Origin: Microbacterium maritypicum
Lineage (GTDB): Bacteria; Actinomycetota; Actinomycetes; Actinomycetales; Microbacteriaceae
Assembly: GCF_041529975.1 (NCBI RefSeq)
Contig: NZ_CP168030.1
Coordinates: 2,790,001 to 2,854,000, forward strand
Reading direction: 5' to 3'
DNA: 64,000 nt
This document shows positions 1-64,000 of this stretch, one piece after another (the first letter of the stretch is position 1; every line of letters begins with the position of its first letter). Position numbers and translations under genes: made by a program. The notes beneath the pieces were generated by a model that ran no database searches, had not been told where the DNA came from, and worked only from the letters and a program-made list of their open reading frames with translations.

Positions 1-283
1 TGCCCTTCACGAGGACCCCGGCGCCGACATCGCGGGCATAGTCCACGAGCAGTCCCATGCTCCACGAGCCGATCACGATGTTGCCCGGCATGCCGTCTTC
101 GGCGATCGAACGCTCGAGGAGGGAGAGCCGCTGTGCGATCGGGAGCATCGCCTCCTTACCGGGGTTGTGCACCACCAGCACGTGCAGCTCGTCATAGAGG
201 GCTGCTGCCCGGCGGATCACGTCGAGATGACCCAGGGTCGGCGGATCGAAGGAACCCGGGACGACGGCGATCCGGCTGCTCAT
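1..283 (-). CDS. coaD: Phosphopantetheine adenylyltransferase (partial, 3' end outside window)
   Basis: CoaD transfers AMP from ATP to 4'-phosphopantetheine, the penultimate step of coenzyme A synthesis in the cytosol. About 94 N-terminal residues are visible. They carry the nucleotidyltransferase signature [15 protein letters not shown] near residues 8-22, with the T/HxGH-type motif, followed by the conserved [13 protein letters not shown] segment. The family is about 160 residues long, so the C-terminal part lies beyond the left edge. The ATG at 283 is preceded by TAGGCT (290-295 on the minus strand) with a 6-nt gap and no ribosome binding site, which suggests a leaderless mRNA. recG lies 27 bp upstream on the same strand. 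Confidence 0.93.
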
Positions 284-310
284 GCCACCAGCCTAGGGCA
301 GGAACCGAAC

Positions 311-2485
311 TCAGTTCTTCGCGAGCGCCGCCCGATCTTCGTCGGTCACCCGCCGTGCGATCGCCTCGCGAAGACCCGGGTGCTGCTGGAGCGTCGGGTC
401 GTCGGTGAGGATCGTCTCGGCCACCTCGCGGGCACGCGTGATGAGGGCTGCATCCTTGACGACACGCAGCAGCTTGAGCGACGAGCGGACGCCGGCCTGT
501 GCGGCACCGAGCACATCGCCCTCACCCCGCAGTTCGAGATCGACCTCGGCGAGGGCGAATCCGTCGAGCGTCGCTGCCACAGCGTCGACACGGTCCCGAG
601 CGAGGGAGCCGGACTCCGCCTCGGTGACCAGGAGGCAGAGTCCGGGAACGCCACCCCGGCCCACGCGTCCGCGCAGTTGGTGCAGCTGGGAGACACCGAA
701 GCGATCGGCGTCGAGCACGATCATCGTGGAGGCGTTGGGGACGTCCACGCCGACCTCGATCACGGTGGTGGCCAGCAGCAGATCGATCTCGCCGCGGGCG
801 AAGGCCTGCATGACGGCATCCTTCTCGTCCGACGGCATCCGACCATGCAGTACGGCGCGACGGATCCCACCGAGAGTGGGATGGGTCGCGAGAGCCTCGT
901 CGAGCTGCACCACGCCCCACCGGGGACCGGACGCACCCTCGGGGACCAACGCGGAGGGCTCAGCCGCTTCTGCGGTCTTCTTCGTCGTGTCGATCGCGGC
1001 GCAGACCGCGAACACCTGCCGACCCTGGGCGATCTCCTCTGCGGCGCGCTCCCAGACGCGGTTGAACCATCCGGGGTGCTCGGCCAACGGCGCGACGAAC
1101 GACTCGATGCCCGCACGTCCGGCCGGCATCGTGCGGATGACGGACGTGTCGAGGTCGCCGAACACGGTCATCGCCACCGTTCGCGGGATGGGCGTCGCCG
1201 TGAGCACCAGCGCGTGCGGGCTCGATCCCTTCGCGCGGAGCGCCTCCCGCTGTTCGACCCCGAAGCGGTGCTGCTCGTCGACCACGACGAGACCGAGGTC
1301 GGCGAAGGTCGTCTTCTCGCCCAGCAGCGCATGCGTGCCGACGACGATGAGCGCCTGACCCGAGGCGACGCGGAGCGCAGCCTTGCGTCGCTCCGCGGCC
1401 GGAAGCTGGCCGGTGAGCAGCGTCGGCATCAGCAGCGGGGCGAGATCGGGACCGAGCATCTTCGCGATCGAGCGCAGATGCTGGCCGGCCAGCACCTCTG
1501 TCGGAGCGATCAGCGCCGCCTGCCCGCCACTCTCGGCCACCTGCAGCATCGCTCGTAGCGCCACCAGCGTCTTGCCGGAACCGACCTCCCCCTGGACGAG
1601 CCGGTTCATCGGCCACGATCCGACGAGGTCTGCGGCGATCTGCGCCCCGACCGTCTCCTGATCCGGAGTGAGCGTGTACGGCATCGCCGCGTCGAACCGC
1701 TCGAGGAGGCCTCCCGGTCCAGCCGGCCGCGAGGTGGCGGAGAGGGCGCGCACCGCATCCCGCTGCTGTAGCAGCGCGGTCTGCAGCGTGAGCGCCTCAT
1801 GCATCCGGAGGGTGCGAACGGCCGGATCGATGTCGTTGCGCGTGCGTGGGCGATGGATCCGCTCCAGCGCCTCGTCGGCCGTGAGCAGTTCCTCGCGCTC
1901 CCTGATCTCGGCCGTCAGCGGGTCGGGCACCTCGACGAGGTCGTCCAGCACCCGTCCGATGAGGCGGGCGATCTGCCACGTCTGGATCGCCGAGGTCGCC
2001 GGGTAGATCGGGATCGGAACCGCCGCACGCGCATCCGCGCTGCGCCGGGCGGAATCCTCATCGTCGAACAGCTCGTACTCGGGATGCGCGAACTGCGTGA
2101 CGCCGTTGAACTCCCCCACCTTGCCGGAGAAGACTCCGCGGCGGCCGACCGCGAGGTCTTTGGAACGCCACTCCGCCGCACCGACGTTCTTCGCGAAGAA
2201 CGTGAGGGACATCCGTCCGATTCCATCGCCGATGACCACGTCGACCATCGCGCCCGGCCGATTGCGCATCCGTCGGAAGCTCGAGGACAGGACCTCGGCG
2301 ACGATGGTCACAGTCTCGCCGAGGGGGAGGTCGCGGATCGGTGTCAGTTCGCCCGGATCGGCGTAGCGACGCGGATAGTGCGAGAGCAGGTCGCCCGCGT
2401 TCTGCATGCCGAAAGCTCGTCCGAGCGTCTTGGCAGACGCCGCACCGAGCGCATCCTCCAACGAGGAATCGAGCGTGAGCGACAT
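311..2485 (-). CDS. recG: ATP-dependent DNA helicase RecG
   Basis: RecG remodels stalled replication forks and Holliday junctions. The 724-residue protein has the usual order: an N-terminal OB-fold wedge (about residues 50-140), then a superfamily 2 helicase. Walker A is GEVGSGKT at 299-306, the DExH box is DEQH at 403-406, and TATPIPRT follows. The C-terminal QLRGRVGRGG motif VI and the DGFALAEVDLELRGEGD TRG-type region are present. The length is normal for the family. The start is ATG at 2485 with TAGACT 6 nt upstream (2492-2497), so it is probably leaderless. It is divergent from rsmD, with 61 bp between the two starts. Confidence 0.96.
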   Translation of the reverse strand: MSLTLDSSLEDALGAASAKTLGRAFGMQNAGDLLSHYPRRYADPGELTPIRDLPLGETVTIVAEVLSSSFRRMRNRPGAMVDVVIGDGIGRMSLTFFAKNVGAAEWRSKDLAVGRRGVFSGKVGEFNGVTQFAHPEYELFDDEDSARRSADARAAVPIPIYPATSAIQTWQIARLIGRVLDDLVEVPDPLTAEIREREELLTADEALERIHRPRTRNDIDPAVRTLRMHEALTLQTALLQQRDAVRALSATSRPAGPGGLLERFDAAMPYTLTPDQETVGAQIAADLVGSWPMNRLVQGEVGSGKTLVALRAMLQVAESGGQAALIAPTEVLAGQHLRSIAKMLGPDLAPLLMPTLLTGQLPAAERRKAALRVASGQALIVVGTHALLGEKTTFADLGLVVVDEQHRFGVEQREALRAKGSSPHALVLTATPIPRTVAMTVFGDLDTSVIRTMPAGRAGIESFVAPLAEHPGWFNRVWERAAEEIAQGRQVFAVCAAIDTTKKTAEAAEPSALVPEGASGPRWGVVQLDEALATHPTLGGIRRAVLHGRMPSDEKDAVMQAFARGEIDLLLATTVIEVGVDVPNASTMIVLDADRFGVSQLHQLRGRVGRGGVPGLCLLVTEAESGSLARDRVDAVAATLDGFALAEVDLELRGEGDVLGAAQAGVRSSLKLLRVVKDAALITRAREVAETILTDDPTLQQHPGLREAIARRVTDEDRAALAKN

Positions 2486-2546
2486 GCTCCGAGTCTAGGG
2501 AACGCGACCGACACCGCCGGCACCCGGGCTGTCGTATCGTGAAGAG

Positions 2547-3161
2547 GTGACGAGGATCATCGCAGGCGCCGCCAGAGGCGCACGCCTGGAAGTGCCGGGT
2601 GTCGGCACGCGACCGACCAGCGACCGGGTGCGGGAATCACTCTTCGGCGCGCTGGAGGCGCTGAGCGCCATCGACGGCGCGCGTGTCCTCGACCTGTATG
2701 CCGGTTCCGGCGCCCTGGGCCTCGAGGCGCTGAGCAGGGGCGCCGCCAGCGCGGATCTCGTCGAGCGTGGCCGGCAGGCGGCAGCCATCGTCCGCCGCAA
2801 CGCCGCCGTCGTCGCCAAGGCCGCAGGCCGGTCGGCCGGTCGGGTGCACGAGGGCGCGGTCCATACTTACCTGCAGCGCGCGGCCGGGCCCTTCGACCTG
2901 GTCTTCACCGACCCGCCCTACGATCTCGACGATGCGGCCATGACAGCCGACCTCGTCGCCCTCGCCCCACTGCTCTCTCCGGACGCGGTCGTCGTCGTCG
3001 AACGAGCGCGCCGCGCGACTCCTCCCAACTTCGGTGCCGCCGGTCTGGAGCTGTTCCGCGAGAAGTCCTACGGTGACACGACGCTCTGGTGGGCGGAGCC
3101 GGCGGCCGACGAGGGTTCGTCAGCGGACGATCAGCCCGAGACCGAATCCCAGTCCCGATAG
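2547..3161 (+). CDS. rsmD: 16S rRNA (guanine(966)-N(2))-methyltransferase
   Basis: RsmD methylates G966 of 16S rRNA during 30S assembly. The 204-residue protein begins with the family signature RIIAGAARG and TRPTSDRVRESLF. The SAM-binding motif DLYAGSGALGLE is at about 49-60 and the catalytic DPPY at 122-125. The GTG start at 2547 lies 6 nt after TATCGT (2535-2540), again a leaderless arrangement. The 3' end overlaps the convergent thiL by 31 bp. A short acidic/polar tail after about residue 188 is coded inside this overlap. Confidence 0.94.
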   Translation: MTRIIAGAARGARLEVPGVGTRPTSDRVRESLFGALEALSAIDGARVLDLYAGSGALGLEALSRGAASADLVERGRQAAAIVRRNAAVVAKAAGRSAGRVHEGAVHTYLQRAAGPFDLVFTDPPYDLDDAAMTADLVALAPLLSPDAVVVVERARRATPPNFGAAGLELFREKSYGDTTLWWAEPAADEGSSADDQPETESQSR

Positions 3162-4126
3162 GGATCCCATCCGCTGATGTCGACCGGAAGGCCGTCGCAC
3201 AGCAGATCCTCGTCTGCGCTCGGGATGACCCGTCCGATCACGCGGAACCCCGGCGGGAGCACGCCTTCGGGGAAAGTGGCGAGCAGCGCGTGGTCCTCTC
3301 CCCCGGCGATCGCACGCTCCGGATCAGTGCCCAGCGCCGCGCGGTCGAGAGCGATGGTGACCCCGGACGCGGCCGCCATCCGGCGGGCATCGAGAGCGAG
3401 CCCGTCGGAGATGTCCATCATCGCGGTCGCACCGGCCGTCGCCGCCACCGCGCCGAGACCGATCGGGGGCGACGGGCGCAGCTGGGCGGCCAGCGCAGCG
3501 GACTCGCCGGCCGCCAGCTTCGCGACGTCGACCGGTACGGGCGCATCGCCGTCACGGAAACGTCCGAACAGCACGGCGAGTCCGTGTGCAGCGTTGCCCA
3601 GCTCACCGGCGACCGCGACGACGTCCCCTGGACGAGCGCCGTCGCGGGTGACCGGAGCCCGACCCTCGAGATCTCCGAGCGCCGTCACCGCGATGGTCAG
3701 CACATCCGACACCGTGAGGTCACCACCCACCACCGCGCAGCCCGGCGCCAATGCGGCACATGCCTCGCGGAAGCCGTCAGCGAGACGCTCGACGAAGGAG
3801 AGACGCAGATCCCGGGGAACAGCCAGTGCGACGAGAAGAGCCGTCGGACGCGCCCCCATCGCCGCGACGTCCGCGAGGTTCACGGCCGCGGCCTTCCAAC
3901 CGAGGTCGTAACCGCTGGACCACGCGAGACGGAAGTCCGGCCCGTGCACGAGCGTGTCGGTCGTCGCCACCACGCTGCCCGATGGCGTCGCGATCACGGC
4001 GGCATCATCCCCCGGCCCGACGAGGGTATGCGCGGCCGGCGCGGTGCGGGTGAGGATCGCCTGCAGGATGCGTCCTTCGGAGACATCGCCCAGGCGCGGA
4101 TCATCGGCTTCGGGTCGGGAGGGCAT
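3131..4126 (-). CDS. thiL: Thiamine-monophosphate kinase
   Basis: ThiL phosphorylates thiamine monophosphate to thiamine pyrophosphate, the last step of cofactor synthesis. The 331-residue protein starts MPSRPEADDPRLGDVSEGRI and shows the PurM/ThiL-fold hallmark GPGDDAAV at 37-44, TTDTLVHGPDF metal/ATP residues, NLADVAAMGARP and the MDISDGLALD motif. A longer frame continues upstream to 4408, but that part is antisense to a lipoprotein gene, so I place the start at ATG 4126. TACCTT on the minus strand (4134-4139) sits 7 nt before the ATG, which suggests leaderless expression. Confidence 0.93.
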   Translation of the reverse strand: MPSRPEADDPRLGDVSEGRILQAILTRTAPAAHTLVGPGDDAAVIATPSGSVVATTDTLVHGPDFRLAWSSGYDLGWKAAAVNLADVAAMGARPTALLVALAVPRDLRLSFVERLADGFREACAALAPGCAVVGGDLTVSDVLTIAVTALGDLEGRAPVTRDGARPGDVVAVAGELGNAAHGLAVLFGRFRDGDAPVPVDVAKLAAGESAALAAQLRPSPPIGLGAVAATAGATAMMDISDGLALDARRMAAASGVTIALDRAALGTDPERAIAGGEDHALLATFPEGVLPPGFRVIGRVIPSADEDLLCDGLPVDISGWDPYRDWDSVSG

Positions 4127-4133
4127 GCTGTCA

Positions 4134-4143
4134 AAGGTAGCCT
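4134..4143. promoter_or_regulatory. Overlapping divergent -10 elements for thiL and the DUF3515 gene
   Basis: The minus-strand -10 candidate TACCTT (4134-4139) and the plus-strand -10 candidate TAGCCT (4138-4143) share the two bases TA at 4138-4139. Each lies 6-7 nt before a start codon (4126 on minus, 4150 on plus) and neither gene has a ribosome binding site. Both genes would be read leaderless from one 10-bp core. Polymerase could probably occupy only one direction at a time. The -10 boxes are read directly; promoter activity is inferred. Confidence 0.55.
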
Positions 4144-4149
4144 GGAAGC

Positions 4150-4635
4150 ATGCTCCGTTCCCGTCGCCTCGCTGCCCTCGCAGGCGCGGCGATCCTCTCC
4201 GCCGTCCTCGCCGGATGCTCCACGACCGTGCACCTCGAACCGGCCGACGATGCGAACGATCCGGCGTGCGCCTCGGTCTCGGTGCTGCTGCCGGACAGCG
4301 TCGCCGGGTTCGACCGGGTGTGGACGGATGCCCAGGCCACCGGCGCGTGGGGAGAGCCCACCACGGTCGCGCTGCGCTGCGGTGTCGAGCCGCCGGCCCC
4401 CTCCGCACTCGTCTGCACCACGCTCGGCGGCGTCGACTGGCTGGTCCTCGAGCAGGAGGAGGAGCGGCAGCGCCTCGTCACCTACGGGCGCGACCCCGCG
4501 GTCGAGGTCAACATCCGTCGCGGCGAGCAGATCGACTTCCAATCCATCGTGGACTCGATCTCCACGAGCATCCAGTCAGGACTGGCGCCGGCGACGGCGA
4601 AGTGCACCGACCGCGTCGAGTTCCCCGCGAGCTGA
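4150..4635 (+). CDS. DUF3515-family lipoprotein
   Basis: This is a 161-residue predicted lipoprotein of unknown function. A short basic N-terminus and hydrophobic stretch lead to a lipobox, VLAGC, with the lipidated cysteine at residue 23. The mature part has conserved cysteines, the phrase PDSVAGFDRVWTDAQATGAW, a WGEPTTVALRCGV block and a DWLVLEQEE segment. This matches the DUF3515 pattern found beside ddl and thiL in actinobacteria. It should sit on the outer face of the membrane. It is convergent with ddl, 20 bp away. A role in envelope biology is plausible from context only. Confidence 0.8.
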   Translation: MLRSRRLAALAGAAILSAVLAGCSTTVHLEPADDANDPACASVSVLLPDSVAGFDRVWTDAQATGAWGEPTTVALRCGVEPPAPSALVCTTLGGVDWLVLEQEEERQRLVTYGRDPAVEVNIRRGEQIDFQSIVDSISTSIQSGLAPATAKCTDRVEFPAS

Positions 4636-4655
4636 CCGCAGGAGGCGCACCGGCG

Positions 4656-5738
4656 TCAGCGCCGCAGACCCGCCTCGACGAGCTCGGTGATCAGTTCGCC
4701 GTAGCTCAGGCCGGACGCCACCCAGCACTTCGGGAACATCGAGATCGGGGTGAAGCCCGGCATCGTGTTGAGTTCATTGACCACGAGGGTGCCCTCGGGG
4801 GTCAGAAACATGTCGACGCGGGCGAGCCCCCGGCCGTCGACGGCCTCGAACGCGCGGAGGCCCGCCTCCTGGATCGCCGCCGTCTCCGCTTCGGTCAACT
4901 CGGCCGGGCAGATGACGTCGACGCCGTCGCCCCCGAGGTACTTGCCCTCGAAGTCGTAGAATCCTCGCGAGGTGAGGACGACTTCTCCCGGGAGGGAGGC
5001 GCGCACCCCTTCCGCGGTCTCGAGCACGGCGACCTCGATCTCACGGCCGCTCACTCCGGTCTCGATGAGCACCTTGTCGTCTTCGGCGAACGCCACAGCC
5101 AGCGCAGCGTCGAGTTCGTCGGCGACCTCGACCTTGGACACGCCGACGCTCGAGCCCGCACGAGCAGGCTTCACGAACAGCGGCAGGCCGAGGGCGGCGG
5201 CGCGTACGCGGACGTCCGCCGCGTCCCGCTCCCAGTCCGCACGGCGCACGGTCACCCAGGGCGCCACCGAGATGCCGGCGGCCTGCAGAGCGATCTTCAT
5301 GAAGTGCTTGTCCATGCACAGCGCGGAGTCGAGGACGCCGCCGCCGGCGTAGGGCACCTCGAGGGTGTCGAAGTACCCCTGGATGGTGCCGTCCTCGCCG
5401 TGCTGACCGTGCAGGATCGGGAGCACGACGTCGACAGCACCGAGGCCGACGACGGAGCCGTCGACCTGCACGACGCGCAGCGTGCGGTCGCCGCCCGGTT
5501 CGGGCCACAGCACGCGCGTGCCGTTGTCGACGACCTCGGGAAGGTGCGCGGCATCCAGCGGGAACTTCGCGGGATCATCGTCCTCCAGAACGAACGCCCC
5601 CTCGCGGGTGATCCCCACCGGGATCACCGAGTAGCGGTCGCGATCAATCGCGCCCAGCACGCCCCCCGCCGTTGCGGAACTGATCGAATGCTCGCTGGAG
5701 CGCCCGCCGAAGAGCACCACCACCGTCTGCTTGTCCAT
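4656..5738 (-). CDS. ddl: D-alanine--D-alanine ligase
   Basis: Ddl joins two D-alanines with ATP to make the terminal dipeptide of peptidoglycan precursors. The 360-residue protein starts MDKQTVVVLFGG and has the N-terminal signature GGRSSEHSIS at 11-20. It then shows LHGQHGEDGTIQG, the ATP-grasp segment FVKPARAGSSVGVSKV and a C-terminal VNELNTMPGFTPISMFPK motif that contains the Mg-binding asparagine. The start is ATG 5738 behind a GAGAGG ribosome binding site. The first 95 bp overlap the end of gpsA in a different frame. The gpsA-ddl pair is likely one transcript. Confidence 0.95.
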   Translation of the reverse strand: MDKQTVVVLFGGRSSEHSISSATAGGVLGAIDRDRYSVIPVGITREGAFVLEDDDPAKFPLDAAHLPEVVDNGTRVLWPEPGGDRTLRVVQVDGSVVGLGAVDVVLPILHGQHGEDGTIQGYFDTLEVPYAGGGVLDSALCMDKHFMKIALQAAGISVAPWVTVRRADWERDAADVRVRAAALGLPLFVKPARAGSSVGVSKVEVADELDAALAVAFAEDDKVLIETGVSGREIEVAVLETAEGVRASLPGEVVLTSRGFYDFEGKYLGGDGVDVICPAELTEAETAAIQEAGLRAFEAVDGRGLARVDMFLTPEGTLVVNELNTMPGFTPISMFPKCWVASGLSYGELITELVEAGLRR

Positions 5739-6777
5739 GATTGGTCCTCTCACCCTGCGGGGTGTCGTCGTCCGTCGTCAGGTGGGGTGCGATGTCTCTC
5801 GGATCCATCTTGCCGTCGAGCACCATCTTCACCTGCTCGACGATGGGCATGTCGACCTCGGCCTCGCGTGCGAGCTGCAGGATCGGCGCGACCGATGCCA
5901 GCCCCTCCGCCGTCTGCTGCATCTGCTTCACGACGTCCTGGAAGCTGTATCCCTGGCCGAGCAGACGCCCGGCCGTATTGTTGCGGCTCAGCGGCGACTG
6001 GCAGGTGGCGATCAGGTCTCCGAGGCCGGCGAGGCCCTGCAACGTCTCCGGGTGTGCACCGTTCGCCACGGCGAAGTCCGTCATCTCGACGAGGCCGCGG
6101 GTGATGATCGAGGCCTTGGTGTTCTCGCCGTAGCCGACGCCGTCGACGATGCCGATGGCGACCGCGATCAGATTCTTGAGAACGCCACCGAACTCGGTGC
6201 CGATCACGTCGGTGTTCACGAACGTGCGGAAGTAGCTGTTGCGCGCGGCGCGCGCGACGGTGTCCGCCGTCTCCTGGCTCCGCGAGGAGATCACGGCAGC
6301 GGTCGGCTGCTCGCGCGCGATCTCCAACGCGAGGTTCGGACCGGACGCGACCGCGATACGGTCGGGGTCGCAGCGAAGCTCCTGGTGGATCACCTGGCTC
6401 ATGCGCAAGCCGGTGCCGCGCTCGACGCCCTTCATCAGACTGATGATCTTCGCGTCGCTGTCGGCGAGCAGCGGGCGCAGCGCCTTCAGGTTCTCGCGGA
6501 GCGACTGGCTCGGCACCGAGAGGTAGACCTGTTCGACGCCCTCGAGTGACGTCGCGAGCTCGTGAGTGGCCGACATCGTGCGTGGGAGGTTGATGCCGGG
6601 CAGATACCGGGAGTTGCGCTTGGCCTCGTTGATCTCCTGCGCGAGCTCGGGTCGTCGGGCCCACATCGTCACCTGGGCGCCGCCGTCGGCGAGGATCTTT
6701 CCGAAGGTGGTTCCCCAGCTGCCCGAGCCGATGACCGTGGCCCGGGGGCCTACCGGAGCGGTTCTCTTAGGAGTCAA
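5644..6777 (-). CDS. gpsA: NAD(P)H-dependent glycerol-3-phosphate dehydrogenase
   Basis: GpsA reduces dihydroxyacetone phosphate to sn-glycerol-3-phosphate, the phospholipid backbone. I choose the TTG at 6777 because AAGGAG lies 10 nt upstream and the Rossmann motif GSGSWG then falls at residues 17-22. The frame reaches 377 residues, longer than the usual 330-345. After DPRDIAPHLTTDDDTPQGER, the last 30 or so residues (rich in Gly, Gln and Arg) are coded by DNA that also codes the start of ddl. The catalytic lysine region GGVLKNLIAVAIGI is intact. The start overlaps the end of the plsC-like gene by 11 bp. Confidence 0.92.
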   Translation of the reverse strand: MTPKRTAPVGPRATVIGSGSWGTTFGKILADGGAQVTMWARRPELAQEINEAKRNSRYLPGINLPRTMSATHELATSLEGVEQVYLSVPSQSLRENLKALRPLLADSDAKIISLMKGVERGTGLRMSQVIHQELRCDPDRIAVASGPNLALEIAREQPTAAVISSRSQETADTVARAARNSYFRTFVNTDVIGTEFGGVLKNLIAVAIGIVDGVGYGENTKASIITRGLVEMTDFAVANGAHPETLQGLAGLGDLIATCQSPLSRNNTAGRLLGQGYSFQDVVKQMQQTAEGLASVAPILQLAREAEVDMPIVEQVKMVLDGKMDPRDIAPHLTTDDDTPQGERTNHGQADGGGALRRALQRAFDQFRNGGGRAGRD

Positions 6778-7531
6778 GGCGTCCGGTCTCCTTCTGGCCG
6801 TGGCTCGCGGGGTTCCATCGCTCCGCGGGTGCCTTCTCGTCACGCAGCTCCTCCAGGAGCGCCGTGATCGCGTTCATCAGTCGGTTCGATGCCTCGGTGA
6901 GGGCCGCCGGCTCCCCGGCGCGGTCCCGCAGATCGGAGACATCGACGGGATCGCCGATGATCACTCGCACGGGCTTGCGCAGCGGCCAGAGGCTGAGGCC
7001 CTTCTGATAGCGCCCCATGATCGCCTGCGTACCCCACTGCGCCATCGGGATCAGGGGGATGCCGTCGGCGAGGGCCAGACGCACCGCGCCGGACTTGCCG
7101 CGCATCGGCCACAGGTCGGGATCACGCGTGAGAGTGCCCTCGGGATACACGATCACTCCGCGCCCGTGCTCCACCAGCTCTTCCGACTGCTTCATCGTCT
7201 GGCGGGCCGAACTGGCGGACGAGGTGCGCGCGACCGGGATCATCCCCGTGCGATGCAGGAACCACCCGAGGACGGGAACCTTGAACAGGCTCTCCTTGGC
7301 CATGAACCGCGGCGCCCGACCCGCGCGCCACACGGCGACCGCGACGATGAGCGGATCGAATTCGGAGTAGTGGTTCGGCGCCAGGATGAACGACCCGTGC
7401 TGCGGGAGCTTCTCGGCGCCGGTGACCCGGATCTTCGCGATCAGCGAGACGGGCGGGATCACCAGCGCCGCGAGCGGCCAGAAGATGCTCGGCCGCGTCG
7501 TCTCGGATGACCGGGACGTCACCTCGGTCAC
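6767..7531 (-). CDS. plsC: 1-acyl-sn-glycerol-3-phosphate acyltransferase (PlsC-like)
   Basis: PlsC acylates lysophosphatidic acid to phosphatidic acid at the membrane, next to the glycerol-phosphate made by GpsA. The 254-residue protein has a hydrophobic N-terminal stretch (about 16-34), the acyltransferase motif I HYSEFD (H-x4-D, 54-59), a GMIPVAR block and motif III PEGTLT at 130-135. The length is normal. The GTG start at 7531 overlaps the murA stop by 4 bp, which implies translational coupling. The exact acyl acceptor cannot be told from sequence alone. Confidence 0.88.
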   Translation of the reverse strand: MTEVTSRSSETTRPSIFWPLAALVIPPVSLIAKIRVTGAEKLPQHGSFILAPNHYSEFDPLIVAVAVWRAGRAPRFMAKESLFKVPVLGWFLHRTGMIPVARTSSASSARQTMKQSEELVEHGRGVIVYPEGTLTRDPDLWPMRGKSGAVRLALADGIPLIPMAQWGTQAIMGRYQKGLSLWPLRKPVRVIIGDPVDVSDLRDRAGEPAALTEASNRLMNAITALLEELRDEKAPAERWNPASHGQKETGRLDS

Positions 7532-8895
7532 CGGATGACGTCGAAGTCGGCGCCGAGCGCGTCGAGCTTGGCGAGGAACTTCTCGTAGCCGCGGCTGAGG
7601 ATATCCACACCCGACACCTGCGACTCGCCCGTGGCGGTCAACGCCGCGATGATGTGGCTGTATCCGCCGCGGAGGTCGGGAACCACGATGTCGGCGCCAT
7701 GCAGCGGCGTCGGCCCCGTGATGACGGCAGCCTGCTCCAGGTCGCGGCGGGGAACGCGGCGGGGCCCGTCCTGCAGACCGCGGGGGTGCACGACGATGTC
7801 GGCACCCATCTTGACCAGCGCGTCCGTGAAGCCCATCCGGTTCTCATACACGGTCTCGTGCACGACGCTACGGCCGTGCGCCTGGGTCAGTGCGACCACG
7901 AGGGGCTGCTGCCAGTCGGTCATGAAGCCGGGGTGCACGTCGGTCTCGATGACGACGGGCTTGATGTCACCGTCACGACGGAAGAGGATGCCGTCTTCCT
8001 GGATATCGAACCAGCCGCCCGCCTTGCGGAAGATGTTGAGGAACGTCAGCATCTCCTGCTGCTTGGCACCGCCGACGAAGATCTCGCCGTCGGTGGCCAG
8101 AGCCGCGGATGCCCACGAGGCCGCCTCGTTGCGGTCGAAGATCGACCGGTGGTCGTAGCCGCGGAGCTTCTCGACGCCCTCGATGACGATGACGCGGTTC
8201 GGCTCGTAGGAGATGATCGCGCCCATCTTCTGCAGGACCGCGATCAGGTCCATGATCTCGGGCTCGATGGCGGCGTTGCGCAGCTCCGTCACGCCCTCGG
8301 CGCGGACGGCGGTGAGCAGCACCTGCTCCGTGGCGCCGACACTCGGGTACGGCAGGTGGATGTTCGCCCCGTGCAGGCGGCTTCCGCCCGTGGAGAGGCG
8401 GATCCCGCTGGGGAGCTTCTCGACGATGGCGCCGAACTTGCGGAGCGCATCCAGGTGGAAGTCGATAGGGCGGTCCCCGATACGGCATCCGCCGAGATCG
8501 GGGATGAACGCCTGACCGAGACGGTGCAGGAGCGGCCCGCAGAAGAGGATCGGAATGCGGGAGGCGCCGGCGTGGGCGTCGATCTCCTCGAAGTGGGCCG
8601 ACTCGACATCACTCGGGTCGAAGACGAGCGAGCCGGGCTCATCGCCCTCGCTGACGCGCACACCGTGTACCTCGAGCAGCGAGCGCACGACGGCGACATC
8701 GCTGATCGCCGGCACATCGCGCAGGGTGCTCACGGTCTCGCCGAGGAGCGAGGCGACCATGGCCTTGGTGGCCAGGTTCTTCGCCCCCTTGACGTCGACG
8801 CGACCGCGAAGCGGGCGTCCGCCTCGAATGGCGAGGACGTCTCCGGTGAGTGCAGGGACTCCGTCCGGGAGAGCGTCGCGCACAGGTGTCGTCAT
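7528..8895 (-). CDS. murA: UDP-N-acetylglucosamine 1-carboxyvinyltransferase
   Basis: MurA adds enolpyruvate from PEP to UDP-GlcNAc, the first committed step of peptidoglycan synthesis and the fosfomycin target. The start used is ATG 8895 (MTTPVRDALP), with GTGAGG upstream. A further ATG at 8916 lacks a ribosome binding site. The VKGAKN substrate lysine/asparagine pair is at 35-40. The loop cysteine that fosfomycin alkylates is kept, at residue 137 in GGCRIGDRPID. The C-terminal LDALGADFDVIR is typical. The 455-residue length is slightly above the usual 420-430 because of a short N-terminal extension. Confidence 0.94.
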   Translation of the reverse strand: MTTPVRDALPDGVPALTGDVLAIRGGRPLRGRVDVKGAKNLATKAMVASLLGETVSTLRDVPAISDVAVVRSLLEVHGVRVSEGDEPGSLVFDPSDVESAHFEEIDAHAGASRIPILFCGPLLHRLGQAFIPDLGGCRIGDRPIDFHLDALRKFGAIVEKLPSGIRLSTGGSRLHGANIHLPYPSVGATEQVLLTAVRAEGVTELRNAAIEPEIMDLIAVLQKMGAIISYEPNRVIVIEGVEKLRGYDHRSIFDRNEAASWASAALATDGEIFVGGAKQQEMLTFLNIFRKAGGWFDIQEDGILFRRDGDIKPVVIETDVHPGFMTDWQQPLVVALTQAHGRSVVHETVYENRMGFTDALVKMGADIVVHPRGLQDGPRRVPRRDLEQAAVITGPTPLHGADIVVPDLRGGYSHIIAALTATGESQVSGVDILSRGYEKFLAKLDALGADFDVIR

Positions 8896-8961
8896 TCGGA
8901 GCCTCACTTCATTCACGGATTTCGGGGGCGGGTTGCCCCTGGGCTCCCCCGCCCCCGCCGT

Positions 8962-9558
8962 TTACTGAACGGGAAGGGTTCGGGGCCGCCACGACTCGCG
9001 ACGGGCCTCGAACTGCGCGATCTTGTCTTCGTTGCGCAGCGTGAGCCCGATGTCATCGAGCCCTTCGAGGAGCCGCCATCTAGTGTAATCGTCGATCCCG
9101 ATCTCGGCCTGGACGTCACCGATCGACGCGCTGCGCGCCTCGAGGTCGACCGTCATCCGTGCCCCGGGATTCCGGTCGATCTCCGCCCAGATCCGCTCGA
9201 GATCCTCTTCCGAGATCGTCGCCGCGAGAAGGCCCTGCTTGCCCGAGTTCCCGCGGAAGATGTCGGCGAAGCGCGGACTGAGGACCACTTTGAATCCGAA
9301 GTCGCGCAATGCCCACACGGCGTGCTCACGGCTGGATCCGGTACCGAAGTCCGAACCGGCGACGAGGACGGACGCGCCCTGGAATTCCGGCTGGTTGAGC
9401 ACGAACTCCGGGTCCTGTCGCCAGCCGTGGAACAGAGCATCTTCGAAACCCGTCTTCGTGACGCGCTTCAAGAAGACAGCCGGGATGATCTGGTCGGTGT
9501 CGACGTTCGAGCGCTTCAGCGGTGCGGCGACGCCCGTGTGCGTGATGAACTTCTCCAT
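8962..9558 (-). CDS. leuD: 3-isopropylmalate dehydratase small subunit
   Basis: LeuD is the swivelling domain of isopropylmalate isomerase, which converts 2- to 3-isopropylmalate in leucine synthesis. The 198-residue protein begins [26 protein letters not shown], with the family DTDQIIP motif, and contains the GSSREHA substrate-binding loop and GNSGKQGLL. The length is usual. It lies 3 bp after the leuC stop, so the two subunits are made from one transcript. murA follows 66 bp downstream on the same strand. Confidence 0.96.
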
Positions 9559-9561
9559 GGG

Positions 9562-11007
9562 TCAGATCCCTTCCGTCAGGTCGCTCGGGCTGGACAGCGT
9601 GCCGCGGATCGCGGTCGCGGCGGCGACGAGCGGCGACACGAGGTGCGTGCGCCCTCCCTTGCCCTGCCGTCCTTCGAAGTTGCGGTTCGATGTGGAAGCA
9701 CAGCGCTCGCCCGGTGCGAGCTGGTCGGGGTTCATGCCCAGACACATCGAGCATCCGGCGAAGCGCCATTCCGCTCCGAAGTCCGTGATGACCTTGTCGA
9801 GGCCCTCTGCCTCGGCCTCCAGGCGTACACGCGCCGACCCGGGGACGACCATGACGCGCACACCGTCGGCCTTCTTCTTGCCCTGGATGATCGATGCGAA
9901 GGCGCGCAGGTCCTCGATGCGGCTGTTGGTGCACGACCCCATGAACACGGCGTCGACCGGTACCTCCTTGAGGGGCGTCCCCGGCGTGAGGTCCATGTAC
10001 TCCAGCGCACGCTCGGCGGCGGCCCGCTCGTTCGGATCGACGATCTCGGCGGGATTCGGCACCGAGGACGACAGCGAGCTGCCCTGACCGGGGTTGGTCC
10101 CCCAGGTCACGAACGGCTCGAGCTCGTCGGCGTCGATGAAGACCTCGGCGTCGAAGGTCGCGCCCTCGTCGGTCGGCAGGGTGCGCCAGTAGGCCACGGC
10201 CTCTTCCCAGTCCTGGCCCTTGGGGGCGTGCGGACGGCCCTCGAGGTAGGCGAAGGTGGTCTCGTCGGGCGCGACCATGCCGGCCCGGGCTCCGGCCTCT
10301 ATCGACATGTTGCAGATCGTCATGCGCCCCTCCATGGAGAGGGCGCGGATGGCGCTGCCGCGATACTCGAGCACGTAGCCCTGACCGCCACCCGTGCCGA
10401 TCTTCGCGATCACGGCGAGGATGATGTCCTTCGCGGTGACGCCGTCACGCAGAGTGCCCTCGACGTTGATCGCCATGGTCTTGAACGGCTTCAGCGGCAG
10501 AGTCTGCGTGGCCATGACGTGCTCGACCTCGCTGGTGCCGATGCCGAATGCCATCGCTCCGAACGCGCCGTGCGTCGAGGTGTGGGAATCCCCGCAGACC
10601 ACCGTGATTCCGGGCATCGTGAGCCCGAGCTGGGGTCCGACGACATGCACGATGCCCTGTTCCGCGTCACCGAGCGAGTGCAGACGCACCCCGAACTCCG
10701 CCGCGTTGCGGCGCAGCGTCTCGATCTGCGTGCGGCTGGTCAGATCGGCGATCGGCTTGTGGATCTCCAGCGTCGGGGTGTTGTGGTCCTCGGTCGCGAT
10801 CGTCAGGTCGAGGCGGCGGAGCGGCCGCCCTTCGCTGCGGAGGCCGTCGAACGCCTGCGGGCTGGTGACCTCGTGCACGAGGTGCAGGTCGATGTAGATG
10901 AGGTCGGGTTCGCCGTTCTCGCCCTTGACGACGAGGTGGTCGTCCCAGACCTTCTCGGCGAGGGTCCTGCGGCGTGCGGAATCGGCACCGTTTGCGGGGG
11001 TGGTCAT
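9562..11007 (-). CDS. leuC: 3-isopropylmalate dehydratase large subunit
   Basis: LeuC carries the [4Fe-4S] cluster and active site of isopropylmalate isomerase and pairs with LeuD. The start is ATG 11007 behind an AGGAG site, giving 481 residues that begin [20 protein letters not shown]. Aconitase-family motifs are clear: [30 protein letters not shown] with the first cluster cysteine, and [13 protein letters not shown] with the other two. A 110-nt leader upstream codes a leucine-rich peptide and a strong hairpin, so expression is probably set by leucyl-tRNA charging. Confidence 0.96.
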
Positions 11008-11048
11008 TGCGTGTCTCCTGAGGCTGGCGGTACGGCCCACGATGGACT

Positions 11049-11088
11049 CCGCGACGAGGAGGGGCTCTAGATCGAGGTCTCGTCGCGG
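11049..11088 (-). promoter_or_regulatory. Leader hairpin of the leuCD mRNA
   Basis: On the minus strand, CCGCGACGAG (11079-11088) pairs perfectly with CTCGTCGCGG (11049-11058), giving a 10-bp GC-rich stem. Its 5' arm overlaps codons 10-13 of the leader peptide, so a ribosome paused on the leucine codons would cover it. No U-run follows, so it does not look like a classical terminator. The leader has CUCCU-like stretches that could pair with the leuC AGGAG site. The mechanism (transcriptional or translational attenuation) is inferred, not shown. Confidence 0.6.
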
Positions 11089-11117
11089 CGCGTAAGAAGA
11101 AGGAGCACGGTCCGCAT
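11067..11117 (-). CDS. leuL: Leucine-rich leader peptide of leuCD (attenuator)
   Basis: This is a 16-codon [19 protein letters not shown], ending in TAG. It has four consecutive leucine codons (CTC CTT CTT CTT). CTT is rare in this GC-rich genome, so pausing under leucine limitation would be marked. The ATG follows TAATCT (11124-11129) by 6 nt, so the leader ORF appears to start right at the transcript's 5' end. It lies 110 nt before the leuC start. The arrangement is that of a Leu-codon attenuator; the gene name is used by analogy. Confidence 0.72.
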
Positions 11118-11123
11118 GACGTC

Positions 11124-11129
11124 AGATTA
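11124..11129 (-). promoter_or_regulatory. -10 box of the leuL-leuCD promoter
   Basis: TAATCT on the minus strand fits the TANNNT -10 consensus and lies 6 nt before the leader peptide ATG at 11117. No clear -35 hexamer is visible at the expected distance. Confidence 0.5.
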
Positions 11130-11197
11130 CCACCGCTCGGACGCGCTCCGACCCGTCATGACACTCTGTTGAGCACCGAACGACCGAGAGGCACCGC

Positions 11198-12493
11198 ATG
11201 ACCGTCGACACCGCCCGCTTCGCCACCCGTGCGGTCCACGCGGCGAGAAGCCGTGAGACGGCCGCCTCGCGCGCGACCCCCATCTATCTGACGGCGGGGT
11301 TCGAGTTCGACGACTTCGACCATGCGGCCGACCACTTCAGCACCGGGGCGGGCTTCGGATACACGCGCACGGGCAACCCGACAGTTCGAGCCGTGGAGCG
11401 TCAGCTCGCGGCTCTGGAGTCCGGCGCGGACGCGGTGCTGGTCGCGAGCGGACAGGCGGCGGTCGTGACCGCCCTGCTGACCGTCGTGGGTGCCGGCGAC
11501 CACATCGTCTCCTCCACGCACATCTATGAGGGCACCCGAGGGCTCTTCCTCGACAACCTGGCTCGCCTCGACATCGAGACGACCTTCGTCGACGACATCG
11601 CCGATCCGGACGCCTGGCGGGCGGCGATCCGCCCGAACACCCGCGCGGTGTTCGCCGAGTCCGTCGCGAACGCGCGCAACGACGTGCTCGATATCCGCGC
11701 CATCAGCGACATCGCCGACGAGTTCGCGATCCCGCTGATCGTGGACAACACCCTGGCGACCCCGGCCCTGCTGCGTCCGATCGAGCACGGCGCGGCGATC
11801 GTCGTCCATTCCGCGTCGAAGTTCCTGGCCGGACACGGGTCGGTGCTCGGCGGCGTGATCGTCGACGACGGACGCTTCGACGCCGAGCACGCGGGCCACA
11901 ATGCGCCGCACCTCGTGCTGCCGGGTCGCGGCGACGCGCCCAGTGTCTTCGCTCGCCACGGCGGCCGCGCACGCATCGCCTACGCGCGGGAGTCGGTGGC
12001 ACCTCGTTTCGGGGCGTCTCCGTCGCCGCTCAACGCCTTCCTGATCGGCCAGGGCGTGGAGACGCTCGGCCTCCGCGTCGAGAGGCAGTCCCGCAACGCC
12101 CTCCAGATCGCGCAGTGGCTGGAACGGCACGACGCGGTCGAGAGCGTGGACTACGTCGGACTCCCCTCGCATCCTGACCACGAGATCGGCTCCCGCTACC
12201 TCGAAGGCGGATCGGGGTCGATCTTCACCTTCACCCTGCGTGGCGGGTTGCCCGCCGCACGACGGTTCGTCGAGGGCGTGCAGGTCTTCACGCACATGAC
12301 GCACATCGGTGACGTCCGCTCTCTGGTGCTGCATCCGGCGACGACGAGTCACGCGCAGCGCACGGACGAAGAGCGCGAGGTTCTGGGGGTGCACCCCGGC
12401 ACGCTGCGGGTGTCGATCGGCATCGAAGACGTCGATGATCTCGTCGCCGACCTCTCCCAGGTGCTGAACGCCGTGCGGGAGACGGTTGCATGA
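11198..12493 (+). CDS. metY: O-acetylhomoserine sulfhydrylase / Cys-Met metabolism PLP enzyme
   Basis: This is a PLP-dependent enzyme of the Cys/Met metabolism family, 431 residues long. It probably makes homocysteine from O-acetylhomoserine and sulfide. Family features are YTRTGNPT (55-62), the ASGQAA glycine turn near 83-88, VDNTLATP (182-189) and the PLP-binding lysine K208 in VHSASKFLAGHG. The length and the THIGDVRSLVLHPA C-terminal motif fit MetY better than cystathionine lyase. ATG 11198 has GAGAGG upstream. The stop overlaps the start of the next gene (ATGA), pointing to a shared sulfur role. Confidence 0.87.
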   Translation: MTVDTARFATRAVHAARSRETAASRATPIYLTAGFEFDDFDHAADHFSTGAGFGYTRTGNPTVRAVERQLAALESGADAVLVASGQAAVVTALLTVVGAGDHIVSSTHIYEGTRGLFLDNLARLDIETTFVDDIADPDAWRAAIRPNTRAVFAESVANARNDVLDIRAISDIADEFAIPLIVDNTLATPALLRPIEHGAAIVVHSASKFLAGHGSVLGGVIVDDGRFDAEHAGHNAPHLVLPGRGDAPSVFARHGGRARIAYARESVAPRFGASPSPLNAFLIGQGVETLGLRVERQSRNALQIAQWLERHDAVESVDYVGLPSHPDHEIGSRYLEGGSGSIFTFTLRGGLPAARRFVEGVQVFTHMTHIGDVRSLVLHPATTSHAQRTDEEREVLGVHPGTLRVSIGIEDVDDLVADLSQVLNAVRETVA

Positions 12494-13803
12494 GCCGCCC
12501 CCAGCACTTCGGCTGGTTCCTGGCGCGCGGTTTCGGGCCGCAGGGCTGGGGCTATCCGGCTCTCGACTGGGATTACGACTGGACGCGCCCTGAGGTGTAC
12601 CAGGACGCTGCCCGCACCCTCGAGCAGGCGGGCTTCGACCTGGTCATCATCGAGGACGCGCCGTCGTTGGGGTCGCCGTCGACGATCGATCTACGGGTCC
12701 GCCACGCCTTCGGGGGCCCCAAGCACGATCCACTCCTGCTCGCTCCGTATCTCTTCCAGGCGACGAGGCACCTGGGCGTGGTGCCGACGGTCAATCCGGC
12801 CGCGTACCTCCCCTACACCGCGGCGCGCCAGTTCGCGACGCTGCAGCATCTGAGCGGGCATCGGCTGGGTCTCAACGTCGTCACCGACACCGGCAGCGCA
12901 CGACACTTCTCGGACACGCCGCAGCTCGGTCACGACGAGGCGTACGACCGCGCGGAGGAATGGCTCGCCGGAATCCGCGCGCTGTGGCACAGCTGGGACG
13001 ACGGCGCACTCGTCGCCGACCGGGAGACCGGCGTCTATGCCGACGGCGCGAAGCTGCAGCCCGTCCGGCACCGGGGCGAGCACTTCGCGTTCGACGGCCC
13101 GCTCAACGCCCTCCCGTTCACGGACGGGGATCCGGCGATCGTCTCCCCCGGTGGCTCCGGGCGCGGACTCGGGTTCGCCGGCGCGAACTCCGATGTGCAG
13201 CTCGCGCTGGCTTCGCTGAACGAGAAGTCCGTGCGCGACTACCGTGCCCGGGTACACGAGGCGGCGATCGCGAAGGGGCGGCAGCCGGAGGACGTCAAGA
13301 TCCTCTTCGCCATCCAGCCCGTGATCACCACATCGAGCGAGGAGGCGGACCGCATCGTCGCCGCCTCGGCCCATCCCGACGACGCCGCACTGGTGCAGAT
13401 CGCCCGCAAGCAGTCCAGCGACCTCGAGACCGACCTCACGTCGCTCGACCTCGACAAGGCGCTGGACCCCTCGATCTTCGGCGCCCACGTCTCACGCGGG
13501 AGCATCCAGCGCCTGATCGGAGACCGCGGCGAGGACGCCCCGCTGCGCGCACATCTGACGGCGCTCGCCCGCACGGGCCGGATCACGGACCGCTCCGGCT
13601 TCGTCGGCACGGCCGAGGAGTTCGCCGACCTGGTCGAAGAGCTCGGCGAGTGGGGCAACGACGGCGTGCTGCTCTGGGGTGACTTCCATCCGGTCACCCT
13701 GCACCGCACACTCGATGAGCTCGTGCCCATCCTGCGCCGCCGCGGCATCCTCCGTCGCGCGTATGCGGACGGCGGTCTCCAGGAGAACCTGCGCGCGTTC
13801 TGA
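12490..13803 (+). CDS. FMN-dependent monooxygenase, NtaA/SnaA/DszA family
   Basis: This is a 437-residue luciferase-like flavin monooxygenase. The opening FGWFLARGFGPQGWGYP, the YLFQATRHLGVVPTVNPAAYLPY stretch, QHLSGHRLGLNVVTDTG and SPGGSGRGLGFAGAN fit the NtaA/SnaA/DszA branch, which uses reduced FMN and O2 on sulfones, chelators or related substrates. It overlaps metY by 4 bp, so a role in freeing sulfur from organic compounds for MetY is a reasonable inference. No flavin reductase or sulfonate transporter is next to it. The exact substrate cannot be read from sequence. Confidence 0.8.
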   Translation: MSRPQHFGWFLARGFGPQGWGYPALDWDYDWTRPEVYQDAARTLEQAGFDLVIIEDAPSLGSPSTIDLRVRHAFGGPKHDPLLLAPYLFQATRHLGVVPTVNPAAYLPYTAARQFATLQHLSGHRLGLNVVTDTGSARHFSDTPQLGHDEAYDRAEEWLAGIRALWHSWDDGALVADRETGVYADGAKLQPVRHRGEHFAFDGPLNALPFTDGDPAIVSPGGSGRGLGFAGANSDVQLALASLNEKSVRDYRARVHEAAIAKGRQPEDVKILFAIQPVITTSSEEADRIVAASAHPDDAALVQIARKQSSDLETDLTSLDLDKALDPSIFGAHVSRGSIQRLIGDRGEDAPLRAHLTALARTGRITDRSGFVGTAEEFADLVEELGEWGNDGVLLWGDFHPVTLHRTLDELVPILRRRGILRRAYADGGLQENLRAF

Positions 13804-13822
13804 TCGGCTATCCGGCCGACCG

Positions 13823-14320
13823 TCACCAGCCCAGGGAGCCGGGAACGCCTTTGAAGGGACCGACGACAGCCGAGGTGACCCACCCGCCGTAGAACCCACC
13901 CGGCTGCGGAACGGCGATCTCTTCCCCGACGGTGCACTCGTCCATCTGCGCCGCATACACGGCGACCCGGTCCATCAGCGCCTCGAAGCCGGGCGCCGGG
14001 TGCGGGTAGTTCCAGGCGGCCCCCTGACGCAGGGTTTCTCCACTGCGCACGTCGAAGTAGCGGGCAGCACCCTTGAACTCGCAGAAAGATGCGCCGGGGG
14101 CATCGACGAGTGCACCGGGGACGAAGTCGACGATCGGAAGGTAGTACACAGGAGGGTGACTGGTCTCCAGCACGCGCACCGCGCCACGGGTATCGGCGAT
14201 CAGATGCCCGCCGAGGCGGATCGTGATGCGCTCGGCGACCTGTTCGACGCGCGGCGGCCTCGGGTAGTCCCAGACGGATTCCTGCCCGGGGGCCGGAGTG
14301 ATCGGGCGAGGTCTGCGCAT
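13823..14320 (-). CDS. DUF427 domain-containing protein
   Basis: This is a 165-residue cytosolic protein of the DUF427 family, whose function is unknown. Characteristic stretches are SVWDYPRPPRVE, ARVLETSHPPVYYLP in the variant VRVLETSHPPVYYLP, FCEFKGAARYFDV and WNYPHPAPGFEAL. The last includes the conserved WxYP and pairs with GFYGGWVTS near the end. The protein is short and has no signal peptide. ATG 14320 follows TAAGAT (14327-14332) by 6 nt, so it is likely leaderless. It is convergent with the monooxygenase gene. Confidence 0.82.
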   Translation of the reverse strand: MRRPRPITPAPGQESVWDYPRPPRVEQVAERITIRLGGHLIADTRGAVRVLETSHPPVYYLPIVDFVPGALVDAPGASFCEFKGAARYFDVRSGETLRQGAAWNYPHPAPGFEALMDRVAVYAAQMDECTVGEEIAVPQPGGFYGGWVTSAVVGPFKGVPGSLGW

Positions 14321-14430
14321 CTGCGCATCTTACGTCTCTCCGTTCAGATCATCGACCTCACGCGGGACGCCGCGCCTCTGCGGTCAGACGAGCGAGACCC
14401 CGCTCCCGATCCGTCCATGCCGGCGGGGAC

Positions 14431-15435
14431 TCACTCGACGGTCGTGGTGGGCCGAGACGCCCGCTTCTCACGCGAGGAGGCGATGAGGCTCGCCACCGTG
14501 GCGATGGTCATCGAAGCCAGGATCACGCCGAGCGAGACCATGTTGCTGATGTCGGGCACCCACTCGACGTGCTGACCGCCGTTGATGAACGGCAGCTCGT
14601 TGACGTGCAGCGCGTGCAGGATCAGCTTGATGCCGATGAAGCCGAGGATCACCGCGATGCCGTAGTGCAGGTAGCGGAGGCGATCGAGGAGGTCGCCCAG
14701 CAGGAAGTAGAGCTGGCGCAGACCCATGAGCGCGAAGATGTTGGCCGCGAAGACGAGGAAGCCGTTCGTGGTGATCTCGAAGATCGCCGGGATCGAGTCG
14801 ATCGCGAAGATCAGATCGGTGACGCCGATCGTGATGAAGACGATCACCATGGGCGTCCACATGCGCTTGCCGTTCACCGTGGTGCGGATCTTCGATCCGT
14901 CGTACTCCTCGCTGATGTCGACGCGACGACGGAGCAGGCGCACGATGAAGTTCTCACGCTTGACCTCGCCCTCATGGTCGCCGTCGGGCATGGCCTGACG
15001 GATCGCCGTCCAGATGAGGAATGCGCCGAAGATGTAGAAGATCGGCGAGAAGTTCTCGACGATCGCCACACCGGCGAGGATGAAGAGGCCGCGCAGGATC
15101 AGCGCGATGATGATGCCCACCATGAGGACCTGCTGCTGCAGCCGCCGCGGCACGGCGAACTGGGCCATGATCAGGACGAACACGAACAGGTTGTCGATCG
15201 ACAGGCTGTATTCGAGGGCCCAGCCGGTGATGAAGTCGCCGGCGTTCTGCCAGCCGCCGACGTTGCCCAGCAGAACCGCGAACAGCAGTGCCAGACCCAC
15301 GTAGAAGACCACCCACAGGGTGGACTCCTTCGTCGAGGGGATGTGCGGCCGCAGCCGGATGAGGAGCAGGTCGGCGATCAGGACGATCGTGAGGACGACC
15401 ATCGAGGTGATCTCGAACCAGACGGGGATTTCCAA
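14431..15435 (-). CDS. TerC/Alx-family integral membrane protein (likely Mn export)
   Basis: This is a 334-residue multi-span membrane protein of the TerC family, several of whose members export Mn(II). Hydrophobic helices run through the sequence, with the family signatures EYSLSIDNLFVFVLIMAQF and IGVTDLIFAIDSIPAIFEIT; the acidic residues in these are the likely metal ligands. The frame opens with TTG at 15435, preceded by GAAAGG. A yybP-ykoY-type Mn riboswitch lies directly upstream, which strongly supports a manganese role. Tellurite resistance is the historic family name only. Confidence 0.88.
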   Translation of the reverse strand: MEIPVWFEITSMVVLTIVLIADLLLIRLRPHIPSTKESTLWVVFYVGLALLFAVLLGNVGGWQNAGDFITGWALEYSLSIDNLFVFVLIMAQFAVPRRLQQQVLMVGIIIALILRGLFILAGVAIVENFSPIFYIFGAFLIWTAIRQAMPDGDHEGEVKRENFIVRLLRRRVDISEEYDGSKIRTTVNGKRMWTPMVIVFITIGVTDLIFAIDSIPAIFEITTNGFLVFAANIFALMGLRQLYFLLGDLLDRLRYLHYGIAVILGFIGIKLILHALHVNELPFINGGQHVEWVPDISNMVSLGVILASMTIATVASLIASSREKRASRPTTTVE

Positions 15436-15461
15436 GGGCGCACGGGCCTTTCGCGGAGGGG

Positions 15462-15570
15462 TCGGGAATCAGTCGAAAGTCTCTCCCCCGCACAGATGTG
15501 CGTCGCGCGCCCGGAGCAGCGATGACGGTGCTCGTGATGACGTTACGCGCGGATCCGGGATACTCCCTCT
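15462..15570 (-). ncRNA. yybP-ykoY-type manganese riboswitch
   Basis: The minus-strand 5' UTR of the TerC gene holds the two conserved loops of this riboswitch: GGGAGTA at 15567-15561 and GGAGAGACTTTCGAC near 15486-15472. Between them is GTCATCACGAG. CCCGGA (15559-15554) pairs with TCCGGG (15515-15510), and CGCAC-ATCT-GTGCG forms a small hairpin at about 15501-15488. GGGA/TCCC ends can close the base stem. The motif is known to sense Mn(II) upstream of TerC and Alx genes. The call is by eye; a covariance-model search would settle it. Confidence 0.78.
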
Positions 15571-15699
15571 CGCCCGGGCAATGCTACCGGAGCCGCGGCA
15601 TCGCGGGGAACAGCGATCGAGACGAATGCGGCGACCGGATCTGAGACGATGAGGCAGCGATCGACACTTCCCTGGTGAGAGACACCGAACGGAATCAGG

Positions 15700-16260
15700 A
15701 TGCCCGTGCAGACGAGTGATCAGAAATGGGCGGCGCAGGCCGCGGCCGGCGACGAGAGCGCCTTCCGCGAGCTGTACCGCACGCACGTGCGGCCGGTCTA
15801 CTGGATCGCCCAGGGCATCCTGGCGTCGCCCGCCGACGCGGAGGACGTCACCCAGGAGACGTTCGTCGTCGCCTGGCGCAAGCTCCCCGCCCTCGAGCTC
15901 CAGGGCGAGTCGATCCTGCCCTGGCTGGCCACGATCTGCCGCTTCCAGGCCGCGAACCGGCTGCGCCAGCGGCGCCGCGATCAAGCGCACACCGCCGAGG
16001 CCGTCGACGAGACCCTGCTGCCCGACACGATCAGCGTCGAGGAGCAGGTCATCACGGCCGAGCTCGCCGCCCGGATCGCCGTCGAGGTCGGGACCCTGAA
16101 CGAGCTCGACCGTGAGATCTTCCGCCTGTGCGCGTCCGAGGGCTACGCCTATCAGGCCGCAGCCGAGGAATTGGGCATCACGCACGCGGTCGTCCGCAAT
16201 CGTCTCTCCCGAGTGCGCACCCGGTTGCGCGGCGCCGTGAAAGAAGTGAGAGACGCATGA
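15700..16260 (+). CDS. RNA polymerase sigma factor, sigma-70 ECF type
   Basis: This is a 186-residue ECF-type sigma factor. Region 2 includes ESAFRELYRTHVRPVYWIAQ and ADAEDVTQETFVVAW (about 19-65). Region 4 ends with EGYAYQAAAEELGITHAVVRNRLSRVRTRLR, a helix-turn-helix for -35 recognition. There is no extended N-terminus or region 1. It is translationally coupled (ATGA overlap) to a membrane protein with DUF4349, which may be its anti-sigma partner or main target. The ATG start has GGAATCAGG just upstream. Confidence 0.9.
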   Translation: MPVQTSDQKWAAQAAAGDESAFRELYRTHVRPVYWIAQGILASPADAEDVTQETFVVAWRKLPALELQGESILPWLATICRFQAANRLRQRRRDQAHTAEAVDETLLPDTISVEEQVITAELAARIAVEVGTLNELDREIFRLCASEGYAYQAAAEELGITHAVVRNRLSRVRTRLRGAVKEVRDA

Positions 16261-17375
16261 ACGACCAGAACCCCCGTGGCGAACTGCCGGTGCTGTCGGA
16301 CGACGCCATCGCCCGCATCGAGACCGCCGTGTTCACCGAGATCGCCGCGGAACGCTCGCCCACGCATCCGAAGGCCGAGCGCGCCAGGAAGCGCCGCCGC
16401 CGCTGGCTCACGGGCGGCGGCATCGCCGCGGCCTTCGTCGTCGGCGTCCTCGTGACACCACCGATCCTCGGCGCGGTCGGTGGCGCCGCAACGTCGACGG
16501 CCGAAGGGCTGAGCATGCCGGGCGGCGTCTCGATGGATTCCTCGTCGTCATCACCGGATCAGATGTCCGACTCCGCGCCCGAATCGCTCCCCGGGAGCAT
16601 CTCCGACTCCACCATCGCCGGTGCCGAGAGTAGCGAGGGCGATAGGGAGATCATCGCGACCGCGCAGGCGACCGTCCAGGTGAAGAGCATCGCGGACGCC
16701 GCTTCAGCCATCGCGACGATCGCCGAGGAGCACGACGGCTATGTCGAGAGCACCGAGATCGGGAAGGCCCTCGCCGTCGACGGCACGTCCGAACCGGCGC
16801 CCGCCGACTCGGCGTACGGCTGGATCAGCATCCGGGTGCCGTCTGCCGATCTACCGGATGTGATCACCGCGCTCGGGGAGACCGGTGACGTGCTCTCGTC
16901 GTCGACGTCGAAGCAGGACGTGACCTCGGTGTCGATCGATCTTCAGGCGCGCGTCGACTCGACGCGCGCGTCCGTCGAGCGTCTCACCGAGCTGATGGCG
17001 CAGTCGGGAAGCGTCTCCGAGCTGATCGAGGCCGAGGTCGCGCTGACCGACCGACAGGCGCAGCTCGAGTCGTATGAGCAGCAGCTCGAGTCCCTGCAGG
17101 GTCAGGTCGCGATGTCATCGCTTCAGGTACAACTCACCAGAGCGACGACGGCCACCACCGCCGATCCCGCCGGGTTCGCCGACGGCCTGCTCGCCGGATG
17201 GAACGGCCTCGTCGTCTCGCTGAACGCCCTCGTGATCGCTCTGGGCTTCGCCCTCCCCTGGCTCGCGGTCGTCGGTGTCGTCGTACTGATCGTGTGGCTG
17301 ATCCGTCGAGCGCGCCGGAACCGTCGATCCGCACCCTCGACGAGCGCGGAGCAGGCAGGGGCCGACGAGGCCTGA
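16257..17375 (+). CDS. DUF4349 membrane protein, coupled to sigma factor
   Basis: This is a 372-residue membrane protein. A cytosolic N-terminus of about 45 residues (with the basic run KAERARKRRRR) precedes a first transmembrane segment near residues 49-70 and a Ser-rich linker with several Met residues. Then comes a DUF4349 domain with IIATAQATVQVKSIADA, ISIRVPSADLPDVITALG and a coiled-coil region LTDRQAQLESYEQQLESLQG. A C-terminal transmembrane helix and a basic tail follow. Position directly after a sigma gene, and the short cytosolic head, would suit an anti-sigma role, but no zinc-binding anti-sigma motif is visible. Confidence 0.8.
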   Translation: MNDQNPRGELPVLSDDAIARIETAVFTEIAAERSPTHPKAERARKRRRRWLTGGGIAAAFVVGVLVTPPILGAVGGAATSTAEGLSMPGGVSMDSSSSSPDQMSDSAPESLPGSISDSTIAGAESSEGDREIIATAQATVQVKSIADAASAIATIAEEHDGYVESTEIGKALAVDGTSEPAPADSAYGWISIRVPSADLPDVITALGETGDVLSSSTSKQDVTSVSIDLQARVDSTRASVERLTELMAQSGSVSELIEAEVALTDRQAQLESYEQQLESLQGQVAMSSLQVQLTRATTATTADPAGFADGLLAGWNGLVVSLNALVIALGFALPWLAVVGVVVLIVWLIRRARRNRRSAPSTSAEQAGADEA

Positions 17376-17393
17376 GTTCCGTCCAGCGAATCC

Positions 17394-17433
17394 AGAAGAG
17401 GCCGCTCCCGGGAAACCGGAAGCGGCCTCTTCT
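17394..17433 (+). terminator. Rho-independent terminator after the sigma/DUF4349 operon
   Basis: AGAAGAGGCCGCT (17394-17406) pairs with AGCGGCCTCTTCT (17421-17433), a 13-bp stem around a 14-nt loop. It begins 18 bp after the DUF4349 stop. The T-run is short (CTCTTCT). Confidence 0.7.
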
Positions 17434-17473
17434 GTCCGGAAAGCAAGAAAGTTCTGTCCGAAAAGCAAGAAAG
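17430..17473. repeat. 22-bp tandem duplication between two terminators
   Basis: Two head-to-tail copies of a 22-bp unit (17430-17451 and 17452-17473) beginning TTCTGTCCG and ending AGCAAGAAAG differ at one base (G versus A at position 10). The unit overlaps the tail of the first terminator and the base of the second. It looks like a recent slippage duplication. Confidence 0.75.
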
Positions 17474-17497
17474 CCTCCGGCGAACCGGAGGCTTTCT
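17468..17497 (-). terminator. Rho-independent terminator of tRNA-Glu
   Basis: AGAAAGCCTCCGG and CCGGAGGCTTTCT form a 13-bp stem with a CGAA/TTCG tetraloop. On the minus strand it is followed by TGCTTTT and lies just 10 bp past the tRNA-Glu 3' end. Confidence 0.75.
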
Positions 17498-17506
17498 CAT
17501 GTTGTG

Positions 17507-17579
17507 TGACCCCAGCGGGATTCGAACCCGCGTTACCGCCGTGAGAGGGCAGCGTACTAGGCCGCTATACGATGGGGCC
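17507..17579 (-). tRNA. tRNA-Glu (CTC anticodon)
   Basis: The 73-nt minus-strand sequence folds as a cloverleaf. The acceptor stem is GGCCCCA/TGGGGTC with discriminator A, the anticodon loop CCTCTCA carries CTC, and the T arm is GCGGG-TTCGAAT-CCCGC. CCA is not encoded. Its upstream side holds a promoter candidate with TTGGCG (17640-17645) and CATACT (17616-17621). Confidence 0.95.
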
Positions 17580-17615
17580 GTCTGGCGGACGTTTCCGTCG
17601 CGCGACAACCGTTCA

Positions 17616-17645
17616 AGTATGCCATGGCATTTCTCGGTCCGCCAA
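17616..17645 (-). promoter_or_regulatory. Putative tRNA-Glu promoter with a 12-bp palindrome
   Basis: On the minus strand TTGGCG (-35) and CATACT (-10) are 18 bp apart and point at tRNA-Glu about 37 bp downstream. The spacer contains the perfect palindrome ATGCCATGGCAT (17619-17630). Promoter use is inferred. Confidence 0.4.
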
Positions 17646-17728
17646 ATCGACGCCGCCCCGACCTGACTCCCGGGCGTGGCGCGCAGAATACGTTTGCCGT
17701 GCGCCGGATGAAGGAGTTGACTCGTCTC

Positions 17729-18367
17729 ATGCGCGTCACCAAGTTCGAACATGCCGCCCTCCGCCTCGATGCCGGCGGGAAGACCCTGCTGATCGATCCG
17801 GGCTCCTTCACCGCACCGCTGGTGGATCTCGACGATCTGATCGGGATCGTGATCACCCACGAGCACCCCGACCACTGGACCTCCGATCACTTCGACCGCC
17901 TCTTGCGCGGGGCACCCGGCACGCCGATCTTCGCGCCGTCCGGGGTGGCTCGTGCGGCGGAGGGATACGACATCACGGTCGTCTCCCCCGGGGACACCAT
18001 CGAGGTGGGCGACTTCTCGCTCCGATTCTTCGGCGGCACGCACGAGGTCATCCACTCGTCGCTGCCCGTCGTCGAGAACGTCGGCGTACTGGTGAACGAT
18101 GAGCTCTACTACCCCGGCGATTCCTATGCGGTTCCGGAGGGGATCGACGTCGGCACGCTCGCTGCGCCGCTCGGAGCGCCCTGGCTGAAGATCGGCGAGG
18201 CGATGGACTATGTGCTCGCTGTCGCGCCGCGTCGCGCCTTCGGCACCCACGACATGACGCTCTCGGTCATCGGGAAGAACATGCACCGCCAGCGGCTGCA
18301 GTGGGCGACCGAGCAGGGCGGCGGGGAGTTCTTCGTCCTGGAGCCCGGCGAATCGCTCGATCTGTGA
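17729..18367 (+). CDS. MBL-fold metallo-hydrolase
   Basis: This is a 212-residue metallo-beta-lactamase-fold hydrolase. The metal-binding signature ITHEHPDHW (H-x-H-x-D-H) is near residues 50-58, and the remaining ligands lie in FGGTHEVIHS, YPGDSYA and RRAFGTHDM. It resembles the UlaG/RomA-like branch rather than beta-lactamases, so the substrate is unknown. I start it at ATG 17729 (MRVTKFEHAALRLD). AAGGAG lies 12 nt upstream, and an in-frame ATG at 17708 is the alternative. The stop overlaps the GTG of the next gene. Confidence 0.82.
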   Translation: MRVTKFEHAALRLDAGGKTLLIDPGSFTAPLVDLDDLIGIVITHEHPDHWTSDHFDRLLRGAPGTPIFAPSGVARAAEGYDITVVSPGDTIEVGDFSLRFFGGTHEVIHSSLPVVENVGVLVNDELYYPGDSYAVPEGIDVGTLAAPLGAPWLKIGEAMDYVLAVAPRRAFGTHDMTLSVIGKNMHRQRLQWATEQGGGEFFVLEPGESLDL

Positions 18368-18894
18368 GCGGCGCGGTACGACGCCTCCTCCCTCCGACGA
18401 CCGCGCGACTCGTCTTCCGGGAGATGACGGAGGACGACCTGGACCTGATGGCCGACCTGCTCGGCGACCCGGAGGTGATGGCGTTCTATCCGGCGCCCAA
18501 GAGCCGCGCCGAGAGCGCCGAGTGGATCGCGCGCATGCAGAAGAGCTATCGGGAGCACGGCCACGGGCTGTGGATCATCGAGACACGCGAAGGCGAGTTC
18601 GTCGGCGACTGCGGTCTGACCTGGCAGTCCGTGAACGGCGATCCGGTGCTGGAGGTCGGCTATCAGGTGCGCCGGTCGATGCAGCACCGGGGGTACGCGA
18701 CCGAGGCAGCGCGCGCGTGTGTCGAGCTGGTCGCTCGGGAGTTCGCACCGACGCTGCTCACCGCGATCATCCATCCCGCCAACGACGCCTCACGCGGCGT
18801 TGCGGAGAATCTCGGGATGACTCACATCGACGATGACCGTGCGCACCCGTGGATCGTGCGCACGGTCATGGGGATGCAGGTCGCTCCCGCTTAG
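18364..18894 (+). CDS. GNAT-family N-acetyltransferase
   Basis: This is a 176-residue acetyltransferase of the GNAT (RimJ/RimL-like, Acetyltransf_3) type. The start ARLVFREMTEDDLDLMADLLGDPEVM and the acetyl-CoA loop QVRRSMQHRGYATEAARACVEL are diagnostic. VHP-type strand ends appear as AIIHPANDASRGVAENLGM. The GTG start at 18364 overlaps the upstream hydrolase stop (GTGA), so the two are probably coupled. The acceptor is unknown: ribosomal protein N-termini, antibiotics or small amines are all possible for the family. The 3' end overlaps pepN by 4 bp on the opposite strand. Confidence 0.85.
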   Translation: MSGAVRRLLPPTTARLVFREMTEDDLDLMADLLGDPEVMAFYPAPKSRAESAEWIARMQKSYREHGHGLWIIETREGEFVGDCGLTWQSVNGDPVLEVGYQVRRSMQHRGYATEAARACVELVAREFAPTLLTAIIHPANDASRGVAENLGMTHIDDDRAHPWIVRTVMGMQVAPA

Positions 18895-21389
18895 CCGCGT
18901 GAAGTGGCGCCCTGCGCGGCGCGCACCCGGAGATCGCGCTCCAGATGATCGCGCTGCTCGACGATGAGCCGCCGCAGCGCCGCGGGCGCCGCCGCGTTCT
19001 CGGCGATCCAGACATCGACGGCACTCAGCGAATCGGCCGCGGGGAAGAACCCGAGGACCAGCCGACGCGCGATCTCGATGCTGCGATCACCCCAGACTCC
19101 CGAGATACGGGCGAAGTACTCCGCGTCGAAGACCTCGGTCAGATCGCGGCGCCCACCGGCACGGAAACCGTCGATCTCGGCGTCGAGGTGATCGTTGCTC
19201 AGCGTGAGGTCGGTCCAGGCGGTCTCCCAGGCCTCGCGCCGCACGGCGGCGTCCGGGCGCGATGACCGTGCTCGTCGCGCTGCCGTGCGCCCGCTGCCCG
19301 TGTCGTCACGCTCCTGCTCGGCGCTGATGTCGGCGAGGTCGGCGTGCCCCGTCGTGACGAGCGCCGTCAGCAACTGCCAGCGCAGATCGGGGTCGACCAC
19401 GAGCCCCGCGGGTACGTCGCCGTCGAGCAGAGCCCGCACCTGCTCGTGGTGCGCGTCGTCGTATGCGGATGCGGTCGCGAGCGCCCGCGCCCAGGACAGC
19501 TGCGCGTCGCTGCCGGCATCGGCGGCCTGCAGGGCACTCCAGACGGCATCCGTCCATGCCCGCTGTTCGGCCGCACGGTCAGCATCCGCCACGAAGTGCC
19601 GGATGGCGTACGCGGCGTTCGCGAGGACACCCGCCAGCAGCCCGATGTTGGACTCGGCGGGGCCGTGCGTACGCACGATCGCCACGTACCGCGCCGCATC
19701 GAGCTCACCGTCCCTCGTGGCGTTCCACAGCGACGACCACACCAGTGCCCGCGCCAGCGGCTCCTCGATCTCCGACAGCGACTCCTCGACCGTGCGCAGC
19801 GACCGCTCGTCGAGCCGCGCCTTGGCATACGTGAGGTCGTCGTCGTTGAGGAGCACGAGATCGGCTTCGGGCAGATCCAGCGGGGTCCGCTCGCCGATCA
19901 GGTCGAGTTCCTGCTGCTCGCGCCGGACGACGCGCCCATCCCGACGCTCGTACAGGCCGATGCGCAATCGGTGCGGACGCGGATCGGTCTGCACGAGGAC
20001 GCTGCGGCCCTCGTCATCCGTCTCGGTCCACAGCGTCGACACACCGGAGGTCTGCAGCCATGCCGCCGACCAGTCGCTCATGTCACGGCCGGAGACGGCA
20101 CTGAGCTGCACCAGGAAGTCGTCGAGCGTGGTGTTCCCGAACGCATTCGCAGCGAAGTAGCGCCGAGCACCCTCGAAGAACGCGTCATCGCCGACGAAGG
20201 CGACCAGCTGCTTGAGGACCGCGGCACCCTTGGCGTAGGTGATCCCGTCGAAGTTCAGCTTCGCGGCCTCGAGATCGGTGATGTCCGCCACGATCGGATG
20301 CGTCGTGGGCAGCTGGTCCTGCTGATACGCCCAGGCCTTTCGGCTCGCGGCGAACTTCACCCAGGCGTCCTGGAATCGGGTGGCTACCGCGGAGGCGTGC
20401 GCACCCATGTAGTCGGCGAACGACTCCTTGAGCCACAGGTCGTCCCACCAGGTCATCGTGACGAGGTCGCCGAACCACATGTGGGCCATCTCGTGCAGGA
20501 TCGTGTTCGCCCGTGCGGCGCGCTGCGCATCCGTCGCCGCGCCCCGGGAGAGATACGACTCCGTGAACGTCACCAGGCCCGGGTTCTCCATCGCACCGAG
20601 GTTGTACTCGGGGACGAAGATCTGGTCGTACTTGCCCCACGGGTACGGGTAGGCGAAGGCGTCGGTGAAGAAGTCCAGTCCATGCCGGGTGACCTCGAGG
20701 ATCTCGTCGGCGTCCAGGTGGGGCGCCAGCGACCGGCGGACGAAGACGCCGAGGCGGATCTGCTGCTCGTCGCGCCGCCACTCGCCGTCGACACGCGTGT
20801 AGGGGCCGGCGGCGACCGCAGTGATGTAGCTCGAAATCGGCAGGGTCGGGGCGAACTCCACCCGCTGTACCCCGACGCCGAGGTCGGTGTGCACCGCGGT
20901 CTGGTTGGAGAGCACCTGCCACTCGGAGGGCGAGTCGACGACGAAGGTGTACTCGGCCTTCATATCGGGTTGTTCGAAGCACGCCATGACACGACGCGAA
21001 TCCGCAGGTTCGTACTGCGTGTACAGGTACGTCTCGTCGTCGGCCGGGTCGTGGAAGCGGTGCAGTCCCTCGCCGGAGCGGCTGTATGCCCCGACCGCCT
21101 CGACGCGGACCACGTTGGCGGCGGCAAGGCCGGCGAGCGTGATCCGTGCTCCGTCCCACACGACATCCTGGTCGACGCCGTTCACCTCGACACGGCGCAC
21201 CTCTTCGCCGATGAAGTCGAGCCAGGTCGACTCCGCCGTGGCATCGAACTCGAGCGTCGTCACGGTCGAGAACCCGGTGCGCGCCCGCTCGGGCGCCCCC
21301 GTCAGATCCAGTTCGACACGGATGCGGTGCAGAGTGACCACTGCGGATCGCGCGGCGGTCTCCTCCCGGGTGAGGTTGGCGGTGTCCAT
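18891..21389 (-). CDS. pepN: Aminopeptidase N (M1 family)
   Basis: This is an 832-residue zinc aminopeptidase that removes N-terminal residues from cytosolic peptides. The N-terminal beta saddle is followed by the substrate motif GAMEN (265-269). The zinc site is HEMAH (299-303) plus Glu322 in LKESFADY, and the catalytic Tyr region is KGAAVLKQL. A large C-terminal helical ERAP1-like domain completes the chain. The length matches actinobacterial PepN. The start MDTANLTREE at 21389 is preferred over an in-frame upstream start because family members begin here. It is convergent with the GNAT gene. Confidence 0.94.
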   Translation of the reverse strand: MDTANLTREETAARSAVVTLHRIRVELDLTGAPERARTGFSTVTTLEFDATAESTWLDFIGEEVRRVEVNGVDQDVVWDGARITLAGLAAANVVRVEAVGAYSRSGEGLHRFHDPADDETYLYTQYEPADSRRVMACFEQPDMKAEYTFVVDSPSEWQVLSNQTAVHTDLGVGVQRVEFAPTLPISSYITAVAAGPYTRVDGEWRRDEQQIRLGVFVRRSLAPHLDADEILEVTRHGLDFFTDAFAYPYPWGKYDQIFVPEYNLGAMENPGLVTFTESYLSRGAATDAQRAARANTILHEMAHMWFGDLVTMTWWDDLWLKESFADYMGAHASAVATRFQDAWVKFAASRKAWAYQQDQLPTTHPIVADITDLEAAKLNFDGITYAKGAAVLKQLVAFVGDDAFFEGARRYFAANAFGNTTLDDFLVQLSAVSGRDMSDWSAAWLQTSGVSTLWTETDDEGRSVLVQTDPRPHRLRIGLYERRDGRVVRREQQELDLIGERTPLDLPEADLVLLNDDDLTYAKARLDERSLRTVEESLSEIEEPLARALVWSSLWNATRDGELDAARYVAIVRTHGPAESNIGLLAGVLANAAYAIRHFVADADRAAEQRAWTDAVWSALQAADAGSDAQLSWARALATASAYDDAHHEQVRALLDGDVPAGLVVDPDLRWQLLTALVTTGHADLADISAEQERDDTGSGRTAARRARSSRPDAAVRREAWETAWTDLTLSNDHLDAEIDGFRAGGRRDLTEVFDAEYFARISGVWGDRSIEIARRLVLGFFPAADSLSAVDVWIAENAAAPAALRRLIVEQRDHLERDLRVRAAQGATSRG

Positions 21390-21439
21390 CCCTCCATCCT
21401 GGCATCCGGACGGGACGCAGACGGCCCCACCTTCACGCC

Positions 21440-23899
21440 TCACCCGCTGCGCAGGCGATGACCGATCTCCGCGTAGAGCTGCGCCGAAGCTGCCGCGAGT
21501 GCCTCAGCCGACCCATCATCGCCTCGCAGAGCCGCGATCGACGAGAGGACGGCGTCGCTGCGTGCGACCTCGGCACGATCGCCGGTCGCCTCCGCGATGC
21601 TGCGCGCTTCCTCGGCATGCCGCTCCGCATCATCGACCAGCTGGTGGGCAGCGGTCGCATCGATCGTCGCCGCGCGCACCAGGATCTCCGCCAGCGAGTT
21701 CGCCGCCTCGGTCGCGATCAACGGTGAGCCGGCGCGTTCCGCCTCGCGCAGCGTTCGTTCGGCGGTGGTTCGCGCCCTCACGAGGTCGCCGGCGCGGCCA
21801 TCGAGCCGTGCCTCCAGCAGGTCGAGGTCCGCCGATGTCGCGAACTCCCCCGCTGTCCGCAGGGTCTGTCTCGCGGTCGCGCACAGCTCGCGAGCGAGCA
21901 CGTCGTCCCCCGTCGCTTCCGCCACCAGGGCCAGCGTCCTGCGCACGAACGGCAGCGAGTCGACGCTCGATTCGTCGAGCAGCCCCTGCAGCTCGGCGGC
22001 CGCGTCATCGAGCTGTCCGATCGCCAGGAGGAGCAGGGGCCGATTGCCGCGGACGACCGCGACGTTGAGATCGTCGCCCTCCTCCCCGGCCATCGTCAGG
22101 GCCACCGCATAACGGTCGCGCGCCTCCGGGTACCGGGCGAGGATGCGCAGCGTATCGGCATGATTGCCCGTCGCCCGCCCCTCCACGATCCGATCCCCGG
22201 CCGCCCGCGCGTGTCCGATCGCGAGCTCGTACGACCGCAGCGCCTCTTCGAGATGGCTCATCCATCGTTGGACGTTGCCGATCTGATTCCAGGTGCGCGC
22301 GAGTGACGCCCCGGTCGCGATACGTCGTACCCGATGCAGCGTGATCAGCGCCTCGTCCAGACGCCCCAGCTTCTCGGCGCAATGCGCGACGCCCAGGGCG
22401 ATCTCCGGCACGAGGTCGAGTCCCGCTCCGCGCGCGGCGAGGTCATGCAGGCGCAGCGACTCGTTCCACATCGACCACCGGGAGAGCCCGGGGTGCGCCT
22501 CTATGGCGAGCTGTTCGACCGCGGAATCGGCAGCGTGCTCCCGAGCCGCCGCGGCGACGGCGAGCACGGTCACCACTTCCCGCGCCGCATAGTCGGGGTC
22601 AGAGCGGATCCGCGCCACCACTGCGGCCGCTGCCCTCAGCACGAAGGCCCGGCGCTCCGACGACGGGCGAAGCGAGCGCGAGCGCTCCGCGGCGAATGCG
22701 AAGACCGTGGCGTGGATCAGCAGGTGCCCGTCGCGGAGCTCGACGAGATGGCGACCATGAAGGCGATGCAGATCGGCTTCCGCCGACGGACCGCCGGCAG
22801 CGAGCAGCACCTCGGCGTCGATGTCCCTGTCCAACAGCGCAGCGTCCGCCAGCAGATCGGCCTCACTCTGCGACAACGAGCGGGTCGCGGCTTCGAGCAC
22901 AGGACGGATCCGCGCATCACGCGGCTCGTGTTCGAACCGCGAGGCGAGATCCTGGAACGACCAGCCCTCGTGCTCACGGACGATGCCCGCGAGCATCACG
23001 AGGTCGAGCGGGAGGCCGCCACCGACGGCCACGATGCGCCGGAGCGCGTCTGCACCGACGTCGATCTCCGAGTGGGGCAGAGGCGCCGCCGTCCCCTCGA
23101 CCGTGATGAGATGCGCGAGGAGCCGTTGCGCGTCGGTGTCCGTCATCGGCGGAACGATGACACGAGCGATGGTGAGCGTCTGCGGTCGCACACGCTGCTC
23201 CAGATCGGCGAGGTCGACCCGGGAGGTCACGACGTACCGCACCCCGGGGACGATCAGTGCGGCGAGGCGCCGGGCATCACCCGCGTCTTCCACGATCACG
23301 GTCGTACCGCGCGCGGTGACCTGCAATGTCTCGCGCAGGCGGGGCAGCTCGTAGGGCAGCGAACGGACTCCGAGCGCGCCCAGCATGCGCCGCAGGACGT
23401 CGATGGGGTCGGCGCGTGGGCGGTCCGACTCGGATTCGCGCAGCTGCACCGTGAGCACGGAGTCCCTGCCGACCAGTGCGGAGGCGAAGGTGCTCTTCCC
23501 GGCGCCCGGCAGCCCGGTGAGAACCAGGACATCCGCCGCAGGCACCGAGGCCAACAGTGCTTCTCGACCGATCTCCGCGCCGGGAGCGTTCCGCGGAGCA
23601 TGCGTCACCTCGATGTGCACTCCGGATCGCTCGCCGTTGAGCACGCGCGCCGTCTCGCTCCAGCGTTCCGATTCGGTCTCCTCGCCGCCGAGCGCCCGGA
23701 CGATGTCTCCGACGAGCCGATCATCCACCCGTCGTCGACCGGGACGGAAGCAGTCGTAGACCGTGACCTTCGCCGGTTCCGTTCCCCCGCGCAACCGTCC
23801 GATGCGCCGTGCGATCTCCGCGTACGAGGGGGATCCGGCATCCGCGCGCATCCGCCCCAGCCCGCTGCAGAGCTCGTCGAGGGTGCGCGGGGCGGGCAT
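21440..23899 (-). CDS. STAND/NB-ARC-type ATPase with TPR-like repeats
   Basis: This is an 819-residue signalling ATPase of unknown target. Residues 1-90 look like a small helical DNA- or protein-binding head (EIARRIGRLRGGTEPAKVTVYDCFRPGRR spans about 28-57). Walker A is GLPGAGKST (129-137), Walker B VIVEDAGD (201-208), and the TSR sensor VVTSRVDL sits at about 223-230, as in NB-ARC proteins. A winged-helix-like region follows, and the C-terminal 350 residues are alpha-helical tetratricopeptide-like repeats. ATG 23899 follows TAGGCT (23906-23911) by 6 nt. It could be a transcription regulator of the AfsR/SARP-like class lacking a SARP head. Confidence 0.72.
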   Translation of the reverse strand: MPAPRTLDELCSGLGRMRADAGSPSYAEIARRIGRLRGGTEPAKVTVYDCFRPGRRRVDDRLVGDIVRALGGEETESERWSETARVLNGERSGVHIEVTHAPRNAPGAEIGREALLASVPAADVLVLTGLPGAGKSTFASALVGRDSVLTVQLRESESDRPRADPIDVLRRMLGALGVRSLPYELPRLRETLQVTARGTTVIVEDAGDARRLAALIVPGVRYVVTSRVDLADLEQRVRPQTLTIARVIVPPMTDTDAQRLLAHLITVEGTAAPLPHSEIDVGADALRRIVAVGGGLPLDLVMLAGIVREHEGWSFQDLASRFEHEPRDARIRPVLEAATRSLSQSEADLLADAALLDRDIDAEVLLAAGGPSAEADLHRLHGRHLVELRDGHLLIHATVFAFAAERSRSLRPSSERRAFVLRAAAAVVARIRSDPDYAAREVVTVLAVAAAAREHAADSAVEQLAIEAHPGLSRWSMWNESLRLHDLAARGAGLDLVPEIALGVAHCAEKLGRLDEALITLHRVRRIATGASLARTWNQIGNVQRWMSHLEEALRSYELAIGHARAAGDRIVEGRATGNHADTLRILARYPEARDRYAVALTMAGEEGDDLNVAVVRGNRPLLLLAIGQLDDAAAELQGLLDESSVDSLPFVRRTLALVAEATGDDVLARELCATARQTLRTAGEFATSADLDLLEARLDGRAGDLVRARTTAERTLREAERAGSPLIATEAANSLAEILVRAATIDATAAHQLVDDAERHAEEARSIAEATGDRAEVARSDAVLSSIAALRGDDGSAEALAAASAQLYAEIGHRLRSG

Positions 23900-24040
23900 G
23901 AGTCGAGCCTATGGCAGGCTGCGGCGGCGCTCGGCCGGCGCGTCGTTCGGGCTCGTTCGGGGTCCGACGGCGCCCGGTGGCGGGCACCTAGGCTCGCTCG
24001 ACGGAGGCCGCCCGACCTCCCGGACAAGGAGACACTCCCC

Positions 24041-24538
24041 ATGACGACACGCGCAGAGATCGCCGCGAAGCTCGACGACTTCTCGTTCCAGAAGGTGAAC
24101 TTCGGCGGGTTCCTGATGAACAAGCGTGCGAAGAACTCGCACGCGCTGTGGACCCGCACCTCCGACAAGGGGGTCACGGAACTGACCATCCTCACGACGC
24201 GGGACTTCGGTGAGGGCAACGTGTACGACGTCGCCGCGTTCACCCTGGACGGCACGGTGCCCGCCGACGTGGTCACCGAGCTCCGACAGCAGGCCGAGAG
24301 CCTGACCGACCGGATCAACCTCCGCGAGCACGGGTATGTGTACTCGTGCCTCGAGCCGTGGGACGGCGGGGGCACCATCTGGATCTCGAAGAAGCCGGAG
24401 TTCCGCGCGCTGAGCCGGATCGATCAGGGCATCTACGTCATCCCGATCCAGCGTCTCAACGGTCTGAACGAACCGCGCTGGCTCGCCTGGGCACGCGAGA
24501 ACGGCCAGCTGAACATCGCCATCGTGTACAAGCCCTGA
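24041..24538 (+). CDS. Conserved hypothetical protein
   Basis: This is a 165-residue soluble protein I do not recognise. It starts MTTRAEIAAKLDDFSFQKV behind a strong AAGGAG site. It has no signal peptide or membrane helix. The sequence alternates short beta-like strands (TELTILTTRD, VYDVAAFTLDG, GTIWISKKPEF, GIYVIPIQRL) with few charged helices and ends LNIAIVYKP. No catalytic signature is apparent. A membrane protein follows only 2 bp after its stop, so they are probably co-transcribed. A TAGGCT element near 23989 could be the promoter. Confidence 0.7.
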   Translation: MTTRAEIAAKLDDFSFQKVNFGGFLMNKRAKNSHALWTRTSDKGVTELTILTTRDFGEGNVYDVAAFTLDGTVPADVVTELRQQAESLTDRINLREHGYVYSCLEPWDGGGTIWISKKPEFRALSRIDQGIYVIPIQRLNGLNEPRWLAWARENGQLNIAIVYKP

Positions 24539-24540
24539 CG

Positions 24541-25548
24541 GTGTTCACGCACTCGGAACCGATGCCCGCCCCGCACGCGGGAACCCCCGTGCGGGGCGGT
24601 TTCCGACTGATCGCCGCGTCGGTGGCCTATCTGGTGATCGCCGCCGGCGTCGCGTTCTATCTGCTGCCCGTGGGCTTCGGGCTCGATGGTGCCTCCTTGC
24701 TCCTCGCACAGCTGGCGACGATCGTCGCGGGCGCTGTGCTCGTCGCCACCTCGACCTTCGCAGTCGTGCAGCATCGACGGCGACGCGCGAACCTCGAAGC
24801 CATCGCACAGGCGCTCGGGTGGATGTACCGCGCAGACATCGGCGACCGTATGTGGGGCGGATCCATCGACGAGCAGATAGACCGTGGGAGCCGCACCGCC
24901 CAGGACCACCTCGATGCACTCCACACCAGCCTCCCGTTCGACAGCGTCGAGCGCATCTTCGTCGTCGGCGACCGCGAGGGAGCGACCACGCATACCGTGC
25001 GCGCCGTGCGTATCCCCCTCCCGTCGGAAGCGCCGAGGATCACGCTCCGCTCGCGTCGGGGCGGTGGAGCGCTCAGTGTGCTTCCGCGACGACCGACCGG
25101 CCGCTCGCAGCTGCGGTTGGAGGGGAACTTCAGCGATGTGTTCGAGGTGTCCGTCCCGCACGGTTACGAGACCGACGCGCTGTATGTGCTCACACCCGAT
25201 CTGATGGCGATCCTTCTCGATGAGAGCGCCGACCTCGATCTGGAGATCGTCGACAGCACGCTGCACCTGTACCTTCCTGCGGTCGACCTCACCGACGAGA
25301 GCGAGCTCCACAGATTTCTCACCGTGATCGCCGCGCTGCACGATCGGTTCGGACGACGGACGCTGCTGTACCGCGACGAGGCAGCGGAACCTCTCGACCC
25401 GCAGTCCTATCGCCGCGACGGCGACACGCTCACGGAGCGCGCCCGGAGCGTGGACACCCGCATCCGGTGGTGGCCGGTGATCGTCGCGGTGGCCACACCA
25501 CTCATCCCGATGCTCATCGCTGTCGTCTGGCTGCAGCTCGCCGGGTGA
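24541..25548 (+). CDS. Hypothetical membrane protein with two N-terminal and one C-terminal helix
   Basis: This is a 335-residue protein of unknown function. Two hydrophobic helices near residues 22-43 and 48-72 are followed by a basic stop-transfer run (QHRRRRANLE), then a soluble domain of about 230 residues including LRLEGNFSDVFEVSVPHGYETDALYVLTPDLM. A last helix lies near 312-333. The GTG at 24541 starts 2 bp after the preceding stop; ATG 24562 is an alternative. The 3' end overlaps the topoisomerase gene by 35 bp on the other strand. The soluble part probably faces the cytosol. Confidence 0.65.
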   Translation: MFTHSEPMPAPHAGTPVRGGFRLIAASVAYLVIAAGVAFYLLPVGFGLDGASLLLAQLATIVAGAVLVATSTFAVVQHRRRRANLEAIAQALGWMYRADIGDRMWGGSIDEQIDRGSRTAQDHLDALHTSLPFDSVERIFVVGDREGATTHTVRAVRIPLPSEAPRITLRSRRGGGALSVLPRRPTGRSQLRLEGNFSDVFEVSVPHGYETDALYVLTPDLMAILLDESADLDLEIVDSTLHLYLPAVDLTDESELHRFLTVIAALHDRFGRRTLLYRDEAAEPLDPQSYRRDGDTLTERARSVDTRIRWWPVIVAVATPLIPMLIAVVWLQLAG

Positions 25549-26527
25549 CCTTCTTCGAGATCTCCGGCCCGCCCAGGAGCCGCCGTATGGCCGTCTCCGG
25601 CGTCACCGAGAGGTCCAGCGTGCGTCCCCGTGCGTACTGACGGAAGACCCGCGGATCGATGTAGCTGCCGCGCGCGACGGCAGTCGTGTTCCCGAGCGCG
25701 GTCGCGGCCGCCTGCACGGCGAGTCGCTCGGCCTGGTCCCGATCCTTGCGCCGGTCGAGTTCGCCGATCCGGGCGAGTGCATCGGCCGCGATGACGGTCC
25801 CGTGCAGGGTACGGAAGTCCTTGGCCGTGAAAGACGCCCCCGTCACCTCGCGAAGGTAGGTGTTGACCTCGGCCGGAGTGATGCGCACGCGGCGGCGACC
25901 GCGGCGATAGGCCAGAAGGAAAGCTCCTGACTTCCCTGCGGCGAAATCGGTCAGCGCGTCCGCGAGCGACTCGTCGGTGATCTCGATCGAGGCGGTGCGG
26001 CCGCTCTTCGCGGGGAAGGACAACGCCACGTCGCTGCCGGACACGCGCACGTCGCGCCGGCGAAGGGTCGTGAGCCCGCGGCTGCCGTGCCGCACGAGGT
26101 ATCGCTCGGAGCCGATGCGGAGCGCCGCATCATCGAGCAGGCGGAAGGCGATAGCCAGAGCGCGCTCCTTGGTCTGCCCTTCCTCTTTGAGCGCCCTGGT
26201 CACCTGAGCTCTGGCACCGGGGAGCGCGGCCGCAAGGTCGAGCGCTTGCACGAACTTGCGGCGATCACGGCTCACGCGCCACAGCGGGTGGTACAGGTAC
26301 TGCTTGCGCCCCGCGCCGTCGATCCCCACGGCCTGGATGTGCGCGAGCGGGTCCGCCGCGATCCACACGTCGTGCCACGCGGGCGGGATGACCAGATCGC
26401 TGATGCGTTCGCGATCCGCCTCCGGTGCGGTCTCGCCTGCGGGATCGACGTAGCGGAAACCCGATCCCGAGCGAACCCGTCGGAAGCCCGGATCCTCATC
26501 TGGTGCCACCCGAACCAGTCTGGCCAT
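25514..26527 (-). CDS. DNA topoisomerase IB (poxvirus-like)
   Basis: This is a 337-residue type IB topoisomerase that relaxes supercoils through a 3'-phosphotyrosyl link. An N-terminal DNA-binding domain (IPPAWHDVWIAADPLAHIQAVG) precedes the catalytic core. Conserved residues are visible in LRIGSERYL, GLTTLRRRDV, FTAKDFRTLHGT (catalytic Arg near 239) and the nucleophile Tyr289 in GSYIDPRVF. The length agrees with bacterial poxvirus-type enzymes. ATG 26527 has a GGAGGAG site. Such enzymes are an accessory activity beside gyrase and topoisomerase I. Confidence 0.9.
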   Translation of the reverse strand: MARLVRVAPDEDPGFRRVRSGSGFRYVDPAGETAPEADRERISDLVIPPAWHDVWIAADPLAHIQAVGIDGAGRKQYLYHPLWRVSRDRRKFVQALDLAAALPGARAQVTRALKEEGQTKERALAIAFRLLDDAALRIGSERYLVRHGSRGLTTLRRRDVRVSGSDVALSFPAKSGRTASIEITDESLADALTDFAAGKSGAFLLAYRRGRRRVRITPAEVNTYLREVTGASFTAKDFRTLHGTVIAADALARIGELDRRKDRDQAERLAVQAAATALGNTTAVARGSYIDPRVFRQYARGRTLDLSVTPETAIRRLLGGPEISKKVTRRAAARRQR

Positions 26528-26614
26528 TCGTGCTCCTCCCCTGAAGTCGTCTCCGCCGAGGATGCCGGTCTCCGAAGTGCAGCGATAGGGAGTGGCGTCG
26601 CGCGCCCCGCCGTG

Positions 26615-27109
26615 CTATTCGGCGTCGGCCGGAGGTCGCGCGAAGGTGCGGCGCATGTGATCGCTCGTGAGGAAGTCGGCTATGCCGATCATGATCAGAC
26701 TGAAGACGATCTGCTCGGACACCATCCAGAGGGGGTACAGGCCGGGGATCGCGGCCATCACGAGCGTGATGACGGGAAAGATCTGGGCGAACAGTCGCAG
26801 CCGCTGATAGGCCCATCGCCAGCCGTGCTGCGCGCGCCACGCGAAGTAGAACAATGTCGCGGTCATCGCGAGGACGACCAGAGTTCGCATCCAGACGGCG
26901 AACGAGACGGACTCGCCATCGACCGCCAGCACCAGAGCGACGATGACGGCGCCCACACCGATCACGAGTTCGACGACGAGGAGCCAGAGGATCCACGTGA
27001 ACGCTCGCACGGTGTTGGGGTGCGTGCGGTCGGCCTCGCTGATCGCGACGCCGGCCTGCCGCCCGCCCGCGATCCGGTCGAGACGGAGGAAGAGAGACTC
27101 CAGGGCCAT
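26615..27109 (-). CDS. Small multi-span membrane protein
   Basis: This is a 164-residue protein with about four hydrophobic helices (roughly 36-60, 70-88, 104-122 and 127-145) and a cytosolic N-terminal segment FLRLDRIAGGRQAGV. I recognise no domain. ATG 27109 follows TAGGCT (27116-27121) by 6 nt, so it looks leaderless. It lies between the topoisomerase and tRNA-Gln with its own promoter. No function can be assigned. Confidence 0.68.
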   Translation of the reverse strand: MALESLFLRLDRIAGGRQAGVAISEADRTHPNTVRAFTWILWLLVVELVIGVGAVIVALVLAVDGESVSFAVWMRTLVVLAMTATLFYFAWRAQHGWRWAYQRLRLFAQIFPVITLVMAAIPGLYPLWMVSEQIVFSLIMIGIADFLTSDHMRRTFARPPADAE

Positions 27110-27215
27110 GCTCGGAGCCTATTGCGTGCGAACCCCGCCGGCCTCGTCCGTTCGATGGATGTCGGCGTCGACAGGTGCCTGCCGCCAGCCGGAATCAGTA
27201 CCCGCGGAAACGACG

Positions 27216-27240
27216 AAACCCCCGCCTGAGCGGGGGTTTT
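27216..27240 (-). terminator. Rho-independent terminator of tRNA-Gln
   Basis: AAACCCCCGC pairs with GCGGGGGTTT around a 4-nt loop. It lies 8 bp past the tRNA-Gln 3' end on the minus strand, with T-rich flanks on both sides, so it may work in either direction. Confidence 0.85.
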
Positions 27241-27247
27241 CGTCTTG

Positions 27248-27319
27248 CTGGGGTACCTGGACTCGAACCAAGAACAACGGAACCAGAAACCGCCGTGTTG
27301 CCAATTACACCATACCCCA
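27248..27319 (-). tRNA. tRNA-Gln (CTG anticodon)
   Basis: This is a 72-nt cloverleaf on the minus strand. The acceptor stem is TGGGGTA/TACCCCA with discriminator G, the anticodon loop TTCTGGT carries CTG, and the T arm contains TTCGAGT. CCA is not encoded. The U1-A72 weak first pair is typical of glutaminyl tRNAs. It sits beside gltX; this gltX probably also charges tRNA-Gln indirectly where GlnRS is absent, which cannot be judged here. Confidence 0.95.
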
Positions 27320-27351
27320 AGGGCGAAACCGGAGCCTCGCACCGAGATTCA

Positions 27352-27380
27352 AGCTTACCCGAGCGACGGCGGAACACCAA
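27352..27380 (-). promoter_or_regulatory. tRNA-Gln promoter
   Basis: On the minus strand TTGGTG (27375-27380) and TAAGCT (27352-27357) are separated by 17 bp and point at tRNA-Gln 32 bp downstream. Confidence 0.55.
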
Positions 27381-27417
27381 AACCACCGGTGCGCACCGCC
27401 GCTCGGGCGCGTCGCGC

Positions 27418-28923
27418 TCAGCTCGCGAGGAATGCCGAGAGCGACCGCAGACGACGCAGGGACTCATCCTTGCCGAGCAGCTCCATCGACTCGAACAGCG
27501 GCGGCGAGATCCGACGGCCGGTGATGGCGACCCGCGGCGGCCCGTAAGCGATCCGCGGCTTGAGCTCCAGCTTCTCGATGAGCGCCGTGGCCAGCGCTTC
27601 CTGGATCTTCTCGGGCACGAAATCATCCACGGGCTCGAGGGCGCTGACGCACGCGTCGAGGACCTCGGCAGCATTCGCCGGCAGACCCTTGAGCGCGTCT
27701 TCGGCGTAGGAGACCTCGTCCTCGAACAGGAACCCGACCATGCCGGGGACCTCGCCCAGCAGCTGTACGCGCTCCTGCACGAGCGGTGCGACCCGGAAGG
27801 CCATCACGAGCTGCTCGTGCGTGGGCTCGTCGAAGAGGCCGGCCGCCGCGAGATACGGGATCGTCCGCTCGGCGAAGTCCTTCTCCCCCAGCATCCGGAT
27901 GTGGTCGCCGTTGATCGATTCGGCCTTCTTCTGGTCGAAGCGTGCCGGGTTCGGATTGACGTTCTCGATGTCGAACGCCGCGGTGAACTCGTCGAGCGAG
28001 AACACGTCGCGGTCCGGACCGATCGACCACCCGAGCAGCGCCAGGTAGTTCAACAGCCCCTCGGGGATGAAGCCGCGGTCGCGGTGCAGGAACAGGTCGG
28101 CCTGCGGGTCGCGCTTGGAGAGCTTCTTGTTGCCGGTCTCGCCCAGCACGAGCGGCATGTGCGCGAAGCGCGGCACGAAGGTCGTGACACCGGCGTCGAT
28201 CAGCGCCGCATACAGCGAGAGCTGGCGCGCGGTGGAGGGCATGAGGTCTTCGCCGCGCAGGACGTGGGTGATGCCCATGAGCGCGTCGTCGACAGGGTTC
28301 ACGAACGTGTACAGCGGCACGCCGTTCGGCCGCACGACCACGAAGTCGGGGAACGAACCCGCGGGGAACGTGACCTCGCCGCGGATGAGGTCGACGTAGG
28401 TGACGTCCTCGTCCGGCACGCGCAGGCGCAGGGCGGGCTGGCGGCCCTCGGCGCGGAACGCCGCCTTCTGCTCGTCGGTGAGGTCGCGGTCGAAGTTGTC
28501 GTAGCCGAGCTGCTTGGCGCGGCCTGCGGCCTCGTTGCGCGCGTCGATCTCCTCCGCCGTCGAGTAGCTCTCGTACAGCGCCCCGGTGGCGATGAGCTTG
28601 TCGATCACCGCACGGTAGATGTCGTGGCGCTCGGACTGCCGATACGGAGCGTGGGGTCCGCCGACCTCGACACCCTCGTCCCAGTCGATCTTGAGCCAGG
28701 TGAGCGCATCGACGAGCTGACGGAAGCTCTCCTCGCTGTCGCGGGCGGCATCGGTGTCCTCGATGCGGAACACCATCTTCCCGCCGTTGTGGCGTGCGTA
28801 CGCCCAGTTGTAGAGCGCCGTGCGGACCATGCCGACGTGCGGCAGCCCGGTCGGCGATGGGCAGAAGCGGACGCGGACGTCGGCACCACTGACAGTCGTG
28901 GTGAGGGGGTGAGGGGTAGCCAT
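27418..28923 (-). CDS. gltX: Glutamate--tRNA ligase
   Basis: GltX attaches glutamate to its tRNA. The 501-residue class I synthetase has the [11 protein letters not shown] element, where HVGM (29-32) replaces HIGH, the [11 protein letters not shown] motif, and the KMSKS-equivalent KLSK at 267-270. The C-terminal helical anticodon-binding domain ends [13 protein letters not shown]. The length is normal. It begins [20 protein letters not shown] at ATG 28923; TAGAAT lies 9 nt upstream. tRNA-Gln follows downstream on the same strand, an order common in actinobacteria. Confidence 0.95.
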
Positions 28924-28976
28924 AGCCCTTCGATTCTACGGGGACGAGGTCGTCTCCGCTGGCGGGCGGTGGGCGT

Positions 28977-29741
28977 TCAGGCGTCCGTCGCCACGGCTAT
29001 CGCCGCCCGGTGCTCGAGGGGCAGAACGCCACCTCTCCGCCGCTGCTCGACGACGAAGTCGAAGGCCGCGCGGAAACGTCGCCGATCGCCCGCATCCAGT
29101 CCGGCGTATAGGGCGCCCGCACCGGCGACGCCTCCTTCGACCGATGCCCAGAGCGCCTCGGGTCGCGCGTTCCAGGCCCACTCATGCTCCGCGACGGCGA
29201 CATGGCCCAGGCCCGCCTCCCTCAGCATCCGTGCGAAACCCTCGGGCGTCCGCTCGAAGTCCTCCGCAGCCGGAAGCCTCGCGCCCGCGAACGGCTTCAG
29301 CCCGGCACGTCCCGTGATCTCGGCCCAGAGCCAGGAGGGCGACAGCGTCCAGGTGGTCGCGATGACGATGCCGCGACTCACCCGGCGCAGTTCGGCGGCC
29401 GATTCGCGTGGCGAGGCGACGTGATTCAGCACGAAGTTCGCGACGACGACGTCGAAGGTGCCGTCGGCGAACGGAAGATCGGGCAGTGCACCGTCGACCG
29501 GCTCGATCGCAGGATGCCGCCGCCGCGAGACGGCGCGCATCGACGCCTCCGGTTCGCAGGCGGTGACATCCCATCCGCCCACCGACCACGTTTCGGCGAG
29601 TGTGCCGTCGCCGGCACCGACATCGAGCAGGTTGCGGTCGCCAGGCGTGCCCAGCGCGTCACGCATCACGGGGAAGGTCCCTGCGCACAGGTCCGCGTAC
29701 GAGACGGCGTATGCCTCCCCGACCCCGGCCCAGTCCTTCAT
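28977..29741 (-). CDS. Class I SAM-dependent methyltransferase
   Basis: This is a 254-residue methyltransferase of unknown substrate. SAM-binding motif I is LLDVGAGDGTLAE (about 38-50). It is followed by an acidic strand end CEPEASMRAV, then DLPFADGTFDVVVANFVLNHV, typical of the Methyltransf_11 family. The C-terminal half has a WTLSPSWLWAEIT stretch. The ATG at 29741 overlaps the transporter stop (ATGA), so translation is coupled. Linked with an exporter, it might modify what that exporter moves or a host target, but this is only inference. Confidence 0.82.
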   Translation of the reverse strand: MKDWAGVGEAYAVSYADLCAGTFPVMRDALGTPGDRNLLDVGAGDGTLAETWSVGGWDVTACEPEASMRAVSRRRHPAIEPVDGALPDLPFADGTFDVVVANFVLNHVASPRESAAELRRVSRGIVIATTWTLSPSWLWAEITGRAGLKPFAGARLPAAEDFERTPEGFARMLREAGLGHVAVAEHEWAWNARPEALWASVEGGVAGAGALYAGLDAGDRRRFRAAFDFVVEQRRRGGVLPLEHRAAIAVATDA

Positions 29742-30997
29742 CGGGTGCCGGAGCGAGCCAGCGGAGACAGGGCGACGATCGCGATCACCAGGATGAACGC
29801 GGCCACACCGAGCCCCGCGTACTGGAAGTTCGCCAGAACGACCCCGGCCAGTACCGATCCGGCTGCCGCCGAGAGGCTCATCAGCGAGTCGCTGCGGCCC
29901 TGCCGGCGGGTGCGCAGCTCCGGTGCGGACGCCTCGGTGAGCAGTGCGGCACCGGCGACCGTCGCCGCACTCCAGCCCAGCCCCAGCAGGATGAGCGCGA
30001 CCATCACGCCCCAGGCCTCCGTGCCCGTGAACACGGCGAACGCCAGCGCACCGGCGAGCAGCACCTGACCCAACAGCACCACGCGCAGACGCCCCCAGCG
30101 ATCGGCGAGCACGCCGAACACGGGCGACAGAGCGTACATGCCGCCGACGTGCAAAGCGATCGTGATGCCGACGAGCGCGGACACATCGGCCGGAGTGGCT
30201 GCCATGCCCTGCGCGCCATGTGCCATGTGCGAGAGGTGCACCGGCGTCATCGCCATCACGGACGCCATCACCACGTGGGATCCGGCGACCGCGAAGATCG
30301 CGTAGCGCGCTACACGAGGGCGGTCGAGCACCACGGCCCCGGTCGTCGCCGCCGCCACCTTCGCGAGACGCTGCGCAGCGAGCAGCGGATCGGGGCGGAG
30401 GGCTACGAGGTACAGCACCAGAGCCGCACACTGCGCGACGAACGAGAACAGATATGAGCCGGTCTGCGGCGGCATGCCGACCGCCTGCCCCACGATCTCT
30501 CCGGGACCGAGGAGTAAGGGCCCGGCGACCCCGCCGATGGTCGTCGACCAGACGACGATCGAGAGATCACGGCCGCGATGCTGAGGTGCTGCCAGATCCG
30601 TGGCCGCGAACCGGGACTGCAGGTTGCCCGCGTTGCCGGCGCCGATCATCAGGATGCCCGCCAGCAGCAGGGGGAAGACCCGCACAGAGGCGGCGAGGAT
30701 GACGACAGCGATGCCGACCAGCGCGAACAGGTTGCCGAGGGTGAGTGCCCGACGCCGCCCGACGCGCGCGGCGAGACGCGCGAGCGGAATGGCGCACGCC
30801 GCCGCTCCCAACGTGACCGACGCCGTCGCCAGGCCGGAGAGCGCATCGTTCCCCGAGATGTCCGCCGCCAGAAGAGCGCCGAGCGACACCGTGGCGCCGA
30901 AGGCGATGCCGCCCAGCACCTGCCCGAAGGACAGCACCAGTACGGTCCGCCGCTGGACGGTCGCCTGCTGCGTCGCCGTCAGGGCGACATCGCTCAT
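29738..30997 (-). CDS. MFS transporter
   Basis: This is a 419-residue major facilitator with about 12 hydrophobic helices. It begins MSDVALTATQQATVQRRTVLVL. The loop between helices 2 and 3 reads RLAARVGRRRALTLGN, the MFS motif A form, and the equivalent in the second half is GVLADRWGRLRVVLLG. It is drug-exporter-like, but the substrate is unknown. The ATG start at 30997 overlaps the stop of the FAH gene (ATGA) and its own stop overlaps the methyltransferase start, giving a three-gene coupled unit. Confidence 0.86.
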   Translation of the reverse strand: MSDVALTATQQATVQRRTVLVLSFGQVLGGIAFGATVSLGALLAADISGNDALSGLATASVTLGAAACAIPLARLAARVGRRRALTLGNLFALVGIAVVILAASVRVFPLLLAGILMIGAGNAGNLQSRFAATDLAAPQHRGRDLSIVVWSTTIGGVAGPLLLGPGEIVGQAVGMPPQTGSYLFSFVAQCAALVLYLVALRPDPLLAAQRLAKVAAATTGAVVLDRPRVARYAIFAVAGSHVVMASVMAMTPVHLSHMAHGAQGMAATPADVSALVGITIALHVGGMYALSPVFGVLADRWGRLRVVLLGQVLLAGALAFAVFTGTEAWGVMVALILLGLGWSAATVAGAALLTEASAPELRTRRQGRSDSLMSLSAAAGSVLAGVVLANFQYAGLGVAAFILVIAIVALSPLARSGTR

Positions 30998-31770
30998 GGT
31001 GCGGGTACGGCGTCGCGCACGCTGTTGCGCAGGATGCCCAGTCCCGAGATCTCGACCTCGACCACGTCGCCGGCCTCGAACGTGCCGACACCGGCCGGCG
31101 TCCCCGTCATGATCACGTCTCCGGGCAGCAGGGTGAACACGGCGGAGGCGTACTCGATGATCGCCGGCACGGAGTGGATCATGTCGGTCAGAGGTGCATG
31201 CTGCCGCACCTCTCCGTTCACGCGGGTCTCGATGGTGGCGTTCGCCGGGTCGAAATCGGTCTCGATGACCGGCCCGAGGGGGCAGAACGTGTCGAAGCCC
31301 TTCGCACGCGACCACTGGCCGTCCTTGCGCTGCAGGTCACGCGCGGTCACGTCGTTCCCGATCGTGTAGCCCAGCACGTAGTCGAGCGCGTTCTCGGCCT
31401 TCACGTTCTTCGCGATCTTGCCGATCACCACGACGAGCTCACCCTCGTACTCGGTGCGCTCGGAGAGGGTCGGACGCACGATCGCGTCGCCGGGGCCGAT
31501 CACCGAGGTGTTGGGCTTCAGGAAGAGCAGCGGCTCCTCGGGAGCCACTCCCCCCATCTCGGCGGCGTGGTCGTGGTAGTTCTTGCCGACGCAGACGACC
31601 TTCGACCGCGGGATCACCGGGGCGAGCAGCGCAGCATCCGCGAGCGGTACACGCGCGCCGGTGGTCTCGTACCCGGTGAACATCGGGTCTCCGGCGAGCA
31701 CCACGAGCTCGCGCTCGTCGATGATCCCGTACATGATGGCTTCGTCGTGGCTGAACCGGGCGATCTTCAT
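30994..31770 (-). CDS. Fumarylacetoacetate hydrolase family protein
   Basis: This is a 258-residue metal-dependent enzyme of the FAH superfamily, which cleaves or isomerises 2-oxo acid products such as those from aromatic catabolism. The N-terminus MKIARFSHDEAIMYG is followed by the conserved KVVCVGKNYHDHAAEMG, PLLFLKPNTSVIGPGDAI, the metal site YEGELVVVIG and DVIMTGTPAGVG. The actual substrate is not clear: acylpyruvate or oxaloacetate activity is equally possible. ATG 31770 lies 6 nt after TAGGCT (31777-31782), so it heads a leaderless mRNA. Confidence 0.88.
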   Translation of the reverse strand: MKIARFSHDEAIMYGIIDERELVVLAGDPMFTGYETTGARVPLADAALLAPVIPRSKVVCVGKNYHDHAAEMGGVAPEEPLLFLKPNTSVIGPGDAIVRPTLSERTEYEGELVVVIGKIAKNVKAENALDYVLGYTIGNDVTARDLQRKDGQWSRAKGFDTFCPLGPVIETDFDPANATIETRVNGEVRQHAPLTDMIHSVPAIIEYASAVFTLLPGDVIMTGTPAGVGTFEAGDVVEVEISGLGILRNSVRDAVPAP

Positions 31771-31799
31771 GGATCCAGCCTACCGAGCGCTCCCGCGGC

Positions 31800-32912
31800 T
31801 CAGGCGTCGAGACGCAGGAGCCAGCCGTGCTTGTCTTCGCGGCGACCGTACTGGATGTCGGTGAGCTCCTCACGCAGCGAGAGGGCGAGCTCGCCCAGCG
31901 GCTGCGGCTCGTCGAACCCGTCGCCGACCAGCGCACCGATCGGAGTGACGACTGCCGCGGTGCCGCAGGCGAACACCTCGACGATGTCTCCGGAAGCCAC
32001 GCCTTCACGCCACTCGTCGATCGAGATCGGACGCTTCTCGACCGTGTAGCCGCGGTCCTCCGCGAGCTGCAGCAGCGAGTCGCGCGTGATGCCCTCGAGG
32101 ATGCTGTCCGACTCCGGTGTCACCACCCGGCCGTCCTTGAAGACGAAGACGACGTTCATGCCGCCGAGCTCTTCGACGTCGCGCTTCTCGTTGAGGAAGA
32201 CCACCTGGTCGCAGCCCTTCGCGCTGGCCTCGCTCTGTGCGAGCAGGCTGGAGGCATAGTTGCCGCCGGTCTTCGCCTTGCCCGTGCCGCCCTTGCCGGC
32301 GCGAGCGTACTCCTCGGAGAGCCAGATGCGCACCGGCTTGACGCCGCCGGTGAAGTAGGCGCCCGCAGGGCTGGCGATCACGTAGTAGGCGACCTTCTGG
32401 GCGGCGCGGACGCCGAGGAAGGCCTCCTTGGCGAACATGAAGGGCCGCAGGTAGAGGCTCTGGTCCGCCCCGGTCGGCACCCAGCGGCCGTCGACGGCGA
32501 TGAGCTCGCGCAGCGACTGGATGAAGTACTCGGTCGGCAGCTCCGGCAGCGCGAGTCGGCGGGCGCTGGCCTGCAGGCGCGCGGCGTTGCGGTCGGGACG
32601 GAACGTGTGGATCGAGCCGTCGGCGTGACGATAGGCCTTGATGCCCTCGAAGATCTCCTGCGCGTAGTGCAGGACGGATGCGGCGGGGTCCAGCGGAATC
32701 GGACCGTACGGCTGCACGCGCGGGCGGTGCCACCCGCCCTTGGCGGACCAGCAGATGTCGACCATGTGATCGGTGAAGACCACGCCGAAGCCCGGATTCT
32801 CCAGCGCCTCGGCGAGACGGTCGGGTGACACAGCGTTCAGGTTCTTCATGACGAGGAACTCCAGGGGAGCCACGGTCGCCTCGGCATCGATGGTCGTCAT
32901 CTCATCATCCAT
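31800..32912 (-). CDS. ilvE: Branched-chain-amino-acid aminotransferase
   Basis: IlvE transaminates the 2-oxo acids of valine, isoleucine and leucine with glutamate, the last step of each pathway. The 370-residue class IV PLP protein shows [35 protein letters not shown], the lysine block [14 protein letters not shown] and a C-terminal [15 protein letters not shown]. The length fits the eukaryote-like BCAT type found in actinobacteria. ATG 32912 directly abuts a GAGGA site, so the in-frame ATG at 32900 (MTTIDAEAT) may be the true start. leuB lies 48 bp upstream. Confidence 0.95.
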
Positions 32913-32960
32913 TCCTCGTGGGTGGGCGCATCGTCGCGCCCGTTCAGCCTACGCCTGCAG

Positions 32961-34004
32961 TCAGAGGCGCGCAGTGATCGCGGAGCCGATCTCCGCCGTC
33001 GTTCGTGCCGCCGTGCGTGCGGCGATGTCGGCCTCGACCGCCGCGCTCACGCGTGCGGATTCCTCTGCGAGGCCGAGGTGGTCGAGCAGCAGTGCGATCG
33101 AGAGGATCGCCGCGGTCGGATCGGCCTTCTGCTGGCCCGCGATGTCGGGCGCCGAACCGTGCACGGGCTCGAACATCGAGGGAAACGCGCCGTCGGGGTT
33201 GATGTTCCCCGATGCCGCGAGTCCGATACCGCCGGTCACGGCTCCCGCGAGGTCGGTGAGGATGTCGCCGAACAGGTTGTCGGTGACGATCACGTCGAAG
33301 CGCGAGGGGTCGGTGACCAGGAAGATCGTGGCCGCGTCGACATGCAGATAGTCGACGGTCACGTCGGGGTGCTCGGCGGCGACCTCGTTGACGACACGCT
33401 GCCAGATGGCTCCTGCGTGCACGAGCACGTTCGTCTTGTGCACGAGAGTCAGCTTCTTGCGGCGGCGCTCGGCGAGATCGAAGGCGTAGCGCACGACGCG
33501 CTCCACACCGAAGGCCGTGTTCACCGAGGTCTCGTTCGCGACCTCCTGCGGCGTGCCCTTGCGGATCGCGCCGCCGTTGCCGACGTAGGGGCCTTCCGTG
33601 CCCTCACGGACCACGACGAAGTCGATCTCACCCGGATCCGTCAGGGGACCGGGTGCGCCCGTGAAGAGCTTCGACGGCCGCAGGTTCACGTAGTGGTCGA
33701 GGGTGAAGCGCAGCTTCAGCAGCAGCCCCCGCTCGATGTTCGCATCCTTCAGACGCGGCTCGCCCGGCGTGCCTCCGACCGCACCGAGCAGGATCGCATC
33801 GTTCGCGGCGATCGATGCGAGGTCGTCGTCGGTGAGGGTGTCGCCGGTCTCGAGGAAGCGCCCGGCACCCAGCGAGAAACGGGTCTTGTCGAAGACCACG
33901 CCGCTTTCAGCGGTGACGGCGTCGAGCACCTTCTCCGCCTCGGCGATGACCTCGGGACCGATGCCGTCACCGGGGATGACGGCCAGCTTCACGACACGCG
34001 ACAT
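32961..34004 (-). CDS. leuB: 3-isopropylmalate dehydrogenase
   Basis: LeuB oxidises and decarboxylates 3-isopropylmalate to 2-oxoisocaproate with NAD. The 347-residue protein starts [19 protein letters not shown] with AAGGAG 5 nt upstream. It has the substrate arginines in [20 protein letters not shown], the [13 protein letters not shown] block, metal-binding aspartates in [19 protein letters not shown], and the NAD-binding [24 protein letters not shown]. It matches the shorter actinobacterial form. ilvE follows on the same strand. Confidence 0.95.
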
Positions 34005-34083
34005 GAGACTCCTTGCGCACTGCACGGGGATGGACCGGCCGGGCCCGACGGGGTCGAGCGGGCCGGTCCTCCCAGCGTACTGG

Positions 34084-35619
34084 TCAGTGCGAGGGGGCTT
34101 TGCGCAGTGTGACGGCCGCGATGACACCGGCGAGGACCACGAGGGCAGCGCCGATCAGCGACGTCACCATCACACCGGAGCCGAACGCGGCAGCAGCCGC
34201 ATCCCACAGCGCTGTCCCGAGCTGCTCCGGAAGCGCCTGCGCCGCGGTGTAGGCGCCGGCGAGGGTCTCCCCCGCCGCGTGCGCCACATCGGCCGGCAGC
34301 CCTTCGGGCAGCACGAGCGCGCCGCGGTAGAACGCGGTGATGATGCCACCCAACACCGCGGTGCCGAGCACGGCGCCGAGTTCGTACGCTGTCTCGGAGA
34401 CGGCACTCGCGGCGCCGGCCTTCGCCGCGGGGGCACTGGAGAGGATCAGCTCGTTCGAGATCGTCTCCGCCGCCCCGATGCCGATGCCGAGCACGACGAA
34501 GGCGATGACGAGGGGAAGCACTCCGTGCGCGTGGGTCGTGAATGCCACGATCAGGTAGCCCGCCACCGAGAACGCGAGTCCGACCGGGATCACGATGTGC
34601 GGCGGCACGCGGCGCGAGACGGGCACGACCGAGAGGCCGGCGACGATCATCGCGAGCATGCCGGGGACGAGTGCCAAGCCCGCCATCATCGGCGACAGCC
34701 CGAGCACCAGTTGCAGGTGCTGCGACACGAAGTAGAGGAAGCCGACGAGCGCGACGACGCTGAGCAGGTTCACCAGGATCGCCCCGGAGAATGAGCCTCG
34801 CCGGAACAGCGCCATGTCGAGCATCGGCGACCGGGAGCGCAGCTGGCGACGGACGAACAGGTACCCCATGCCGAAGCCGAGCAGAGCCCATGCGCCGGCC
34901 GTGAGGCTCGGCCCGTCGACGGCCAGCGACTTGATCGCGTAGACGACGGGGATCATGGTCGCCATCGAGAGCGCGATGCTGATCAGGTCGATGCGGCCCG
35001 GGTTCGGGTCGCGGCTCTCCGGGACGAGCAGCGGTGCCGCGATCAGGAGCGGGATGAGCACGGGGACGGCGATGAGGAACACCGATCCCCAGGCGAAGTG
35101 CTCGAGGAGGAATCCGCCCACGATGGGTCCGAGGGCGGAACCGGCGGAGAACGCCGAGGCCCACACCGCGATCGCCATGCGGCGCTGGTCGCGGTTCTGG
35201 AAGATCGAGCGCAGCAGCGAGAGGGTCGACGGCATCAGCATGGCGCCGAAGAAACCGAGGAGCGCGCGGGCGGCGATGAGCAGCCCGGCCGTCGGCGCGA
35301 AGGCGGCGAGAGCCGACACGGCGGCGAAGCCGGTCGCACCGATCAGCAGCATCTTCCGGCGGCCGAAGCGGTCGCCCAGCGTGCCCATCGTCACCAGGAG
35401 CCCGGCCAGCACCAGGGGGTACACGTCGATGATCCACAGCTGCTCGGCCCCGGTGGGGGCGAGCGCGATGGAGATCTCCGGGAGCGCGAAGCTCAGCACC
35501 GTGTTGTCCACCGACACCAGCAGCACCGGCAGCATGAGGACGACGAGCGCCGCCCAGCCACGGGCTCCGACGCGGGGAGCATCCGTCTCTGTCGTCGGGA
35601 TCGACGCAGTACGGGTCAT
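34084..35619 (-). CDS. DHA2-family drug efflux MFS transporter (14 helices)
   Basis: This is a 511-residue transporter of the EmrB/QacA/SmvA type. The opening [26 protein letters not shown] has the D in helix 1 that this family conserves. Motif A is [16 protein letters not shown], and motif C-like glycine/proline helices include [16 protein letters not shown]. About 14 hydrophobic helices fit proton-driven export of cationic or lipophilic drugs. It is divergent from a TetR gene with a 30-bp operator between them, so induction by substrate is likely. ATG 35619 has GAGAGG upstream. Confidence 0.9.
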
Positions 35620-35648
35620 GGAACACCTCTCACAGTTTCGGCGGTATC

Positions 35649-35678
35649 GTTAGTGAACCGTCCGGATGGTATAGTAAC
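35649..35678. promoter_or_regulatory. 30-bp inverted repeat, probable TetR operator
   Basis: GTTAGTGAACCGTCC (35649-35663) is followed directly by GGATGGTATAGTAAC (35664-35678); 11 of 15 positions are symmetric. The right half contains TATAGT (35670-35675), a good -10 box for the TetR gene, so binding would block it. It lies between the divergent TetR and DHA2 genes. Operator function is inferred from symmetry and position. Confidence 0.65.
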
Positions 35679-35714
35679 AGAATTCCCGCCGCTCCCCTGT
35701 GCAGAGGATCCACG

Positions 35715-36257
35715 ATGCCCCGACCTCCCCTCGCCCGCGAGAAGGTGCTCGACGCCTTCGAAGCGATCCTCATCGAAGACGGCGAACGCGCAGCCACGCT
35801 CGACGCCACGGCCAAGGCTGCAGGGGTGTCCAAAGGCGGACTCCTCTACCACTTCGGCTCGAAGGACGACCTCGAAGCCGGACTGATGGAGCGCCTCGAC
35901 AACCTCACGACACTCGACCTGGAACGGATGTCGTCCGCTGAGGAAGGCCCCGTCGCGTACTACGTGCGCACATCGGTGATGGAGGACGACGCACTCGACC
36001 GCGCACTCATCGCCGCGACCCGACTCGCGCAGGGCGGATCCGTGCCGGCAGCCGACATGCTCCGCGACACGCGGCGACGGTGGGCCGAGACGATCCGTCC
36101 GCACGTGCGCGACACGGCGAGTCTCGACCTGGTGATGCTGGTCAGCGACGGGCTCTACTTCAACAACTCGCTCGACGTGCACGGGCCCGAGCGCCTGGTC
36201 CCCCGCAGCGACGAGCTCGCCGAGCTGATCGCGCTGGTCCTGAAGGCGACGGCCTGA
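35715..36257 (+). CDS. TetR-family transcriptional regulator
   Basis: This is a 180-residue repressor-type regulator. The N-terminal DNA-binding helix-turn-helix is in LDATAKAAGVSKGGLLYHFGSKDDLEAGL (about 35-63). The C-terminal ligand domain has a hydrophobic LVMLVSDGLYFNNSLDV helix pair. It is divergent from the DHA2 transporter and probably represses both genes through the palindrome upstream. ATG 35715 has AGAGGA before it. A terminator follows that is shared with serA. Confidence 0.9.
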   Translation: MPRPPLAREKVLDAFEAILIEDGERAATLDATAKAAGVSKGGLLYHFGSKDDLEAGLMERLDNLTTLDLERMSSAEEGPVAYYVRTSVMEDDALDRALIAATRLAQGGSVPAADMLRDTRRRWAETIRPHVRDTASLDLVMLVSDGLYFNNSLDVHGPERLVPRSDELAELIALVLKATA

Positions 36258-36272
36258 CCGCACCGACCCACG

Positions 36273-36307
36273 CAAGAGGGCGGGAGCATCACGCTCCCGC
36301 CCTCTTG
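36273..36307. terminator. Bidirectional terminator between the TetR gene and serA
   Basis: CAAGAGGGCGGGAGC pairs with GCTCCCGCCCTCTTG around ATCAC, a 15-bp perfect stem between two convergent genes. A-rich and T-rich ends let it serve both strands. Confidence 0.88.
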
Positions 36308-36321
36308 TCTGCAGCCGTCGA

Positions 36322-37926
36322 TCAGACCTCGGTGATCTCGATCTGACGGAACAGGTCGGCGTCGATGGCGGCGCGCACGTCGTCGAGCAGCTCGTCGGAC
36401 ACCGGGGAGTCCAGCGTCAAAACGCTGAGCGCCTGTGCACCGGCCGCCTCGCGGGCGATCTGCATGCCGGCGATGTTGATGCCCGCCTCGCCGAACTTCT
36501 GACCGTAGACCGCGACGATGCCGGGACGGTCGGTGTACAGCATGACGACGTGGTGCTTCTCGATCGGCAGCTCGAGCGCGTGATCGTTGATGCCGATCAG
36601 CTTCTCGGCCTGCTTCGGGCCCGTGAGCGTGCCGGACACCGACAGCTGGGACCCGTCCGACAGCGCGCCGGCGAGCGTGATCACGTTGCGGTACTCATCG
36701 CTCACGTCGTCTTTGAGCAGGCGCACGGCGATGCCGCGCTGGTCGGCGAGGAGCGGCGCGTTGACGTAGGAGACGGTCTCGCTGACGATGTTCGTGAAGA
36801 CGCCCTTGAGAGCGGCGAGCTTGAGCACGCTCACGTCATAGTCGTTGAGCTCACCGTGCACCTCGACATCGAGGCTCGTGAGCGGCGAGGTCGCCAGCGA
36901 CGCGAAGATCTGACCGAGCTTCTCGACCAGCGAGATGCCGGGGCGCACGTACGGGTCGATGACACCGCCGGCGACGTTGACCGCGTCGGGCACCAGGTCG
37001 CCGCCGAGCGCGAGACGCACGGATCGGGCGACCGAGACGCCGGCCTTCTCCTGCGCCTCCTCGGTGCTCGCACCGAGGTGCGGGGTGACGACGACGTTGG
37101 GAAGATCGAGCAGCGGACGAGCGGTGCCACCCTCTGCGGGGGGCTCGGAGGTGAAGACGTCGAGGCCCGCACCGGCGATCTCTCCCGCGACGAGGGCGGC
37201 GTGCAGCGCCTCCTCGTCGATCAGGCCGCCGCGCGCGACGTTGACGACGAACGCTGTCGGCTTCATGGCCTTGAACTGCTCGGCACCGATCATGCCGGTG
37301 GTCTCCGGCGTCTTCGGCATGTGGATCGTGAGGAAGTCCGACTCGGCGACGAGCTCATCGAGCGAGAGGAGTTGCACGCCGAGCTGCTGGGCGCGCGCCG
37401 AGGTGACGTAGGGGTCGTAGGCGACGACACGCATGTCGAAAGCGGCAAGGCGCGCGGCGACGAGCGCACCGATGCGACCGAGGCCGACGATGCCGACCGT
37501 CTTCTCGAAGAGTTCGGCTCCCGTGAAGGAGCTGCGCTTCCAGGCGCCTGCGGAGAGCGAGGCGTGCGCGGCCGGAATGCGGCGGGCGAGGCTCAGGATG
37601 TGGCCGACCGTGAGCTCGGCGGCGGAGACGATGTTGGAGGTCGGCGCATTGACGACCATGACGCCGGCAGCCGTGGCCGCCTTGATGTCGACGTTGTCGA
37701 GGCCGACTCCGGCACGGGCGACGACCTTGAGCTTCGGCGCGTGGGTGAGCGCTTCCTCATCGATGCGGGTCGCCGAGCGGACCAGCACGGCATCGGCATC
37801 CGCCAGCGCCGCGAACAGCGCCTCACGGTCGGTGCCGTCGACGTTGCGGACGTCGAAGTCGGGGCCGAGGGCCTCGATGGTGGCGGGAGAGAGTACTTCG
37901 GCGATGAGCACGACGGGCTTCGGCAC
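36322..37926 (-). CDS. serA: D-3-phosphoglycerate dehydrogenase
   Basis: SerA starts serine synthesis by oxidising 3-phosphoglycerate. The 534-residue form has a catalytic and NAD domain (GLGRIGALVAARLAAFDMRV; ARGGLIDEEAL with the active Arg), an intervening ASB domain and a C-terminal ACT domain (VMLYTDRPGIVAVYGQKFG) that allows serine feedback. I start at GTG 37926 (VPKPVVLIAEVLSP) because AAGGAT lies 7 nt upstream. The in-frame extension to 38001 is not typical of the family. TAGAGT near 38010 could be its -10. Confidence 0.94.
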   Translation of the reverse strand: MPKPVVLIAEVLSPATIEALGPDFDVRNVDGTDREALFAALADADAVLVRSATRIDEEALTHAPKLKVVARAGVGLDNVDIKAATAAGVMVVNAPTSNIVSAAELTVGHILSLARRIPAAHASLSAGAWKRSSFTGAELFEKTVGIVGLGRIGALVAARLAAFDMRVVAYDPYVTSARAQQLGVQLLSLDELVAESDFLTIHMPKTPETTGMIGAEQFKAMKPTAFVVNVARGGLIDEEALHAALVAGEIAGAGLDVFTSEPPAEGGTARPLLDLPNVVVTPHLGASTEEAQEKAGVSVARSVRLALGGDLVPDAVNVAGGVIDPYVRPGISLVEKLGQIFASLATSPLTSLDVEVHGELNDYDVSVLKLAALKGVFTNIVSETVSYVNAPLLADQRGIAVRLLKDDVSDEYRNVITLAGALSDGSQLSVSGTLTGPKQAEKLIGINDHALELPIEKHHVVMLYTDRPGIVAVYGQKFGEAGINIAGMQIAREAAGAQALSVLTLDSPVSDELLDDVRAAIDADLFRQIEITEV

Positions 37927-38049
37927 AGTGGATCCTTCGGGGCAGCGCGGCAGGCGGGAGTGGCCGATGCGCCGCACACCATGGGGGCGCGATCGCGTCA
38001 ACTCTACCCGAGCGCTCGAGGCCCTCCGTGCCGTGTGACCGCGTGCGAC

Positions 38050-38385
38050 TCAGGCGCTCGGCATCGTGAGGCTGAGCGCGATGAGGCTCATCCAGAAGAC
38101 CGCGACGATGCCGAGTCCCGCGAGGAACACCAGGGAGAGCTCTCCGACATTGCGTCGTCGACCGATCACGAACGCGAACGCGAAGACGATGGCGGGAAAG
38201 GCGACGCCGAACAGGAGTGTCGCCCATCCCCCTCCGGTCAATCCGGTCTGCGCCATCGTGATCAGGTGTGCGACGGCGTTCCACACCGCGTAGGCGTAGA
38301 ACAGCCCTGCCAGCCCGATGACGAGTCCGACGAGCCAGCGGGGCGAGCCCGCCGAGACCTGCTGAGGAGCGGAAGACGCACTCAC
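38050..38385 (-). CDS. Small three-helix membrane protein
   Basis: This is a 111-residue protein with about three hydrophobic helices (residues 17-40, 52-75 and 84-106) and no recognised domain. GTG 38385 overlaps the stop of the upstream membrane protein gene (GTGA), so the two are translated together. The short hydrophilic head is VSASSAPQQVSAGSPR. The function is unknown; the pair may form one membrane complex. Confidence 0.62.
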   Translation of the reverse strand: MSASSAPQQVSAGSPRWLVGLVIGLAGLFYAYAVWNAVAHLITMAQTGLTGGGWATLLFGVAFPAIVFAFAFVIGRRRNVGELSLVFLAGLGIVAVFWMSLIALSLTMPSA

Positions 38386-38846
38386 GATCCGATCACCCCC
38401 ACGGTGACGAAGGGCCAGGGAACGAGGAGGACCACGCCCGCGAGCAGCACGGCGACGCGGATCCATGCGGCCCTCCCCCGGGTCAGGACCCAGGTCGCGA
38501 GGAACCACAGCGCGGGCGCGGCGATCGCCAGCACGAACCACGGCAGGAACATGGCGTCGTCGACGAGGAACGAGGCCAGCGGCTTGAGTCGCAGTCCGCC
38601 GACGATCCAACCGATCGTGTAGAGGAGATAGACGCCGCCGACGACCCCGAGGATCAGCAGCATCATGGTGCTCATGCTCGCCGGCTCGTCGGGCGCAGCG
38701 GGAGTGACGGTGCCGTCATCCTCGACCGTCCCCACCTCTTCGCTGCCCCTGCCCACGGCGTTCCAGCCGTGCGGAAGGGCGCGATCCTGCGGCGCCGCGG
38801 CGTCGTCGCCCTCCCAGCTGAGGGCGTCGTCGGAATCGGAAGTCAT
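38382..38846 (-). CDS. Membrane protein with acidic N-terminal tail
   Basis: This is a 154-residue protein with an acidic cytosolic tail (MTSDSDDALSWEGDD...) of about 58 residues, followed by three hydrophobic helices near 60-80, 94-116 and 124-148. ATG 38846 follows TACTCT (38853-38858) by 6 nt, so the mRNA is likely leaderless. It heads a two-gene unit with the next small membrane protein. No domain is recognised. Confidence 0.66.
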   Translation of the reverse strand: MTSDSDDALSWEGDDAAAPQDRALPHGWNAVGRGSEEVGTVEDDGTVTPAAPDEPASMSTMMLLILGVVGGVYLLYTIGWIVGGLRLKPLASFLVDDAMFLPWFVLAIAAPALWFLATWVLTRGRAAWIRVAVLLAGVVLLVPWPFVTVGVIGS

Positions 38847-38931
38847 CTCCCCAGAGTAGGACACCCGGTCCACTATGCTCGGGGTTGCCTTGAGCCGGTA
38901 TGGCGGGCACCGGAGGGAAAAGGGGAGCACC

Positions 38932-39873
38932 GTGGCCGACAGCGACAACAAGAACGCCGACGTCGAGCGGCCTGCGGCGAGCAGCACGAACACCGAGCCG
39001 CCCGCCGGATGGGTCCCCACTCCCGAGGCGAAAGCGAAGGCCACCCGCTTCCGCTGGATCGCCGCCGTGCTCTGGGCCATCGCGATCATCGGCGAAGCCG
39101 TCGGCATCTTCTGGCTGCTGCGCCAGCGCGTCTACGTCGGCGAGGACGGACAGCTCCTCCGCAACCCCGACACCGGACTGCTCGAGGAGCACGGCGTCAC
39201 GGCGACGTTCCCGCAGTGGGCGTTCATCGCACTCCTCGTGCTGCTCGTCGTGATCGCCGCACTCTCAATCACCGGGTCCGTGCTCTGGAAGAAGGCGAAT
39301 CGCCTCGACCCCGCGCGGAAGTCCGACAAGACACGGTTCTTCGTGCAGAACCAGCTCGGCGCGATCATCGCGATCGTCGCCTTCCTCCCCCTCGTCATCC
39401 TGATCTTCCTCAACAAGGACATGGACAAGGGCCAGAAGACGACGGCCGGCATCGTCGGAGTAGCCCTCGCGGCTCTCGCCGTCGTCCTCGGCGTCGACTT
39501 CGCTCCGCCGTCGGTCGAGCAGTACACGGCCGATCAGTCCGCCGTGATCCAGCTGCTCGGCAAGGACGAGGTCGTGTGGGTCGAGGGCGGCAAGGTGTAC
39601 CACGTCTGCGATGAGGTCTCCGCGATCCAGACCGGCAGCGAGATCATCACCGGCACGACGGCACAGGCCGTGGAAGCGGGCAAGAACCGGCTGACGCTGC
39701 AGTTCGCCTCCGAGCTGCGTGCCTGCGACCTTCCCGTTCCCGAGAACGACGAGGAGATCACCGAGGCGCTGCGAGCGATCCAGGCGGGGCAGGTGGACAC
39801 CGTCCTCCCCGCGCCGGAATGGGCGGATTCCACGGAAGCGCCCATCGTCGTCGACGAGGCCCCGGCCGAGTGA
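38932..39873 (+). CDS. Membrane protein with four helices and a soluble C-terminal domain
   Basis: This is a 313-residue protein of unknown function. It begins at GTG 38932 with AGGGGAG upstream. A polar N-terminal tail leads to four hydrophobic helices between about residues 40 and 190, with a basic loop KKANRLDPARKSDKTRF. The C-terminal 120 residues are soluble: SVEQYTADQSAVIQLLGKDEVVWVEGGKVYHVC and an Ala/Glu-rich end. The two Cys residues in the soluble part suggest it may lie outside. It is divergent from the small membrane proteins. Confidence 0.68.
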   Translation: MADSDNKNADVERPAASSTNTEPPAGWVPTPEAKAKATRFRWIAAVLWAIAIIGEAVGIFWLLRQRVYVGEDGQLLRNPDTGLLEEHGVTATFPQWAFIALLVLLVVIAALSITGSVLWKKANRLDPARKSDKTRFFVQNQLGAIIAIVAFLPLVILIFLNKDMDKGQKTTAGIVGVALAALAVVLGVDFAPPSVEQYTADQSAVIQLLGKDEVVWVEGGKVYHVCDEVSAIQTGSEIITGTTAQAVEAGKNRLTLQFASELRACDLPVPENDEEITEALRAIQAGQVDTVLPAPEWADSTEAPIVVDEAPAE

Positions 39874-39886
39874 CGATCTCCGGTCG

Positions 39887-40549
39887 CTAGTCGGCGTCGA
39901 GCGCTTCGACGAGCCTCTCCTCGGCCGAAGAGAGATGCGCCTCGAGGAGGGCGGCCGCACGCTCGCCCTCTCCGGACTCGACCGCGTCGAGGATGTCGGC
40001 GTGCTGGGCAGCGATCACCGCAGCGTCGAGCAGGCGGCGGCCCTGCACCTGCGCCATGCACAGTCGCACCTCGTCGAGGACGCTGCGGTACATGCGACCG
40101 GTCCGCTCGCTCTGGAGGGCGTCGATGAGCGCGGTGTGGAAGCGCAGATCGGGGCCGACAGTCGCCGGGTCGGGGCCGGCCGGCATCGCGAGGATCTCGG
40201 CGTTGGCGTCGCGGGCAGCATCCGGAACGGTCCTGGTCACGGCGAGTTCGCGCAGCGCCGCGCTCTCCAGCCGTGTCCTCGTGCGGTAGACGTCGCGCAC
40301 GGTCTCGGAGTCGATCCCGACGACGCGGGCGCTTCGATGCGCGGTGCGCACCAGGAGTCCGGTGGCGACGAGCTGTTCGATGGCTGCTTTCGCACTCGGC
40401 CTGGCCACCCCGAACGTCTGCGAGACGGCTGACTCCGTGAGCGGCGTGCCGGAGCCGATCTCGCCGCGGAGGATGCGTCCGCGCAGCTGAGCGGTGACGG
40501 CGTCGACCACGCCGACGATGCCGAGCGGCGCGTCCGAGCTCATGGTCAT
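39887..40549 (-). CDS. GntR-family (FadR/FCD) transcriptional regulator
   Basis: This is a 220-residue regulator. The winged helix-turn-helix is TAQLRGRILRGEIGSGTPLTESAVSQTFGVARPSAKAAIEQL. The FCD-type helical ligand domain follows, with RTRLESAALRELA and a metal-site histidine in DLRFHTALIDAL. It is divergent from the FAD/Fe-S dehydrogenase and the intergenic region holds TTGTCAGACAA, which matches the family consensus TNGTNNNACNA. ATG 40549 lies 6 nt after TAGACT (40556-40561), so it looks leaderless. By analogy with LldR it may sense lactate or glycolate. Confidence 0.88.
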   Translation of the reverse strand: MTMSSDAPLGIVGVVDAVTAQLRGRILRGEIGSGTPLTESAVSQTFGVARPSAKAAIEQLVATGLLVRTAHRSARVVGIDSETVRDVYRTRTRLESAALRELAVTRTVPDAARDANAEILAMPAGPDPATVGPDLRFHTALIDALQSERTGRMYRSVLDEVRLCMAQVQGRRLLDAAVIAAQHADILDAVESGEGERAAALLEAHLSSAEERLVEALDAD

Positions 40550-40586
40550 CCGGTCAGTCTAACGAAACGCCCCGCCGTCGGTACAC

Positions 40587-40597
40587 TTGTCAGACAA
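40587..40597. promoter_or_regulatory. FadR/LldR-type operator
   Basis: TTGTCAGACAA is a perfect palindrome fitting the FadR-subfamily consensus TNGTNNNACNA. It starts at the last base of a plausible -10 box TACACT (40582-40587) for the dehydrogenase, so bound repressor would block initiation. It lies 37 bp from the GntR start codon. This also rules out a TTG at 40587 as the dehydrogenase start. Confidence 0.72.
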
Positions 40598-40622
40598 TCT
40601 TTCGACGGAGCAGAGGAGCACC

Positions 40623-43457
40623 GTGCCGACCACACTCGCCGAACCGCTGGATCCCGCACTGCTGGGCCCCACGACCGAGGTGCACTCCCGGTCCATCGAC
40701 CGCTTCGCCCGGGCACACGACGCTTCGCACTACCTGCTCATCCCGGATGCGGTGCTCTCCCCCGCGGATGCCGAGGGCGTCGCCCGTGCGTTCGGCGCCG
40801 TGCGTGCGGCGGGACGCACGATGACCTTCCGCTCCGGCGGGACGAGCCTGTCGGGGCAGAGCGTCAGCGGCGACATCCTCGTCGACACGCGCAGCCACTT
40901 CCGCGACATCCGCGTGGAGGACGACGGCGCATTCGTCCGCGTCGGTCCCGGAGCCACGGTTCGCCAGGTCAACACCCGGCTGACACGCCACCGCCGCAAG
41001 CTCGGGCCCGACCCGGCGAGTGAGATCGCCTGCACGATCGGCGGGGTCGTGGCGAACAACTCCAGCGGCATGGCCTGCGGCATCACCGAGAACTCGTACC
41101 AGACCATCGAATCGATGACGATCGTGCTCCCGAGCGGGACGATCCTCGACACCGGACGACCCGACGCGAACGAGCTGCTGCGCGCCGCGGAACCGGCGAT
41201 CGTCGACGGGCTCCTGGCCCTGCGCGCACGGTTGCTCGCCTCGCCGGAGCATGTCGACTTCCTCCGGCAGCAGTTCTCGATGAAGAACACCATGGGCTAC
41301 GGCCTCAACGCCCTGCTCGACTTCGACGATCCGGTGCGCATCCTCGAGCACCTCATCATCGGGTCCGAGGGCACCCTCGCGTTCGTCGCCGAGGCACGGT
41401 TCCGCACGATCGAGGTTCGTCCGGCGATCGCCACCGGTCTGCTCGTGTTCGAGACGCTGTCGGCCGCCATGACCGCACTCCCCGACCTCACGCGTCTCGG
41501 CCTCGCGACGATCGAGCTGATGGATGCCGCATCGCTGCGCGTGGCACAGGGTCTGAGCGATGTCCCGGCGGCGATCGCGGCGATCGACGTCCAGGGGCAT
41601 GCGGCCCTGCTCGTGGAAGTCCACGCCTCCGATGCTGCGTCCCTCACGGAGTCGAGCGCCGCCGCCCAGGTGCATTTCGAGGCCCTGCCGCTGGCCGTGG
41701 CGCCTCGACTCACGACGGACGCCGCCGAGCGGGCCGCGCTGTGGCATGTGCGCAAGGGTCTCTACACGGCGGTGGCGGGTGCGCGCCCCTCCGGCACGAC
41801 CGCTCTGCTCGAAGACATCGTCGTCCCTGTCCCCCGCCTGCTCGCGACCTGTGAGCGACTGATCGAACTGTTCGCCGAGCACGGCTACGAGGGCTCGGTC
41901 ATCTTCGGTCATGCGAAGGACGGGAACGTCCATTTCCTGCTCAACGAGCGCTTCGACGACGCCGACAGCATCGCCCGCTACCGCCGGTTCACGGACGACC
42001 TGGTCGACCTCGTGCTGTCCCAGCAGGGTTCGCTGAAGGCCGAGCACGGAACCGGTCGCATCATGGCGCCGTTCGTGCGCCGCCAGTACGGCGACGAGCT
42101 GACCGACATGATGTGGGAGATCAAGGGCCTGCTCGATCCCGACGGCATCCTCAACCCCGGCGTCGTCCTCTCCGACGACCCCGACTCGTACCTGCACGAC
42201 CTCAAGCGCGTTCCCACGGTCGAGAACGAGGTCGACCGCTGCGTCGAGTGCGGATACTGCGAGCCGACGTGTCCGAGCAAGAGCATCACGCTCACCCCGC
42301 GTCAGCGCATCGTGATCCGCCGCGACATGGCCTGGGCCGAAGAGCAGGGCGACACCGAGCTGCTGCGCGATCTGCAGAAGGACTACGACTACGACGGCGT
42401 GCAGACCTGCGCCGTCGACGGCATGTGCGGCGTGGCGTGCCCGGTCGACATCAACACCGGCGACCTGGTTCGTCGGCTGCGGGCCGAGCAGTCGAACGCC
42501 GTCGAGGGTGCCCTCTGGGGCACGGCGGCCAAGCACTGGAGCACGGTCACCCGGGCCGGCGGCATCGCCCTCACGGTCGCGGACGCGCTCCCGGCTCCTC
42601 TCGTCCGCGGAGTGACCCGGGTGGGACGCGCCGTTCTGGGCGCCGACACACTCCCGCTCTACGCCGCGGGACTTCCCCGCGGCGGGTCGAAGCCTCCGCT
42701 CCCCGCAGCCCCGAGCGATGCGCAGGTCGTGTTCTTCGGCGCGTGCATCGGCACGATGTTCGGCGCGGAGGGCGAAGGCCAGGGATCGAGGGACGCGCTG
42801 CGCGAGCTGTTGGAACGCGCCGGCATCCCCATCGTGATCCCTGAGGAGAACGGCGGCCTCTGCTGCGGCACGCCCTGGAAGTCCAAGGGCCACCTCGACG
42901 GTTACCGGCTCATGTCCGACCGGGTGCTGGATTCCCTCTGGGAGGCGAGCCGCCAGGGCGAGCTCCCCGTGGTGTGCGACGCCGCATCCTGCACAGAGGG
43001 CCTCGATGTGATGCTCGCGCAGTCCGTGGCGAAGAGTCCGAAGTACGCCGGGCTCCGGATCGAGGATGCGACGACGTACGTCGCCCGAGAGGTGCTGCCG
43101 CGGTTGACCGTGTCCGCGAAGCTTCCGACCGTGGCCGTACACCCGACGTGCTCGACGACCGCCCTCGGGGCGACGGGGGCTCTGACCGCGATCGCGGCCG
43201 CCGTCGCCGACGACGTTTTCATCCCGGAGGGCTGGGGCTGCTGCGCCTTCGCCGGTGACCGTGGGATGCTGCATCCGGAACTCACCGCCAGTGCGACCGC
43301 ACAGGAATCCGCGGAGATCGCGGCCGCGGAGGAGGAGCGCGGCGGCTTCGATGCGTTCGTGTCAGCCAACCGCACGTGCGAGATCGGGATGACCAGGGCC
43401 ACCGGCCGCTCCTACCGGCACGTGATCGAGATCCTCGAGGAACTCACCCGGGCCTGA
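40623..43457 (+). CDS. FAD/Fe-S D-2-hydroxyacid (D-lactate or glycolate) dehydrogenase
   Basis: This is a 944-residue respiratory-type oxidoreductase. The N-terminal FAD-binding fold has RSGGTSLSGQSVSGDILVDT. FAD-oxidase C-terminal elements include HAKDGNVHFLLN and KAEHGTGRIMAPFVRR. Two [4Fe-4S] ferredoxin-like motifs follow, CVECGYCEPTCP (from C540) and CAVDGMCGVACP (from C596). Cys-rich domains FFGACIGTMFG and LCCGTPWKSKG end the chain, as in GlcF and LUD-type partners. It oxidises a D-2-hydroxyacid and passes electrons to quinone. GTG 40623 has GAGGAG upstream. The adjacent GntR regulator supports lactate or glycolate. Confidence 0.88.
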   Translation: MPTTLAEPLDPALLGPTTEVHSRSIDRFARAHDASHYLLIPDAVLSPADAEGVARAFGAVRAAGRTMTFRSGGTSLSGQSVSGDILVDTRSHFRDIRVEDDGAFVRVGPGATVRQVNTRLTRHRRKLGPDPASEIACTIGGVVANNSSGMACGITENSYQTIESMTIVLPSGTILDTGRPDANELLRAAEPAIVDGLLALRARLLASPEHVDFLRQQFSMKNTMGYGLNALLDFDDPVRILEHLIIGSEGTLAFVAEARFRTIEVRPAIATGLLVFETLSAAMTALPDLTRLGLATIELMDAASLRVAQGLSDVPAAIAAIDVQGHAALLVEVHASDAASLTESSAAAQVHFEALPLAVAPRLTTDAAERAALWHVRKGLYTAVAGARPSGTTALLEDIVVPVPRLLATCERLIELFAEHGYEGSVIFGHAKDGNVHFLLNERFDDADSIARYRRFTDDLVDLVLSQQGSLKAEHGTGRIMAPFVRRQYGDELTDMMWEIKGLLDPDGILNPGVVLSDDPDSYLHDLKRVPTVENEVDRCVECGYCEPTCPSKSITLTPRQRIVIRRDMAWAEEQGDTELLRDLQKDYDYDGVQTCAVDGMCGVACPVDINTGDLVRRLRAEQSNAVEGALWGTAAKHWSTVTRAGGIALTVADALPAPLVRGVTRVGRAVLGADTLPLYAAGLPRGGSKPPLPAAPSDAQVVFFGACIGTMFGAEGEGQGSRDALRELLERAGIPIVIPEENGGLCCGTPWKSKGHLDGYRLMSDRVLDSLWEASRQGELPVVCDAASCTEGLDVMLAQSVAKSPKYAGLRIEDATTYVAREVLPRLTVSAKLPTVAVHPTCSTTALGATGALTAIAAAVADDVFIPEGWGCCAFAGDRGMLHPELTASATAQESAEIAAAEEERGGFDAFVSANRTCEIGMTRATGRSYRHVIEILEELTRA

Positions 43458-43476
43458 CCCGCCGGGATGAAGACGA

Positions 43477-43515
43477 AAGAACGGGCGCCCCCCCCCCGAG
43501 GGGGCGCCCGTTCTT
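43477..43515. terminator. Terminator with a 10-C tract, between dehydrogenase and ilvC
   Basis: AAGAACGGGCGCCCC pairs with GGGGCGCCCGTTCTT in a 15-bp stem. The 5' arm runs into a run of ten C (43488-43497) within the loop. It separates two convergent genes and is followed by CTTGA. Confidence 0.85.
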
Positions 43516-43542
43516 CTTGACTCAGGTCAGGCTGGACTCAGG

Positions 43543-45161
<1,619 letters not shown>

Positions 45162-45164
45162 GGA

Positions 45165-46967
45165 TCAGTCCTCCTGGTCGAAGTCGGGCGCGTGCTCGCG
45201 GGCGTACTGGACGTAGCTGTTGCTGACGCCCTGCGGGACCATCGGCCACACCATGGAGTCGGCGCTCACGACGAAGTCGATCACCACGGGGCGGTCGTTC
45301 GTCTCGAGCGCGAGCTGGATGGCGGCATCCACCTCTTCCTCCTTCTCCACGCGGATCGCCAGGCAGCCGTACGCCTCGGCGAGCTTCACGAAGTCGGGGA
45401 TTCGGACCGTGCCGTGCCCGGTGTTGAGGTCGGTGTTCGAGTGGCGGCCGTCGTAGAACAGCGTCTGCCACTGGCGCACCATGCCCAGCGAGGAGTTGTT
45501 GATGATCGCGACCTTGATCGGGATGTTGTTGATGGTGCAGGTCGCGAGCTCCTGATTGGTCATCTGGAAGCAGCCGTCGCCGTCGATCGCCCAGACGTGA
45601 CGCTCCGGCTCTGCGACCTTCGCACCCATCGCCGCGGGCACCGAGTAGCCCATGGTGCCGGCACCGCCGGAGTTCAGCCAGGCGTTGGGGCGCTCGTACT
45701 TGATGAACTGCGCCGCCCACATCTGATGCTGGCCGACACCCGAGGCGAAGACGCCCTCGGGACCGGTGAGCTCGCCGATGCGCTGGATCACGTACTGCGG
45801 AGCGAGGAGCCCGTCGGTCGTCGGCGCGTAGCCGAGCGGGAACTCGGTGCGGAGGCCATCGAGGTACGACCACCACTCCTCGATGTCGGGCTTCGCGCTG
45901 GCGGTGGCACCGCGGAACGCGGCATCCAGATCGGTCAGCACGTCGCGGACATCTCCCACGATCGGCACATCCGCGGTGCGGATCTTCGAGATCTCCGCGG
46001 GGTCGATGTCCACGTGCACGACCTTGGCGTTCGGGGCGAAGAGCGCCGCCTTGCCCGTCACGCGGTCGTCGAACCGTGCGCCGAGCGAGACGAGGAGGTC
46101 GGCCTCCTGGAGCGCCAGCACGGCGGGAACCGTGCCGTGCATGCCCGGCATGCCGAGGTGCTGCGGGTGCGAGTCAGGGAACGCGCCACGGGCCATCAGC
46201 GTGGTGACGACCGGCGCTCCCGTGGATTCCGCGAGCTCGAGGAGCTCGGCCGACGCCTTGCCGCGGATCACTCCGCCGCCCACGTACAGCACCGGCTTCT
46301 TGGCCTCGGCGAGCAGGGTGGCTGCGGCCTGGATCTGCTTGCCGTGCGCCTTGGTCACCGGGCGGTAGCCGGGGAGATCGATCTTGGGCGGCCACACGAA
46401 CGGCGCCGTCGCCTGCTGCGCATCCTTCGTGATGTCGACCAGCACGGGACCCGGACGACCGGTGCCGGCGATCTCATACGCCGCGGCGATCGCGCCCGGG
46501 ATGTCGGCCGCGTCCTTCACCAGGAACGAGTGCTTGGTGATCGGCATCGTGATGCCCACGATGTCTGCTTCCTGGAACGCATCGGTCCCCATCAGCGTCG
46601 AGAACACCTGACCGGTGATGGCCAGCATCGGCACCGAGTCCATGTAGGCGTCGGCGATCGCGGTCACGAGGTTCGTCGCGCCGGGGCCGGAGGTCGCGAT
46701 GCACACGCCCACCTTGCCCGAAGCCGACGCATAGCCCTCGGCCGCGTGGCCGGCCCCCTGCTCGTGCCGCACCAGGATGTGGCGCAGATCCTTGGCATCC
46801 ATCAGCGGGTCGTACACGGGGAGGATCGCTCCGCCGGGCAGGCCGAAGACATCGGTGACACCGAGCAGCTCGAGCGAGCGGACGACGGCCTCGGCGCCGG
46901 TGATCTCCGGGGCAGAGGATTGACGGGCGGGCGGCCTCGGCACAGCCGGGGCGGAGTCAGCAGTCAT
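45165..46967 (-). CDS. ilvB: Acetolactate synthase large subunit
   Basis: IlvB condenses two pyruvates, or pyruvate and 2-oxobutyrate, using thiamine pyrophosphate and FAD. The 600-residue protein has [14 protein letters not shown], the catalytic Glu segment [15 protein letters not shown], and the TPP motif [30 protein letters not shown] FAD elements appear as [14 protein letters not shown] variable proline-rich N-terminus of about 15 residues precedes it. ATG 46967 has AAGGAAA upstream. Only 51 bp separate it from ilvD, and I see no attenuator peptide there. Confidence 0.96.
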
Positions 46968-47018
46968 GACTTTCCTTCTGATGATCTGTGGAGGACACCG
47001 GATGCCGGAGCGTCCGGG

Positions 47019-48737
47019 TCAGCCGGTGGTCGCTCCCTCGGCGGCGGACCGCACGAGGCGCGAGTACTTGGCAAGAACGCCTCGGGTGTAGCGCGGGGGA
47101 AGCGGCTCCCAGCCAGAACGGCGGGAGGCGAGCTCTGCGTCGTCGACGAGTAGATCGAGAGAGCGAGCTGCGATATCGACCCGTATCAGATCACCATCGC
47201 GCACGAAGGCGATGGGACCTGCGTCCACCGCTTCGGGTGCTATGTGGCCGATGCACAGGCCGGTTGTGCCGCCTGAGAATCGTCCGTCCGTCAAGAGTAG
47301 TACATCTTTTCCGAGTCCCGCGCCCTTGATGGCCGCGGTGATGGCGAGCATCTCGCGCATACCCGGTCCGCCCTTGGGGCCCTCGTAGCGGATGACGATG
47401 ACGGTACCGGGCTCGATCTCGCCCTCCGCGACGGCGTCCATGGCGGCGCGCTCGCGCTCGAACACGCGGGCGGGGCCCTCGAACACGGCGGCGTCGAAGC
47501 CGGCCGTCTTGACGACGGCGCCCTCAGGAGCCAGCGAACCGTGCAGGATCGTGAGTCCGCCGGTCGCGTGGATCGGGTTGTCGAACGTGTGGATGACCTC
47601 GCCGTCGATCGGCTGCGGGTCGAGATCGGCGAGGTTCTCGGCGAGCGTCTTGCCCGTGACCGTGAGTGCGTCACCGTGCAGGAGGCCCTCGTCGAGCATC
47701 GCCTTCATGATCACGGGGATGCCGCCGTGACGGTCGACGTCGTTCATGACGTACTTGCCGAACGGCTTCATGTCGGCGACGTGGGGAACCTTGTCGCCGA
47801 TGCGGTTGAAGTCGTGCAGGCTCAGGTCGACGTCGGCCTCGCGAGCGATCGCCAGCAGGTGGAGCACCACGTTCGTGGAGCCGCCGAGCGCCATCGCCAG
47901 GGCGATCGCGTTCTCGAACGCCTCCTTGGTGAGGATGTCGCGCGTCGTGATGCCCTGGCGGAGCAGGTTCACGACGGCCTCGCCCGAGCGGTGGGCGAAG
48001 TAGTCGCGCCGACGGTCCGCGGCGGGCGGTGCGGCCGAACCGGGGAGGCTGAGACCGAGTGCCTCGGCGACGGACGCCATCGTGTTGGCGGTGTACATAC
48101 CACCACAGGCCCCCTCACCCGGTGCGATCGCGCACTCGATGCGCTTGAGGTCCTCTTCGCTCATGAGACCGGCACGGCAGGCGCCGACCGCCTCGAACGA
48201 GTCGATGATCGTGACGTCCTTCTCGGTGCCGTCGGAGAGCTTGACCCACCCCGGCGCGATCGAGCCGGCATAGAGGAAGACGCTCGACAGGTCGAGGCGG
48301 GCGCTCGCCATGAGCATGCCCGGGATCGACTTGTCGCAGCCGGCGAGCAGGACGGAGCCGTCGAGGCGTTCGGCCATCATCACGGTCTCGACGGAGTCCG
48401 CGATGACCTCACGGGACACCAACGAGAAGTGCATCCCCTCGTGACCCATCGAGATGCCGTCCGAGACGGAGATCGTGCCGAACTGCAGCGGGTAGCCGCC
48501 CCCGGAGTGCACACCCTCCTTGGCGCCCTGCGCGAGCCGATCGAGGCTCAGGTTGCAGGGAGTGATCTCGTTCCAGCTGGACGCGATGCCGATCTGCGGT
48601 TTGTCCCAGTCGGCGTCCCCCATCCCGACGGCACGGAGCATGCCTCGGGAGGTCGTGGCCTCGATGCCGTCGGTGACGACGCGGCTGCGGGGCTTGATGT
48701 CGATGGGCGCGCTATTGGAGGGATCATGCGAGGACAT
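47019..48737 (-). CDS. ilvD: Dihydroxy-acid dehydratase
   Basis: IlvD dehydrates the dihydroxy acids to 2-oxo acids for valine and isoleucine. The 572-residue protein has [25 protein letters not shown], the cluster-binding cysteine in [14 protein letters not shown], and [35 protein letters not shown] is near the end. It is the normal-length Fe-S form. ATG 48737 follows TAGACT (48744-48749) by 6 nt. Its TAG is the stop codon of otsB, so the ilvD promoter is built into the otsB end. Confidence 0.96.
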
Positions 48738-48743
48738 GACGGA

Positions 48744-48749
48744 AGTCTA
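48744..48749 (-). promoter_or_regulatory. -10 box of ilvD formed on the otsB stop codon
   Basis: On the minus strand the otsB stop TAG (48747-48749) plus ACT gives TAGACT, a TANNNT box 6 nt before the ilvD ATG. No ribosome binding site is visible before ilvD, consistent with leaderless initiation. Confidence 0.5.
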
Positions 48750-49544
48750 TTGCTGCGCAGAGGTGCGGGCGTCCGCGAGCGCCTCCAGAAGCGCGGCGAT
48801 CTGTTGTGGAGTGTCCACACGAAGCACCGCGGCGCTCTCCCCCGGACCGACGCGCACGCCGAGGTCGCCCTCGCCGAGCACGCGCATCGCATCCTCGTCG
48901 GTCACATCGTCACCGGCGAACAGGATTCCGGTGGCGTCGAAGCGCTCACGAAGCGCCGTCATGGCCGCGTCCTTGCCCTCTGCACGCGAGGAGAACTCCA
49001 GCACGCGGTGTCCGGCCCGACGTCGCCAGTGCGGGAAGCGCTCGGCGACGAGAGCGTCGATCTCGGCGAAGACGCGCTCCTCGGTCTCGCGGTCCGCGCG
49101 GCGGGTGTGCACGCCCATGCCGAAGGTCTTGGGTTCGAACTCGGCACCTTCGAAGCGCTCGATGATCGGCTTCGCGGCTGCCCACAGCTCTTCACGCGAG
49201 CCGTCCTCGGTGACGTCGCCCGCGATCTCGGCATCTCCCTCACCCGGGAACCAGTACTGCGCGCCGTGGGAACCCGCGAGGGCGATGGCGGAGTCGTCGG
49301 TGTGTTCGGTGATGACCCGCAGATCGTGCATGCTGCGTCCGGAGACGTACGCCACGACGGTGTCGGGAAGCGACGCGAGCCGCTCCACCTGGATCGCGAC
49401 CTCGGGAAGCGCGCGCGCAGCCATCGGGTCAGGCACGAGAGGCGAGGCGGTGCCGTCGAAGTCGAGGGCAACGACCAGGCGCGGCGTCGCCGCCAGGGCA
49501 CTCAGGTCGTCATCGGCGGTTCCGGGGATCCAGGGGCGCGTCAC
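48747..49544 (-). CDS. otsB: Trehalose-6-phosphate phosphatase
   Basis: OtsB removes phosphate from trehalose-6-phosphate to give the compatible solute trehalose. The 265-residue HAD-superfamily protein has motif I VALDFDGTASPL with the nucleophile Asp, motif II-like VAYVSGRSM, AGSHGAQYW, and the Mg-binding end FAGDDVTDEDAMRVL. The GTG start has TTGGAG upstream. otsA lies 52 bp upstream on the same strand, completing the two-step pathway. Confidence 0.93.
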   Translation of the reverse strand: MTRPWIPGTADDDLSALAATPRLVVALDFDGTASPLVPDPMAARALPEVAIQVERLASLPDTVVAYVSGRSMHDLRVITEHTDDSAIALAGSHGAQYWFPGEGDAEIAGDVTEDGSREELWAAAKPIIERFEGAEFEPKTFGMGVHTRRADRETEERVFAEIDALVAERFPHWRRRAGHRVLEFSSRAEGKDAAMTALRERFDATGILFAGDDVTDEDAMRVLGEGDLGVRVGPGESAAVLRVDTPQQIAALLEALADARTSAQQ

Positions 49545-49596
49545 AGGTTCTCCAATCGCAGGGGGTTCTTTCCCAGTATCGCGGCCCCGCGGGTGC

Positions 49597-51003
49597 TCAG
49601 CGTCCGCGCACCTCGGACAGCGCGGCGAGGAACGAGGAGGACCAGGCGTTCACATCATTGTCCAGCACACGACGGCGCAGTGATCTCATGCGCCGACCCT
49701 GCTCGGCCGGGGGCATCTCCACCGCGGTCATGATCGCGTCCTTGAGCCCTTCGATGTCGTGCGGGTTGACCCGCACCGCCTGCCGGAGCTCGTCCGCCGC
49801 CCCGGTGAACTCACTGAGCACGAGGACGCCGCGATCGTCCACGCGACTGGCGACGTACTCCTTGGCGACGAGGTTCATGCCGTCGCGAAGTGCGGTCACC
49901 AGCATCACGTCGGCAGCCAGGTAGAGCGCGACCATCTCCTCGCGTGGATAGCCCTGGTGCAGATACCGGATGGCGGAGTGGCCCATCGTGTCCGTGTCGC
50001 CGTTGATGCGGCTCACGGCGAGCTCGATCTCGTCACGCAGATGGACGTACGCGTCGACGCGCTCCCGGCTCGGACTCGCGACCTGCACGAGCGTGACGTC
50101 TTCGACGTTGAGTCGCCCTTCCGCGAGCAGCTCCCCGTAGGCCTTGATGCGGTGGCGGATGCCCTTGGTGTAGTCGAGTCGATCGACGCCGAGCAGGATG
50201 CGCTTCGGGTTGCCGAGGCTCGCCCGGATCTCGGCGGCACGCGCGCGAATGTCTTCGCGGGCCGCGAGCTCGAGGTAGGGCGTCGTGTCGATGGAGATCG
50301 GGAATGCCCGGGCCAGTGCCGTGCGGGTCCCCTCCCCATCGGGGACCGAGACGTTCGGTCCCTTGACGTCGTAGCGGAGCCGGCGCCGCACCGCCGTGAG
50401 GAAGTACGTGGCGTCCTGAGCACGCTGGAAGCCGATGACGTCGGCGCCGAGCAGCCCGCGCAGCACCTGATCGCGCCACGGCAGCTGGGCGTAGAGGCCG
50501 TGAGCCGGGAACGGGATGTGGTGGAAATAGCCGATCGTCACGTCCGGACGCAGTTCGCGCACCATCTGCGGGACGAGCTGCAGCTGGTAGTCGTGCACCC
50601 AGACGGTGCCCTCCTTCGCCACAGCGGCGGCGGCTGCTTCCGCGAACCGGCGGTTGACCCGGACGTATGCGTCCCACCATTCGCGGTGGTACTGCGGCGG
50701 CGCGATCACGTCGTGGTAGAGCGGCCAGATCGTGTCGTTGGCGAAGCCCTCGTAGTACTCCGCGACCTCCTGCGCACTCAGTGCGACCGGCACCAGCTCG
50801 ATACCACCGGCTTCGAACGGCGTGAGCTCGACGTCGGCCTGCCCTGCCCAGCCCACCCAGGCCCCGCGCACGTTGCGCATCATCGGCTCGAGGGCGGCCA
50901 CGAGCCCACCAGGAGACGTGCGCCAGACTTCCTCGCCGTCAGGTCCCTCCACCCGGTCGACCGGCAGGCGGTTGGCGACGACGACGAAATCTGCGGCGGT
51001 CAA
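49597..51003 (-). CDS. otsA: Trehalose-6-phosphate synthase
   Basis: OtsA joins UDP-glucose (or GDP-glucose) to glucose-6-phosphate. The 468-residue GT20 enzyme has FVVVANRLPVDRV, SPGGLVAAL, WPLYHD, VWVHDYQLQLVPQMVRELRP, GYFHHIPFPAHG, VDRLDYTKGI and the sugar-nucleotide site ALRDGMNLVAKEYVA. The length is normal. The frame opens with TTG at 51003, with GAGGAG 7 nt upstream, which fixes the start. With otsB next it makes trehalose for osmotic and desiccation stress. Confidence 0.94.
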   Translation of the reverse strand: MTAADFVVVANRLPVDRVEGPDGEEVWRTSPGGLVAALEPMMRNVRGAWVGWAGQADVELTPFEAGGIELVPVALSAQEVAEYYEGFANDTIWPLYHDVIAPPQYHREWWDAYVRVNRRFAEAAAAAVAKEGTVWVHDYQLQLVPQMVRELRPDVTIGYFHHIPFPAHGLYAQLPWRDQVLRGLLGADVIGFQRAQDATYFLTAVRRRLRYDVKGPNVSVPDGEGTRTALARAFPISIDTTPYLELAAREDIRARAAEIRASLGNPKRILLGVDRLDYTKGIRHRIKAYGELLAEGRLNVEDVTLVQVASPSRERVDAYVHLRDEIELAVSRINGDTDTMGHSAIRYLHQGYPREEMVALYLAADVMLVTALRDGMNLVAKEYVASRVDDRGVLVLSEFTGAADELRQAVRVNPHDIEGLKDAIMTAVEMPPAEQGRRMRSLRRRVLDNDVNAWSSSFLAALSEVRGR

Positions 51004-51069
51004 GGGGGACTCCTCACATCAGCGGTGAAATCAAACCTACCCAGGATCGCGGAATACCGTCGCCGGAGG

Positions 51070-52332
51070 TCAGGCCGTCACCGACGATCGTGTACGCCGC
51101 TCGCTGCTGAGCGCCCAGTTCGCCACTCCCGCGCCGAAGGCGATGAATGCCGCGATCATCGGGAGCAGGAGCGCGGCGGACGTTCCGACGTTCTCGGCGA
51201 TCTCGCCGGCCACGGCCGCGCCGATCGACTGCCCGACCACGACGCCGGAGCCCAGCATCGTCATGACCGTCGCCGAGCGACCACGCGGGCTGCGGGCGGC
51301 CCCGAAGCTGTACTGCGTGACCAGGGTGGGTCCGATGCCGATTCCCATGATCGCCAGCGCGAGCATCATCGTGCCCGGCGAGTCGACGAATCCGAGCAGG
51401 AGCGTTCCGGCGAGCAGGATGCCGGCGAAGATGAGCCACCGTGCGCGCATCGAGAACGACGGAGGAAGCCAGGCGACGCCCAACGCGAGCACCGCCGACC
51501 CGACGCCCATCACGCCGTAGAGCAGCCCGGCCTGCTCGGGTGCACCGCGGTCAGCCATGAACGACGTCAGCGAGGTGAGCATCGTCCCGAAGAAGATCCC
51601 CACGCCGAGAATGCCGAGGACGACGATGAGCAGCTGCGGCCGGAACAGCTCCGAGACCGCTGACGGGGCTCTGCCATCCGCGTCGCGGTCCTGCGACACG
51701 TGACGTCCGCTGGGGTGCAGCGCGAACGCGCCGACGAAGACGACGGTGAGCACGGCGGCGCCCACCAGCGGAGCCCAGGGAGCGAACGCGGACGCCAGGA
51801 TGCCGACCAGGAACGGCCCGAAGACGAACACGGTCTCATCCGCCGCGGACTCGTAGGCCATCGTCCCGGAGACGGTCTTCGCGCGACGCGCCTCCGGCAT
51901 TCGATCGGCGATGATCGTGACCAGACGTGAGCGCGAGAGCGGCGCGACCTGCGGTGCCGTGGCGCCGATCCCGACCGCCGCCAACAGCACGAAGCCGTCG
52001 GCCGCTTCCCCGTAGACCACGAAGGTGAAGAGCAGGAGCATCGCGCCGTTGGCCAGCGCGAGCACGACCAGGACCACCCGCTGGCCGAACCGGTCGGCGG
52101 CGGCGCCGAGAAGGGGTCCGAAGCACGCCGTTCCCAGACCGACGGCGGCCGAGGTGAGCCCACCCAGCGAGAGCGAGCCGCGGGCCGAGACGACGACGGT
52201 CAGGACGCCGACGACCATCATGGCGAACGGAAGTCGCGCGATGAAGGCGATGAGGAAGTAGGGGAATCCGGCGAGACGGAGAAGGCTCGGGCTCGGCTCG
52301 GTGATCTGCGGGGGTGCTGATGCGTGTGTCAT
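51070..52332 (-). CDS. MFS transporter
   Basis: This is a 420-residue major facilitator with about 12 hydrophobic helices. It begins MTHASAPPQITEPSPSLLRLAGFPYFL. The helix 2-3 loop LLGAAADRFGQRVVLVV is a motif A variant, and a longer central loop contains SGRHVSQDRDADGRAPSAVSELF. It resembles the sugar/drug exporter-like families, but the substrate is not clear. It stands alone between otsA and the divergent aminotransferase; the 227 bp upstream contain TATCCT on the plus strand for the aminotransferase. Confidence 0.82.
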   Translation of the reverse strand: MTHASAPPQITEPSPSLLRLAGFPYFLIAFIARLPFAMMVVGVLTVVVSARGSLSLGGLTSAAVGLGTACFGPLLGAAADRFGQRVVLVVLALANGAMLLLFTFVVYGEAADGFVLLAAVGIGATAPQVAPLSRSRLVTIIADRMPEARRAKTVSGTMAYESAADETVFVFGPFLVGILASAFAPWAPLVGAAVLTVVFVGAFALHPSGRHVSQDRDADGRAPSAVSELFRPQLLIVVLGILGVGIFFGTMLTSLTSFMADRGAPEQAGLLYGVMGVGSAVLALGVAWLPPSFSMRARWLIFAGILLAGTLLLGFVDSPGTMMLALAIMGIGIGPTLVTQYSFGAARSPRGRSATVMTMLGSGVVVGQSIGAAVAGEIAENVGTSAALLLPMIAAFIAFGAGVANWALSSERRTRSSVTA

Positions 52333-52559
52333 GGCTCTCGCGCGTCGAAGACGCGATGTCGGGTGCCGCCGCTGTCCGCCGGGGATGCCGACGGCCGGTA
52401 GATACACGGTTTGTGCGGCCGCGGGCGAGCCGCGACGACCCCAGGATAGCGGATGGTCCCGGGAGGTGCCCGAGAGATGAGCGTTTCGGGACGGGTCTAT
52501 CCTGGGCGACACCGCCGCACCGCTGTCCCCGCACTCACTCCTCCGAGGAAGAACCTCCG

Positions 52560-53765
52560 TTGACCACTGCCCCGCATGCCGCTGCCGCCGCACTCACCCT
52601 CCCTCCGCGTTCCCAGCGCGCAGGAAACGCCAAGACCTCGCCGGTGCGCGACCTTCTCGCGCTGACCGAGCGCCCGAAGGTCATCTCGTTCGCCGGCGGT
52701 CTCCCCGCGCCCGAGCTGTTCGACGTCGCCGGCATCCGGGCGGCGTTCGACGCGGTCCTCGACTCCCCCTCTGTGCTCCAGTACTCCACGTCCGAGGGAG
52801 ACGCCCGGCTCCGGGAGGAAGTCGCCCGGCGCTACTCGGCGGACGGATTGCCCACCGCGGCATCCGACCTCATCATCACGACGGGTTCGCAGCAGGGGCT
52901 CGGCCTGATCTCGACGACGCTTCTCGACCCCGGCGACACGATCCTGGTCGAGGAACCGTGCTACCTCGCGGCCCTGCAGACCTTCGCGCTGGCCGGGGCG
53001 CGGGTCATCGGCGTCCCCTATGACGGCGACGAGCTGGATCTCGAAGCGCTGGACAGGCTCGCCGCCGAGCACAGCCCGAAGTTCTTCTACACGGTCCCCA
53101 CTTTCCAGAATCCCACCGGCCGCACGCACGGGCTCGATGCCCGCCGGCACATCGCCGCCATCGCACAGCGGCGGGGATTCCGCATCATCGAGGACGAGCC
53201 CTACCGCCAACTGCGGTACTCGGGTGAGGCCCTCCCCTCGCTGGCCGAGCTCGCACCGGCGCACGTGATCAGCCTCGGCAGCTTTTCGAAGGTGATCGCG
53301 CCGGGGCTGCGCATCGGATGGATCCGCACGACTCCTGATATCCGCCCCGCCGTGACGATCGCGAAGCAGGCCGCCGACCTCCACACCTCCACCATCGACC
53401 AGGCAGCAGCCGCCCATTACCTCCTGTCGGGTCGCGGCGAACCCGCGCTCACGCGCATCCGCGAGGCGTACTCCGCCCGGCGCGACGCGATGCTCGACGC
53501 CCTACCCACCGTTCTGCCGACCGGCAGCACCTGGAACCATCCCGACGGCGGCATGTTCGTCTGGGCACGGCTGCCTGAGGGGATGGATGCCGCCGAGTCG
53601 CTCGGGCGCGCCCTGGCCCACGATGTCGCCTACGTACCCGGGGTCTCGTTCTACTCCGGAACGCCCGATCGGCGGACGCTCCGCCTGTCGTTCACGACCT
53701 ACGCCCCTGACAGGATCAGGGAGGGCTTGTCAAGGCTCGGGACGACCTGGGGCACGGGAAGGTAG
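52560..53765 (+). CDS. PLP-dependent aminotransferase (class I/II, AadA/Aro8-like)
   Basis: This is a 401-residue fold-type I aminotransferase. It has VISFAGGLPAPELF, the substrate motif LQYSTSEGDARLREEVA, TTGSQQGLGLISTTLLDPGD and YTVPTFQNPTGRT. The PLP lysine is in SLGSFSKVIAPGLRIGWI. This is the 2-aminoadipate/aromatic aminotransferase-like branch, related to MocR without its DNA-binding head; the amino donor is not known. The TTG at 52560 has GAGGAAG 11 nt upstream. Its TAG stop also begins the -10 of the next gene. Confidence 0.86.
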   Translation: MTTAPHAAAAALTLPPRSQRAGNAKTSPVRDLLALTERPKVISFAGGLPAPELFDVAGIRAAFDAVLDSPSVLQYSTSEGDARLREEVARRYSADGLPTAASDLIITTGSQQGLGLISTTLLDPGDTILVEEPCYLAALQTFALAGARVIGVPYDGDELDLEALDRLAAEHSPKFFYTVPTFQNPTGRTHGLDARRHIAAIAQRRGFRIIEDEPYRQLRYSGEALPSLAELAPAHVISLGSFSKVIAPGLRIGWIRTTPDIRPAVTIAKQAADLHTSTIDQAAAAHYLLSGRGEPALTRIREAYSARRDAMLDALPTVLPTGSTWNHPDGGMFVWARLPEGMDAAESLGRALAHDVAYVPGVSFYSGTPDRRTLRLSFTTYAPDRIREGLSRLGTTWGTGR

Positions 53766-53768
53766 CGT
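53763..53768 (+). promoter_or_regulatory. -10 box formed on the aminotransferase stop codon
   Basis: The stop TAG (53763-53765) with CGT gives TAGCGT, a TANNNT box 6 nt before the ATG at 53775. It is the second case in this window of a -10 built on the upstream stop codon. Confidence 0.45.
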
Positions 53769-53774
53769 GGGGGC

Positions 53775-54074
53775 ATGCGCTACCTCTTCAGCACCGGACT
53801 CGTCGCTGCGATCTCTGCAGGAGTCTCGCTGTTACGCGGCACCCGCGAGCAGCCGATCACCTGGCGCTCCCTGCTGTCCTGGCTGAGCTGGGGCATCACG
53901 ATGGCGCTCGCCGTCGGTGCAGTGATCGACATGAACCGCGAACGACGCGGTGTGCTCGTCGATGCCGACTCGCCGCAGTCGGTCAAGAAGGCGAAGAAGG
54001 CCCAGCGACTCCAGTTCCGCTCGCAGAAGGCACTCGCCGACACGCAGGATCACGCCAAGGACGCACGGCACTGA
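53775..54074 (+). CDS. Small hypothetical protein with two N-terminal hydrophobic helices
   Basis: This is a 99-residue protein of unknown function. Two hydrophobic segments (residues 2-18 and 30-50) are followed by a basic, lysine/arginine- and glutamine-rich C-terminal half (SVKKAKKAQRLQFRSQKALADTQ in part). It probably stays in the membrane with its tail in the cytosol. It starts at ATG 53775 right after the aminotransferase and ends 25 bp before the convergent thiolase stop. It lacks a ribosome binding site. Confidence 0.6.
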   Translation: MRYLFSTGLVAAISAGVSLLRGTREQPITWRSLLSWLSWGITMALAVGAVIDMNRERRGVLVDADSPQSVKKAKKAQRLQFRSQKALADTQDHAKDARH

Positions 54075-54098
54075 CACCGCGCGCCCCGAGCGCATCGT

Positions 54099-55283
54099 TC
54101 ACCGTGTGAGGATCAACGCCTCGCCCTGACCGCCGCCGCCGCACAGGCCGACCGCGGCGGTTCCGCCACCGCGACGCACGAGCTCGTGCACCGCGTGCAC
54201 CACGAGTCGGTTGCCGGATGCACCGATCGGGTGTCCGATCGCGATCCCTCCGCCGTGGATGTTCACGATGTCCTCGTCCAGCCCGAGCTCGACCTGTGAG
54301 CGGGCCACGACCGCGCCGAATGCTTCGTTGATCTCCACCAGATCGAGATCCGAGGGTGCGATCCCCTGCTTCTCGCACGCACGCTCGATCGCACGCGCCG
54401 GCTGCGCCTGCAGGGAATTATCCGGGCCGGCCGTCTGACCGCTGGCGCCGACGGTGGCGAGCACCGACCAGCCCTTGGCCGCGGCCGTGCGTCGCGCGGT
54501 GACGACCACGGCCGATGCGCCGTCGGAGATCTGAGACGAGTTCCCCGCGGTGATCGATCCGCCCTCCGCGAAGGCCGCCCGCAGCGCACCGAGGGTCTCG
54601 ACCGTCGTGTCGGGGCGCACCCCTTCATCCTTCGTCACGCGAACCGGCTCACCCCGGCGCTGTGGCACGTCGACGGCGACGATCTCGGCCTCGAACACTC
54701 CCGTTTCCTGGGCAGCGGCCGCGCGTTGGTGAGAGAGCGCGGCGACACGGTCCTGCGCCTCTCGGGTGAGCTCATATCGCGCGTTGTGGCGCTCCGTCGA
54801 CGCGCCCATGCTCTCGCGGTCGTAGGCGTCGGTCAGACCGTCGTAGGCCATGTGATCGAGCACCTCGACGCTGCCGTACGCCCAGCCGTCGCGCGAGCCC
54901 ATCAGCATGTGCGGTGCCCGCGTCATCGACTCCATCCCGGCGGCGACCACCACCTCGGCGTCGCCGGTGTGGATCATCCGAGCGGCGTCGATGATCGCGG
55001 TCAATCCCGACAGGCAGACCTTGTTCACGGAGTGGGCGGGCACGTCCCAGCCGATCCCGGCACCGATCGCCGCCTGCCGAGCGGCGTTCTGACCCGAGCC
55101 CGCCGCCAGCACCTGTCCGACGATCACCGCGTGGACGTCACCCGGATCGATGGCGCCCTGCTCCAGCGCGCCTCTGATGGCGAAAGAGCCGAGCTGAGGA
55201 GCGGTGAAGGCCGCCAGCTGCCCCTTCAGTCGCCCCTGCGGTGTGCGAGCAGCGGCGACGATGACGATGTCGTTGTCATTCAT
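54099..55283 (-). CDS. Acetyl-CoA C-acetyltransferase (thiolase)
   Basis: This is a 394-residue thiolase that splits acetoacetyl-CoA into two acetyl-CoA, or the reverse. The nucleophilic cysteine is C90 in [29 protein letters not shown] is the acetoacetyl-CoA-type signature rather than the beta-ketoadipyl type. [10 protein letters not shown], the [10 protein letters not shown] histidine and GLCGGGGQG cysteine are present. It is downstream of the ketoacid CoA-transferase genes, overlapping subunit B by 8 bp, so it is coupled to them. Confidence 0.9.
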
Positions 55284-55944
55284 GATGCGAGGTCCTTTCG
55301 TGGAGGAGATCCGGATGGATCGTGAGCGCCGGCTCGGTCGCGGCGATGACCTCGTCCACGCTGACTCCCGGGGCCGTCTCGACGAGCGTCAGCCCCTCGG
55401 GCGTGACGTCGATCACGGCCAGGTCCGTGATGATCCGGTCGACCACTCCGCGACCCGTCAGCGGCAGCGAGCACTCGTCCACGATCTTGGCCGATCCGTC
55501 CCTGGCCACGTGCTCCATCAGCACGATCACCCGAGCAGCACCGTGCACGAGATCCATTGCCCCGCCGGGGCCCTTCACCATCTTGCCCGGGATCATCCAG
55601 TTCGCGAGATCCCCGCTCGTCGAGACCTGCATCGCGCCGAGGATCGCGGCATCGATCTTGCCGCCGCGGATCATCCCGAAGCTGGTGGCCGAGTCGAAGA
55701 ACGCCGCACCGGGCAGGGTCGTGACCGTCTCTTTACCCGCGTTGATGAGGTCGGGGTCCACGGCGTCTTCGTGCGGGTAGGGCCCGACGCCGAGAATCCC
55801 GTTCTCGGATTGGAGCACCACCGTGACGTCGCTCGGCACGTGGTTGGGCACGAGCGTCGGCAACCCGATTCCGAGATTGACGTAGGAACCGTCCTCCAGC
55901 TCGGCTGCCGCGCGGGCCGCCATCTGGTCTCGTGTGAGTGCCAT
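55276..55944 (-). CDS. 3-oxoacid CoA-transferase subunit B
   Basis: This is the 222-residue small subunit of a succinyl-CoA:3-ketoacid CoA-transferase. It contains the active-site glutamate E47 in [12 protein letters not shown], the [12 protein letters not shown] start, [31 protein letters not shown] and [13 protein letters not shown], all close to ScoB. ATG 55944 follows subunit A by 1 bp. Linked to an acetoacetyl-CoA-type thiolase, it most likely activates acetoacetate. A 3-oxoadipate role (PcaJ) is less likely but possible. Confidence 0.9.
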
Positions 55945-55945
55945 C

Positions 55946-56719
55946 TCAGGCTCCTTCCACGGCGACGGTGCGCCGCTCGATGCGCTTGGGGATGTCCGTG
56001 CCCACCTCGACGATGCGATGCACGAAGACGCCGGGAAGGTGGATGCTGTCCGGATCGAGCTCACCCGGCTCCACGAGCTGTTCGACCTGAGCGATGCAGG
56101 TGCGTCCGGCCATCGCGGCCAGCGGGTTGAAGTTGCGCGCCGCCTTGTTGAAGACGAGGTTTCCGTGGCGATCGCCGCGGGAAGCGTGCACGAGGGAGAA
56201 GTCCGTGGTGATCGCCTCCTCGAGCACGAAGTCCGCCGGCGAGCCATCGACCTCGAATGTTCGGACGTCCTTCACCGGGGAGGCGACGGCGATCGTGCCG
56301 TCCGCGTTGTATCGGCGGGGCAGCCCTCCTTCTGCGACCTGGGTGCCCACACCCGTCTGCGTGTAGAAGGCCGCGATCCCCGATCCACCGGCCCGCAGCT
56401 TCTCGGCCAGCGTTCCCTGGGGAGTGAGTTCGAGCTCGAGTTCGCCGCTCAGGAATTGGCGCTCGAACTCCTTGTTCTCCCCCACGTACGACGATGTCAT
56501 CTTGCGGATGCGCTGCGCGGCGAGCAGCACCCCGAGTCCCCAGTCGTCCACGCCGCAGTTGTTGCTCACGACGCTGAGATCTTTCGTGCCCTGGGCCAGC
56601 AGAGCTTCGATGAGCGCGATCGGGTTACCGGACAGCCCGAACCCGCCGACCGCCAACGAGGCTCCGTCGGGAATGTCGGACACGGCGTGCGCTGCCGAGT
56701 CCCATTGCTTGTCGATCAC
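55946..56719 (-). CDS. 3-oxoacid CoA-transferase subunit A
   Basis: This is the 257-residue large subunit, with [52 protein letters not shown] and the CoA-binding [11 protein letters not shown]. These match ScoA-type subunits. The start is GTG 56719 with AAGGAG 5 nt upstream; it forms an operon with subunit B and the thiolase. The IclR gene starts 105 bp away on the other strand, so it is the probable local regulator. Confidence 0.9.
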
Positions 56720-56824
56720 GTCTGCTCCTTCGAATTCGTGCCTCACTCCAGCATCCGCTCTTCGGCCCCCGACGCAACGATCACGTCTTGCGATGTGGTC
56801 AGATACGGAGGTAGCGTCCACGAT

Positions 56825-57613
56825 ATGGAATCCACGGCCCGCTCCATCCCTGGCGCGCAGGCCATCGCTCGCGCGGCTCGTCTGCTCCGATTGGTGACCG
56901 CCGCCGGCGCGGAGGGCGCCAGCCTCCAGGACCTCGCCCGGGGCGCTGAGCTGTCACGCTCGACCACGCATCGCCTCCTCAGCGCGCTCAAGCTCGAGGG
57001 GCTCGTCGACCGCGACGCGGACAGCACCCGGTGGATGCCCGGCCCCGAGCTGTTCCTCATGGGTTCGGTCGCCGCTGCGCGCTACGACGTGACCACCCTG
57101 GCGCGGGACATCGTCCGGTCACTGGCGGTCAAGACCGAGGAGAGCGCGTTCTTCTCGGTGCGACGAGCGGACGAGACGGTGTGTCTGCTTCGCGAGGAAG
57201 GATCCTTCCCCATCCGCTCCTTCGTCTTGAGCGAGGGCGTGAGGTTCCCCCTCGGCGTCGCGAGCGCGGGTCTCGCGATCCTGGCCTTCCTCCCTGACCA
57301 TGATGTGGACGCATATCTGGAGCGGCATCCCGACCTCGAGAGCGCATGGGGGCCGACACACCGGCCGCGCGCGCTGCGCACCCGATTGGCAGAGACCAAG
57401 GAACGCGGATACGCCGTCAACCCGGGCCTGATCGTCGAGGGCAGCTGGGGAATCGGCGCCGCCGTCTTCGATCGATCCGGGCGCCCGGAGTGGGCCCTCA
57501 GTCTGACCGGTGTCGAGTTCCGCTTCGGCCCGGATCGTATGGCGGAACTCGGTCGCACCCTGCTGGCGCACGCCCATCAGCTCTCCGCGAGGATAGCCAA
57601 CGCCCGGCGCTGA
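56825..57613 (+). CDS. IclR-family transcriptional regulator
   Basis: This is a 262-residue regulator. The N-terminal winged helix is ASLQDLARGAELSRSTTHRLLSALKLEGLV, and the C-terminal effector domain includes LREEGSFPIRSFVLSEGVRFPLGVASAGLA and GYAVNPGLIVEGSWGIGAAVFD, typical of the IclR effector fold. It is divergent from the CoA-transferase operon and likely responds to its substrate or a related acid. ATG 56825 lies 7 nt after TAGCGT (56812-56817), and GGAGG further upstream sits 13 nt from the ATG. Confidence 0.9.
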   Translation: MESTARSIPGAQAIARAARLLRLVTAAGAEGASLQDLARGAELSRSTTHRLLSALKLEGLVDRDADSTRWMPGPELFLMGSVAAARYDVTTLARDIVRSLAVKTEESAFFSVRRADETVCLLREEGSFPIRSFVLSEGVRFPLGVASAGLAILAFLPDHDVDAYLERHPDLESAWGPTHRPRALRTRLAETKERGYAVNPGLIVEGSWGIGAAVFDRSGRPEWALSLTGVEFRFGPDRMAELGRTLLAHAHQLSARIANARR

Positions 57614-57623
57614 CCCTCCATAC

Positions 57624-57651
57624 ATACCATCCGATATATACTCTTTGGTAT
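57624..57651 (+). promoter_or_regulatory. MarR operator/promoter with ATACCA...TGGTAT inverted repeat
   Basis: ATACCA (57624-57629) and TGGTAT (57646-57651) are perfect inverted copies 16 bp apart. They flank TATACT (57637-57642), a strong -10 box 7 nt before the MarR ATG at 57650. The right arm overlaps the start codon. No ribosome binding site is visible. Autoregulation is inferred. Confidence 0.55.
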
Positions 57652-58087
57652 GAATCGCACGGACGTCATAGCTTCGCTGGTGCTCTCCGGCTACGCCCTG
57701 GGTCGCATAGCGGCGCAGGACGCCGGCAACGACGCGCCCGCCGCGCAGTGGCGGGTGCTGAGTCTCCTCGAGCAGGAGGGTGCCAGGCGCGTAGGCGAAC
57801 TGGCCGCCGCTGCGCGCACCACCCAACCCGGCATGACCCGCCTCCTCGGCCTGCTGGAGCGCGAGGGGCTCGTGCTCCGCTCCCCCGACCCGGACGATTC
57901 GCGAGCGACTGTCGTCGACATCACCCCTCGGGGAACCGCCGCCGTCGCGGCCTGGCGCGCGGAGTTCCGCGAGATCCTCGCGCCGCGGTTCGCCGCCCTG
58001 AAGGACGACGACTGGTCCGCTCTCACCCGCGCGGCGGAGATCCTCGCCGCGCACACCGCCACGGAACGAACAGGAGAATCTCGGTGA
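57650..58087 (+). CDS. MarR-family transcriptional regulator
   Basis: This is a 145-residue regulator. The winged-helix core is QWRVLSLLEQEGARRVGELAAAARTTQPGMTRLLGLLEREGLV, followed by the wing RSPDPDDSRATVVDITPRG, the typical DPxDxR motif. Flanking helices should mediate dimerisation. It overlaps the following MFS transporter (GTGA), so both are in one operon under likely self-control. The promoter looks leaderless. Confidence 0.9.
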   Translation: MNRTDVIASLVLSGYALGRIAAQDAGNDAPAAQWRVLSLLEQEGARRVGELAAAARTTQPGMTRLLGLLEREGLVLRSPDPDDSRATVVDITPRGTAAVAAWRAEFREILAPRFAALKDDDWSALTRAAEILAAHTATERTGESR

Positions 58088-59313
58088 ACACCACCGCCAC
58101 CCCCTCGGTGTGGAAGCAGCCGGCGCAGGTCTGGGCCGTCGCCTTCGCCTGCGTCGTCGCCTTCATGGGAATCGGGCTCGTCGATCCGATCCTCCCCGCG
58201 ATCGCGGAGTCGCTTCAGGCGTCACCGGTGGAGACCGAACTGCTCTTCACCAGCTACCTGCTGGTGACCGGCCTCGCGATGCTGGTGACCAGCTGGATCT
58301 CCAGCCGCATCGGCGCCAAGGCAACGCTGCTCATCGGGCTCGCACTCATCGTCGTCTTCGCACTCTTGTGTGCTCTGAGCGGCAGCGTCGACGCCGTCAT
58401 CGGCTTCCGTGCCGGCTGGGGTCTCGGCAATGCGCTGTTCATCTCGACAGCCCTCGCGACGATCGTCGGGTCGGCGTCCGGCGGCAGCAGCGCCGCGATC
58501 ATCCTGTACGAGGCCGCGCTCGGCCTCGGCATCGCGGTCGGACCGCTGCTCGGTGGCATCCTCGGAGAGCAGAGCTGGCGCGGCCCGTTCTTCGGGGTCG
58601 TCGCGCTGATGGCGATCGCTTTCGTCGCCGTACTCGTACTGTTGCGTGGGCCGGGCGAGAAGCGGGTCCCGGTGCCCTTCTCGGCCCCCTTCACGGCCCT
58701 CCGTCGCCCCGCGCTCGCCATCCTCGCGGTCGCCGCACTGTTCTACAACATCGGCTTCTTCGTGCTGCTGGCGTTCTCGCCGTTCCCCTTGGGCTTCGGC
58801 GCGATGGGGATCGGATTCACGTTCTTCGGTTGGGGTGTCGCACTCGCGGTCACGAGCGTCTGGGTGGCACCGGTGCTGATGCGCCGCATGCCGCGCACGC
58901 GGATCATCCTCGTGGTCCTTCCTCTGCTGGCGCTCGACCTCGTCGCCGCCGGGCTCGTCGTCGGGAACGCGGCCGCCCTCGTCACCTGTATCGTCATCGG
59001 CGGTCTGCTACTCGGCGTGATGAACACCGTGCTGACCGAAGCGGTCATGGAGGCCACGGACCTCCCCCGGTCCGTGGCCTCCTCCGCCTATTCCGCGGTG
59101 CGCTTCCTCGGCGGCGCGATGGCTCCCCCGATCGCAGCGCTGCTGTGGCACGCATTCAACGCGACCGTGCCGTACCTGTTCGCGGCGGCGTCTGTCCTCA
59201 TCGCAGCGCTGACGGTGTTCCTCGGGCGGCGCGTGCTCGCGCACATCGACGACGAGCCGGACGACGCCGCCGCTGAGGATGCCGCGGCGATCCTCGTGGG
59301 CGACGCCGCCTGA
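58084..59313 (+). CDS. MFS transporter (MarR-controlled)
   Basis: This is a 409-residue major facilitator with about 12 hydrophobic helices. It starts VNTTATPSVWKQPAQVWAVAF at GTG 58084. The helix 1 region GIGLVDPILPAIAESLQASP and TSWISSRIGAKATLLIG, a motif A variant, resemble DHA1 exporters. An acidic tail (DDEPDDAAAEDAAA) ends it. Coupling to MarR points to export of a toxic compound sensed by MarR, though substrate identity is unknown. Confidence 0.86.
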   Translation: MNTTATPSVWKQPAQVWAVAFACVVAFMGIGLVDPILPAIAESLQASPVETELLFTSYLLVTGLAMLVTSWISSRIGAKATLLIGLALIVVFALLCALSGSVDAVIGFRAGWGLGNALFISTALATIVGSASGGSSAAIILYEAALGLGIAVGPLLGGILGEQSWRGPFFGVVALMAIAFVAVLVLLRGPGEKRVPVPFSAPFTALRRPALAILAVAALFYNIGFFVLLAFSPFPLGFGAMGIGFTFFGWGVALAVTSVWVAPVLMRRMPRTRIILVVLPLLALDLVAAGLVVGNAAALVTCIVIGGLLLGVMNTVLTEAVMEATDLPRSVASSAYSAVRFLGGAMAPPIAALLWHAFNATVPYLFAAASVLIAALTVFLGRRVLAHIDDEPDDAAAEDAAAILVGDAA

Positions 59314-59388
59314 GTCGCGATGTCGGTGTCGGATCGGTCGGTGACGCCCGACCCGGCACCGACACTGGCCTCCCGATATCGTGGGGCG

Positions 59389-59871
59389 ATGAGCGAAGAG
59401 ACGCCCCTACCCGAGCGCAGCAGAGTCGTGCAGCAGCATCTTTCGGCCGCCGGAGTCGACACCACCATCCGCGTCCTGCCGGATTCCGCGCGCACTGCGG
59501 CCGCCGCAGCCGCGGCGATCGGGTGCGACGTCGCCGCGATCGCGAACAGCCTCGTGTTCATCGCTGACGGAGAGCCGGTTCTCGTCATGACCAGCGGTGG
59601 CCACCGCGCGGACCTCGCCGTACTCACCGCGAGCATCGGTGCGCGGGAAGTGTCGATGGCGCCGGCCTCCGTCGTCCGCGCGGCGACGGGCCAGGCCATC
59701 GGCGGCGTCGCACCGGCCGGGCATCCGGCGCCGCTGCGCACCTTCCTCGACGACGCGCTCCAGGAACATGACGAGCTGTGGGCCGCAGCCGGCCACCCAC
59801 ACACCGTCATGCCGCTCACGTTCGACCAGCTGCGCCTCATCACCGGGGGCACGGTCATCGCCGTGGCTTGA
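59389..59871 (+). CDS. YbaK/EbsC-family deacylase-like protein
   Basis: This is a 160-residue protein of the YbaK/ProX editing family, whose members hydrolyse mischarged aminoacyl-tRNA. The segment AAAAIGCDVAAIANSLVFIADGEPVLVMTSGGHRADLAVLTA and ATGQAIGGVAPAGHPAPLRTFLDDALQEHDELWAAAG are the hallmark loops. ATG 59389 follows TATCGT (59377-59382) by 6 nt, so it is likely leaderless. It is not fused to a synthetase. The substrate tRNA is not identifiable. Confidence 0.85.
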   Translation: MSEETPLPERSRVVQQHLSAAGVDTTIRVLPDSARTAAAAAAAIGCDVAAIANSLVFIADGEPVLVMTSGGHRADLAVLTASIGAREVSMAPASVVRAATGQAIGGVAPAGHPAPLRTFLDDALQEHDELWAAAGHPHTVMPLTFDQLRLITGGTVIAVA

Positions 59872-59983
59872 GATTGCCTTGAACTTCCCGGAGGGCGGTC
59901 TCCTGCCGCGTGACGCTCCACGCACGCGGCGGGGTCGAGACCGCGAAGCAGGTGCTCCGACGACCTCGACCCCGATGCAAGGA

Positions 59984-61537
59984 TCAGTCCTGGGGCTCGC
60001 GCCGTCGAGCGCGCACGGCAGCCAGAGTGGTCAGCGCGATGCCGAGCAGAAGCGCGGCGCCGGCGCCCCAGAGCATGACCGCCGGCACATCGCCACCGGT
60101 CGTGGCGAGGGAATCGCCGGTCAACGGCAGCTCCATCGGAGGCGTCACATCGGTCGGCGGCGTCACGGGCGTCTCCGGCGTGGGAGGCGTGGTCGGCGGG
60201 ACCACCGGCGGCTTCTCCGTCGCGGTGTTGGTGAGCGTGATCGCGAGGGTCGAACCCCCGTAGACGGTGATCTGTGCCCCGCCGTCCGCGGTCGCGCGCA
60301 CTCCGGTGCCCGAGAACACCGGTGTGCCCCATTCGATGCCGTCGATGGCCGGCGGGGTGAGCTCCTCGAGCGTGACGACGGTGCCGGCGGGGAGGCGCAC
60401 AGGAGCGGTCGCCGCTCCCGCGGTCACCACGACGGTCTTCTCCACCACCGGGTCGCCGTAGCTGTAGCGGACCGTGTACTCGGCGTTGGCCGGCACATCC
60501 GTCACTCCGGAGCCGCCCACAGCCTTGGTCAAGGTGAACGCACCGGTGGCGGTTCCGTCTCCGGTGCCGCCACCCGTGACCTGCCAGACCTCTCGGTCCT
60601 GCAGCACCACTCCGTTGACATTGGCGACATTGCTGAATGAGGTCCCGTCCGCCTGAGTGCTCGGTACCGTGAGGTACTTGACGAAGTACGTCCGTGCGGG
60701 ATCGATCGCACCCGGGATCTCGAGGTGGAACGCCGTGCCGCCCTCGTTCCAGGCACCGGTCCAGTTCGTGATCGTCCGGTAGTCCTGCTGGTCTGCGTCG
60801 GTGCTCCAGACCGCGAGCTGGCCGTCTTGGTTGTGATGCTCTGCGACTTCACCGTTCGGCGCGGTCAGCACATCGTCGACGACGATCGACTCGACGCCGG
60901 GAAAACTCGCGCCCGGAAGCTCGAGCTGCCACGCGATGCTGCCGTCGTCCGTCTGCCATGACACCTTCTGAGGCTCCGTGGGCAGAGGCGGAAGAGGCGT
61001 GATCCCACCGCCCGGGATGTCGACGCGCGTGGTCTTGCCGTCGACGACGAACTCCACGGTCGTCTCTGAGGTCTGCTCGTCGGCGCTGGCCAGGAACCAC
61101 AGCGAACCGTTGACGCCCGTGCGTCCGTTCACGTAGTCGGTGAGGGTGCAGGTCACCACCGGTGCCGCGTCGCTGCTGACGGCGCATTCGGCCACGATCT
61201 CCGTCGGGTCCTCGGTCGAGGGGACCGAGAATGTCAGGCCGGTTCGGGCGAACTCACGCGGAAGCGTGAACCCGAACGTCTCGCCGCCGAGAGCGCCATC
61301 CGGCACCGACCAGTCCGCGTCTACGCGCACCTGATCGAACTGCGCCAGAGTCTCATCGCCGTCCACGGTGGTCACCGTGATCGACGCAGGATCGATGGCC
61401 GCAGGATGGTCGTACTCGGCAGCGATGGCTGCGCCGGCCCCCACGCCCGTGACCACAGCGGTGAGTGCCGCCGCAGCGGCGGCGACGAACGTGATGGATG
61501 CGCGGCGCGATCGCGCGCGCCGATTACTTCTGTACAC
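59984..61537 (-). CDS. Sortase-anchored surface protein with Ig-like and DUF5979 domains
   Basis: This is a 517-residue secreted wall protein. A signal peptide of about 40 residues with an AxA-type end (AAIAA) is followed by an Ig-like adhesin domain (about 50-180), a collagen-binding-like domain (about 190-330) and a DUF5979 domain (about 340-450). A Pro/Thr-rich stalk leads to the sorting region: LPLTG at 470-474, then LATTG at 477-481, a hydrophobic helix (484-508) and a basic tail. LATTG fits class E sortases. The GTG start has only GGGGA upstream. No sortase gene lies nearby. Confidence 0.85.
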   Translation of the reverse strand: MYRSNRRARSRRASITFVAAAAAALTAVVTGVGAGAAIAAEYDHPAAIDPASITVTTVDGDETLAQFDQVRVDADWSVPDGALGGETFGFTLPREFARTGLTFSVPSTEDPTEIVAECAVSSDAAPVVTCTLTDYVNGRTGVNGSLWFLASADEQTSETTVEFVVDGKTTRVDIPGGGITPLPPLPTEPQKVSWQTDDGSIAWQLELPGASFPGVESIVVDDVLTAPNGEVAEHHNQDGQLAVWSTDADQQDYRTITNWTGAWNEGGTAFHLEIPGAIDPARTYFVKYLTVPSTQADGTSFSNVANVNGVVLQDREVWQVTGGGTGDGTATGAFTLTKAVGGSGVTDVPANAEYTVRYSYGDPVVEKTVVVTAGAATAPVRLPAGTVVTLEELTPPAIDGIEWGTPVFSGTGVRATADGGAQITVYGGSTLAITLTNTATEKPPVVPPTTPPTPETPVTPPTDVTPPMELPLTGDSLATTGGDVPAVMLWGAGAALLLGIALTTLAAVRARRREPQD

Positions 61538-61751
61538 GGTGTTCCCCAGTTTCTTGTCGAAGCCTCACCGCCTCGGCCGTGCTGCTGCGCAGCGACGCAT
61601 CCGATGGCGGTGACGCGGTTGTCCCCGTGTGAGAGACGGCCTCGACGAGAGCCCATTACGCGGTACACCGGCATTCTCTGCAAGCCCTCAGAAACCCGGA
61701 CTTCGCGGGCCTGTCCGGATCGATAAGCGGACCGCGTGCACAAGAAAGCAG
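61538..61751. other. Spacer upstream of the surface protein gene
   Basis: These 214 bp between the surface protein start and the tRNA-Lys terminator hold no ORF I can support. On the minus strand there are TTATCG and TAATGG, weak -10 candidates, and short inverted repeats, but no riboswitch motif that I recognise. Confidence 0.4.
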
Positions 61752-61786
61752 AAAAGCCCCAGAAACTGGCGAGAGTTTCTGAGGCT
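61752..61786 (-). terminator. Rho-independent terminator of tRNA-Lys
   Basis: On the minus strand AGCCTCAGAAACT pairs with AGTTTCTGGGGCT (13 bp, one G-T pair) around a 6-nt loop, followed by TTTTCTGC. It begins 6 bp past the tRNA 3' end. Confidence 0.85.
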
Positions 61787-61792
61787 GTTCCG

Positions 61793-61865
61793 TGCACCCC
61801 CTCGGACTTGAACCGAGAACCCACTGATTAAGAGTCAGTTGCTCTGCCGATTGAGCTAGAGGTGC
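61793..61865 (-). tRNA. tRNA-Lys (CTT anticodon)
   Basis: This is a 73-nt cloverleaf on the minus strand. The acceptor stem is GCACCTC/GGGGTGC with discriminator A, the anticodon stem ACTGA/TCAGT encloses CTCTTAA with CTT, and the T arm CTCGG-TTCAAGT-CCGAG is normal. CCA is not encoded. Confidence 0.95.
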
Positions 61866-61895
61866 GTGGCCCGGGATAACCCCGACCGAGGAATT

Positions 61896-61924
61896 ACATT
61901 ACCAGCCGACCGCCCCCATGCGAA
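61896..61924 (-). promoter_or_regulatory. tRNA-Lys promoter
   Basis: On the minus strand TTCGCA (61919-61924) and TAATGT (61896-61901) are 17 bp apart and point at tRNA-Lys 30 bp downstream. Confidence 0.45.
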
Positions 61925-62019
61925 ATCGAGGTGGGCCCGGGCGTGCCGGTGCCCGTCGCACTCGGAAACATGGCCGTTCGGCCCTCAGCGCCCGTTGTTC
62001 CGCCGACTATCCTGGGAGC

Positions 62020-62817
62020 GTGACCGCCTCCCCTCACGCCGATGACCTGCGCAGCGATCTCCTCCTCGCGCTCCGCCTCGCCGACGCCGCCGACGCCCAG
62101 TCGCTCCCGCGGTTCGATGCGGCCGACCTGGAGATCTCCACCAAGGCCGACAAGTCGCACGTGACCGACGCCGACCTCGCGACGGAGCGTGCGATCCGCA
62201 CCATCCTCGAGACCGAGCGACCCGACGACGGGATCTTCGGCGAGGAGTTCGGCGCGCAGGGCGGGACGCATCGCCAGTGGATCATCGACCCCATCGACGG
62301 CACGGCGAACTTCCTCCGCGGCGTTCCCTTGTGGGGCACGATGATCGCTCTCGCGATCGATGGCGTCCCCCAGGTCGGTGTCGTCAGCATGCCCGCACTG
62401 GGTAGGCGCTGGTGGGGAGCCGCCGGCGAAGGCTCCTGGACCGCGACCGACGGCGAGCCCCGCCGACTCCAGGTCTCCACCGTGTCATCGCTCGACGATG
62501 CCAGTGTGAGCTTCCAGAGCATCGCGCAGTGGTCCGACGCGGGACGGCTCGACTCCCTGCTCCGAGTCGCGGCACGCGTCTGGCGCGATCGCGCCTACGG
62601 CGACGTGTACTCCTACATGCTTCTCGCCGAAGGGCGAATCGACATGGTCGCCGAATTCGATGTCAAGGAATACGACATCGCCGCGGCCGTGCCGATCATC
62701 CGGGAGGCCGGCGGGCGGATGACCGCCGCCGACGGCGCCGAGACGATATCGGCGCGCTCGACACTCGCCACCAACGGCACGCTCCACGATGAGTTCCTGA
62801 AGCTCATGCACGACTGA
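62020..62817 (+). CDS. hisN: Histidinol-phosphatase (inositol monophosphatase family)
   Basis: This is a 265-residue Mg-dependent phosphatase of the IMPase fold, the actinobacterial HisN type that acts in histidine synthesis. The metal motifs are GEEFG (74-78), IIDPIDGTANF (88-98), and the C-terminal EFDVKEYDIAAAVPIIREAGG that carries the third ligand. The N-terminal TKADKSHVTDADLATE is typical of HisN. The GTG at 62020 lies 6 nt after TATCCT (62008-62013) and has no ribosome binding site, so it is probably leaderless. Confidence 0.87.
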   Translation: MTASPHADDLRSDLLLALRLADAADAQSLPRFDAADLEISTKADKSHVTDADLATERAIRTILETERPDDGIFGEEFGAQGGTHRQWIIDPIDGTANFLRGVPLWGTMIALAIDGVPQVGVVSMPALGRRWWGAAGEGSWTATDGEPRRLQVSTVSSLDDASVSFQSIAQWSDAGRLDSLLRVAARVWRDRAYGDVYSYMLLAEGRIDMVAEFDVKEYDIAAAVPIIREAGGRMTAADGAETISARSTLATNGTLHDEFLKLMHD

Positions 62818-62837
62818 TCCGAACCACGAGGCACAGG

Positions 62838-63404
62838 ATGACCCTCCGCATCATCTCCGCCGCCGCAGGCGCCCTGGTGCTTCTCGTCGCCCTGACGGCG
62901 TGCGGAGCACCTGCGGGGCCGCAGGCCTCACGCACATCGGATGCGGTCCGCCCGAGCCCGGCTCCGAGCCCCGAGCCGGTGAGCTCCAGCGTCCCGGAGA
63001 CTCCCGGCGAGCTCACGTGTGAATCCATGATCTCGGCGGGAACGGTTTCCGTGTTCACGGATATGGGATGGACCGCGCAGTCGAAGGAGTTCGTCGTCGG
63101 CGGGGTGGCGCTGACCGACGGGCTGCTGTGCTTCTGGGCCGACTACAGCGTCGCGTCCGACCACGGTCAGCTCTATGGCTGGGCATCTCTGAGTTCTGAG
63201 GACGCCGCGCAGGCCCAGTCCGGCCTGCTCTCCGAGGGGTGGAAGCGCGAGGACGGCCCGGACGGGGTGTACTTCACGGAGGATCCGCGATACGCGATGG
63301 GACTCGATGAAGACGGGTACGGGATGACGTATCTGTTCGGCGACGGATGGGTGCGCTTCGCGGACACGCGTCAGGGGCTGATCCTCATCGAGTGGACCGG
63401 CTGA
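62838..63404 (+). CDS. Predicted lipoprotein, unknown function
   Basis: This is a 188-residue protein with a lipoprotein signal: MTLRIISAAAGALVLLVALTAC, with lipidated cysteine 22 in LTAC. A Pro/Ser-rich linker (about 23-55) ends before a soluble domain with two cysteines (LTCESM, LLCFWADY), many aromatic residues and LYGWASLSSEDAAQAQSGLL. It should be tethered outside the cell. The ATG has GAGG upstream; it begins 20 bp after hisN and may be co-transcribed. I do not recognise the family. Confidence 0.7.
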   Translation: MTLRIISAAAGALVLLVALTACGAPAGPQASRTSDAVRPSPAPSPEPVSSSVPETPGELTCESMISAGTVSVFTDMGWTAQSKEFVVGGVALTDGLLCFWADYSVASDHGQLYGWASLSSEDAAQAQSGLLSEGWKREDGPDGVYFTEDPRYAMGLDEDGYGMTYLFGDGWVRFADTRQGLILIEWTG

Positions 63405-63428
63405 GCGCCGCTCGAGCTCGCGACATCG

Positions 63429-64000
63429 CTACGGCGCCGTACTCCCCATCGAACTCTCCAGGACGGGCCGGAAACCCCGGGCGACCGGTGGTGTCCAGAG
63501 CAGGACGACGATGAGGGCGGCGGCCACGGCAGTGACGGCTGCTCCCCAGTCCCACCGGTCTCCGAAGACGAGCACGATTGCACTGAGTGCGAGCACGACC
63601 CCGAGGAAGAGCGTGAGCAACAGCCGCGAGAGCCCGCTCCCCCGGCGGATACCGGCGGCGACCGCGAACACCAGGAGACCGAACAGCGCGATGGCCGCGC
63701 CCGCGAGCGAGAACGCGGAGGCGCTCACGTCCGGGTCGTAGCGCCCGAGGAAGACCAGGATGCCGAAGCCCGTGGCGAGGATTCCGAACACGTACGAGAG
63801 CACGGCGACCGTCGTCGTGATGACGGCCGCCAGCCCACGCTCGGTACCGCTGCCCTGCTCGGGCGCCTGTGCACGCGCCGTCGTGGGCTCCTCTCTCAGG
63901 ACGAGCCGACGATGCACGATGCGCACCAGTTCGATCGCCGCGATCATCACGACCGTGATCCCGGTGAGCGCGATCGCGAGGTCTTCCCCCGGATCGACGA
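63429..64000 (-). CDS. Membrane protein (partial, 5' end outside window)
   Basis: This open frame runs off the right edge. At least 190 residues are visible, with no stop before the end. Upstream of the internal GTG at 63950 the frame still codes DPGEDLAIALTGITV, so the true start is likely beyond the window. There are about five hydrophobic helices, with a basic loop HRRLVLREEPTTARAQ. It ends RGFRPVLESSMGSTAP. No domain is recognised. It is convergent with the lipoprotein gene, 24 bp away. Confidence 0.6.
   Translation of the reverse strand, partial: VDPGEDLAIALTGITVVMIAAIELVRIVHRRLVLREEPTTARAQAPEQGSGTERGLAAVITTTVAVLSYVFGILATGFGILVFLGRYDPDVSASAFSLAGAAIALFGLLVFAVAAGIRRGSGLSRLLLTLFLGVVLALSAIVLVFGDRWDWGAAVTAVAAALIVVLLWTPPVARGFRPVLESSMGSTAP

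Follow-up and report, generated by a model that had tools for sequence, protein, structure and literature searches.

The window analyzed here is a stretch of 64,000 nucleotides from Microbacterium maritypicum (contig NZ_CP168030.1, positions 2,790,001 to 2,854,000). Between leuC and a divergent gene that resembles O-acetylhomoserine sulfhydrylase, its minus strand carries a short region that a preliminary description, made from the sequence alone, had picked out as a candidate leucine-responsive leader of leuCD. All of the elements named there are present, and we add to them the partners of two further predicted helices:

8962..9558, minus strand: leuD, small subunit, next gene in the presumed operon (NF002458 and TIGR00171 above cut-off)
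9562..11007, minus strand: leuC, 3-isopropylmalate dehydratase large subunit, the presumed regulated gene (NF004016 and TIGR00170 above cut-off)
11010..11019, minus strand: leuC arm of the base stem, made of the Shine-Dalgarno box AGGAG (11019-11015) and CACG (11013-11010); predicted pairing
11035..11038, minus strand: likely pseudoknot partner GGGC, downstream of stem 1
11049..11058, minus strand: 3' arm of stem 1, CTCGTCGCGG
11062..11065, minus strand: likely pseudoknot arm GCCC in the loop of stem 1; the register is the probable one and varies between genera
11067..11117, minus strand: leader ORF, apparently leaderless, with its ATG at 11117, 16 codons and the stop codon TAG at 11069-11067
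11079..11088, minus strand: 5' arm of stem 1, CCGCGACGAG, which is leader codons 10-13
11094..11105, minus strand: leucine codons 5-8 of the leader, CTC CTT CTT CTT
11101..11109, minus strand: leader arm of the base stem, CGTGCTCCT, an anti-Shine-Dalgarno segment that overlaps the first leucine codons; predicted pairing
between the -10 box and the leader ATG, minus strand: spacer GACGTC, 6 nt
11124..11129, minus strand: -10 box TAATCT (in 56 of the 59 leuC elements that we found by gene position in the family, the leader start likewise follows a TANNNT box after 6-7 nt)
11198..12493, plus strand: divergent neighbor, O-acetylhomoserine sulfhydrylase-like (the NCBIfam models shown all score below their curated cut-offs)

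The -10 box, the 6-nt spacer and the 16-codon ORF with four consecutive leucine codons were confirmed at the positions given in the preliminary description, as was the perfect 10-bp hairpin (stem 1) whose 5' arm lies over leader codons 10-13. Stem 1 encloses a loop of 20 nt and ends 41 nt upstream of the ATG of leuC, and the untranslated gap from the leader's stop codon to leuC is 59 nt. The spacing of 6-7 nt between the -10 box and the start codon suggests that transcription begins at the leader ATG or right beside it, so that the transcript would have no 5' untranslated region. We found no full sigma-70-type promoter in 10900-11300, as the -10 box lacks an acceptable -35 box. In Rfam 15, three tRNAs were the only matches in the window at the gathering score, and a permissive search (E up to 5) gave nothing over this leader or over the leuA leader of the same genome, which is described below.

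In a classical amino-acid attenuator, an intrinsic terminator forms as the alternative to an antiterminator. A scan of 10900-11300 found no terminator-like site, and stem 1 is followed by AGUCCAUCG and not by a run of U, as had been noticed before. This makes a classical attenuator with an intrinsic terminator very improbable at this locus.

The choice of leucine codons in the leader is unusual, as the preliminary description had remarked of its three CTT codons. Among the 1160 leucine codons of 23 window genes, which were called crudely (11619 codons), just 19 (1.6%) are CTT, and the others are CTC (51.8%), CTG (43.2%), TTG (2.8%) and CTA (0.6%). In the leucine runs of 56 leaders from the family Microbacteriaceae (177 codons), CTT occurs 106 times (60%), CTC 54 times, CTG 15 times and TTG twice; this comparison sets leaders from many genomes against background genes from one. 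Similarly, CTT makes up 162 of 258 codons in the leucine runs of 80 elements, a set that includes loci chosen by similarity. Because CTT and CTC both consist of pyrimidines only, either is suited to pairing with a Shine-Dalgarno box. Such pairing alone is insufficient to account for the preference for CTT over CTC, which may be due to wobble reading or to A-rich boxes.

In 2005, Seliverstov, Putzer, Gelfand and Lyubetsky described an element, named LEU, that precedes leuA in most Actinobacteria, with its mechanism left open (PMC1262725). Its parts are given there as a leader ORF with a leucine run, a base stem between the leucine codons and the Shine-Dalgarno box of leuA, and a pseudoknot; an alternative hairpin is described as well (PMC1262725). 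When we searched the whole genome of M. maritypicum at the DNA level with a 201-nt region around the leuC leader, we recovered the region itself and one further place (81% identity over 57 nt). The second place precedes leuA (named by eye from its protein) and has TAGCAT, 6 nt, ATG, the leader MPFGGLLLLSCRDES and the same stem, with a purine-rich stretch ahead of the leuA start. A covariance model revealed a third copy (45.7 bits; G000:C1:2147680-2147779, minus strand; positions 1281-1380 of locus L084, minus strand). This copy encodes the leader MFTSEHLLLRRHGGA and lies between a second leuA-like gene, which it precedes, and a GntR-like reading frame (both named by eye). Locus L085 from genome G353 has a similar arrangement.

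The model also matched at other places. Three loci from family code f18 (L080, L082 and L083, from genomes G223, G350 and G445) have LEU-like matches of 36.0-36.2 bits between a serA-like frame and, some 240-300 nt further on, a frame that we named leuB-like by eye. L078 and L081 resemble these loci on the upstream side, without a leuB frame in the stretch covered. In the f18 loci, such a leader may control leuB as well. In 18 genomes from outside the Microbacteriaceae (for instance G471, G506, G545 and G555), a LEU match lies 12.9-34 kb from leuC; perhaps these distant matches reflect the same placement before leuB.

The preliminary description had proposed that this region be compared across the Microbacteriaceae for conserved leucine codons and covarying stems, and had named loss of the leucine run and the stem in close relatives as evidence against a leader. 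We found leuC in 145 of 150 genomes of the family. From these we extracted, with gene position as the only criterion, the regions upstream of 100 leuC genes (95 genomes and five second copies of leuC) and sought stem 1 in them independently of the leader. Stem 1 was present in 59 of the 100 regions, which amounts to 59 of 95 genomes and 56 of 83 genera; it was present in none of the five second copies, and one genus was mixed (genus code g76, in which G075 and G138 differ). In 56 of the 59 loci, exactly one TANNNT box followed by 6 or 7 nt and ATG or GTG was found 15-60 nt before stem 1. The start lies in a single frame relative to stem 1 in all 56 of these leaders, and all 56 encode LL (49 encode LLL). 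With the -10 box, the spacing and the start codon kept in 56 of 59 elements, the earlier proposal that a leaderless leader peptide controls leuCD gains comparative support. The loci that lack the standard -10 box and start are L009, L016 and L154, and in L154 the start is at 8 nt. In L016 (genome G123), a palindromic GC-rich insertion seems to split the leader between two stretches of leucine codons; this locus keeps stem 1 and the Shine-Dalgarno box of leuC and has no -10 box and start at the usual spacing.

Adding loci chosen by similarity and leuA loci gave stem 1 in 89 of 130 regions, with the -10 box and start in 86 of the 89, LL in 86 and LLL in 78. Across these 86 loci, the distance from the start to the stem is 29 nt (56 loci), 26 nt (14 loci), 32 nt (13 loci), 23 nt (2 loci) or 35 nt (1 locus). 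The covariance model agrees with the search for stem 1: on loci L104-L183, the same 40 loci score at least 47 bits, and no match with E of 0.1 or less occurs in the others.

Within the genus of the window there was no sign of loss, as the element matches once or more in each of 59 genomes and twice or more in 54 (E up to 0.01; the matches are for the most part counted irrespective of the gene that follows). We also examined 26 leuC regions from the genus (within L024-L053), which were chosen because they match the element and so are not independent evidence. A pattern derived from the window matches 12 named records, all from Microbacterium and including M. oxydans. In the wider family, however, the element is missing at leuC in 27 of the 83 genera that keep leuC. 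The leuC regions that are free of the element, L104, L110 and L116 among them, have a short and plain upstream region, several with a box like TAGACT or TAGAAT.

For the RNA structure we used an alignment of 33 elements (29 from leuC and 4 from leuA), which is also the basis of the covariance model. Consensus folding of the 33 elements with no structure supplied returned stem 1 only. In the alignment, 99.4% of the cells of stem 1 are paired, with double changes at 2 of its 10 pairs and 7 pairs invariant. (At the ninth pair, 7 rows have G for A, and the opposite base is C in 4 of these and forms a G-U pair in 3.) The leader of the second leuA alters a pair of stem 1 that is invariant in the 33, and the pairing is kept. 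For the pseudoknot, 83.3% of the cells are paired and 2 of the 4 pairs show double changes; controls whose partners were slid reach similar covariation. Taken together, stem 1 and the 4-bp pseudoknot have 94.8% of cells paired, versus at most 61.8% with slid partners. At a slide of -3, double changes and covariation (9 cells and 0.125) are no lower than with the true pairing (8 cells and 0.111), and the share of paired cells is the only measure that separates true from slid partners in this alignment.

A second approach was to compare each leader's own two sides with sides swapped among 50 distinct leuC leaders (5000 permutations). For the arms of stem 1, none of the 5000 permutations reached the leaders' own value. 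For the base stem (the leader against a window around the Shine-Dalgarno box), 7 or 25 of 5000 did so, depending on the stretch of the leader, and 39 with wider windows; the count was 86 with the Shine-Dalgarno hexamer masked and 38 with the leucine run masked. For the pseudoknot (the loop compared with the sequence that follows stem 1), the length of the longest helix was reached in 5 of 5000 permutations with G-U pairs and in 108 without them, and the duplex energy in 69. The controls gave 4290 of 5000 for the loop against the Shine-Dalgarno window and 210 of 5000 for the leader against the pseudoknot stretch; the latter implies that relatedness or composition adds some signal to these tests. 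Clear single cases of the pseudoknot are CAGATC/GGTCTG, ACCGACC/GGTCGGT, CTGGCC/GGCTAG and CCCCGGC/GCCGGGG. In the window itself the pseudoknot is just 4 bp.

The minimum free energy and centroid structures of the window both contain stem 1 and a pairing of CGUGCUCCU with AGGAGaCACG. This predicted pairing, the lead of own over swapped partners and the failure to find a terminator all favor the earlier suggestion that the switch acts on the ribosome binding site of leuC and not by termination. The 118-nt leader has an ordinary folding energy (z = -0.87; 35 of 200 shuffles fold as well), which means that the evidence is comparative and not thermodynamic. That ordinary energy is also what one would expect if a functionless small ORF and an inverted repeat had come together by chance. 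Against this, the frame, the leucine codons, the stem and the spacing of the -10 box are jointly kept in 56 of 59 elements that were found by position and come from 56 genera, which leaves an accident next to no credibility. The observation is more than chance. As for the base stem and the pseudoknot, we regard them as supported by the comparisons, not proven.

We think it likely that this is a LEU element before leuCD with a leaderless leader, in which stalling at the leucine codons frees leuC initiation from pairing of its Shine-Dalgarno box. The leader would be translated without a 5' untranslated region from a transcript that starts at its ATG or right beside it. If charged tRNA-Leu is ample, the ribosome would cross the leucine codons, finish and leave. 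Stem 1 (10 bp) and the pseudoknot between its loop and the downstream stretch could then fold, and the freed leucine-codon segment CGUGCUCCU would pair with AGGAGaCACG of leuC and block its initiation. If leucine is short, the ribosome would stall on the leucine codons, which overlap the anti-Shine-Dalgarno strand, and by covering them would leave the start of leuC open. Judging by ribosome footprints, a ribosome stalled with codons 5-8 in the A site would shield the transcript from nucleotide 1 to about nucleotide 27-36. It would therefore cover the whole anti-Shine-Dalgarno segment (nucleotides 9-17) and leave the Shine-Dalgarno box of leuC free. This direction of switching is what a biosynthetic operon would need. 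From the arrangement of these parts we infer the transcription start, the stalling, the direction of the switch, the response to leucine and the action on translation.

The same leader and the same sensing might instead have a transcriptional output, with Rho or another factor terminating transcription before leuC after the ribosome has left. Such an output would fit the negative search for an intrinsic terminator, and Rho was proposed in 2005 for cys leaders that have no terminators (PMC1262725). The untranslated gap of 59 nt is short for the loading of Rho, however, and the complementarity between the leader and the Shine-Dalgarno box of leuC, which beats swapped partners, would be superfluous. 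We consider this output unlikely.

Another proposal comes from leuA. Mutations in the leuA leader of Streptomyces coelicolor did not behave as in classical attenuation, and a model with a bound protein was favored (PMC1262725). By analogy, the leuC leader could be the site of an RNA-binding protein (the 2005 proposal for leuA was a helicase-like protein, the orthologue of ML1624), and the leucine codons would be incidental. The candidate protein was proposed from phylogenetic co-occurrence (Seliverstov et al., PMC1262725), and the conserved stem 1 and pseudoknot could serve as its site. But incidental codons are hard to square with one frame and leucine codons in 56 of 56 leaders and a strong bias towards CTT, which argue for translation of the leader and for a role of its leucine codons. 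A protein site of this kind seems quite unlikely to us, somewhat more so than termination by Rho. Under the stalling model, the leucine codons would be both the sensor and the anti-Shine-Dalgarno strand, and the difference between the S. coelicolor leader mutants and classical attenuation mutants would then be explained. The double role would also make mutants of the leucine codons hard to interpret, because both functions change together.

We also considered whether the element might be found at leuC throughout the Actinobacteria, and scans outside the Microbacteriaceae led us to reject this for our sample. The model gave no convincing LEU match in 18 non-family leuC regions (the best had 11.4 bits and E = 0.36), which were scanned together with two leuA2 regions. 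In a sample at the level of the class (118 genomes, of which 109 are outside the family and have leuC), there was no match to the model within 8 kb of leuC at E up to 0.001, a scan with stricter filters that weak copies could escape. The nearest match outside the family was 8.3 kb from leuC (with pairs on the same contig selected by eye). The class sample also contains four Microbacteriaceae, and each has a match less than 200 bp from leuC (by eye).

What adjoins leuC in the genomes sampled outside the family is a gene for a candidate regulator. In Streptomyces, the IclR-type protein NdgR controls leuCD along with other leucine genes (PMC4340878). A divergent IclR-like frame is next to leuC in all 18 of the genomes from outside the family (17 family codes of the order); a single query recovers it at 61-79% identity in 17 of them, and the query itself comes from the 18th (G211). 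We refer to this frame as NdgR-like, as a working label. At a threshold of 1e-30, the NdgR-like gene had no match in 150 Microbacteriaceae. Six of these were searched again at 1e-5, and the best match (3.7e-17, 30% identity) and the others were taken to be other IclR proteins. In the window, the O-acetylhomoserine sulfhydrylase-like gene occupies the place of the NdgR-like gene in the genomes from outside the family. In our samples, then, the leuC copy of the element goes with the Microbacteriaceae, the family in which the search for the NdgR-like gene came back empty.

The change in the NdgR-like gene and that in the leuC copy are not one event, because 27 genera of the family are without the leuC copy too. 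We asked whether those genera have lost the whole system and rejected this, as 27 of 28 such genomes (of 36) keep one match to the model elsewhere, presumably the leuA leader. Of the 36 genomes without the leuC copy, 16 do not exceed 1.8 Mb, whereas all 59 genomes with the copy are larger (our counts, by eye). Some of the losses may therefore be due to genome reduction. A LeuC tree of 61 rows (25 with the element, 27 without it and 9 outgroup rows) has few well-supported branches. Presence of the element is clustered on this tree (none of 500 shuffles was as low), yet there are 14 changes within the family. Given the 14 changes and the weak tree, repeated gains fit as well as a single gain followed by several losses.

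These results go beyond the preliminary description in that the leader is a copy of the known LEU element of leuA, is present in 56 of the 83 genera examined, and probably includes a pseudoknot. A broader reading is that in the Microbacteriaceae a copy of the leuA leader took the place of the leuCD regulator of the NdgR/LtbR type that other Actinobacteria have; leuA, the second leuA and leuCD would then form a regulon wired by RNA without that factor, with leucine codons that act both as the sensor and as the anti-Shine-Dalgarno strand. We put the chances of this reading at about even. The main interest lies in the combination of the missing NdgR-like gene with this double role: an RNA switch in two thirds of the genera examined would stand in place of a protein regulator that was not found in 150 genomes of the family. 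If the double role is true, synonymous leucine changes that break the pairing with the Shine-Dalgarno box should derepress leuC, and changes on both sides should restore regulation. A second gene under a LEU leader also provides a further test set for the mechanism that was left open at leuA, and the parts that recur at leuA and leuC (the leaderless frame, the leucine codons, the stem, the pseudoknot and the pairing of leucine codons with the Shine-Dalgarno box) are likely to be functional.

Related leaders and regulators are known from other Actinobacteria. Leaderless poly-cysteine ORFs of mycobacteria, reportedly studied by Canestrari and colleagues in 2020, are said to be short ORFs, rich in the sensed residue, that control the operon downstream. 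They sense cysteine, and their likeness to the leader in the window is one of description and not of compared sequences. Closer to it is LeuL1, the leader of leuA in Streptomyces lividans TK24 (MRFGLLLLSCRGEGL), which is reported to be leaderless and to have no typical terminator (PMC8079986). LeuL1 resembles both the leader in the window and the leuA leader of the same genome, but it controls leuA, and the available portion of that paper gives leucine leaders of S. lividans before leuA and leuS and none before leuCD (PMC8079986). In Corynebacterium glutamicum, leuA has a small ORF with four consecutive leucine codons, like the leader in the window (PMC4046766). It too lies before leuA, and the portion of the source available to us offers the general idea of attenuation without further structure or mechanism (PMC4046766). 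C. glutamicum also has LtbR, which is named as a regulator of leucine and tryptophan synthesis (PMC4340878). NdgR and LtbR are encoded beside leuCD and are DNA-binding proteins, unlike the RNA leader in the window (PMC4340878).

The closest known system is the LEU element, which shares with the window a leader ORF with a leucine run, a base stem between that run and the Shine-Dalgarno box, a pseudoknot and, in what is available of the 2005 report, no described classical terminator (PMC1262725). That report names leuA operons and a transposase gene as its locations (PMC1262725); the copy in the window has the leucine run, the predicted base stem and the likely pseudoknot and precedes leuC instead. 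In the portion of the open PMC literature covered, we found no report of a leader of this kind before leuCD. We treat the location before leuC as the novelty, not as part of the mechanism. Judging by its sequence, the element is the LEU element of actinobacterial leuA, here before leuCD: a new genomic home and not a new class.
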